Both the position numbers and the translations under genes were made by a program. The notes beneath the pieces were generated by a model, which saw only the letters and a list, made by a program, of their open reading frames with translations, had not been told where the DNA came from and made no database searches. From positions 1 through 38,674 of the IMG/VR virus record IMGVR_UViG_3300027782_000168: DNA of 38,674 nucleotides; one strand, written 5' to 3'. Below, one piece after another: positions 1 through 38,674 of the stretch (position 1 is the first letter of the stretch; each line of letters opens with the position of its first letter). The stretch comes from a virus.

Positions 1-556
1 TAATATCTAAGAATTTCCTTTTTTTTAACCAATAAATAAAAAAACCTTCTTTATCTCCAACATAATCCAAAACATAATCAGGTTTTTTAATTGTTACAGG
101 TGTTCTTTGCATAAGAGCATCCATTTTCAAACCTTGTTGTGTTGGTAATATAATTGTTATATAATTTTTTTGTTTTTTAGGGTCCACATTATCATATAAG
201 TCTAATTTAAAAAATGAATTTGAAAAACCATTGCTATAATAATAAATTTCTTGAGTGGTAAACCCTTCCATTCTATAATCAATTTTCCAATTAGATTCAT
301 TGTTCAATGAACCTCCCGAATAAAAATAAAATTGGTATTTAATATCTGTATTATTAGTATCACCTGATTCAGGTGCATGTGGAAATCTACTAACCTCAAA
401 GTCTCTACCAACACCAATAACTTGTGTAATAACTTCTTTTTCGTATTCATCAATACTTTGGTCCACACCCAAATAATCCCAACTCAATTGCACAGGTATT
501 GTGATTTGTTTATCTACAAATCCGTTCTGCATTATTTGTATTTTATTCACATCCAT
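1..556 (-). CDS. Putative virion protein, 3' end cut by window edge
   Basis: An open frame starts with ATG at 556-554 and stays open to the left edge, giving about 185 codons without a stop. The start overlaps the last 14 bases of the 564-residue gene upstream, the tight coupling typical of this phage's tail genes. The visible protein begins MDVNKIQIMQNGF and is rich in Tyr, Phe and Asn, with short alternating beta-like stretches such as YQFYFYSGGSL and NYITIILPTQQG. I see no signal peptide, membrane segment or catalytic motif. I do not recognise the family. Its place at the end of the gp25-gp6 wedge run makes a baseplate or fibre component likely, but that rests on position alone. The C-terminus is outside the window. 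Confidence 0.75.
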   Translation of the reverse strand, partial: MDVNKIQIMQNGFVDKQITIPVQLSWDYLGVDQSIDEYEKEVITQVIGVGRDFEVSRFPHAPESGDTNNTDIKYQFYFYSGGSLNNESNWKIDYRMEGFTTQEIYYYSNGFSNSFFKLDLYDNVDPKKQKNYITIILPTQQGLKMDALMQRTPVTIKKPDYVLDYVGDKEGFFIYWLKKRKFLDI

Positions 557-2237
557 CTATTAACGGTTTGTAAGGGTATGAAATGCCAAGTAAATCGGCA
601 TTGTAATTTATTCCTTCAGGTATTAATCTAAATACCGTATCTTTAAAAGGATATTGGGCGCTATTCAAAAATGGATAATTAACTCCTCTTCCAAGATTGT
701 CTATAAAACCATAAGTATATAATTCTCTCCATCTAAATTGTTGGTCAGAATTTGAGTAAAAAGAATAACTTGGCACTTGGTCAATAAATTGTAAATCGCC
801 AGTTTCAATATAATCAGAAAATACTCTTATTTGCATTGAGTGGTGCGGCTCATAATAATAACCAGGAGCGTTTGTACTTGAAGTATTTGTTGTTTGAAAC
901 ACATCTTCATTATACTTTAATTTATGATAATAAGGGGATATAACTCTTTCTAATTGTTCATAATCATTCCACTCACAAAAATCTCCATCAATAGTATCAC
1001 CCGACATTAAATCTTGATTGAAATAGAATGTTTTAGTCGCTCCATTTGTTAAAGTGTAATCCGAAGTTTGTATATTTGTATTTGAATTAGTATTATTCAA
1101 ATTCCACCAAGAATTAGTCGTTTTTGTTAAATTAAATTCCCATCCTTGTTTTAAACCAATCCCATTATTAGGTTTGTTAAAATAACCTGTATAACCTTTA
1201 TTAATAACGGTTAAGAATAATTCACTAACAGGTCTTTTTTGATTATCTAAAACATTTAATAAATTTAAATCATAGTTAACTGTTATATTATAAACGTTAC
1301 TACTATTTTTTTGAGATATTCTTGAAACTTTATTAGGTGTTATTGAACTATATTCAAATTTTTTATCTTCATTATATACGTTTTTTTCAAACGCATTTTT
1401 AGTCATAATACAATCATTAACATTTGTTAGTATTTTATGTTCTCTAACATAATATTTTGAAGTTGTTTCTAAAATATTTTCAGGGTTAATTACTCTTTTA
1501 AATGTTCCTGACGTACTATTTGCAAATGTTGTTCCTGTATATCCAAGATTATAAATGTTAAACACATATATCTCACTACCAAAACTATCATTCCCTAAAG
1601 AGAACACTTGAAACAAATTATTTCCATTATATGAAAACGATAACTCAACATATTCACCTTCAATCAATCCATGAGGAGCAATACATTGGAACGCAATTAA
1701 TCCACTACCATTTTGTACTGAATTATTAATTGTAAATGGTATACCTGTAGAAGCAGTCCACGTTAAATTATTGTTATCTAAAGTATAAAATAATTGTTTA
1801 TCATAATTGTTTCTATACGCATAACTCATATAATAAGTCCAATTATACGTATAAGCGCTTATTGCTTTATAGTCTACATGTTGGTCTTGAACATTGGGTC
1901 TATAAAAATCAAATTCATAATATTGTGGTAAACCTTTCCATATATTAGTTGACATAGAATTCACAGGGTCAACATAATATAAATTATTTAAAAATGGATT
2001 ATAATTAGTACTACCTGTATAGGTGTTATCATACAAATAACTTACTTTAAATGTTGGTCTGAATATAGTAGAGGCTTGTCTTTCCTCGTCGAAAACTTGA
2101 GCCAAACTAATACTTTGACTTCTGTCATATTCAACCATTTGTTGACTTTGTTCTTCCAATGAAACAGCAATCTCTTGGTCAACAAAAGGTGCTGACTTAT
2201 ATTCTTGACTACTTGGTATTATAGTATACTTATTCAC
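543..2237 (-). CDS. Hypothetical baseplate/virion structural protein (564 aa)
   Basis: A full-length ORF starts at ATG 2237, overlapping the end of the 1580-residue gene by 8 bases, and overlaps the next gene by 14 bases, so the three look translationally coupled. The protein is rich in Tyr, Asn and Ser with almost no charged clusters, as in beta-rich tail proteins. The N-terminus (about residues 1-50) is Gln/Glu/Ser-rich and may be helical (EEQSQQMVEYDRSQS). The C-terminal 100 residues hold an aromatic-rich stretch, FRWRELYTYGFIDNLGRG, that looks like a structured end domain. No enzyme motif is visible. It is the second gene after gp6, the place of gp8 in T4 (gp6-gp7-gp8), so a gp8-like wedge role is possible from gene order only. 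Family not recognised. Confidence 0.8.
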   Translation of the reverse strand: MNKYTIIPSSQEYKSAPFVDQEIAVSLEEQSQQMVEYDRSQSISLAQVFDEERQASTIFRPTFKVSYLYDNTYTGSTNYNPFLNNLYYVDPVNSMSTNIWKGLPQYYEFDFYRPNVQDQHVDYKAISAYTYNWTYYMSYAYRNNYDKQLFYTLDNNNLTWTASTGIPFTINNSVQNGSGLIAFQCIAPHGLIEGEYVELSFSYNGNNLFQVFSLGNDSFGSEIYVFNIYNLGYTGTTFANSTSGTFKRVINPENILETTSKYYVREHKILTNVNDCIMTKNAFEKNVYNEDKKFEYSSITPNKVSRISQKNSSNVYNITVNYDLNLLNVLDNQKRPVSELFLTVINKGYTGYFNKPNNGIGLKQGWEFNLTKTTNSWWNLNNTNSNTNIQTSDYTLTNGATKTFYFNQDLMSGDTIDGDFCEWNDYEQLERVISPYYHKLKYNEDVFQTTNTSSTNAPGYYYEPHHSMQIRVFSDYIETGDLQFIDQVPSYSFYSNSDQQFRWRELYTYGFIDNLGRGVNYPFLNSAQYPFKDTVFRLIPEGINYNADLLGISYPYKPLIDGCE

Positions 2238-5200
2238 CTATTGAGTATTTTGTTTTGAATTTATCTAATGCTGTGGCACCTTTTACCGTTCCAAAATAAA
2301 ATTGGAATGGAGCTCCTACAATAAATTTACTACTTGATGCTCCTGTCTGACTATAGTTTCCATTTGCATCTACACTAAAAATGTAACCTCTCGCATATAA
2401 ATCACTTACACTTGAATTGGTGTTTCTAAAATAATTCGGCGTTGTCAAACTTGTTCTATCTAAAGATTGGTAAGGTCTATTTTGTACAATTTCACTTTCG
2501 TTAGTTGCCCATGTATTATTCTGATTACCAAATATTGTTGATGTATTTGCTAATCTCCATTGATAGAATGGCACTACTTGTGATTTTATTCCATATGGAT
2601 ATGGGTAATTATTAACGTTATTATCACTTCTAAAATTAATTCTACCAGGTGTTAAATAATCTTTTGTCTGAAGGTTTTCAGTTGTGGACGAAAACCATAC
2701 CGCAATGATTGGGTCATTGGCAGTTCCGAGTATTGTCATTGGAGCGCCGCTCACACTACTATAAAATTGAGGTGAAAAACTAATATTTCCAACTTCAGAG
2801 TTAATAGACATTAATTGTGCTAAATCCCCATCAATTCTTTTATATGGTCTTGAGAACAATTGATTCAATGAATTATCTCCAAATGATATTATTCTACTTA
2901 AAAAAGTTTCATCTGTGATTCTTGATATAACAAAAAGATTAACTAAATCAGATGTGTCCGAATAACTTGTAGGATTAATATTAGGTAGTATATAAGCCTT
3001 TGTTGCGGGGTCCAAAACAATTTCTGAGTAAAATGAATCCTTATACCCTAGATTAATAATTGTAGTAGGAAACAAAAGATTCACATCATTGATAGAGCCT
3101 ACGTTTGAGGTTCTTTTACCAATAAATTTGTTAGTAGTAATACTGTACGGACTACTTCTAAAATAAAAATTATTTGTACTTGAATCAAAGTGGGTTAAAT
3201 CAGTACAATATACTGGTGGTAATGGTTTATTTTGTTGGTCAAAGTAGGTGTCAACTTGAATCGGGAAAGCATATAATGTACCATTTATCCAATTGTTTAC
3301 AAATGATTGTGACAACACACCTCTACATAAACCATAAAAGAATCTGAAACGATATCCCCACTCAGAAAAATTATCCAAGTCAGTAAATAAATCAGTTAAT
3401 GGTCTTCTTAAAAACATATAACATCCTTTTTCAACAGCATCAGAAGTAGTACATCCACTATTAATACTAAAATTATTACCAAAACCTTGATAACATCCGA
3501 GTCCAACCATGTTTTCACAGTTAAAACTTTCTAACACTTTTAACGAATTTGGAAGACCTGAAATGTTAGGTGTTACTTGGTCAGCACCTGTTGTATATGA
3601 AACAGTTGTAACACTAGTACCCTCACCGTTAATAAGATAAATTCCAAAATTTAAATTTTGTTGTAATATACTAGGATTTATACTCCATGAACCACCGTCA
3701 AGTCTGTCTGATGTTGGAAGTCTATCAGTTCTTAGAACATTATTGACTGAATTATTAATTAACATTGGAGATGATACCAAATTTGGGTATAAAGATTGAG
3801 TATAATAATAATATTTTACATCACTCCAATTTGATATTGCCGTGTCTGAAAGCATCTGTGGATAAGCACCCCCTGCAGCATTAACTGTCATTATACCCAT
3901 AGAAGTTATATCTTCACTTAAATCATATTTTGCATTTTCAGGAGATGAAAGATAAAATCCATTACTTGTTTTACTTACAACTGTTTTATTAGAAATATTA
4001 GTATAAAGTCCGCTAGTATTTTGAGCATCTATACTTCCGTAGTATCCTACAGAACTTGATGTAAAACCAGTATATTGTAAACCAGGTTTTGTACTTCCTG
4101 ATATACCAGGTTTAAAAAAATAGGATTGATAAAATATTTCATTTTGATTTGCAAAAGATTGAACGCTAATGACATTATTCGTTAATTTTTGAATCGGTAT
4201 ATTTAATTTTGTTTGTGCCGTAAAAGTAAACTTCGGGTCATCAATTGTGCTACCAAAAATTGCTCCAAGTTTATATTCATTTGTATATTTTGGAGAATAT
4301 GGGTCAACCCCTCTTTGTAAAACTAAAATATATTGATTATCAAAATCATCATAGTATTCTCTGAATTTTAGTGCACTGTTGTTTGTAACAGATAACTCAG
4401 TCGTTGACGCATTGCTTAAAAACCAACTAATATACTGTTTTGACTCAAGAATGTTAGGTAAAGATTGTGTTGTTGCAGACACCCATATTTTTGCCGCGTC
4501 TGACACAGTAATCGCAGTAATAACCTGATAATATTCAATATCTTGAGGGTACTTATAATTCGTTTCAGAAGAACCATAAGGTAACGAATAAGAAACTGTA
4601 GACGCACTATACTGAGCCGTGGCATAAGTTACATTAATTGTTGTTGCTGCACTACTATTATAGGAAGTACCACTAATACCATTCACAATCCCATTTTGAG
4701 TAGATGCACTATATTTATAATTTGTATCAAATGAATTTGAAGGGTTTACAAAAGTAATTAAATCACCCGTATTGTATTTTTGAGTGGTCAAAACGGTTAA
4801 CGTATTATCAAAGTGACTCTTGTTAATATTAGAATCCTTGGCAAATGTGACTTTAATTTTATTCAAACCCGTGAAATAATTGCTTCTTTGGTTGAAAAGA
4901 TTAATTCTTTCTCCCAAAGGTAAAGTTTTAGAATCCGCAAAACGGAACCTATTTGGCACACTTGGTACTCTTGCAATATTTGATTTTGGTGTTTTATATC
5001 TTGATGGGTCACTTTTGAATGCGTTGTCTTGAAACCCTGCAAATGCAACCGCATATGTATTAGCATAAACACCTATATCTTCTGAGGGACTTCCTGAAAA
5101 TAAAAGTTGGAGACTACTTTCATAAAAAAGTGGCGATGAAAAATAAGATAATCCCCCTGATGGAAAATCTAAATTTCCATTTGGCCCAAAACTAACATCA

Positions 5201-6972
5201 GTCCCACAATCACAAGCCTGACAGTCAGGATAAGTTATCATTGGTAATCTTATAGTAGTATCTATTTTATCACAATTGGCAGGTGTTAAACCACACACAA
5301 AAGCAAAAGGACGAATGCTCAATATTTCAAGATTACATAAAAAACATAGTAACGCAACTACAACTGAGTATAAAAATAATGTAATATGTGCAACAATTAA
5401 AAGATTGAGACCAATTAGTTGGATTACTAAAAATAATATCGAAAATATAAAGTATAATAAATCAAAGTTTCTGAATCCGTCATTAACAGGAAATTTGTTT
5501 ACATTACTTGCACAAGAATTATCATCAATTTCTTTAATCCCTATAAATTTACCTTTTCCAACCCCTTTCTTATATTCATCAATTAATGAAGATACTGTAT
5601 AAACTTTATTAAAATTAAATTCGTAAAAAGTATCCTCACAATTTATTACATCATTTAATCTTGTAGTTAATTCAGTACCTACAAAACCATTTGTATACCC
5701 ACTCCACGCAAGCCCAAAATAATAAGAACTATTTAATTTTTTCTTTGCATTTAAATTTGGATTTAAATTAGATGGGTCTAAAGTTGATGTTGTCCATCCA
5801 TACTCTTTAACGTTTGGTACTAAATAATAAGGCCTTCTAACCATTTCAGTTAATGACGCAGGTTGTTCCCACTTAACTTTAAATCTATATTTTGCCTTAG
5901 TCGGAATACCGATTGTAGGGTCGTTAGATAATATCTTTTCGCCAAATTCATTTGTGACAAAATAATCTAAATTCATAGGCATTTCAACCAACCAAGTACC
6001 GTCTTGGTCAATAACGTTTCCAGAGTTTTCTAAAGTATAAACTTCCAAAACTGGATTACCATCTATATCTGTTTGAATTGTTTGTCTAATTGCAAGTATT
6101 TGACCAGGTCCTGAAACTAATTCACATAAATTACCTAAATCATCTCTCGGCTCACAATTTTCTCTAACCCTATATTCATCTGGTGATGAAAATAATGACC
6201 CCATGAATACTGATGTTGGTTGAATATCAATATTAGCATCATCTCTCAAATCAAAATCTAATCTATTAACAGCAATATCACATACTTCAGGGTCTCCCCA
6301 AAGTGGTGAAACCTCTAAACTTTTTGTAATACTTACAATTTGAGGTAATGAATTTAAATCCGCAGAAGTTCTAAATCTACCTCCAGCAACTTGTGATGAA
6401 GTTGCCCTACCAATTCTAATTAAATCTTGAGGTGTTAATGAAAACTCTCCAATATCTGACAAGTCCACATCCATTACCATTGTTTGGTAACCTAATGGAA
6501 CCCCCATTATCATATAGTCCCCACTCTCATTTGTTTTTGCAGTATACTTGTAATATTTGTCGTATATCTCTATGGCAGTATTTCCTGTTAAAACATCTTG
6601 TCTTGATGGGAATGTACCTGTTGCGGCATGTGTTGAGTAAGATTGTTCGTATGGTAATAAATTATATCTATATCCATCTTCATTTTTATCTGATAAAGTT
6701 TTGTAAGGATATATACTTGAAATATAAGGATTTGATTGGTCAACATCTGTGATAGGAATGAATACAGACACTCTTGCATTTGGTATCCCCAAACCATTAT
6801 TTGCAGTAATTCTACCAACAACAACACCGTAGTTTGAACAACTTCTAGTGTACACGTCTTCTTGTTGAAGTTTTAAAGAAAGTATCTCTAAAAAATCAAA
6901 CTGTTGGTCTAATTGTACATTGATTGTTTTGTTGACCCCTAATTCAGTCCTTATTCTATATGATTGACCCAT
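2230..6972 (-). CDS. Giant baseplate-region protein with carboxypeptidase-regulatory-like domain and two membrane-like helices
   Basis: This 1580-residue ORF starts at ATG 6972, with a candidate late promoter 16 bases upstream. Residues about 45-180 resemble a carboxypeptidase regulatory-like (beta-sandwich) domain: VVVGRITANNGLGIPNARVSV, later TNESGDYMIMGVPLG, the usual 'G-x-V ... G-Y-x-I' pattern. Around residues 499-549 lies a long hydrophobic run (FDLLYFIFSILFLVIQLIGL, then LLIVAHITLFLYSVVVALLC) able to form two transmembrane helices. It is followed at about 555-590 by a cysteine cluster (CGLTPANC, then DCQACDC). The remaining thousand residues are Ser/Thr/Asn/Tyr-rich and beta-like, with no motif I recognise. 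It directly follows gp6, the gp7 place in T4, but is larger than T4 gp7 and I see no sequence proof of homology. Adhesin, wedge or fibre-anchor roles are all possible. Confidence 0.85.
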   Translation of the reverse strand: MGQSYRIRTELGVNKTINVQLDQQFDFLEILSLKLQQEDVYTRSCSNYGVVVGRITANNGLGIPNARVSVFIPITDVDQSNPYISSIYPYKTLSDKNEDGYRYNLLPYEQSYSTHAATGTFPSRQDVLTGNTAIEIYDKYYKYTAKTNESGDYMIMGVPLGYQTMVMDVDLSDIGEFSLTPQDLIRIGRATSSQVAGGRFRTSADLNSLPQIVSITKSLEVSPLWGDPEVCDIAVNRLDFDLRDDANIDIQPTSVFMGSLFSSPDEYRVRENCEPRDDLGNLCELVSGPGQILAIRQTIQTDIDGNPVLEVYTLENSGNVIDQDGTWLVEMPMNLDYFVTNEFGEKILSNDPTIGIPTKAKYRFKVKWEQPASLTEMVRRPYYLVPNVKEYGWTTSTLDPSNLNPNLNAKKKLNSSYYFGLAWSGYTNGFVGTELTTRLNDVINCEDTFYEFNFNKVYTVSSLIDEYKKGVGKGKFIGIKEIDDNSCASNVNKFPVNDGFRNFDLLYFIFSILFLVIQLIGLNLLIVAHITLFLYSVVVALLCFLCNLEILSIRPFAFVCGLTPANCDKIDTTIRLPMITYPDCQACDCGTDVSFGPNGNLDFPSGGLSYFSSPLFYESSLQLLFSGSPSEDIGVYANTYAVAFAGFQDNAFKSDPSRYKTPKSNIARVPSVPNRFRFADSKTLPLGERINLFNQRSNYFTGLNKIKVTFAKDSNINKSHFDNTLTVLTTQKYNTGDLITFVNPSNSFDTNYKYSASTQNGIVNGISGTSYNSSAATTINVTYATAQYSASTVSYSLPYGSSETNYKYPQDIEYYQVITAITVSDAAKIWVSATTQSLPNILESKQYISWFLSNASTTELSVTNNSALKFREYYDDFDNQYILVLQRGVDPYSPKYTNEYKLGAIFGSTIDDPKFTFTAQTKLNIPIQKLTNNVISVQSFANQNEIFYQSYFFKPGISGSTKPGLQYTGFTSSSVGYYGSIDAQNTSGLYTNISNKTVVSKTSNGFYLSSPENAKYDLSEDITSMGIMTVNAAGGAYPQMLSDTAISNWSDVKYYYYTQSLYPNLVSSPMLINNSVNNVLRTDRLPTSDRLDGGSWSINPSILQQNLNFGIYLINGEGTSVTTVSYTTGADQVTPNISGLPNSLKVLESFNCENMVGLGCYQGFGNNFSINSGCTTSDAVEKGCYMFLRRPLTDLFTDLDNFSEWGYRFRFFYGLCRGVLSQSFVNNWINGTLYAFPIQVDTYFDQQNKPLPPVYCTDLTHFDSSTNNFYFRSSPYSITTNKFIGKRTSNVGSINDVNLLFPTTIINLGYKDSFYSEIVLDPATKAYILPNINPTSYSDTSDLVNLFVISRITDETFLSRIISFGDNSLNQLFSRPYKRIDGDLAQLMSINSEVGNISFSPQFYSSVSGAPMTILGTANDPIIAVWFSSTTENLQTKDYLTPGRINFRSDNNVNNYPYPYGIKSQVVPFYQWRLANTSTIFGNQNNTWATNESEIVQNRPYQSLDRTSLTTPNYFRNTNSSVSDLYARGYIFSVDANGNYSQTGASSSKFIVGAPFQFYFGTVKGATALDKFKTKYSIGE

Positions 6973-6987
6973 TAAATCTCTTTAATT

Positions 6988-6995
6988 AATAAATA
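6988..6995 (-). promoter_or_regulatory. Candidate late promoter element before the 1580-aa gene
   Basis: The coding strand reads CTATTTATTAATTAAAGAG, a variant of the recurrent TATTTAT(A/T) element. It begins 23 bases and ends 16 bases before ATG 6972. The 94-base gap from 6973 to 7066 holds only this element and A/T-rich sequence. The promoter role is inferred from recurrence before several structural genes. Confidence 0.5.
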
Positions 6996-7066
6996 GTTTA
7001 TGTGGAATTTTTTAAATTAAACCCACACCTTTAAATTATAAACTAAAGAAGAAATAAATAAACTTG

Positions 7067-8905
7067 TTAAGAGAAAGTAATTGATTGGAAGTTCTTAACC
7101 GATACTCTAATGTCTTTATTAGGATATCTAATTTGATAAACTTGTGATGGTTGAGCAAAGATTGTATCATCTACAGGTCCTATCAATTTTGTTTCAGGAT
7201 TTGAATACACCATAGATGTTTCCGCTGAAGAATATTGTCCTCCAACTTCGTTGAACACATCTACATTGGCAACTGTTAATACTCCGTTTGTATTTTGAAC
7301 AATACTTCTTAATTCAGATAGATAAACGTTTTGTCCAAGTTGTCTTGTTTGTGGGTTGAAGTATTCTGATATCTTATCAACAACACTTGAAATAACTTGT
7401 CCTGAGTTTTGAGCAGAATCTAAGACAATAGACACATCAACACTAAGGTCAATAACCTCAGCAGTGAAGATTGAAATGTAATCATTCATCATTCTATAGT
7501 TTGATAAATAATTTGCAATATTCTGTCTTAATGTATTTGATACAATGTTTGTTAATTTACCTGAAGTATCATAAGATAATATTTGAATTAAAATCTTGTT
7601 GTCGTTTTCAGTGATTGACACTTTAGCAGGAGCTCCGTATTGAGCTGGCATGTTTCTAATGATAGATTCGTAATCTTGAACAGTTACTGCTCTTTTTTGA
7701 GCAGAGAAGTTAAATGAAACATAATTTCTAATTTCTTCTAATGAAGGTACACCTGAACCACCAACGGCAGCAGTTACGTTAACACATCTTAATGAATTAA
7801 CAACTGAAGAGTTAGTTGTCTCTGATGGCCCATTAACAAAGAATGAAACAGTTCCAATTTGGTTAATAACATTTGTTCCTAAGTTTGTAGCTAAACCACC
7901 ACCAATTCTATATTGAACAAACAATGTTGAGTTTGGAGTTAATGTAGAACCTAATGAAAAGTTATTAGAATATTTTTGTAATTCTAATGTTGTTCCTAAA
8001 GTTGTAAATTGATTTAATTGGTCTTGAGCAGTGTTTGTACCACCACCAAATGTCATCTTTTTAAATCCTTCAGGTGTGTATTCAGTAATAAATCTATTTT
8101 GTGTTTGGATATATTTTCCAACTTTAATTCCTGGCTGGTCTGAAACTTTTGTAGGGTCTTCAATAAACACTCTATCTTCAGCTAAGGCATCAACCTCATA
8201 CCATCTATTATCTAATCCTAAGAATTCAGCAGTAGTCGGAGTATTTGTATATTCTGTACCGTTTTTCAACAATACACTCGTTATCCCTAAAACATTCTTT
8301 TCAGGTAAGAATAACTCAAAGAATGGTTTCACATCATTTGCTCCGATAACTCTTTTGAATACTTTAGTTACACCATTAACAACAATTTCTCTTTTAGTGA
8401 TTGTATAGTTAATGAGAACATTATTTGAATTGAAGTTAGGTATTTTTAATCTGTTCGGGAAACCTTGAGCATTATATGGAGATGCAAAATCAATATCATA
8501 TACGTTTTCAAATACCACTCCTGCACCGACAACTTGAGACCCTCTTGTTAATGTTCCAAGATATCTTTCATCTTCTTTGTCACCGAAAGCAGGTACTGTT
8601 ATTGAAAAATCTACTAAAGACACTGATGGTCTTTGCCCTGGCAATTTCAAACCATAAGTTCTTGCAATGTTATAAATTGAAGACCTTTGTTGGGCATATT
8701 GTAAAACAGTTTCTTGTAAACTTCTATCAATATTATAGTTTAGGTTATCTGCAACAGCGGCATTCAAATCCAAGAAAACTGAGAATACAGAAGCATCATT
8801 AAAATCCTGTATTAATTCAGGATAATATGTCCTTACATAATTTAAAAGTTCAGTTCTTATCGCTTGATAATCTCTGGTTGCATATGATATTTTATTGTTT
8901 GCCAT
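7067..8905 (-). CDS. 6: Baseplate wedge subunit gp6-like
   Basis: The 612-residue protein has the layout of the T4 gp6/baseplate J-like family. The N-terminus has the hallmark YATRDYQAIRTELLNYVRTYYPE, followed by DFNDASVFSVFLDLNAAVADNLNYNIDRSL. It continues with AQQRSSIYNIARTYGLKLPG at about residues 70-95, and the C-terminal half has the J-like segment around EEIRNYVSFNFSAQKRAVTVQDYESII. T4 gp6 is 660 residues, so this is full length. In T4, gp6 dimers with gp25 and gp53 form the core bundle ring that joins wedges around the hub and triggers sheath contraction. It lies 5 bases downstream of the gp25-like gene, consistent with co-transcription. Recognition is from motif and order and is strong. 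Confidence 0.93.
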   Translation of the reverse strand: MANNKISYATRDYQAIRTELLNYVRTYYPELIQDFNDASVFSVFLDLNAAVADNLNYNIDRSLQETVLQYAQQRSSIYNIARTYGLKLPGQRPSVSLVDFSITVPAFGDKEDERYLGTLTRGSQVVGAGVVFENVYDIDFASPYNAQGFPNRLKIPNFNSNNVLINYTITKREIVVNGVTKVFKRVIGANDVKPFFELFLPEKNVLGITSVLLKNGTEYTNTPTTAEFLGLDNRWYEVDALAEDRVFIEDPTKVSDQPGIKVGKYIQTQNRFITEYTPEGFKKMTFGGGTNTAQDQLNQFTTLGTTLELQKYSNNFSLGSTLTPNSTLFVQYRIGGGLATNLGTNVINQIGTVSFFVNGPSETTNSSVVNSLRCVNVTAAVGGSGVPSLEEIRNYVSFNFSAQKRAVTVQDYESIIRNMPAQYGAPAKVSITENDNKILIQILSYDTSGKLTNIVSNTLRQNIANYLSNYRMMNDYISIFTAEVIDLSVDVSIVLDSAQNSGQVISSVVDKISEYFNPQTRQLGQNVYLSELRSIVQNTNGVLTVANVDVFNEVGGQYSSAETSMVYSNPETKLIGPVDDTIFAQPSQVYQIRYPNKDIRVSVKNFQSITFS

Positions 8906-8910
8906 CTATA

Positions 8911-9381
8911 TTAAATATTGATAATCACAAAATCGCTCTGAGCAAATGTTGAGTTGTTGGTTGAGTAATCTATTCTTATTTTTGCAGTGTACTCTGAAGT
9001 TCCTTTACCTGGAAATCTATAAATTGATGATTCACTTGTTCCTGCTAAGTTTTGTCCAGTCGCAATGTCTAATTCTTCTTGAGGGTCAGCAGGTGTTATT
9101 GTCAAACTGTTAACCAATAAGTTTGGCATAAAATTTTCAATCGCATCTCTAATGTCGGATTCAATTGCACTAAACGTTAATCCATCAAAAGGTTCAAAAA
9201 GGAATTCATACAATCTTGTACCAAATGCTGGTAAAAAATATCTTGACCCTTTTCTTGTTAACAACAAGTGAATAAGGTCTGACTTTATTTCTTGAGATTG
9301 TAATTCAGTTAATTCCAAATAGTCTCCTCGTACAGAATCTCTGAACGGAAAACTAAGTCCATATGTAACACCGTTTGCCAT
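8911..9381 (-). CDS. 25: Baseplate wedge subunit gp25-like (sheath initiator)
   Basis: This 156-residue protein carries the GPW/gp25 signature: YGLSFPFRDS at the start, LIHLLLTRKGSRYFLPAFGTRLYEFLF in the middle (about residues 36-65) with the typical FEPFD, and DIRDAIENFMPNLLV afterwards. T4 gp25 has 132 residues; the extra length is a C-terminal beta-like tail. In contractile tails gp25 belongs to the core bundle and nucleates the first sheath ring. The gene heads the wedge transcript: it follows the nrdA terminator and a late-promoter-like element, and gp6 follows it. The start ATG at 9381 fits the family N-terminus. Confidence 0.93.
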   Translation of the reverse strand: MANGVTYGLSFPFRDSVRGDYLELTELQSQEIKSDLIHLLLTRKGSRYFLPAFGTRLYEFLFEPFDGLTFSAIESDIRDAIENFMPNLLVNSLTITPADPQEELDIATGQNLAGTSESSIYRFPGKGTSEYTAKIRIDYSTNNSTFAQSDFVIINI

Positions 9382-9410
9382 ATATATAAATATACTATCC
9401 TACTTTTTCT

Positions 9411-9418
9411 TATAAATA
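9411..9418 (-). promoter_or_regulatory. Candidate late promoter element before gp25
   Basis: The coding strand reads TATTTATAAGAAAAAG, matching the consensus TATTTAT(A/T)(A/T)AGAAA seen before other structural genes. It stands 10 bases beyond the nrdA terminator and 30 bases before the gp25 ATG, so it can restart late transcription where the replication transcript stops. A second TATTTATA at 9385-9392 is only 3 bases from the ATG, too close to act as a -10 for this start. Confidence 0.55.
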
Positions 9419-9428
9419 CATAAAAACA

Positions 9429-9457
9429 AATAATCCCGATTATTAGTCGGGATTATT
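9429..9457 (-). terminator. Rho-independent terminator after nrdA
   Basis: Arms 9429-9439 and 9447-9457 are perfectly complementary (11 base pairs with a CCCGA/TCGGG core) around a 7-base loop. On the minus strand the stem is followed by TTGTTTTTAT, a U-rich tract. It lies 7 bases after the nrdA stop codon and closes the replication/nucleotide cassette. The flanking A/T on the other side would allow weaker plus-strand function, but no plus-strand gene ends here. Confidence 0.88.
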
Positions 9458-9464
9458 AATTATT

Positions 9465-11891
9465 TTAAGCTGAACATCCAAAACACTCAAATGGACTATC
9501 TTCAGGTTTTTGGGTTAAACCCGTTTCAAGGTAATCTACTTTTGGTGTTTCAACCTTTTGACCTTGTTTTTCAACCTTGGACAAATCCAACGCTAAGTGT
9601 TTAGCTCCTGTTGAAATAGCTTTAGTTCTAACATAGTAACATAAAGTCTTTAATCCTTTTTCCCACGAGTGGAAGTGTGAAGATGTAATCTTTGACAACG
9701 TTGGATTTGACATATAAATGTTCATTGATTGAGATTGGTCAACAAATGGTGCTCTTTCAGCCGCCATATCAATAAGTTCTCTCTGAGAAATCTCCCAAAT
9801 AGTTTTGTACTTATTAATCAAATGTTCAATTCTCTTAACCTTTTTAGCATAGTTCTTATCTTCAGTATCAAGATAGTTGTTGAAGTTAACATTTTGGATT
9901 GACCCTTCGTTTACAATTATTTCATTTTTTAATTCTTCACTCCAAATTCCAATCTTCTCAAAATCATTAATCAAATACTTGTTAACAATTAAGATTTCAC
10001 CACCAACAACACGTCTATTAAATAATGCCGAGTGAGCTGGTTCAGTCATTTCAAATGAACCTGTAATCTTAGCAGAAGATGCAACTGGCATCTGAGCAGT
10101 AAATAAAGAGTTACATACACCATATTGTTTAACATCTTCTTTTAATGAAGCCCAATCTAAGAATAAATCAGATTCATTTAGCCCCCACATATCAAATTGG
10201 AAAATACCTTGTGACATTGGTGACCCTTCAAAGAATTTATATGGTTGTTTAAGACCTCTTTTACATAAATCATTACTTTCAAAGATAGCAGCGTAATAGA
10301 TAGCTTCGAAGATATTCTTATTTAAATTTCTTGCTTCTTCAGATGTGAAAACATAGTCCATTAAAAAGAATACATCGGCAAGACCTTGAACACCAATAGC
10401 AATAGCTCTTTGTTCTAATCCTCCTTTTAATCCTTTTGCGGTTGAATAACTATTAATATCTACAACATTATTTAATGCTCGAACCACTTTTTTAGTTTCG
10501 TTAATTAATAATGTATAGTCAAACTTGCCTTCTTTAATAAAGTTCTTTAATACAATTGAAGACAATGTACAGATAGCTGTTGTTTCTTCATCAGTGAATT
10601 GAACAATCTCAATACATAAGTTTGATTGTTTAATCACACCAATGTTTTGATGGTTAGTTTTCTTATTAACACTATCTTTAGCACATAAGTAAGGAACGCC
10701 TGTTTCAACTTGGGATTCAATAACTTTAGTCCAAATTTCTTGAGCTTTAACTTTCTTACCAAGGCCCATTTGTACCGCTTTATTGTAGTTTTCTTCGTAT
10801 TCATCACCGTAAGATTCTTGTAATGGTTTGATACCAGCTTTAAGAATATCGTTTGGACAGAATAAGTACCAATCAGTATTATCTTTAACCGCTCTCATAA
10901 AGTTGTCAGGAATCCATAATGCTGTAAATAAGTCACGAGCTCTTAATTCATCTTTACCTGTATTTTTCTTGATGTCAAGTAAGTCAAAAATATCTTTGTG
11001 CCATGGTTCAATGTATATGGCTGCACTACCAGGTCTTCTACCTTGTTGATTGAAGAATCTTAATGACTCATTAACAATCTTTAAGTATTTTAATAAACCT
11101 CCCGCAAATCCTCCTGAACTATTAATTCTACTTTCCTTACTTCTAATGTTAGACATTGATAAACCAATACCCGCAGCGTCTGAAGAATATGTTGAAATAT
11201 CACTCAAAGTTTTTAATAAACCATCACGAGAATCTGAATTGTTATAATGTAACACACAAGAAGCCAACTGAGGAACTTTAGTTCCCGAGTTAATCATAAT
11301 TGGAGTCGCTTTAGATATTAGTTGGTCAGACAATGACTTGTAATAATCAACCGCCTCCTCATATGTATTAGTCACCCATAGAGCAACTCTCATATACATA
11401 TGTTGCGGTCTTTCAACAACTTTACCATTAGGTAACTTCAACAAGTACATCTCAGTTAATGAACGCCATGCAAAATAATCAAAATTATAATCATTCTCGT
11501 GATTGATAACCGCATCTATCTTATCTGTGCCATATCTTTCAATAATTTCAATAAGTTTGTCATGAACAACACCGTCAACATGTAACATTTTCATTGTATT
11601 TGAAAAACTTGGGTCAGTTTCTTTGTGGTACGAAGATATTGCAACTGAAGAAGATAACCTTGAATAGTCATAATGACTACCTGTATATGATGCTGCAATC
11701 TCACATACTAACTTATCTAATTCTTTAGTAGTAATAAAACCTTCAGTTGGAATTGACGTAATTACTTTGATGAAAATCTCATCAGAGTTTACACTTAACC
11801 CTTTTGCTGCTTTTTTAATTCTGTTATAAATTTTTTGCGGATTAAACACAACGTCCTCTCCCCCTCTTTTTTTAATCTTTAATGACATCAT
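9465..11891 (-). CDS. nrdA: Class Ia ribonucleoside-diphosphate reductase, large subunit
   Basis: The 808-residue protein reduces ribonucleotides to deoxyribonucleotides with NrdB, supplying phage DNA synthesis. Residues 1-95 form an ATP-cone-like regulatory domain (RGGEDVVFNPQKIYNRIKKA). The catalytic barrel shows C212 (LASCVLH) and C441 (AICTLSS) as the redox pair and C426 in NLCIEI as the thiyl-radical cysteine, with N424 and E428 beside it. The paired tyrosines of the radical path are in TLCYYVRTKAIST and the C-terminal shuttle is CFGC. The 15-residue gap between radical cysteine and second redox cysteine matches eukaryotic R1 (mouse C429/C444), not E. coli NrdA (C439/C462). Two consecutive ATGs begin the gene; either could be used. 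It follows nrdB by 12 bases and ends at a terminator. Confidence 0.97.
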   Translation of the reverse strand: MMSLKIKKRGGEDVVFNPQKIYNRIKKAAKGLSVNSDEIFIKVITSIPTEGFITTKELDKLVCEIAASYTGSHYDYSRLSSSVAISSYHKETDPSFSNTMKMLHVDGVVHDKLIEIIERYGTDKIDAVINHENDYNFDYFAWRSLTEMYLLKLPNGKVVERPQHMYMRVALWVTNTYEEAVDYYKSLSDQLISKATPIMINSGTKVPQLASCVLHYNNSDSRDGLLKTLSDISTYSSDAAGIGLSMSNIRSKESRINSSGGFAGGLLKYLKIVNESLRFFNQQGRRPGSAAIYIEPWHKDIFDLLDIKKNTGKDELRARDLFTALWIPDNFMRAVKDNTDWYLFCPNDILKAGIKPLQESYGDEYEENYNKAVQMGLGKKVKAQEIWTKVIESQVETGVPYLCAKDSVNKKTNHQNIGVIKQSNLCIEIVQFTDEETTAICTLSSIVLKNFIKEGKFDYTLLINETKKVVRALNNVVDINSYSTAKGLKGGLEQRAIAIGVQGLADVFFLMDYVFTSEEARNLNKNIFEAIYYAAIFESNDLCKRGLKQPYKFFEGSPMSQGIFQFDMWGLNESDLFLDWASLKEDVKQYGVCNSLFTAQMPVASSAKITGSFEMTEPAHSALFNRRVVGGEILIVNKYLINDFEKIGIWSEELKNEIIVNEGSIQNVNFNNYLDTEDKNYAKKVKRIEHLINKYKTIWEISQRELIDMAAERAPFVDQSQSMNIYMSNPTLSKITSSHFHSWEKGLKTLCYYVRTKAISTGAKHLALDLSKVEKQGQKVETPKVDYLETGLTQKPEDSPFECFGCSA

Positions 11892-11903
11892 AATTTTATA
11901 ATA

Positions 11904-12851
11904 TTAAAAATCGTCGACAAATGAAATTGCCTCATTTAATTTAGCCTTTTGGTATTCTACTGTTCTTCCCTCAAAGAAGTTACCTTTTGTTTCAATTGCA
12001 ATTTGCTCCATGAATTTGAATGGTTGTTCAACATTAAATTCTTTTTTACAACCAAATTTAAGTAATAATCCATCAACAACAAACTCAAGATATTGTTTCA
12101 TTAAATTTGAATTCATACCAATAAGTGACACAGGTAATGATTCAGTAATGAATTCTTTTTCAATCTCAAGTGCAGATAATAAGATTTCTCTAATTCTTTT
12201 TTCACTTGGTTTGTTTTCTAAGTGATTGTTTACCAAATGGATTGCAAAGTCACAATGTAAGTTTTCATCTTTAAAAATTAAAGTATTAGCATTACATAAT
12301 CCTTGCATGATACCTCTTGATTTTAACCAAAAGATTGAACAAAATGACCCTGAAAAGAAAATACCTTCAACAGCGGCAAATGCAACTAATCTTTCTTGGA
12401 ATGATGCATTTTCAATCCAATCTAAAGCCCACTTGGCTTTCTTTTGTACTGCAGGTAAGTTATCTAAAGCAGTAAAACATTTATTCTTCTCATCTTCACT
12501 TGAAATGTATGTATCAATCAAAAGTGAGTACATTAGACCATGGATGTTTTCCATAGCTAATTGCATACCATAAAAGAATTTTGCTTCAGGATATTGAACT
12601 TCCCTATAAAAGTTCTCAGCTAAGTTTTCGTTTACAATACCATCTGATGCTGCAAAAAATGATAAAATATTTTTTATAAAATATTGTTCATTTTCTGAAA
12701 GATTACTCCAATCTCTGATATCCTCTGTTAAATCTATTTCTTCAGCGGTCCAAAACGCCGCTTGGTGCATTTTATAAAACTCCCAAATATCATCGTGTTT
12801 AATGGGGAATATTACAAAACGCTCAGGATTTGTTACTAAAATTTTTTCCAT
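11904..12851 (-). CDS. nrdB: Class Ia ribonucleotide reductase, small subunit
   Basis: The 315-residue protein makes the diiron-tyrosyl radical used by NrdA. All metal ligands are recognisable: D44 (EIDLTED), E101 and H104 ([10 protein letters not shown]), E162 ([11 protein letters not shown]), E196 and H199 (FKDENLH). Y108 stands seven residues after E101, exactly as Y122 follows E115 in E. coli, so this is a tyrosyl-radical enzyme. The C-terminus AISFVDDF resembles the eukaryotic R2 tail that docks into R1 (FTLDADF-type). It is shorter than T4 NrdB (388) and closer to eukaryotic/Bacteroidota R2. It sits between the helicase and nrdA with short gaps, in one transcript. There are no introns, inteins or frameshifts. 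Confidence 0.97.
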
Positions 12852-12871
12852 GTTATTTTTTTGTTTTTTTG

Positions 12872-14248
12872 TTATGATTTTTTTTCTTCTCTTTCTTTTC
12901 TTTTTTCCAACAACTCCTTAACTCTATCTCTCTTTCTTTCCTCTTGTTGTTCTTCAAAACCTAAGAATGTTACTGAACTCTCTGTGTCAATCTCCAAAAG
13001 TTCGTTATTGAACTTACAGTTTTCAAACACAACACCATCTTTACCGATTCTTGACTTGGTGATTGCAATTGTCGCCAAGTTCATTTCCTTTTGTTGTAAA
13101 GTTTTTGCCACCGTTATGATTACGTGACCTACTTGAGCCTTCTTAATAGACCCACCCATTTGGTCTGTTGTTACAACTTCTGATGAAATTGAAGACCTAT
13201 TACCTTGAGTTGCTGTCCAACCCACTAAAGACAATTCATGACACATTGCTTCAAACCCTCTCATTACTGAACCTTCAGCTTTCCACTCGTCCTTACTTGT
13301 ACTTTCAGGTACCACACAATCAATATAGTCCAAAAGAACTAAATCAATCTTTGTACCATCGGCAATCATTTTTCTAATCTGATTCTTAATTTGAGACATA
13401 GACATTGAATCTGATGGTAATTTTTTTAAGATTAACTCATTTTTCATTGTGTTCTGAATTTCACTAAGCTTACCCATAACTTCTTCTTTGTGAAGAACCA
13501 AGTTATCAGGCTCAATACCTGTCCAAAGGGTAAAATGTTTTCTTTGAACAATCTTTGGGTTATCCTCAAAAAATATCTGAAGTACATTATATCCAAGGTT
13601 AAATGCCGTGTTTGCAATCTTAGTCAAAATGGTTGTCTTACCAACACCTGTAGGCGCTAAGATTACACCTATTTCCCCCTTCGCCAGTCCACCTTTAAGT
13701 AGTTTGTCTATACCAGGTATACCAATCGGAATTGGATGTCTAAAATCCTCATCTAATACAGTATCAAGATTGGAGAAGATATCAGTTAATCCTGTATCTC
13801 TTTCTCCAACTTGTAATGCTTCACGAACAAGTCCTTCAACTTTGTCGTATGACTCAAAGTCTCCTTCATTAATAATTTTCTGAGCTCTGTCCATAGCCTT
13901 TTGAAGTTCTTGTTGTTTACAAAACTTCAAGGCTTTTTCTTGAACAAATATACTACCTTCAAATGGTGCGTCCTTGACTTGTTTCAAAGTGTCAAGTACA
14001 ATCTTAGCAACAAGTTCTTGAGAAATTTCAGATTTTACAATCTGTTCCAAAGTGTCGAAGTTAGGGGTAGACTCATACTTAACATAATATTCTTTAGTCA
14101 TCTGTAAGATGATTTTGAAATATTTGTTGTCAAAATATGAACTTTCAATGACATCCATAATTGATGATGAAAATTCTCTATCTATGATAAGTTGGTTTAA
14201 AAGTTGTAGTTGAAAAGTGTTCCCTAAGTATTCAAAATTCTTGTTCAT
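12872..14248 (-). CDS. 41: Replicative DNA helicase, DnaB/T4 gp41-like
   Basis: The 458-residue protein (T4 gp41 is 475) has a helical N-terminal domain (about 1-150) and a RecA-like motor domain. Walker A is APTGVGKT at 198-205 and Walker B is LVLLDYID at 303-310. The later [10 protein letters not shown] segment matches the H3 sensor region of DnaB-family helicases, and [12 protein letters not shown] with KSRIGKDG the H4/arginine-finger area. The last 30 residues are very charged (Glu/Arg/Lys-rich), possibly a flexible tail for partner binding. It would unwind the fork 5'-3' together with a primase, which is not in this window. Gene order uvsX...40-like-41 mirrors T4. Confidence 0.93.
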
Positions 14249-14282
14249 ATAGTATTGTTTGCCCCCGTGTTTTATTAAATAT

Positions 14283-14735
14283 TTACTTACTTAAGTCAAA
14301 GTCCAAATATCTGAAACTTAATTTTGAAGATGAAAAAATGTCAGTCAATTCACGTAAGACATCTTTCAAAAAAGGTCTCACATCAACTGTATAACGTACT
14401 TTTGGTGGAAAATTTTTCCCATCAAATGCTCTATGACAAATTGTCTGTTCTCCAATTTTGATATAGATGTTGAAGTCCTCAGGTCCTTCAGTAAAAGATG
14501 TCTCCATAATAGAATGGTCATCATAAATTGCTTCTTTGTTATCTATCATATAGGTAACTGTTTTCATCTTCAAATAGTATTGAAGTTCATGTGTAATCGC
14601 CTTGATGTAATTATAGAAATCTACAGAATTCTTCGCCTTAGGATTGTATCCTCTAACATTGAAAAATCTCTGTACAACGATGTTGTCATTCAACGTCATT
14701 AAGAATTCCATCTTGGTGCTGTCTTGTTCTTTCAT
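14283..14735 (-). CDS. Putative T4 gp40-like protein (head-vertex assembly chaperone)
   Basis: This 150-residue protein has no enzymatic motif. Its N-terminal half reads MEFLMTLNDNIVVQRFFNVRG, then NPKAKNSVDFYNYIKAI, followed by alternating strands and an amphipathic end (DVLRELTDIFSSSKLSFRYL). In T4 the order is uvsX-40-41. Here the same slot between uvsX and the helicase holds this gene, with only the nuclease gene added upstream, so gp40 is the best guess. The N-terminal pattern also looks like gp40-type proteins of marine T4-like phages as I remember them, but I could not align it. It may equally be an unrelated replication accessory. The start ATG at 14735 is 4 bases from the nuclease stop, indicating coupling. 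Confidence 0.5.
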   Translation of the reverse strand: MKEQDSTKMEFLMTLNDNIVVQRFFNVRGYNPKAKNSVDFYNYIKAITHELQYYLKMKTVTYMIDNKEAIYDDHSIMETSFTEGPEDFNIYIKIGEQTICHRAFDGKNFPPKVRYTVDVRPFLKDVLRELTDIFSSSKLSFRYLDFDLSK

Positions 14736-14739
14736 AATT

Positions 14740-15738
14740 TTAATTTTTATTATTTCTTTTTTCTTTTCTTGTTAATTTCATAAATGGTTTTAAAAAGTTT
14801 ACCCAAGCTTCATCGTCTTTGGGTAGGTACTTAAAGAGTCCGTCTTCCATCATCATTCTCATTAAGTTTTTATATCCCCTATCTGTAGGGTCTATAGTGT
14901 CGGTTTGGATTTGTTCTACTAATTCTTTTCCTTCATATGTTATTAATGGGTTAGATAAATCAACAATTCTTTTATTTTCCGAATAAAATACTTCTCCAAA
15001 TATACCGCTTTTTGTTCGTCCTGTCAAAATATTGTCTAATACTTTGGACTTTTTCTTTTGCTGAATAATTCGTGCGTTATCCAATAATTCGTGAGTAGTG
15101 CAGGATTTAACCAGCATTTCGGGGAATAATTTGACCAATGTTTTTTCTCCAAGTCCTTCAATACCATCTATATTGTCCGACTTGTCCCCTGTAAAAATTT
15201 TACACAATAAAACATTGTAGTGGGGGATTTCCACTTTGTTAATTGTAATCATATCCCCATCCTTATAGTATTGTTTGTGGATAGGGGAGTATATGGTTAC
15301 ATTCTCCGAAATTAATTGGGTAAGGTCTTTATCACTTGAAAAAATGATAATCTCCTCTTCTGTTGAAATTTTGCAATAGTGAGCAATGAGGTCATCAGCC
15401 TCATTGTTCGCCATCTCTATTTGTCTCACAAATATCTCTTCAAGGTATTGTTTTACTCTTTCTTTCTGTTGCAGATATGACTCGTATTTGAATTCGTTCA
15501 TATCTTGGCGTCGGTTTGCCTTGTACTGAGGATATATTGCCTTTCTCATTGAAGAGTTTGACTCACCATCCCAAAACACAACCACCTTATCATGATTATG
15601 TTCCTCTAAAAACTTACGTAATATGTTAATGAAGTGATACACTCCACCCACATGATTACCTTCGTTATACAAGTCCCTAACCCCATGAAATCCAATCTTA
15701 AATAGATTGTCTCCGTCAACTAATAATGTCTTAATCAC
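14740..15738 (-). CDS. rnh: RNase H / 5'-3' exonuclease (flap endonuclease family)
   Basis: The 332-residue protein belongs to the FEN/5'-nuclease family of T4 RNase H (305 residues), which removes RNA primers and 5' flaps. It shows LLVDGDNLF at the N-terminus (D8, D10), the helical-arch side VVFWDGES (D57) with R/K-rich YPQYKANRRQ, acidic metal ligands NNEADDLI (E113, D115, D116) and SSDKD (D136, D138). The helix-3-turn-helix DNA-binding motif is GDKSDNIDGIEGLGEKT at 184-200. The start codon is GTG at 15738 (GTG ATT AAG); no nearby ATG preserves the conserved VDGD strand. In T4 rnh lies elsewhere, so its place between uvsX and gp40-like gene is a local rearrangement. Confidence 0.93.
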   Translation of the reverse strand: MIKTLLVDGDNLFKIGFHGVRDLYNEGNHVGGVYHFINILRKFLEEHNHDKVVVFWDGESNSSMRKAIYPQYKANRRQDMNEFKYESYLQQKERVKQYLEEIFVRQIEMANNEADDLIAHYCKISTEEEIIIFSSDKDLTQLISENVTIYSPIHKQYYKDGDMITINKVEIPHYNVLLCKIFTGDKSDNIDGIEGLGEKTLVKLFPEMLVKSCTTHELLDNARIIQQKKKSKVLDNILTGRTKSGIFGEVFYSENKRIVDLSNPLITYEGKELVEQIQTDTIDPTDRGYKNLMRMMMEDGLFKYLPKDDEAWVNFLKPFMKLTRKEKRNNKN

Positions 15739-15768
15739 AACAGTGATTTAAAATGTGAAACAAATAAT

Positions 15769-16770
15769 CTAATCTTCTTTTTCTTCTTTTAAAGTAAATT
15801 CACCATCTGTACCGATAATGTCTTTCCAATAGTCCGCGTATTCTTTCTTGTAGTTTTCGATTGAAGTCTTCTCTTCAGATGCTTCTTTACCAGCTAAGAA
15901 TCCGTGTGGTGTAACAATAATCTTTCCATCTTCATAACCCAATCCATTGATGTGGTTCTTCATAACAGAAATTTTTGTTCTAATCGCAAACTTGACACTT
16001 CTCTTGTCTTTAGTTGCTGTAATCTTGTTTGTACCCGCACCTTTTTGATTACCAAATAAAAATACCAATGATGAGTTTAACCAAATGGCCTCACCACCTT
16101 TAGCTTTAATTTTTGGTTGTCCAAAAGGATTGTCAGGCAACTCAACCCATGGTTGGTTAACTATGATAAGAGTATTTTCGTATTTAGAATCTGCTTTACG
16201 AGACCCTGAAATTCTTTGGTTAATACCCATACCAATTTTGTCAGCCAAGGTTGATGCGTTGTGTTGTTTACCTCCTTTTCCTTCGTAAGTCATCTTACAA
16301 GGAACTGAACCAACAGAATCCCATAGGAATAATAAACTATAGTCTAATTCACCTTTCTCCTGAGCATCCAATAATTCATTGATATAATCAGTAATTTGTT
16401 CAATGTAACTAAAGTTATTGTTGAAGATGTAAAATCCATCCCAATCTAATTCCCCCGTTTCTTTGTCAACAACTTCATCACATTCAAACCCCATAAGTTT
16501 AGCATGTTCAAAAGACCACTTCTGTTCTGTGATGATGAATACAGGTAGAATGCCTTTCTTTTGAGCATCAACGGCACATTTAACTAAAGCAGTTGTCTTT
16601 CCCGTATCTGAGTGTCCAAGAAACATATTTAAATGTCCGATGGCAGGTCCAGGTAAACCAACAGCATCTAAGAAGTCAGGTCCTAAATCAAAAAACCCTT
16701 GAGGTTTATATTTTGCAGAAGTTGAGAACTTCTTCTTCACTGAACTGAAATCGTTTTTCTTAATCGCCAT
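15769..16770 (-). CDS. uvsX: UvsX/RecA-like recombinase
   Basis: The 333-residue protein has the RecA/UvsX ATPase core: Walker A GHSDTGKT at 52-59, Walker B LLFLWD at 146-151 followed by SVGSVPCK, and the L1/L2 loop region around GINQRISGSRKAD and IIVNQPWVELPD. The short N-terminal arm (KKNDFSSVKKKFSTS) is typical of UvsX rather than bacterial RecA, which has a longer C-terminal domain. The C-terminus is acidic (LKEEKED). UvsX forms filaments on ssDNA cleared of gp32, driving recombination-dependent replication and repair. It follows the gp32 gene, separated by a hairpin. It is slightly shorter than T4 UvsX (about 390). Confidence 0.95.
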   Translation of the reverse strand: MAIKKNDFSSVKKKFSTSAKYKPQGFFDLGPDFLDAVGLPGPAIGHLNMFLGHSDTGKTTALVKCAVDAQKKGILPVFIITEQKWSFEHAKLMGFECDEVVDKETGELDWDGFYIFNNNFSYIEQITDYINELLDAQEKGELDYSLLFLWDSVGSVPCKMTYEGKGGKQHNASTLADKIGMGINQRISGSRKADSKYENTLIIVNQPWVELPDNPFGQPKIKAKGGEAIWLNSSLVFLFGNQKGAGTNKITATKDKRSVKFAIRTKISVMKNHINGLGYEDGKIIVTPHGFLAGKEASEEKTSIENYKKEYADYWKDIIGTDGEFTLKEEKED

Positions 16771-16790
16771 GTATTTTTTTGTTTAAAAAT

Positions 16791-16812
16791 GGGGTAGGTA
16801 TTTCACTACCCC
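16791..16812 (-). terminator. Hairpin terminator/attenuator between gp32 and uvsX
   Basis: Arms GGGGTAG and CTACCCC (16806-16812 and 16791-16797 on the minus strand) enclose an 8-base loop and are followed by ATTTTTAAAC. It starts 7 bases after the gp32 stop codon and ends 20 bases before the uvsX ATG. Partial termination here would keep gp32, needed in stoichiometric amounts, above uvsX and the downstream genes. No separate promoter for uvsX is evident, so readthrough is presumably incomplete termination. Confidence 0.7.
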
Positions 16813-16818
16813 GTGATA

Positions 16819-17676
16819 TTAGAATGGTAAATCTCCCGCAGGTTCTTCATCTACTTGAGGGTCAACATAAGATGGTTTCTCAGGCTTAGCTCCTCCGATT
16901 GAAGTTGTATCTTCAGTGTTGTTTTCATAAACATATCCACCTTTTTCATTATCCCACTTCGGTGTTTCTCCACGAGCAATAGCCTCAAGATAATCAACAG
17001 GTTTTTTAGAATAAACATCTAACCAAGTTAATTCATCTTCAACCCAAGCTTTAGATTGTGCCGCTTCTGCGTGAACAGGACCTTGGTCTTCATACATAAT
17101 TGTAGATACACTTGTGTAGTCTTTACCCGCGTTTGTTTTAGATTTTGTTAACTCAATGATTAAGTCACGACCATTTGTTGGGTCGGTAACATCTCCTTTG
17201 TTTCTCCAAATTGGAATGATTTTATCTAAGATACCATCATTCTTATAATTGTGTTTGAATCTCCAAAACTTTGGTCCGTCCTCTTCGTGGTCACGGTCAA
17301 TAACTTTGACGATATAAAACTTACGAGACTTATATTGTTTCGCTAATTCTTTATCAGATTCTTTTCCTGTTGACATTAACTCTTCGTAAACCTCATTCAA
17401 AGGTGAACGCTCGTTGTCATTTTTACCTGGGTCATAGAACTTTTGCCATTGACCACCAACTTGGATTTCGTGGTACCAAGCCTCCTTGAATGGCGATGAG
17501 CCATCTGGTGTTGGTAGGATACGAACTCTTCGTTGTCCTGATTTCTCTTTATCTCCTAAGATTAAAGCGAAATACTTCTTCATTCTTTCGTCTTGCGACA
17601 TTTTACTTTGGGCCCCGCCCGATGATTGTTGTGATTTTTCGTACTGCGCCAATACGGCGTCTAATGAACTCATCAT
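16819..17676 (-). CDS. 32: Single-stranded DNA-binding protein, gp32-like
   Basis: The 285-residue protein (T4 gp32 is 301) shows the gp32 core: a basic N-terminal patch (DERMKKYF), the OB-fold start RRVRILPTPDGSSPFKEAWYHEI, then PGKNDNERSPLNEV, KFYIVKVIDRDHEEDGPKFW and NGRDLIIELTKSK. An acidic C-terminus ends DEEPAGDLPF. There is no cysteine in the whole protein, so the T4 zinc site (one His and three Cys) is absent. The DLPF end resembles the tip of bacterial SSB proteins. It coats ssDNA and organises UvsX, helicase and polymerase. Two ATGs begin the gene. It is the first gene of the replication transcript, behind a sigma70-like promoter and with an attenuator after it. Confidence 0.93.
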   Translation of the reverse strand: MMSSLDAVLAQYEKSQQSSGGAQSKMSQDERMKKYFALILGDKEKSGQRRVRILPTPDGSSPFKEAWYHEIQVGGQWQKFYDPGKNDNERSPLNEVYEELMSTGKESDKELAKQYKSRKFYIVKVIDRDHEEDGPKFWRFKHNYKNDGILDKIIPIWRNKGDVTDPTNGRDLIIELTKSKTNAGKDYTSVSTIMYEDQGPVHAEAAQSKAWVEDELTWLDVYSKKPVDYLEAIARGETPKWDNEKGGYVYENNTEDTTSIGGAKPEKPSYVDPQVDEEPAGDLPF

Positions 17677-17712
17677 AATTTTTTATATTAAATTGTTAAA
17701 TTGTATGATATA

Positions 17713-17740
17713 AGTATAGGTGTTTTATTCGTTATGTCAA
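17713..17740 (-). promoter_or_regulatory. Sigma70-like early promoter of the gp32 operon
   Basis: On the minus strand a perfect -35 box TTGACA (17740-17735) is separated by 16 bases from TATACT (17718-17713). The gp32 start is about 37 bases further. The same stretch can be read in Bacteroidota style as TTTG, 19 bases, TATACTTA, a partial match to TTTG/TAnnTTTG. It overlaps the end of the U-tract of the upstream terminator. No late-type TATTTAT element occurs here, so this operon seems to be driven by host-type RNA polymerase. Confidence 0.7.
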
Positions 17741-17746
17741 ATAAAA

Positions 17747-17769
17747 AAGACCACCGAGTGGGTGGTCTT
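17747..17769 (-). terminator. Rho-independent terminator after the 222-aa gene
   Basis: A perfect 9-base-pair stem AAGACCACC/GGTGGTCTT (arms 17747-17755 and 17761-17769) has a 5-base loop, followed on the minus strand by TTTTATTTG. It ends the hub/baseplate transcript just before the gp32 promoter. The minus-strand orientation fits the T-tract best. Confidence 0.9.
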
Positions 17770-17790
17770 AATTATTAATATTTTTGAATA

Positions 17791-18459
17791 TTAATATCCT
17801 TCTTTTTCAAATCCAGGATTTTGAAATGATGTTTTGATGTCATTCACATTAAGGTCAGTTACTTCGTCTGCTGTTAAAACATAATCATTTTTTCCCGTCT
17901 TTTCCATCTCATCTTTCTTGTCATCAAAAAATTGTGATAACTTTTGATTAAATGGATATGAGTCGTATGTTCTTAGTTCTAATTTTTCTTCAGGAGTCTT
18001 TTCTCTATATTTCTCAATCTTACTTTCCAAAGAGTTTAGTTTGTTCATAATACTATCCATCTCAGATAACTTAGATTCCAAATTACTTATTTGACCAAAC
18101 AGATTTTCAAAATAATCATCTTGTTTCTTTTCAATATTTTTTTGAGAATCAACTAATTCAGTAATATCAAGTTCTTCACTACCTGATTCATCTACTTCTT
18201 TTTCTTCAGAGTTACCCTCATCATCAATTTTTTCAACATCAGGGTCATTTTCCACATCAATAGGTTCAGCAGGTGGCGCTGGAGCTTCAGGAGCCGCAGG
18301 TTCTGCAGGTGCTGGAGGAATTGGTGCTTCCGCACCAGGTGCTGGCGCTAACGCTCCTAAATCTGGTTCAGCAGTAGCTGCATCTTGTTCCATAATATAT
18401 TGATTGATACTTTTGTATCTTTCAATTTCACTTAATATTTTTTTTCTGTCTACCTTCAT
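17791..18459 (-). CDS. Putative virion protein with Ala/Pro-rich linker and coiled coil
   Basis: The 222-residue protein has a basic helical N-terminus (MKVDRKKILSEIERYKSINQ), then an Ala/Pro/Glu linker at about 30-65 (repeats of PAPAEP type), an acidic segment (about 66-95), a predicted coiled coil at about 98-150 with heptad-like leucines (FGQISNLESKLSEMDSIMNK), and a C-terminal part ending NDIKTSFQNPGFEKEGY. No catalytic motif or membrane segment. The linker DNA is clearly richer in G+C than its surroundings because of Ala/Pro codons. It sits at the end of the hub transcript before a terminator, 4 bases after the 74-residue gene. A structural or scaffolding role is plausible, but the family is not recognised. 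Confidence 0.8.
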   Translation of the reverse strand: MKVDRKKILSEIERYKSINQYIMEQDAATAEPDLGALAPAPGAEAPIPPAPAEPAAPEAPAPPAEPIDVENDPDVEKIDDEGNSEEKEVDESGSEELDITELVDSQKNIEKKQDDYFENLFGQISNLESKLSEMDSIMNKLNSLESKIEKYREKTPEEKLELRTYDSYPFNQKLSQFFDDKKDEMEKTGKNDYVLTADEVTDLNVNDIKTSFQNPGFEKEGY

Positions 18460-18463
18460 TTTA

Positions 18464-18688
18464 TTATCCGTTTAATAATTGTTTTACACCTCTAGATGTC
18501 TCAACTCTTACTTTTCTATTAGCGGTAGTTTGATGGCCAGCTCTTTCAATTAAGCCATCTCTTTCTCTAATAGTGTAGCAATCACCTGTGTCTAAATCGC
18601 AAACTTGTTTAGTTCCGTCTCCATTGTCTTCTTGAGAATATCTTACTGATTTTCCAAGATAATTGTCTAATGCTGATTTTAAGTTCAT
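18464..18688 (-). CDS. Small hypothetical protein (74 aa)
   Basis: A short ORF starts at ATG 18688, preceded 13 bases upstream by a late-promoter-like element and coupled to the next gene by 4 bases. The protein begins MNLKSALDNYLGKSVRYSQ, a helical start, then carries two cysteines spaced by seven residues (CDLDTGDCY) followed by TIRERDGLIERAGH, and a basic C-terminus. The compact, charged composition suggests a small folded domain rather than a chance ORF. No family recognised; context suggests a virion or assembly protein. Confidence 0.75.
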   Translation of the reverse strand: MNLKSALDNYLGKSVRYSQEDNGDGTKQVCDLDTGDCYTIRERDGLIERAGHQTTANRKVRVETSRGVKQLLNG

Positions 18689-18701
18689 AAAATTCTTTCT
18701 A

Positions 18702-18709
18702 TATAAATA
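18702..18709 (-). promoter_or_regulatory. Candidate late promoter element before the 74-aa gene
   Basis: The coding strand reads TATTTATATAGAAAGAA, close to identical with the element before the tape measure gene (TATTTATATAGAAACC). It ends 13 bases before ATG 18688. The gap between the 2422-residue gene and this one holds nothing else. Confidence 0.55.
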
Positions 18710-18727
18710 TATGGTTATTGTATTAAA

Positions 18728-21700
18728 TTATCCTATTCTGAATGTCATTGTAAATGGTAACACCACATCTTGTGGATATTTACTTCTATCAACAGGCACC
18801 GCCTTTACTGAAAAAGAAACAATTACGTCGGCATTTTTGTATTCAGTACTATTAATAGTTTCTACTGGTAATCCCAACACATTTATTAAGAAGTCATTTT
18901 GACTAATATTAAATTGGTTGTTTGCAACATAACTAGCACTATTAATTTTTGTTATTGCATTACTTTCTTTCAATGTGATTGTTGAAACTGTATTATTAGA
19001 CCCAACAGAATTTTTAGTTATTTTGTAATTATATTCAGGATATGAATAAATAATCCAATTTCCAACATTATTTGCAACAACTACTTTTAAATCTCCTGTA
19101 TTTGTTATTGTTGATGTTAATGTAACAGGTGATGGATTAGTGTTTATACTTGTTGAAAGTTGAGGTAAAGTTTGTTGTGGGTTATAATTAAACTCAGTCG
19201 CACTTGTTACATCACCATTCTTTGTGTAAACTTTTATTTTAATGTTTTTAGATACTAATGTATCAATCTTTGGGACTATTACATTGATATTTAAATCATC
19301 AATTATTTGAATATTTTTTGGTGGTACTGTAACAGTATCAAAAATTACCTGATAAGTCGTTCCTAAGAAAGCTCCGTTAATTCTTACTATAGTATTATTT
19401 CTACCTGTGTTAGGTGTAAATGTTTTAATAACAGGTGGAAGACAAGTTGGGTCAACTGTTGTTGTTATGTTTAAATTATTTTTTGGAGTAACTTTTCCTG
19501 CGTACGTATCTTTAATTTTTTGTTTTGCATTTTTATCAGCATTTTTAATTATATTAGTTGACTCAACATTAAGACCAGCATCTCCACCCGCCAATTCAAA
19601 TGCCTCTTTGAATCTTGTATCTAATAATGTATATTCAGATAAATGACTATCATAATCAGATTCCTCTACATTTTTCTTTGGCCAGTAACAAACATAATAT
19701 TTTGTAATACCAATTCCATTAGCTCCATCAGTAATACGAGGAACATTTTCTCTTAATCTTGTTGCCATAAAATCAACATACTTATCAACTGACTCAAAAT
19801 TAGCGATAGGTTGTGCCGTTTTAGTAGATAATGTTGAATTAGGGATATTCGCACAAGAACACTTTCCTGCTATAAAATTACCTGATGAAGGCCCATAATC
19901 AGTAGTCAATTCAACTGTTCCATAGTTATAATTATATCCTTCAAATTTGCCTCCTTTACCTCCTTGGAATGTTCTAACATAAGATATCATGAATATCAAT
20001 ATTTGTAATGTTGGCTCATTAGGTAACTTAGTCTTCAACACGTCAGCAAATGCTTTTGATGTTAATGGTGTTGAAATTGTTGTTTCCACATTTGCCCAAG
20101 TTAAATACGGGACTGTTAAATTATTTACACAAGCATTAGATGCTGCCTTAGTATTATCTCCTGATTGAGTTATTTGGGAGGCTTTACCAATTTCAGTAAT
20201 CGCTTTGGCAGTAACATCATCTTTCTTAATTTTAAGAAGAGCCTCAATCTTGGTTAATAAATTTTGATTGATACTTTGTAAGTAATTGTCAATTGCTGGT
20301 AAATCATATATACCTTGTCTAATACCCGTGAAACTTGTTTGAAAACTTCCAGCGTTAATAGTATGACTAACATCTAAAATCATATATGGACCATTGAACA
20401 TAGGTACGTGTCTTAGATTGAAATACATCATTGGTTGAAGTAATGCATTACCTAAACAAGATACTTGGCATTGATAACTTCTTTGTTTGTATAAATTATA
20501 TAAACTAATATTTTGAGTCGCAACTGTTCTACCTGATTCTTGGTTAACCATATTCAACTGAGTTTGAATTGACTCAGAAGTCGCTTTACCACTATCCATA
20601 GACACACTAAATGAGTAGAAAACATTTTGATTTCTAATACCCATATCAACATTAAATCCAACACATCTGTTGGACACCGCCCAATCTTTTTTATTTTGTT
20701 GATTTTCAATTAAAGGATTTTCAGAAGCTCTTCTCATTTCAAATCCATCACTTCTATATTTTGAATTATTTTTTGGTAAGTCTAAATAAGCAGATGGGAG
20801 TCCCGTGTAGAAACAAAGTATTTTTGGACTAGATTTTCTATAATCAACTTCTAAGAATGTTCCCCACATGTTATCTGCAAATTGTAATGAACCTTCAGTA
20901 TTTTGTGATATTGTTGTACCATCAACCTCTTGCACATTATAGAAGTTTACGTACGCAGGTAATGGCATTACGTTAAATTTATTTTGGATTAACATACCAC
21001 TAATTAACGTAAACACACTCATCTCCATATTAAGAGCATTTGTGCTTAACATTCTCTTTAAGTCAAATATATCAAGAATGATGGTATCACCAATATTTCT
21101 TGACGCTCTATCTAAAAATAAAAAATCTTCAAATAACGTTTTGTTTTTAAAGTCAGAACCCGCAATCCATTTGTCGTTTAAAGCCTTGAACACTTCATAG
21201 TTTTCAACCTTACTTTGTTGCCCGTCAATTACACTTTGAATTGTTTTTTCAGGTAATTGTTGTTGATTTGGTAATGCAACCCTAACAGAATTTAATAAAT
21301 CATTTAAAAACACATTCTGTAATTCAGTTGCGGTTTGTAAATAATCTTGAATTTTTGTTTTAAACGAACTTGATGTTATTGTTGGGGTATATAATTTTTG
21401 AGTTGCAAACATTTTGATTAACGGTGCACATATAACGATGTTATTAACACTAAACTTAATGTCATTGTCAATAAAAAAGTCTGTGATGTACGAACCAAAA
21501 TCAGTATAGATTAAATTTTCTATTGTTGAAAATCCAATTTCTGTTTCTAACGTAGTCCACTCTAATGGATATTGAACTCTTGATTGTTCTAAAGTAATCC
21601 CACCTTTATTAGATGGTAAAGAATTTATAACATATGGGTCAAAATTTATCGGGTCAGTTACAATTGGTGTAGACTTATACGATATAAAAGAATCAAAAGT

Positions 21701-24700
21701 TCTTCTCTTATAATTTGCAGGGTTACCATATTTCAATATCACATCATATTCTAAAAATGCTCTGATGTAGGATTGAAACGATAATTGTTGAGTATCACCA
21801 ACACTTGTAAAATAACTTGCAGTTGTTTGAGTACTTTGGTCACTTGTAACTGTCATTAACTGTCTAAACAAATATTGGAAGTTTTTGAAAATTGCATTTG
21901 TATCAACAGGTGAAACATCTAACGGTACTGTCACTTGAGGCCCTAAATCGATATCCGCAACTGGCTTACAAAAATTTAAAAATTCTTGTTCAAATTGGTC
22001 CAAAATACTCTTGTCAAAAACAGAAAAAATTTCATCTATCTTTGAATATTCATCTACACTTAATAAACTAAACGGAGCTTGTTCATTTGTTTCCGTTAAT
22101 ATTTTATTCATGTAAGAATTTGGTTGTGGTTTTACAATTTGTGTATTGTCAAAATAACCATAGTTTGGAGTATCCCACAATAATCTAACAGAACCACTAT
22201 ACATTGATTGGTTATTAGTTAAATTTACGACTGTCTCTCCGTTACTAATACAAGCCGCTTTAGTTTGATTTAGTTCATTTCCAAATGATGGTACAATAAA
22301 ATAATCGTAACTTGTCGTATTTTGTGATGGGTTACAATTAACCGTGTTATTTTCAATAACAATGTCAGGTAAAACTACAGACCAAGTTTGAAGTGTAAGT
22401 GTTTTACCGTTTTGTGTAGTCGCAATATTTGAATCTTTGAAATTAAATATTTTCATCCCACCGTTTATACTATTCTGTATTTCTTCGTCACTATACGTTT
22501 GATACAAATCATATCCTGTATAAAAAACATTGAAGTCATTTATAGTTTTTGGATAGAAACCTGTTTGAATTTTAATGTTACCTTTACTATCGTCTTGTAA
22601 AGTAATTGATTGTTTTTCTCCTTCAAATTCAAAGTTATAAGTCTTAGTTACCGCACTTAATATAGGGTCAAAGTTTTCTCTATAATCGTAATCAGTCCAA
22701 GCAGTATCTAATATGTCAACATTACTTTGTTTGTAAGTTTTATATCTATACCAAACAGACCCTAACTTCAATACCCAAGCATAAGGCATTTTATGTAATG
22801 CACCAAATTTTTTGAAACAGGACGCAATATAATCTAACTCAGTGGTTACTCCTTGAGTCTTATATCTTTCTCTAAGATTTGCTAAAGGTAACGAATTGAT
22901 GAATAAGTAAGCGGCTTGAATGTATGGATATTTGTCTTTTTTTCTCCAATTGTAAACACCATTTTGAATAGCGTTAATAAAATATGGTGTATTTAAAATT
23001 GTTGTCGTAGTTTGCGTTGGCATACTATTGACAGGTGAAATATAATTCACATAACCTTCTGTTGCAACTAATAGTGAATCTGAATTCTGAGGGTTCAATA
23101 TTCTTCCATCATAAAAACTTTTCAATCCAACACTCTTGGCGCTAGTAAATGGTACTACATCTATCAAGTAAGAAAAGTTCGTTACAGGTCTATTTGTTTT
23201 TGTATCATTGATACTTGTAAAATTTGAGATAACATTTCTCTCCTCATAAACATTTAATACTTTTGTTGTATTATATACTGAATTATCTACACTATTAACC
23301 GCAGAACTCATATTCTCACTTACCCACTTTGGGTTCGTGAATGGATAAATATCAATAACTAATGGAGTATTTGATGCATTTGCAACTAATTGTTTCAATC
23401 CTGGCGAAACTGGTGAATTTTCAGGATTCTTACCCAAATCAAATAAACTTAAAATATTAAATGAACTCTCTGTAAGAGTCTTAATATATGGTGTTACAAA
23501 GAAATCTCTGATATATTCTTGATAAGATTTTCCCGTTCCTTGATTTGAAATGTTCTCTAAAAAAGTTTGATAGTTTGATGCGGTTAAATTATAATTTTTA
23601 AGTTTCAAACTAATATATGGAGAACTAATTCCTACACCATTAACTATATTATTAGTTTCAACTTCATTATTTAACTTTATTAATTCACCAAGTTGGTTTT
23701 GATTTGCCCTTAAAAATCCTGAATAGTGAGTTGTTAAAAATTGTCTTTCCCATATTTCATAAAAGAACTTAATTTCTTCTTTGTTCAAATAGGCAAGACT
23801 TGATGACGGATATTCAATCGCGTTAATATTAATAATTTTTGTCGTTGATTCTGTATCTGTTGGGGGTTGTACTATAGGAGGATTAAATTTTTGTGTTAAT
23901 CCTCTCATATACTCTTCAACAAATTCAACCTCAGGCCATTTATCATAAAGATATCCTTTAGTTAAATTTACAACTGAAGGGTCTGCAAGATATTTTAATT
24001 GAAATCTACCTTTTTTATCATCAGGTGTTTCAACAAAAAATTGTGGCCAAGGGTAAACAGGTATTTGAGATGTTGATAATCCTTGATTTTGGTTAGATGT
24101 TTGTACTGTGATATTCACTTTATTTTGAGTATCCGTTCCAGGTGCCGAAGACAAATCATTAAGAATTGCAGCTTTTCTAATAGGGTCATATTTTACATTC
24201 CATGCATTTGTATGAACATCATCTAACAATCTAATAAATCCTTCAGCGTTTGCCATAATAACAGCACACATATTTCTTACCGAAGGTTTGAATCCAATAC
24301 CTGTTGCCTGACTTTCAATTTTTGCTGCCAATTCCGCAGATAATTTTGTTTCTTGAGCCGAAAGTTTTTGATTAGCTTCAGTATTCATCTGATTAATAGT
24401 GTTAATAAATCTATTAACACCTTCAAAAATAAATACAGGAGGAAGTACTACATCAATATTTGCGGATTTATTATTTGTACCTTGACTCGTTTCAAAATAA
24501 GGTTTTAATGAATTTTGAACACTAGCTATCAAGGTAAAAATTTCATTGTCTGTAGGAGTTTTTACTCCAGTTCGTTCTATTGTAGTTTTCGCCCAATTAA
24601 TATTACTTATAACAAATGGTACTTCTAACATTTTATAAGTTATTGGATTCTTAATTGGTAAGTTTCCTTTAACACCTAACGTTTTATTTTGTGCCAATAA

Positions 24701-25996
24701 ATTATTAAACTCTATTATATATTTTTTTAATTGTTCAATCGCAGCAGATTGTGCCATTGGATTGTTAAAACTTTCTTTGAAAGTATAAACATTCTCCCCC
24801 TTAATTGTTATTAACGGTTTAGGATTTAAGTATTGATTGAACCATGAACCTTCCGCACCTCTTACTTTTTCAAAATAAGCAGTAAGTACCTCTTTATATG
24901 TTCTTATATTAGTTAATGATTCAACATTAACTTTATTATATGAATCTACGATATTTTGTTCAAACCTCTCCAATTTGTTAATTAATTGTGCAAGGGTTAT
25001 TTCAGGGAAATTTGTAGGTAATAACCCTTTGGCTTTATACTCACTATAAACTTCAACTATTTTTTGATATCCCTTTTCTGTAACCATTTGAGTTACAACA
25101 TTATCAGGACTTATAGTTGATTCTCTTGAAATTGCGCCAGTTTGTGATGCAGATGCTCTTGTGTTTTTATCTGCGGGTTCAGGAGACGTACCTGATTTAC
25201 TAATATTAAAAACATTAGAATACATGTGAGGTGCTGCTAACAAACTACCAACAGATATCTCATTTAAGATATTAAATTTAAAACCAACAAATTCTAATTT
25301 AACCGTATAGTTTCCACTATACGAATTAAAACTAGCGCTAAAAGTTTTAAGATTTAATTGATATCTAATTGCTTGTCCATAATAACCTTTTAAAGTTAAA
25401 TAGAATGGTGGATATGGTAAGTTGAAGAACGCGGCATATGGAGAGTTGTCTCCTAATTGAAATAAAGCTCTTCCTTGAATATCTTCTAACACCATACTAA
25501 CACTTGGTGTGAATGAAGTATTTGTTCTAACTTGAATTGATGTAATCCCTAATAAACCATTATCTGTGGCCTTTTCACCTGGTGATGCAATATATGTTTT
25601 TTGATATGGTGTATCACCTTGAGGTTCAATCAATTCTTGTTTGATTTGATTTTGACCCGACATGTTTTTGGCATTTTTACCTGTTAACTCATCATAATAT
25701 CCAGTAGTTAATGCAGTACCTTCGGTCGGTCTTAAAAAATTCATACTAGCAACCGATATTGTTCTTATGTTGTCGTTGTTGTTAGATGGTGTAATCCCAA
25801 CGGCCAATTTAGTTCTAGGAATAATTTCTGCCTCAAGGTTTGCATACATTACTAAACTCTCGTGGTCAACTAATCTTTCTCTGATATTACCAAAGGCATC
25901 AATAGTCTTATTAGGGTCAACTACAATAATGTTATTGTAATCAAACTCTACTAAAATATTTCCACTCTTGTCACCCTGTACAACACTACCTGCCAT
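18728..25996 (-). CDS. Giant baseplate hub-like protein with IPT/TIG domain (2422 aa)
   Basis: The ORF starts at ATG 25996, overlapping the gp53-like gene by 11 bases. Residues about 165-255 form a tail-type domain (DIQGRALFQLGDNSPYAAFF, then LTLKGYYGQAIRYQL). Residues about 1670-1895 look like the end of a hub/late-control (gp27/gpD) protein: YNLYKQRSYQCQVSCLGNAL, MMYFNLRHVPMFNGPYMILD, then TSFTGIRQG, meaning a beta-barrel closing motif. Residues about 1980-2130 hold a compact segment with GGKFEGYNYNYGTVELTTDYG and FESVDKYVDFMATRL that recalls muramidase/glucosaminidase folds. Residues about 2185-2275 are an IPT/TIG Ig-like domain (PPVIKTFTPNTGRNNTIVRI ... GAFLG). T4 gp27 is only 391 residues, so this would be a multidomain hub perhaps combining gp27 and gp5 duties. 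Hub assignment is moderately supported; the hydrolase is a guess. Confidence 0.85.
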   Translation of the reverse strand: MAGSVVQGDKSGNILVEFDYNNIIVVDPNKTIDAFGNIRERLVDHESLVMYANLEAEIIPRTKLAVGITPSNNNDNIRTISVASMNFLRPTEGTALTTGYYDELTGKNAKNMSGQNQIKQELIEPQGDTPYQKTYIASPGEKATDNGLLGITSIQVRTNTSFTPSVSMVLEDIQGRALFQLGDNSPYAAFFNLPYPPFYLTLKGYYGQAIRYQLNLKTFSASFNSYSGNYTVKLEFVGFKFNILNEISVGSLLAAPHMYSNVFNISKSGTSPEPADKNTRASASQTGAISRESTISPDNVVTQMVTEKGYQKIVEVYSEYKAKGLLPTNFPEITLAQLINKLERFEQNIVDSYNKVNVESLTNIRTYKEVLTAYFEKVRGAEGSWFNQYLNPKPLITIKGENVYTFKESFNNPMAQSAAIEQLKKYIIEFNNLLAQNKTLGVKGNLPIKNPITYKMLEVPFVISNINWAKTTIERTGVKTPTDNEIFTLIASVQNSLKPYFETSQGTNNKSANIDVVLPPVFIFEGVNRFINTINQMNTEANQKLSAQETKLSAELAAKIESQATGIGFKPSVRNMCAVIMANAEGFIRLLDDVHTNAWNVKYDPIRKAAILNDLSSAPGTDTQNKVNITVQTSNQNQGLSTSQIPVYPWPQFFVETPDDKKGRFQLKYLADPSVVNLTKGYLYDKWPEVEFVEEYMRGLTQKFNPPIVQPPTDTESTTKIININAIEYPSSSLAYLNKEEIKFFYEIWERQFLTTHYSGFLRANQNQLGELIKLNNEVETNNIVNGVGISSPYISLKLKNYNLTASNYQTFLENISNQGTGKSYQEYIRDFFVTPYIKTLTESSFNILSLFDLGKNPENSPVSPGLKQLVANASNTPLVIDIYPFTNPKWVSENMSSAVNSVDNSVYNTTKVLNVYEERNVISNFTSINDTKTNRPVTNFSYLIDVVPFTSAKSVGLKSFYDGRILNPQNSDSLLVATEGYVNYISPVNSMPTQTTTTILNTPYFINAIQNGVYNWRKKDKYPYIQAAYLFINSLPLANLRERYKTQGVTTELDYIASCFKKFGALHKMPYAWVLKLGSVWYRYKTYKQSNVDILDTAWTDYDYRENFDPILSAVTKTYNFEFEGEKQSITLQDDSKGNIKIQTGFYPKTINDFNVFYTGYDLYQTYSDEEIQNSINGGMKIFNFKDSNIATTQNGKTLTLQTWSVVLPDIVIENNTVNCNPSQNTTSYDYFIVPSFGNELNQTKAACISNGETVVNLTNNQSMYSGSVRLLWDTPNYGYFDNTQIVKPQPNSYMNKILTETNEQAPFSLLSVDEYSKIDEIFSVFDKSILDQFEQEFLNFCKPVADIDLGPQVTVPLDVSPVDTNAIFKNFQYLFRQLMTVTSDQSTQTTASYFTSVGDTQQLSFQSYIRAFLEYDVILKYGNPANYKRRTFDSFISYKSTPIVTDPINFDPYVINSLPSNKGGITLEQSRVQYPLEWTTLETEIGFSTIENLIYTDFGSYITDFFIDNDIKFSVNNIVICAPLIKMFATQKLYTPTITSSSFKTKIQDYLQTATELQNVFLNDLLNSVRVALPNQQQLPEKTIQSVIDGQQSKVENYEVFKALNDKWIAGSDFKNKTLFEDFLFLDRASRNIGDTIILDIFDLKRMLSTNALNMEMSVFTLISGMLIQNKFNVMPLPAYVNFYNVQEVDGTTISQNTEGSLQFADNMWGTFLEVDYRKSSPKILCFYTGLPSAYLDLPKNNSKYRSDGFEMRRASENPLIENQQNKKDWAVSNRCVGFNVDMGIRNQNVFYSFSVSMDSGKATSESIQTQLNMVNQESGRTVATQNISLYNLYKQRSYQCQVSCLGNALLQPMMYFNLRHVPMFNGPYMILDVSHTINAGSFQTSFTGIRQGIYDLPAIDNYLQSINQNLLTKIEALLKIKKDDVTAKAITEIGKASQITQSGDNTKAASNACVNNLTVPYLTWANVETTISTPLTSKAFADVLKTKLPNEPTLQILIFMISYVRTFQGGKGGKFEGYNYNYGTVELTTDYGPSSGNFIAGKCSCANIPNSTLSTKTAQPIANFESVDKYVDFMATRLRENVPRITDGANGIGITKYYVCYWPKKNVEESDYDSHLSEYTLLDTRFKEAFELAGGDAGLNVESTNIIKNADKNAKQKIKDTYAGKVTPKNNLNITTTVDPTCLPPVIKTFTPNTGRNNTIVRINGAFLGTTYQVIFDTVTVPPKNIQIIDDLNINVIVPKIDTLVSKNIKIKVYTKNGDVTSATEFNYNPQQTLPQLSTSINTNPSPVTLTSTITNTGDLKVVVANNVGNWIIYSYPEYNYKITKNSVGSNNTVSTITLKESNAITKINSASYVANNQFNISQNDFLINVLGLPVETINSTEYKNADVIVSFSVKAVPVDRSKYPQDVVLPFTMTFRIG

Positions 25997-26309
25997 AATA
26001 ATAAAAATAATTTGCTAAAGCCGCTTTATAATCTTGTAATGATGGTAGTAATGGATATGGAATAATCAATACCGCACCATCATATATATTATTTTCTAAT
26101 CCTCCGAATTGAGGATTTGCTTGCAAAATTAACCATCCAAAATATGGTGAGTTATAATACTCTTGAGAAACAACGTCCAATCTACTTCTCGCTGTTTTAT
26201 AAATGTAAGATTTGTCAGTTGTTTTTTGAGGCAACTGAACAAATGGCACAACGGTTTGTTCACCATTAATTAAAAAATCACTATATCTGTTATAATATTG
26301 GTATGCCAT
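25986..26309 (-). CDS. 53: gp53 / tail-protein-X (LysM)-like baseplate protein
   Basis: The 107-residue protein has the pattern of gp53/gpX-type proteins: a short arm, then YIYKTARSRLDVVSQEYYNS, PYFGWLILQANPQFGGLEN and IYDGAVLIIPYP, i.e. the LysM-like 'x-D-x-IS-x-x-YG-x-P-x-x-W-x-I-x-x-AN ... G-x-x-L-x-IP' fold. T4 gp53 has 196 residues; this is the LysM-like core with little extension. In T4 it joins gp6 and gp25 in the inner baseplate. It is translationally coupled on both sides: TAATG with the 1653-residue gene, and an 11-base overlap with the hub-like gene. A P2 gpX analogue is the alternative reading. Confidence 0.75.
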   Translation of the reverse strand: MAYQYYNRYSDFLINGEQTVVPFVQLPQKTTDKSYIYKTARSRLDVVSQEYYNSPYFGWLILQANPQFGGLENNIYDGAVLIIPYPLLPSLQDYKAALANYFYYYGR

Positions 26310-29300
26310 TAGTTTAATTTAACTTTACTTATATAAGCGGTACTTCCACCCAACAAATCGTTCCATGTACTTGTTGATGAGTTAATATTTGTTGTTGCAC
26401 CTAATGACTGTATCAATTGTGCTTGGTAATTTTTATTTGCACTTTCTCCTATAGTATAGGATAAAACTCTTGGTTTAGAAGGGAAAGGTGTGAATTTGAT
26501 AAAGTTTTTTAAATTATCTCTTTCCATACTATCTATATATGCAATAGTGATATTATTCTCACTTATAAATAATGGTCTTGCAATTTTTACCCAATAATTG
26601 TCAAATAAAGTTGAAATCCCTTCGCCGACTCTACTGTTATCAATATTGTTTTTATCACTTATAATATTACCTATTATTGTATTTTTAAATGTTTCATATT
26701 TCTTAATATCTACAACATCATCGGATAATATCATATATTCTCTTTTAAATGAAAGATTATCAAAATTACTATCAAGACTAAATGGTTGAAATACTTGGCT
26801 CATTAAAGTACTATAATCTGTTTTTTCACCCGCATCACCATAGAAAAAATATCCTTTATAAGAGGTACCATTATATGTAAATGTATTTCCAATGGAACAC
26901 ATGTCATCAAAAGCGGTTAACCCTTCTTGAATTTTATCAATATCTGCACCCATTTCATTCAAAGTATTTAAGTAAGTTTTATCAAATACTCCGTTAGTAC
27001 CAGTAATATCATATACAATTGTATTTGCATTTGGAACTTGTAAACCATCAGTACCTAAATTTGCAACTGCATCATAAGATATTGTATTAGCTCTACTAAT
27101 ATATTGTAAATAATTTTGTTCAGCGTTAACAGTACTTTGAATTACTTGTGTAATCGCATTTGGAAACGTACCTCTTTTATTTTTTACAAAATTCAAATAA
27201 TTTTCTTTTATAGTTCTTATTGTTTTTATTGATAAATTTAAAGTTGGGTCAGAAATATAACTCATAAATTTATCTTGATTTGAATTTGTTGCGGTAATGT
27301 TATCAGCAAAATTACCAAAAACAATATTCAAATTTTGTTCAATGTTAATTGGTTTTCCAAATAAAATAGTTTCTTTATCGTTGGATTTAAATTGACCTTT
27401 TTGATAATTTCTTTGGACTGTCCATAATTGTCGTACTCCATTATTATACTGTCTTGTCACCTCTCTATTTTTATTGACTATATTTGTAAAATAATTTTGA
27501 GTTTCTGATAAAAACTTATCCATGAATGAAGTATACGAAATAGTACCTGTTTCACCTGCGGTTGTTATTCTGTCACCAGTAATAGTTCCAATAGTATTAT
27601 TATTAGATAAACTATTATTGACATCCGCTTGGTTAATTGTTGGTGGCGCAGGACTACCAATAGATGCCAAAAAGTCTTTATCAATAACTTTATAACTTTG
27701 GTCGGTTACATCAGCTCTTTCGTCCCACATTTCCGTATTACCGTAATAATTGAATGTTAATGCATTTTGTAACTTGTCAACAGATTCTTTTAAACCACTT
27801 CCGCCCACAAAGTGAAAATTCATTGTAATGTTAGCAATCATTGGTTGTACACCAATACCTTCAGGATTAATATCTAAATTTTCATAAGTAATACTTAAGC
27901 TTGTTGGTATAATTTTTGTGTTATAAAAGTCACCAACTCTTAATATTAATACTGGTGGTGCACCAAATGCTGTGTTAGTTGCATTATTATATTCTAATAC
28001 ATCTTTACCACCTACAGATTTAATTGTAGGTATAGTATCGCCAGGCCTCATACATTGTTGTAAGAATGTTAATCTACTATTTAAACCTTCAGGAGTTGTT
28101 GAATGAAACGCTGGTTGAAAAAACTTTAATTTTTCTTTTAAGTTATCATAAACCATAGGAGTTTCTTCCTTAATAGTTTCAAAGTAATCACATTCAGAGA
28201 TAAGAGCTCTAACTATTTTTTTAGTTATATTATCTTTCTGAACATATTTTTCTTCAATCACAGGTACCACTTCTGTTTTTGTTACAACATTTCCAGTAAC
28301 AACTGTAGTTTTTTGTGGTTGTGGTTGTGGAATTGGTTCTTGAATTGTTGATTTAATACTTGAAATATAAGCTCTTCTACAAGCCATTGCCTTGGTAGTA
28401 TAAATCGCCTTTTTTTGTGCTTGATTATCTTGGTCACCATCAGTACATGATACTGATATATTAGGAACAAATAGTTTATTTTTAGCATCATACACTAATA
28501 CTTCAGCTCTTTCACCCAAAGCTTTTCCAGCATTTACTAATAATCTAGTACCTAACCATTTTTGTAATTTTGGACTACTTTTAAAATATGAAATAGCAGA
28601 CTCAATTCTTCTCGCAGATAATTTATCATTGTAAGTAACTGAAGCCAAAGCTGAAGCAGTACCATTAATAACTATTGAAATAGTTCCTTCAGTACTATTA
28701 CTTAATTGTTTTTCAATTAATGCAATAAGTTCATCAATTTTTGTTTTATTTGGAGTAACAACATTATCAAAAAATGATGTTGTTTGTTCAGCAGTAGATG
28801 GTGATATTCTCCTATAATCATCTTTTTGCCCAATATAATTTGTATATGTTGTTTGATAAGTTACTGTAGTAGGGCTTGGAACGTCATTGTTAAAATAAAA
28901 TCCATAATTTATAAATTTTTGAAGTTCACTATTAGAGGTATTTCCTCCAGTTGCTTGTGATACCTGAGGAATTGTAGCAACAGTGCTAACTGCATATTGT
29001 AATTCTTCTTTAGTTAATTCTTTAGAAGTAATGGCTTGTTGAATTTGGAATAAGTCATTTGGATTAATAGTGTAATATTTCTTAGCTAATTCATATAAGT
29101 CATATTTTCTACATCCAGCAAAGAATGATTCAATAATACTATCAATTCTAGTTTTATTAGTTTCTTTACTTAATACTTTATTTGCAATAACGTTTAATAC
29201 TGATGGATGGTCAACTATAATTTTCCAAGATAAACTTCCACCTCGATTTGTGCTGGCATAAGTATAAATTGGCTCAGGTCTTCCAATAAAATCGTTCGGT

Positions 29301-31270
29301 TTCCAGTTTGCAGAAACAGTCTCACTAAATTTTAAATCGTAAGGTGGAAACCACATTACCCTTCCACCATTTGGACCTCTCTCACATACCGCTAAGTCAG
29401 AAACCGCCAAACCAGGTGTGTTTGATGTCGCCCATGCTAAATTCTCTATTGAGAACATATATTTTTTAGCATAAGCATTATTTACAGTACCAATTAAATT
29501 TGACGAGTCTTGACCTCCTTCTTGTTTATTTGGATACATATTAAGATTGTAAGTCTTATCTAATACAGAATATGAGAATCTTCTATTCTCGGTAACCGTA
29601 CCATCAGTTTTTTGTAAATCATTATACTGAAGATATGGAACGTCTTTAGCAAAAACCCTACAATACTCCGTACCAACTTCTTGTCCTATCGCCCCAACAT
29701 AAGATAATACTTTAGAACCTTTTGTTATTTCTTTATATCCGTCGTTAAATACTTTACTAACTTGGTCAATAGCATTTCCAACATGTTGTAGTCTTCTACC
29801 ACCTTGAGGTTGACTATCAATAATACGTTGAGTATCATCAAGTATTGACCCATCTCTATACTCTCTATTAGTTGACTCTGTAGAGTCATATGACGATGGT
29901 TTAAAGTCTTGGTCTTGATTAGTAATCAATCCACCAACTCCAACTTTCTTACCAGCATTACCTTTGTACTTTGGAGACACCCAAGTAAATCCTCCTTCAA
30001 TACCACCACCATCACTATACGTTGGTCCGTTGGCCCCCAATCTAATTTCTTTACTTGGCCCTTCATATAATTGTGCCAACTCAGAAGGTCCATAAACAGG
30101 AGATTGTAACTCTTGTCCATAAGAGTTAACAGGTAAATCACCACCAGGAGAAAAAACTCTTGACGGGTCAGAAGTTGTTGAGCCGACATAAAAATCACTA
30201 TTGTTTGTTGTAGACCCGACAAGTACTCCTGCAACTCTATCAAATAAAGTTCTATCAAAATTTGGTTTGTATCTATTGTAGTCAATGTTATTGAATAGGG
30301 CGGATTTTTGTCCACCACCCATGTTGTTATACATTATTTGACTACCTGTCTTATCAGCACCTAATAATCTTGTAAAGAACTTACCTGTGGCAGTTTTCTT
30401 AAACGCATTATTAAGTTGTTGAATAGTTGTTGGTTGTTTTGAATTGATACTAGTATCAAAATATGAACCAGGAATTAATGAAAGTGGTATTACACTACCT
30501 GCCAATCGTAACCCAAAATCAGCGGCGGCTGTTATTGGATTTGCCAAAAGGGTAATTTTGTAATTAGGTTCAATTAATGGTACTCTTCCTGTTGCAAGTC
30601 CTAAAATATCCGTTCCACTTCTAACATTAAAAACGTTAGCTCTACCAACTGTATCTTGAATAATTTGTCTGCCAATTCTTTCTTCAAATTCTTTTCTTAA
30701 AGTTTTTGCGCCTAATCTAGCAATATATGAATCCGAACTTAATAATCCATCACTACCTTGAGGGTCTTTATTTAATAATATTGATATTGAACTATAAGAT
30801 GATGGATTAAAGTTTGGATACGGTTGATTATTATATAATCCAATCCCACTTGTTGGTTGGTCTAAACTTGCAAAAAAGTTTGCTGAATCAAGAAGATTAC
30901 TTGACCCATTACTATATGGATTGATTTTTTTCCAATTCTTTGATTCAGGTCCTGCTTGGTCTATAATATGGGCATCTTGAAAACCATACTCACCTTCGTT
31001 AGATTTGGTATTCATTAAAGAACCTGGGTCGGGTACTTGTTCGTACCCACCTTCGTTACCATATTGATTTAATGGATATAATTTGTTTGCAAATGTTGGT
31101 TGGTCAATTAACTGGTCAGGACTATCTTGAACAGATGTATCTGATTGTACATATTCAGTATTGATAGGAAGCGTAGCTTGATTAGGAGACTTAGCATAAG
31201 GTGTTAAGTTTCTCGTAATAAGTTTTTTTCTAAATCCTTCTGTGTTAATTAAATCTAATGGACTACCCAT
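26309..31270 (-). CDS. Giant baseplate protein with OmpA-like segment (1653 aa)
   Basis: The ORF begins at ATG 31270, behind a late-promoter-like element, and lies directly after the tape measure gene. The N-terminal 400 residues are Gly/Asn/Ser-rich with few motifs. Residues about 540-700 contain a tail-tube-like segment (RPEPIYTYASTNRGGSLSWK followed by IIVDHPSVLN), similar to phage baseplate/tail-tip proteins. Residues about 860-940 resemble an OmpA-family peptidoglycan-binding domain: ISIVINGTAS, then YNDKLSARRIESAISYF. Residues about 1055-1200 hold another tail-like domain (PPVLILRVGDFYNTKIIPTS, then GIGVQPMIANITMNFHFVGG). The C-terminal 450 residues are helical and Asn-rich. Position and motifs argue for a baseplate/tube-initiating role (gp48/gp54 place), but I cannot name the family. 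Confidence 0.85.
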   Translation of the reverse strand: MGSPLDLINTEGFRKKLITRNLTPYAKSPNQATLPINTEYVQSDTSVQDSPDQLIDQPTFANKLYPLNQYGNEGGYEQVPDPGSLMNTKSNEGEYGFQDAHIIDQAGPESKNWKKINPYSNGSSNLLDSANFFASLDQPTSGIGLYNNQPYPNFNPSSYSSISILLNKDPQGSDGLLSSDSYIARLGAKTLRKEFEERIGRQIIQDTVGRANVFNVRSGTDILGLATGRVPLIEPNYKITLLANPITAAADFGLRLAGSVIPLSLIPGSYFDTSINSKQPTTIQQLNNAFKKTATGKFFTRLLGADKTGSQIMYNNMGGGQKSALFNNIDYNRYKPNFDRTLFDRVAGVLVGSTTNNSDFYVGSTTSDPSRVFSPGGDLPVNSYGQELQSPVYGPSELAQLYEGPSKEIRLGANGPTYSDGGGIEGGFTWVSPKYKGNAGKKVGVGGLITNQDQDFKPSSYDSTESTNREYRDGSILDDTQRIIDSQPQGGRRLQHVGNAIDQVSKVFNDGYKEITKGSKVLSYVGAIGQEVGTEYCRVFAKDVPYLQYNDLQKTDGTVTENRRFSYSVLDKTYNLNMYPNKQEGGQDSSNLIGTVNNAYAKKYMFSIENLAWATSNTPGLAVSDLAVCERGPNGGRVMWFPPYDLKFSETVSANWKPNDFIGRPEPIYTYASTNRGGSLSWKIIVDHPSVLNVIANKVLSKETNKTRIDSIIESFFAGCRKYDLYELAKKYYTINPNDLFQIQQAITSKELTKEELQYAVSTVATIPQVSQATGGNTSNSELQKFINYGFYFNNDVPSPTTVTYQTTYTNYIGQKDDYRRISPSTAEQTTSFFDNVVTPNKTKIDELIALIEKQLSNSTEGTISIVINGTASALASVTYNDKLSARRIESAISYFKSSPKLQKWLGTRLLVNAGKALGERAEVLVYDAKNKLFVPNISVSCTDGDQDNQAQKKAIYTTKAMACRRAYISSIKSTIQEPIPQPQPQKTTVVTGNVVTKTEVVPVIEEKYVQKDNITKKIVRALISECDYFETIKEETPMVYDNLKEKLKFFQPAFHSTTPEGLNSRLTFLQQCMRPGDTIPTIKSVGGKDVLEYNNATNTAFGAPPVLILRVGDFYNTKIIPTSLSITYENLDINPEGIGVQPMIANITMNFHFVGGSGLKESVDKLQNALTFNYYGNTEMWDERADVTDQSYKVIDKDFLASIGSPAPPTINQADVNNSLSNNNTIGTITGDRITTAGETGTISYTSFMDKFLSETQNYFTNIVNKNREVTRQYNNGVRQLWTVQRNYQKGQFKSNDKETILFGKPINIEQNLNIVFGNFADNITATNSNQDKFMSYISDPTLNLSIKTIRTIKENYLNFVKNKRGTFPNAITQVIQSTVNAEQNYLQYISRANTISYDAVANLGTDGLQVPNANTIVYDITGTNGVFDKTYLNTLNEMGADIDKIQEGLTAFDDMCSIGNTFTYNGTSYKGYFFYGDAGEKTDYSTLMSQVFQPFSLDSNFDNLSFKREYMILSDDVVDIKKYETFKNTIIGNIISDKNNIDNSRVGEGISTLFDNYWVKIARPLFISENNITIAYIDSMERDNLKNFIKFTPFPSKPRVLSYTIGESANKNYQAQLIQSLGATTNINSSTSTWNDLLGGSTAYISKVKLN

Positions 31271-31284
31271 CTATAACGTTTCTT

Positions 31285-31292
31285 AATAAATA
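31285..31292 (-). promoter_or_regulatory. Candidate late promoter element before the 1653-aa gene
   Basis: The coding strand reads CTATTTATTAAGAAACG, matching the element before the tape measure gene in all but two of its positions. It ends 14 bases before ATG 31270. The 51-base gap contains no hairpin. Confidence 0.55.
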
Positions 31293-31321
31293 GGTTGATT
31301 GTATTTTTTTTGAAGTAAAAA

Positions 31322-33151
31322 TTATCTTGTAACTCCCTTCTGCTTGTTTTTTTCTTCAACATAACTGTAAATCATTTCTTTGAATTTTTCACTGTTCAAA
31401 AATTCAGTTAAATATTGAGTACTAACTCCCGACGGTGCGTCTACTTTGAATGTTACCGTGCCAGTATAATCTACGGTTTTATTAATTTGAGAATTAACTT
31501 TTGTTTGCGGTAAACTTGACTGAGTATTTTGGGCTCCAAAAATACTACTTCTTGTTATAGGTTGTGCCTTTTGTCCACCAGCAGGTGTCTGTACTTTAAC
31601 ACTACCACTTTTAGATGCATCTGATGGTGTAAATGTAGTTGCAAATCTTCTAAATTCAGTTTCTAATCCACTACCACCATAAGCACTTTTAGAAGCATCT
31701 TTAAGAACTGTCTTTAATGTATCTAAAGCTTCAGGACCTACATTTTTTGCTTTATTAATTAAATTATCCTCAAACACTTTTAACTTTTGAGAAAAGTCAT
31801 CCGCACTTATTTTTCCTTCACCTTTAAGGGTAAATAAGTCTTTCATTGACTCTAAAGTAGAAGTTACCGCAGTTCTAACTTCTTCAGTCTTTGGTAAGTT
31901 ACGTTGTAAACCTCCAGTTAATCCAGTAGATATTCTTCTAAATCCTTCAACATTACTAGTTACTTGTCTTGCAGATGCCGCGCCATAACTTGGCGCTGCA
32001 AGTATTGCTTTAACATCAGCATTAATTATTTGTAAAACACTTAATTGACTTCTTTGAATATCTTCTAAAGTTTTTGGTGCTTGGTCTTGTTGTTCTCTTA
32101 ATTTTTTTAATTCTTCTTGGGTTACTTCTCCTAATTTTTTTGTTAATTCAACTTCACCTTGGTCATTTTTAATTTGAACAACATAATCATTGCCTTGTTT
32201 TACCGCCAAATTAGCTAAGAATGTCCTATCTTCTTCTCTTTCAAAATTCAAACTTGGACTAATTGTAGAAAGTCTTTTATCTAAATCTGCTGCAGATAAA
32301 GCCATTTTAGATAATTCACCCGCACCAATACCTGTTTCTTTACTAAGTTCTCTTATCGTTAATAAACCTTGAGGGTTAATTCTAAACGATTGTGTTTTTT
32401 CATCAAAATAAGTAAATTGTTTAGTCGCATTTATTAAACTATCTTGAATTGCGCCTGGGTCATTTAAAGCATCGTTCATTAATTTAAGTGGGTCACCTAA
32501 ATCACCAACTGCAACTCCTAATCTTTGGAAAGCCGCAGCCGTATTAATTGCATTCTCAGGACTAATTAACTTATCTGCAAAGTCCAAAGTTGTTTTCATA
32601 TCTATCCTCAACATTGAAGCCTGAGCCGCCATTCTAGTTAATCCCTGAACTCCGTCATTAAAATTAAATTTGGACATTGCATCCATATTCTTTAATACGT
32701 CCGCAGTAACCGTTTTAGAATTTAAACCAATACTTTGAATATAAGCAATGGATTTTTCTAAATTGACTCCAACTTGTGATACGTCGTAACCTACTTGTCC
32801 AAATGCCTCAGTTAATGTCTTGGCATCTGTCCCTAATATTTGAGAAGCTGCAAATATTTTACTTACGGTTTCTTCGTTTGCAATAAGATTTCGTCTTGCA
32901 CCAGCTCCAATACCATCTAATGTTCTTACAACATCAGTTATGGAACCACCTAACCTACTTACACTAGCAACCGATTGAGCAATGGCAACATTCATCTCCT
33001 CAATCCTTACTCTACCTTGAACAAAACTCTTGTTTAACGCATCGGTTGCTGCAACCATTAAACCAATAGTTTCCGCCATAGAACCTAAAGGATTTTTGAA
33101 TTTGTTTGCCGCTTCTTGAAAGCCGTCTAAACTATCATTAATGTCTGCCAT
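31322..33151 (-). CDS. 29: Tail tape measure / gp29-like baseplate hub protein
   Basis: The 609-residue protein (T4 gp29 is 590) is mostly helical with Ala/Ser/Leu-rich segments and few aromatic residues until the end, as in tape measure proteins: GSMAETIGLMVAATDALNKSF near the start, ASVSRLGGSITDVVRTLDGIG, ETVSKIFAASQILGTDAKTL and AAFQRLGVAVGDLGDPLKL. After about residue 510 comes a Gln/Ser/Pro-rich linker and a small beta-helical end (DYTGTVTFKVDAPSGVSTQY ... KFKEMIYSYVEEKNKQKG). It follows tail tube and the gp26-like chaperone, the standard place for a tape measure. It probably sets tail length and is packed inside the tube. A late element and a hairpin precede it. Confidence 0.85.
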   Translation of the reverse strand: MADINDSLDGFQEAANKFKNPLGSMAETIGLMVAATDALNKSFVQGRVRIEEMNVAIAQSVASVSRLGGSITDVVRTLDGIGAGARRNLIANEETVSKIFAASQILGTDAKTLTEAFGQVGYDVSQVGVNLEKSIAYIQSIGLNSKTVTADVLKNMDAMSKFNFNDGVQGLTRMAAQASMLRIDMKTTLDFADKLISPENAINTAAAFQRLGVAVGDLGDPLKLMNDALNDPGAIQDSLINATKQFTYFDEKTQSFRINPQGLLTIRELSKETGIGAGELSKMALSAADLDKRLSTISPSLNFEREEDRTFLANLAVKQGNDYVVQIKNDQGEVELTKKLGEVTQEELKKLREQQDQAPKTLEDIQRSQLSVLQIINADVKAILAAPSYGAASARQVTSNVEGFRRISTGLTGGLQRNLPKTEEVRTAVTSTLESMKDLFTLKGEGKISADDFSQKLKVFEDNLINKAKNVGPEALDTLKTVLKDASKSAYGGSGLETEFRRFATTFTPSDASKSGSVKVQTPAGGQKAQPITRSSIFGAQNTQSSLPQTKVNSQINKTVDYTGTVTFKVDAPSGVSTQYLTEFLNSEKFKEMIYSYVEEKNKQKGVTR

Positions 33152-33168
33152 ATATTAATAGGTTTCTA

Positions 33169-33176
33169 TATAAATA
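33169..33176 (-). promoter_or_regulatory. Candidate late promoter element before the tape measure gene
   Basis: The coding strand reads CTATTTATATAGAAACC, the best form of the consensus. It ends 17 bases before ATG 33151 and abuts the 33178-33206 hairpin, the same hairpin-then-promoter order as at the nrdA/gp25 junction. Confidence 0.55.
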
Positions 33177-33177
33177 G

Positions 33178-33206
33178 AAGAAGGACTAATTTTTTTAGTC
33201 CTTCTT
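33178..33206 (-). terminator. Hairpin at the end of the chaperone ORF, possible terminator
   Basis: Arms 33178-33189 and 33195-33206 give a perfect 12-base-pair stem with a 5-base A loop on the minus strand. The stem includes the last three codons and the stop of the small chaperone ORF. The following minus-strand sequence CTATTTATATAG is only moderately U-rich, so termination may be weak, and mRNA stabilisation is another possible role. Confidence 0.6.
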
Positions 33207-33356
33207 GTTTTCTTCAATCCATTTGTCCAATAAATATTTCCTAATAAAAATTGGCATTTTCTCAAAATCTTGATAAGTTATCTTCATTAAATTATTTAAA
33301 TAATAAAACTCATCAATTTGACCTTTCCTATAATCAGAAGAAAGGACGAAAAAAGT
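33195..33356 (-). CDS. Short +1-frame ORF, probable frameshift extension of the gp26-like chaperone (gpT-like)
   Basis: Between a TAG at 33359-33357 and a TAA at 33197-33195 a frame of 53 codons is open, shifted +1 relative to the gp26-like gene and overlapping its last 23 bases. It reads FVLSSDYRKGQIDEFYYLNN, then LMKITYQDFEKMPIFIRKYL, ending WIEENKKD. The only ATG (33287) would give a 30-residue protein that cuts into the coherent segment before it. The pattern 'YY-L ... F-x-x-MP-x-x-x-R-x-x-L ... E-E-x-K-K' resembles the short T domain of tail-assembly chaperones, which sits directly before the tape measure gene as here. Expression by frameshifting at the T6 tract is an inference; a separately initiated 30-residue protein is the alternative. 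Confidence 0.65.
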   Translation of the reverse strand, partial: TFFVLSSDYRKGQIDEFYYLNNLMKITYQDFEKMPIFIRKYLLDKWIEENKKD

Positions 33357-34077
33357 CTACCCCTAAACCGACATTTACTGTCAATTTTTCTCCTGATGGG
33401 GTCATAACTACTCTTTTCATATCTAATCTTGGTTCATTTTGATTCATAAAGTTTCTAAATTCTTTTGAATCCATAATTGGCATTGACTCAATAAACTTTG
33501 AAATTTCTGCCTTATCTGAACTACCGTTTATTTCTACTATTTCTTTCTGCATTCTCCACGTAATTTTTGGAACAACTCTTCCTTGTGGATATGAGTCTGC
33601 CATTCTTGTGATTTCCATAATTTCGCCATATGATAATGGTTTAACTTTAACAACCGCTTGAGATTTTGATAAAGTTGTTGTAAAAGTTCCATCTTCACTT
33701 GGTGTTTGACCATTAATAATTTGTAATTGGTCTAACAAAACTGTTGTTTGGAATGGTTTGTTTGTTGTTGGGTCTGTAAGATTTAATGTCATTTCAGGTC
33801 CGAAAGCTGTGTTTCTTAAAAAGATTAAGATTGCTTCAATATCCCCTTCAATTAAATCTTCTACCCTCATATCAGGTTCATAGATTTTTGCTCTTAATAA
33901 GTTAAGAGTCAAATCGGCACCACCGCCCATTAATATATTCTCATCTGAGGCAGTTAGATATCCAACTTTTAAAGATTTCTTTTTGTTTTTGTAAAAAATC
34001 CCCCCCGATGGTAAAGGTACCACGTCATGAGGAAGTGTAAAATTTTGTTGACCGTAGTCTGATGTTTGATTGTCCAT
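33334..34077 (-). CDS. 26: gp26-like baseplate hub / tail-assembly chaperone
   Basis: The 247-residue protein (T4 gp26 is 208) has the layout of the T4 baseplate gp26-type family: LPHDVVPLPSGGIFYKNKKKS, then KVGYLTASDENILMGGG, DLIEGDIEAILIFLRNTAFG, and a central beta part (KPFQTTVLLDQLQIING, AVVKVKPLSYGEIMEITRM). The C-terminus (EFRNFMNQNEPRLDMKRV ... VDFFRPFF) precedes the stop at 33336-33334. It lies between tail tube and tape measure, the gpG place in many tailed phages, so it probably keeps the tape measure soluble during tail assembly. The ATG at 34077 is only 8 bases from the gp19 terminator stem; the conserved LPSGG motif begins near residue 22, so no later start is plausible. Confidence 0.75.
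   Translation of the reverse strand: MDNQTSDYGQQNFTLPHDVVPLPSGGIFYKNKKKSLKVGYLTASDENILMGGGADLTLNLLRAKIYEPDMRVEDLIEGDIEAILIFLRNTAFGPEMTLNLTDPTTNKPFQTTVLLDQLQIINGQTPSEDGTFTTTLSKSQAVVKVKPLSYGEIMEITRMADSYPQGRVVPKITWRMQKEIVEINGSSDKAEISKFIESMPIMDSKEFRNFMNQNEPRLDMKRVVMTPSGEKLTVNVGLGVDFFRPFF
33348..33355 (-). promoter_or_regulatory. Candidate programmed frameshift site
   Basis: The minus strand reads C TTT TTT C at the end of the gp26-like gene, in the frame GAC TTT TTT CGT. A tRNA-Phe on the second TTT can slip +1 onto TTC, which enters the small overlapping ORF. A -2 slip within the six T also reaches that frame. A canonical -1 slip does not. Frameshifting would add about 50 residues to the 247-residue chaperone. 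Confidence 0.5.
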
Positions 34078-34085
34078 AAAAAAAT

Positions 34086-34113
34086 AACCGTAAAGTGTTT
34101 ATGCTTTACGGTT
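34086..34113 (-). terminator. Terminator after the tail tube gene, abutting the next start codon
   Basis: Arms 34086-34095 and 34104-34113 form a perfect 10-base-pair stem (AACCGTAAAG with CTTTACGGTT) around an 8-base loop, followed on the minus strand by ATTTTTTTATGG. The U-tract runs into the ATG of the gp26-like gene at 34077. It would end most transcripts of the abundant tail tube mRNA and leave only readthrough for the chaperone. Confidence 0.88.
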
Positions 34114-34167
34114 AAATATAGTATAATAAATTATTTTATAAATGGTTAGACGTATTTTATTAAAAAA

Positions 34168-34656
34168 TCAATAAACTAACACACATCTATCCATTTGTAA
34201 TGTAGCCGTGATTGTTGCTAAAGCGTCTGACTTGTAATCCAATGCGTTAAAGTTAACGTTTGTTAAGAATGTTCCATAAAGAATCCACTTCTCAACAACA
34301 ACTCCAGTTGGGTCTAACATCTCCAAGTCAATATCTTTCTTATAACCTGCTGCATAACCCATACGACCTGTAACAGATTCAGCGTGTAAACGAACCCACT
34401 CCATTAAAGCTTGAGCTGCCGATGGACCGATTGGGTCTCTAAATTGTACGTTGATTGGATTCCATTTGAATCTACCTGCAACGAATGTTGAAGTATTTAA
34501 AAACTGTACCTCTACTGGGTTAATAGCAATCTGTGGTCTTGACGCTGTTTCTACAAACCACTCGTTAATACCTAAACTTGATGGAAACCTTAGAATGAAA
34601 CGATTTTGACGTTTTGGTTCGTAAGGTATCGGCATTTTCATTAATAAATCAGCCAT
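34168..34656 (-). CDS. 19: Tail tube protein gp19-like
   Basis: The 162-residue protein has the length of T4 gp19 (163) and its pattern: PYEPKRQNRFILRFPSSLGI, NEWFVETASRPQI, FKWNPINVQFRDPIGPSAAQ, LMEWVRLHAESVTGRMGYAA, then YKKDIDLEMLDPTGVVVEKW and the closing LYGTFLTNVNFNALDYKSDA. This is the major structural protein of the tail tube, polymerising in hexameric rings on the baseplate. It has its own strong terminator downstream and an A/T-rich late-type element 36 bases upstream, consistent with high late expression. A TAAAATAAC leader just before the ATG fits a non-Shine-Dalgarno host. Confidence 0.95.
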   Translation of the reverse strand: MADLLMKMPIPYEPKRQNRFILRFPSSLGINEWFVETASRPQIAINPVEVQFLNTSTFVAGRFKWNPINVQFRDPIGPSAAQALMEWVRLHAESVTGRMGYAAGYKKDIDLEMLDPTGVVVEKWILYGTFLTNVNFNALDYKSDALATITATLQMDRCVLVY

Positions 34657-34692
34657 GTTATTTTAATTTTTTTGTTTTCTGTGTTTATATCT

Positions 34693-34700
34693 AATAAATA
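34693..34700 (-). promoter_or_regulatory. Candidate late promoter element before the tail tube gene
   Basis: The coding strand reads TATTTATTAGATATAAACA, a weaker copy of the late consensus, 36 bases before ATG 34656. The 96-base gap 34657-34752 is A/T-rich, with no clear terminator hairpin. Confidence 0.45.
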
Positions 34701-34752
34701 TAGTAACTCTCAAAAATTTTTCTATTTACTTTAATTTTGAAAGAATTATTAA

Positions 34753-35583
34753 TTACTTATATTCTTGCTTAATTCCTCCTGCAGTAGAATAAGTTTTAAC
34801 TATATTATCTGGTTTATTTTTAAAATGTTTATTCATTACTTCTACATTTCTTATATCATCATCTGAAAATCCAATACTAGGTTGTTTAGGAATAAAATTA
34901 TTAGATACATCATTCTTTAAAAATGCCTTCTTATTTAATACTCCAGACATACCTTTAATATAAGAAACAAAATCTTCCATCGCTTCTACTTTTGCCTCCT
35001 CAGGATTAACCGCTCCAGAGTCGTCCCCAAAAGAAACAGGGTGGTACTTATTCATCTCTAAATATGACTTGATTAATTCATCATCAGTCATATCGTCTTC
35101 ATCAGCAAATGTTCTATATTTTTTTAGATTCTTAACTAAATGGTCTTTGTCTATTCCATTAAATCCGTCTATAATGTAATTGTAAACGGCTTGTTTTAAT
35201 GTATTAGGATTATGACCTCTCGCAGTAATTATAGAAAAAATTGAACCATTGTTAATAGCTTCTTTAAAATCATTAAATGCGGGACCTAATTTTGCTCTCA
35301 TTGCATCAACTAAAAAGTCTTTGTCACCAGCGGTTTTAAAGTTTTTAAAAGCATCTTCTGCAAAATCAACAATTGTTTCACCTTTGTAATTAAATGGGTT
35401 TTTTCCAATCTCACTTCTATATTCCGCAAAATCTTCAGTACTCATCCCAACTTCATCACCATCTTCAGACTTTAAAATAATCTTTGTTGGCATGTGAACA
35501 ATGTTATCATCCCAATCAAATGCATAGTACTTCATATCTGGAGTACCCTCATTTTTAAATCCTTCTTTAATTTGTTGTTTCAT
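34753..35583 (-). CDS. HAD-superfamily phosphatase-like protein
   Basis: The 276-residue protein shows HAD signatures: motif I FDWDDN (D23 nucleophile, D25 acid/base), motif II SIITARGHN (T120) and motif IV SFGDDSG (D187-D188). The lysine of motif III is not clear; K198 in PEEAKVEAM is a candidate. The cap region between 30 and 110 is acidic and helical. Substrate is unknown; nucleotide or polynucleotide 3'-phosphate removal is a common role of phage HAD enzymes. The N-terminus could start at ATG 35583 or at the internal Met17, which is close to the conserved YYAFDWDDN strand. The C-terminal tail (about 225-276) after the HAD core is unexplained. An enzyme gene between sheath and tail tube is unusual for a T4-like tail cluster. 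Confidence 0.8.
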   Translation of the reverse strand: MKQQIKEGFKNEGTPDMKYYAFDWDDNIVHMPTKIILKSEDGDEVGMSTEDFAEYRSEIGKNPFNYKGETIVDFAEDAFKNFKTAGDKDFLVDAMRAKLGPAFNDFKEAINNGSIFSIITARGHNPNTLKQAVYNYIIDGFNGIDKDHLVKNLKKYRTFADEDDMTDDELIKSYLEMNKYHPVSFGDDSGAVNPEEAKVEAMEDFVSYIKGMSGVLNKKAFLKNDVSNNFIPKQPSIGFSDDDIRNVEVMNKHFKNKPDNIVKTYSTAGGIKQEYK

Positions 35584-35593
35584 ATTGGCTAAA

Positions 35594-35613
35594 GGGGGTA
35601 CATTCGTACCCCC
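35594..35613 (-). terminator. Hairpin between sheath and phosphatase genes
   Basis: Arms GGGGGTAC and GTACCCCC (35594-35601 and 35606-35613) make a perfect 8-base-pair G+C-rich stem with a 4-base loop. It lies 11 bases after the sheath stop. The following minus-strand bases CTTTAGCC are not a good U-tract, so it may be an attenuator, RNA-stability element or processing site rather than a full terminator. Confidence 0.6.
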
Positions 35614-35624
35614 ATTGTATTATT

Positions 35625-38600
35625 TTAGATATTCTCAAACGAAGCTCCTGTTGGAGTTATAAAGAATTCAATGTCAATGAATTCTAAAGCTTTTGTTGGT
35701 TTTAAGTATATCTTACCTGTTAATGTATTTCTATCTAAATCTTCAGGTGAAGAAGAAACTGTTACACGGAAATCGTATAAACCTCTGTCTCTTCTGATTG
35801 AATCTAAAATAGGGTTAACACTATCTAAGAATTGTTGTCTAACGATTTGGTCGTTTTGTTCAAACAATAATCTAACCGCTACAGCTGAAATTAACTTACG
35901 AGCTTGTAATAACAATCTTCTAACATTTAATCTGTTAAGTGCGGTATCAGCAACTTGTAAAGTTTTGTTACCCCAAATTACAGTTCCTACATCAGAGAAA
36001 GTAGCGATTGGGTTAATTCTACCTTGATACAATGTATCTCTATCTTGTTGAGTTAATTTTTGTCTAGCTTTGATTGAGTTTACAAGACCTCTTGTGTAAC
36101 CCGCAGATGCGAACCAAGGGAATGCAATGTTATCAGTCAATGCTAAGTTTCTACAAACTTCACCTGTTGGTGGTAAATAGATTTGTGTATTGTTAACTGT
36201 ATCTCTTACTAATATCCAAGGATAATAAGTTGCGGTATAGTTAGAGTCAATACCTGTGTTATTTAAGTTATCAACAGCCTCTTGTGAGTAGATGATATCT
36301 AAAGAACTCGTTGAATCTGGTGTATACATGCTGTAATCGGGAGTTGTTGCAATGTAAACTGAATCAGCTCTTGAATATTGAATCATGTCTATCGCTTCTT
36401 CTACTAAGTTTGAGTTGTTAACATAGTCAATACTTGAAGTTGCAAACACGTTAATGTTTGTCGCCTCAGGATTTCCAAATGATAAGATACCTAATAAGTA
36501 AGCGTAGTAGTCAGTGTTTGCAAAATCTTGAGTATTGTTTTGTACAATTATTCTCTTGAACATACCGTCACCTGTTGCAGTAGGGTATCTAGATGATGGA
36601 TAAGCGCCAGCTAAAAAACCCGAAGCTCCCAATTGGAATCTATCTTGGTTAGTTCTCCACTCTCTGTAGATATCCCATCCGTCAAATCCACCAGCAAAAC
36701 ATACTGTGTACTTTCTAGCGTAAATGAAGTAATACGGATTTTCTTGAGTTTGTGGGTCACTTCTGAAATCTGCAACACCACATTCAAATGCTGTTTGACC
36801 ACTAGATATTGATGTGTTAGCAATTGTGACAACAGTTGCACCTGAGTCCATGTGGAAACCTTTACTTAAGTAATTCCATTTAACTGAATCAGTTGCTGTT
36901 TCCCAGCCAACTATAGGATTTTGTTTTCCTTTATATGTTAAGAATGACTCATCAATTCCAAATTGAGTTGAGAATCCTAAATAACTTCTTCTAACTATAT
37001 CTCCTGCCGACTCTACAGCATTTGATGTACCAGCAGCAGTTCCGAATGGAGGATTATAAATAACCTCACCTGGATAATAATATTTAGTTTTGAATTTAGG
37101 GTATGGTGAAGGATTAGAAGCAGATTCATACTCTCTTTGAGTATAACCGTAGAATCCACAAGGGATTGCATCAATCGGAGCTTCATCCGCCAATTCAATC
37201 ATTATATATTTTGAAATTAATGCAAACTCGCCATTAGATGAACCAATTTTCTTAGCAACAAAGTTGTTAGAAGCTGGGTCCATATTACAATTTGTGAATT
37301 TCTCAATTACAACTGGATTAGCATCTGTATCATAAAAATTTCTAACTAAAACGTCAAACGACATATTGTTGAATGATAAGTTAGCTATAGAAACTTTGAT
37401 TTCAACGTTAGCAGAATCTCCATCAGAGATTGAGATAAACTTGAATAAGTTATAAACTTTATTACCTCTCAATTCAGAAACTAAATAAGGTGTTTCAGGT
37501 GATTGATACTTTTCTAAATTCCAAGCAATTGAACTAGGGTTTTGACTTCTAGCTTCAGGTAATGCTATTAATTCAGAACTTAAACCACGAATATAACCTT
37601 GATTATATGCATAGTTAAGACTACCTTGATATGCTTCCTCTACAAACACAGGAACTTCAAATCTTGATTTTCCAAAGTTGTCAACACCCAATACTTTAGT
37701 AAGATATTTTGAAGATGAAGCTAATAATGAAGTTTCAAATGAGAATGAAGTTCTTTCTCCTGAGTTAGCATCTGCTTTAGTAACACCTGATAATAGGAAT
37801 GTTGCGTAAGGTGATTGAGTAATACCTGAGTATTGACCTGTGCTCACAATTTGTAAATCAGTAAGACCTGTTACTTGATAAATTGGTCCGTGATTCTCAC
37901 TATCCGCACTGTTATCGTATAAAGAGATACCTCTTGAACGTAAAGTTGCGACAACCATGTTATTGAACTCTGAATATGCAGTTCCTGTATATGAGTAGAT
38001 GTTACCTGAAATAGTACCACTATACGTAGTTGATGCTCCCGTTACAGCATTAAATTTATAATAGAATGAATATCCTGTGTAAGCGTTTCCACTGTCTAAG
38101 TTAAAGTTAGCATAATACCAAGTATCATTATCACTTGCAGATAAATCGTTATAATCTAAATTTGGTGAGTCACAAACATAAGCATTAGTAATACCTGTGT
38201 ATGTTGAACCTGTTAATGAATCATAGTCAGCTGAATCAATCGCTCCGTAAATTACTGCGGTTGACCCCGAAGTACCATTTACGAAAATATCACTCAAGTA
38301 AGTATTGAAATCTGTTTGTAATGTTGATGTACTACCATCAGCCATTCTATATTGTACATTTAAGTTAGCTTGTACTTCATCAGGAAGTGCGTCTAAGAAT
38401 GTAACTGTCCCTCCTGTAGTTCCTGAAAAATCGGCAGACCAAGGAGTACCACCACCATCTAATCCAATTGTAGTTGGGTCAGCGTTAGCGATTAATTTAA
38501 GACTCCAAGAAGGACCTGCGTCATAACCTGAAAGTCCTAAGACTCTTGTTACAAATAATTGGTTTGATTGTTGTAAGTAAGATTTAGCTATGTAAGCAGC

Positions 38601-38674
38601 TTCGTACTTAGGAATTTGTGTGTTATAAAACTTAACAGGTTCTGTGCCACCGAAGTAAGCTTGGAACTCGTCGT
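35625..38674 (-). CDS. 18: Tail sheath protein gp18-like, 5' end cut by window edge
   Basis: The frame stays open through the right edge. An internal Met at 38345 would give 906 residues, but upstream in the same frame lies clear sheath sequence: DEFQAYFGGTEPVKFYNTQI, PKYEAAYIAKSYLQQSNQLF, VTRVLGLSGYDAGPSW. So at least 1015 residues are visible and the true start is outside. The C-terminal half has the conserved core: YYPWILVRDTVNNTQIYLPP, ALTDNIAFPWFASAGYTRG, INPIATFSDVGTVIWGNKTL, LNRLNVRRLLLQARKLISAV, and the closing GKIYLKPTKALEFIDIEFFI. T4 gp18 has 659 residues; the excess is a Tyr/Ser/Thr-rich insertion near the N-terminal third (TYTGITNAYVCDSP onwards), which may be surface-exposed. It forms the contractile sheath around the gp19 tube. 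Confidence 0.95.
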   Translation of the reverse strand, partial: DEFQAYFGGTEPVKFYNTQIPKYEAAYIAKSYLQQSNQLFVTRVLGLSGYDAGPSWSLKLIANADPTTIGLDGGGTPWSADFSGTTGGTVTFLDALPDEVQANLNVQYRMADGSTSTLQTDFNTYLSDIFVNGTSGSTAVIYGAIDSADYDSLTGSTYTGITNAYVCDSPNLDYNDLSASDNDTWYYANFNLDSGNAYTGYSFYYKFNAVTGASTTYSGTISGNIYSYTGTAYSEFNNMVVATLRSRGISLYDNSADSENHGPIYQVTGLTDLQIVSTGQYSGITQSPYATFLLSGVTKADANSGERTSFSFETSLLASSSKYLTKVLGVDNFGKSRFEVPVFVEEAYQGSLNYAYNQGYIRGLSSELIALPEARSQNPSSIAWNLEKYQSPETPYLVSELRGNKVYNLFKFISISDGDSANVEIKVSIANLSFNNMSFDVLVRNFYDTDANPVVIEKFTNCNMDPASNNFVAKKIGSSNGEFALISKYIMIELADEAPIDAIPCGFYGYTQREYESASNPSPYPKFKTKYYYPGEVIYNPPFGTAAGTSNAVESAGDIVRRSYLGFSTQFGIDESFLTYKGKQNPIVGWETATDSVKWNYLSKGFHMDSGATVVTIANTSISSGQTAFECGVADFRSDPQTQENPYYFIYARKYTVCFAGGFDGWDIYREWRTNQDRFQLGASGFLAGAYPSSRYPTATGDGMFKRIIVQNNTQDFANTDYYAYLLGILSFGNPEATNINVFATSSIDYVNNSNLVEEAIDMIQYSRADSVYIATTPDYSMYTPDSTSSLDIIYSQEAVDNLNNTGIDSNYTATYYPWILVRDTVNNTQIYLPPTGEVCRNLALTDNIAFPWFASAGYTRGLVNSIKARQKLTQQDRDTLYQGRINPIATFSDVGTVIWGNKTLQVADTALNRLNVRRLLLQARKLISAVAVRLLFEQNDQIVRQQFLDSVNPILDSIRRDRGLYDFRVTVSSSPEDLDRNTLTGKIYLKPTKALEFIDIEFFITPTGASFENI

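Follow-up and report, generated by a model that had tools for sequence, protein, structure and literature searches.

The gene at 34077-33195 on the minus strand of the window, by which we mean the whole 38,674-base IMG/VR virus record of a T4-type contractile-tail phage, is very probably (about 90%) decoded in two ways by a +1 frameshift, and on the sequence evidence the two products are a predicted pair of the G/GT kind. The main new point is a pattern that reaches beyond the phage of the window to the whole T4 superfamily and includes both shift directions. A short and a long form of the protein seem to be general in that superfamily, obtained by a +1 shift, by a -1 shift or by gene duplication.

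In the mechanism that we propose, the 247-aa gp26-like protein would come from the majority of the ribosomes, which stay in frame 0. In a minority the peptidyl-tRNA-Phe on UUU (33351-33349) would re-pair with UUC one base forward while the uncommon Arg codon CGU is in the A site, and from these shifted ribosomes a protein of 293 aa would result, which has 50 additional residues as a C-terminal domain. The domain common to both forms would coat the tape measure protein, and tail tube subunits would be recruited by the C-terminal one. The slippage, its efficiency and the binding partners are those parts of the mechanism which we infer.

Two earlier observations are touched by this reading. A review from 2016 describes a wide conservation of G-T frameshifting among long-tailed phages, 'except T4' (PMC5009743), and a comparison of 26 T4-like genomes from 2010 reported, without explanation, that cyanophage gp51 has about 20% of the normal length and only C-terminal similarity (PMC3037559). 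If the short/long pair arises through a +1 shift, a -1 shift or duplication, both the exception of T4 and the 'truncated gp51' of the cyanophages are explained. A description of a gp26/gp51 frameshift was not found in the open-access literature (subscription papers were outside the search), as the earlier note had supposed, nor was a paper in that literature which links the 'except T4' clause with the short cyanophage gp51.

Gene neighbourhood in the window

The minus-strand order is sheath, a 276-aa gene, tail tube, gp26-like gene and a gene in the tape-measure position. The features used below are:

38345-35625 (-), sheath, Phage_sheath_1C profile match
34753-35583 (-), uncharacterised gene of 276 aa between sheath and tube
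34168..34656 (-), gp19-like tail tube protein of 162 aa, matched by the tube family phrog_4542 at E 7.7e-28
34085..34114 (-), terminator-like hairpin that includes a T tract and stops just 5' of the gp26-like ATG
33334..34077 (-), T4 gp26-like protein of 247 aa, the frame-0 product and short 'G-like' form, PF12322 T4_baseplate and phrog_150
33349..33354 (-), T6 tract, frame-0 TTT TTT (Phe242-Phe243), putative P-site slippage site, invariant in 80/80 loci
33345..33351 (-), putative +1 shift heptamer TTT_CGT_C, in which an uncommon Arg codon comes after the P-site Phe codon
33337..33354 (-), 18-nt block TTTTTTCG[T/C]CCTTTCTTC, clade-invariant except for one position, place of the wobble phase switch
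33195..33347 (-), +1-frame extension, 50 codons and stop TAA, VLSSDYRKGQIDEFYYLNN...WIEENKKD, predicted to complete the long 'GT-like' form, dN/dS 0.10, joined to T4 gp51 by a chain of homology
31322..33151 (-), gene of 609 aa in the tape-measure position, assigned by position, TMP_3 E 0.017

The only significant profile matches of the 247-aa protein are PF12322 (27.1 bits against a curated cut-off of 24.5) and phrog_150 (E 1.2e-8), and the latter improves to E 2.2e-10 once the extension is fused. An AlphaFold model of the frame-0 domain, the sole part that was modelled, reached a pLDDT of 84, and with this model Foldseek matched the baseplate hub subunit of SP-15 and T4-like gp26 proteins. 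Comparison of the same model with the PDB gave no solved structure resembling the gp26-like protein. The earlier note had called the next gene the tape measure. Its position fits that name, which rests mainly on position because the profile matches are weak, the TMP_3 match (E 0.017 in the profile search) being below the cut-off.

The hairpin at 34114-34085 (-) has 11 pairs and a T tract and stands directly 5' of the gp26-like ATG; a terminator is annotated at the equivalent spot in the SP-15 record, in the interval between tube gene and gp26-like gene. It may cause the chaperone to be expressed at a far lower level than the tube. No Pfam match at E 0.01 was obtained for the 276-aa gene at 34753-35583. 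By its sequence (YYAFDWDDNIVHMPT...) it looks like a HAD-type phosphatase or kinase, which is an odd location for an enzyme.

The putative slip site and the +1 frame

The 3' end of the gp26-like gene (34077-33334, minus strand) reads GAC TTT TTT CGT CCT TTC TTC TGA. An open +1 frame extends from 33356 to 33195, 53 codons from stop to stop. The earlier note had given this gene end, this open frame and a T6 tract in the overlap in the frame GAC TTT TTT CGT, and all three are present on the minus strand as claimed. It had also predicted a product of the 247-residue protein plus about 50 residues; as computed, the shifted product has 293 aa, 243 of which are common with the 247-aa protein and 50 of which are new. 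In dinucleotide shuffles of the stretch the frame stayed open in 140 of 20,000 trials (0.7%), so that the single sequence is merely suggestive.

The heptamer TTT_CGT_C at 33351-33345 lies within the overlap of the two ORFs and corresponds to the motif UUU_CGN. Both CGN codons concerned are uncommon in the window (CGT 31/396 and CGC 1/396 Arg codons), and TTT CGN occurs in frame only once in its 12,217 codons, which is at the slip site. A -1 site of the form X_XXY_YYZ was not found, since the window reads C_TTT_TTT, and the window's clade is without an open -1 extension. The earlier note had asked for a +1 (or -2) frame in place of the common -1; its +1 direction, its slip from TTT to TTC and its likeness to G/GT were judged to fit the evidence.

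Close relatives of the window

The 80 nearest loci from a scan of viral contigs (clade A) have protein identities of 76-100%. The sequence TTTTTTCG[TC]CCTTTCTTC is kept in 80/80 of them, a conservation which is not independent evidence of slippage because the site codons are read in two overlapping frames. The +1 frame is likewise open in 80/80 and encodes a protein FF[VA]LSS[DNE]YRxxQ[ILV]DEFYYL...KD. The T6 tract and the frame offset, on which the earlier note had made its proposal depend, are thus both maintained. After dereplication the extension is open in 14/14 members. The L010 subgroup has GGA in place of the first frame-0 stop, and a TAG two codons later ends the frame, which indicates that a stop right behind the slip site is not required. 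The A-site codon is CGT in 8 and CGC in 6 of the 14 dereplicated members, as against 7 and 0 among 124 Arg codons in the rest of the genes.

The purifying selection in the +1 frame that the earlier note had proposed to look for was found. Among 15 dereplicated members dN/dS is 0.15 for frame 0 upstream of the site; downstream it is 0.10 for the +1 frame and 0.94 and 2.33 for the other two frames. Upstream, 42 of 49 minority bases are at frame-0 third positions, downstream 64 of 94 are at +1 third positions, and it is within the 18-nt block 33354-33337 that the wobble phase changes, which locates the shift there.

These data also bear on the possibility that the small ORF is a separate gene, read from its own (perhaps non-AUG) start or by termination-reinitiation past the frame-0 stop. 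A short gene is indeed annotated in the cyanophages ('gp51'), immuto, SP-15 and RM378, and 12 of the 14 clade-A members, the window not among them, contain an ATG in the shifted ORF just 5' of the site. However, the first ATG of the window follows only 20 codons past the site, and yet the strongest constraint (dN/dS 0.03, 15 dereplicated members) falls on the +1 stretch that separates this ATG from the frame-0 stop, so that translation must enter from upstream of this internal Met. The shifted ORF of the window begins 3 nt ahead of the T6 tract, and the annotated starts cut conserved sequence, as is seen in the P-SSM7 'gp51', which is annotated with 31 codons from an internal Met of the extension. 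A conserved start of its own was what the earlier note had named as speaking against frameshifting. The position of the first ATG varies among the clades, and no start codon is conserved near the frame-0 stop or the beginning of the ORF. We therefore consider a separate gene very unlikely and keep the +1 shift as the preferred reading.

A conserved stimulatory RNA was not detected by RNAalifold on 15 relatives (consensus -7.2 kcal/mol, 0 compensatory pairs), and a short hairpin 3' of the slip site is not conserved in the relatives. The window has a strong local fold (z -4.3), which takes in an inverted repeat where the extension ends. This repeat, AAGAAGGACTAA/TTAGTCCTTCTT at 33206-33178 (-), is a perfect one of 12 bp across the stop codon of the +1 extension, and its AAGAAGGACT arm is well conserved among relatives.

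Other lineages with the +1 arrangement

Distant named phages were found by tblastn, for which the frame-0 protein and queries from clades B and C were required; a search of named phages with the 48-aa extension alone gave no meaningful match. The relatives obtained are Bacillus phage SP-15, Listeria phage LIS04, Streptococcus phage GXN1, Microcystis phage Mel-JY01 and Pseudomonas phage QdP_Psa3. Each of these five has a +1 frame that remains open directly past the end of frame 0, and the junction is TTT TTT or TTC TTT. The sites of GXN1 (TTC TTT CGT) and QdP_Psa3 (TTC TTT CCC) comprise no long run. In Rhodothermus phage RM378 an open +1 extension follows TTT TTT TGG, and in Flavobacterium phage immuto one follows a site of the CUU_U type. 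Most +1 sites outside the clade of the window are UUU_UGG or CUU_UGG.

Clades B and C are larger environmental clades which were fetched with the Mel-JY01 and immuto queries. The dereplicated sites of clade B are TTT TTT TGG CCT (49/54), CTT TTT TGG CCT (3/54) and TTT TTT TAC CCT (2/54); those of clade C are mostly TTT CTT TGG CCT (18/32) and TTT TTT TGG CCT (13/32). An open +1 extension is present in 53/56 dereplicated members of clade B, where 3 members were not scored as open and at least two contigs of the clade end at or before the site, and in 33/33 of clade C. Within the extension pN/pS is 0.21 in clade B and 0.27 in clade C, with values above 1 in the other frames. In all three +1 clades the wobble variation changes to the +1 phase at the site. 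The base 5' of TTT TTT is never a T in the dereplicated +1 clades; the near-duplicates L060 and L062, with a T before TTT TTT, are exceptions.

As judged from these sites, a +1 re-pairing in the P site would be from UUU to UUC in the clade of the window, SP-15 and GXN1, from UUU to UUU in clade B, and from CUU to UUU in clade C and immuto. LIS04 appears compatible only with a slip on the first of its two UUU codons and is the least direct fit.

The same frame would be reached by a -2 shift, as it is used by phage Mu, and a T6 tract permits a -2 move of UUU. A pairing argument speaks against it: no acceptable -2 pairing exists at CUU_U (clade C and immuto) or at UUC_UUU (GXN1 and QdP_Psa3), where the +1 move does pair. 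We give a -2 shift as little credit as the separate gene. Transcriptional slippage on T6 or T7, which would yield mixed mRNA with both frames, has in its favor that most sites contain such a run. Yet the sites TTT CTT TGG of clade C (18/32), GXN1 and QdP_Psa3 are free of runs and have kept the +1 extension, and +1 re-pairing in the P site fits these as well as nearly all other sites; slippage of the polymerase is thus a shade less probable still. An assembly or sequencing error at the homopolymer which sits at the junction, or a decayed gene, is refuted by the comparative data, namely by a tract whose length and phase do not vary over 80 loci of many metagenomes, by isolate genomes that are arranged alike, and by the codon-level purifying selection in the +1 frame.

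Relatives with a -1 extension

A site U_UUU_UUC followed by a -1 extension is found in the cyanophages S-RIM50, S-RIM8, S-CREM1 and P-SSM7, in KVP40-like vibriophages, in Vibrio phage phi-ST2, and in Cronobacter phage S13, Agrobacterium phage Atu_ph07, Pseudomonas phage PA5oct and Stenotrophomonas phage RAS14. In 26/26 dereplicated cyanophage-type loci a T precedes and the second Phe codon is TTC, and here the wobble variation turns to the -1 phase. Around the gp26-like gene of the jumbo phages Atu_ph07, PA5oct and RAS14 (L171, L172 and L181) neither tube nor tape measure is annotated within a few kb.

The Ackermannviridae Vi01, ECML-4, 3M and VP-1 have an extension in the -1 frame with a less perfect heptamer. 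At the loci L176, L177, L179 and L351 of this family heptamers such as G_GTT_TTC and A_ATT_TTC are seen 3' of gp26. In VP-1 the overlapping TAATG makes reinitiation possible.

Most isolate records give the extension as a short separate gene, often from an internal Met, or leave it unannotated, and none of the opened isolate records uses a joined feature. The cyanophage 'gp51' genes at L350:2301-2396, L173:2735-2872 and L175:2732-2869 start at an internal Met, so that upstream conserved sequence is lost. Such starts are probably a systematic mis-annotation.

T4 gp26 and gp51

PF12322 covers T4 gp26 (E 8.8e-64) and gp51 (E 3.9e-52) over full length, and about 48 further C-terminal residues are found in gp51 only and not in gp26. 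The -1 extensions match this C-terminus of gp51 (hhalign E 7.3e-9, probability 96%) as well as the +1 extensions (E 2.1e-6, probability 89%). When the profiles of the +1 extension and of T4 gp51 are compared directly, the match is weak, and the homology of the two therefore rests on the -1 intermediates. Strong matches to the family phrog_634, 'baseplate hub assembly catalyst', were obtained with the cyanophage and vibriophage extensions, and a weak one with a clade B extension.

In a maximum likelihood tree of the shared domain, gp26 and gp51 of T4, Aes508, avDM1 and Miro group together (89/92, 90% bootstraps), and this group adjoins the frameshifting relatives including the Straboviridae phi-ST2 and S13. 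The Miro record contains two tandem genes annotated as 'T4 gp26/gp51-like'. The simplest reading of these sequences is that the frameshift gave way to a single duplication on the T4 branch, a direction of change which we infer. More generally, it is likely that G/GT-like frameshifting is ancestral or general in the gp26 family, that its direction was switched by lineage between -1 (U_UUU_UUC) and +1 (UUU_CGN, UUU_UGG, CUU_UGG), and that T4 instead duplicated the gene into gp26 and gp51.

If this is true, T4 is no longer an exception to the G-T rule, the cyanophage 'gp51' is a mis-annotated frameshift domain, and annotations in hundreds of phage genomes would need correcting. A concrete role would be suggested for the essential gp51 of T4. 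The family would further offer a natural series in which the direction of shifting goes with a single codon (TTT to TTC) and with the base before it, and it would place the UUU_CGN motif in a bacterial system, the cultured relatives of which carry sites of the UUU_UGG or CUU_UGG type.

Comparison with known systems

The frameshift of the lambda G/GT tail assembly chaperone was reportedly described by Xu, Hendrix and Duda in 2004 and is treated in the review PMC5009743. The gene of the window shares with lambda its place between the major tail protein and the tape measure, here the tube at 34656-34168 and the tape-measure position at 33151-31322, and in both systems the second ORF is not simply fused to the first, nor does it stand as a gene of its own. 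In the window this ORF overlaps in another frame, has no conserved start of its own and is under selection at the protein level, and the overlap contains a conserved candidate slippery site (TTTTTTCG[TC] in 80/80 loci, with variants in the sister clades). Unlike in lambda, the shift would be +1 and the family is PF12322, which has no detected similarity to G. Pfam and PHROG profiles gave no sequence match of the gp26-like protein to lambda-type chaperone families, and the SP-15 homologue reached only E 0.19 against a tail assembly chaperone family. Because no likeness to lambda G was found in sequence or among solved structures, the protein is better said to 'work like' G than to be a 'homologue of' G. 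Position and T4 genetics make it most likely that lambda gpG and gpGT have their counterpart in these two products.

To our knowledge the UUU_CGN motif for +1 shifts is known from eukaryotic viruses only. It is the shift motif of influenza A PA-X and of plant amalgaviruses (PMC3498833, PMC5052127). The site of the window resembles theirs in the P-site UUU, the A-site CGN Arg codon, the proposed slip to UUC and the lack of an obvious stimulator, but it belongs to a bacteriophage and a bacterial ribosome, and its sister clades have UUU_UGG or CUU_UGG. The bacterial gene prfB (RF2) uses a +1 frameshift at CUU_UGA. As in prfB, CUU_U in the P site would re-pair to UUU in clade C and immuto, whereas their A site contains the sense codon UGG and no SD-like stimulator is evident. 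A precedent for +1 shifting in structural or chaperone genes of tailed viruses is given by the archaeal myovirus HSTV-2, with a probable +1 G-T shift, and by the +1 shifts of Listeria phage PSA (both cited in PMC5009743), although these are other gene families and the PSA sites are of the CCC_UGA type in structural genes.

A further comparison is with T4 itself. Its gp26 and gp51 are described as chaperones of hub assembly, and gp51 as essential, not in the virion and of 'unknown function' (PMC3004832). The gene of the window belongs to the same family (PF12322/phrog_150), and gp51 has a domain homologous to its extension. T4 differs in that its short and long forms come from two paralogous genes and not from a frameshift.
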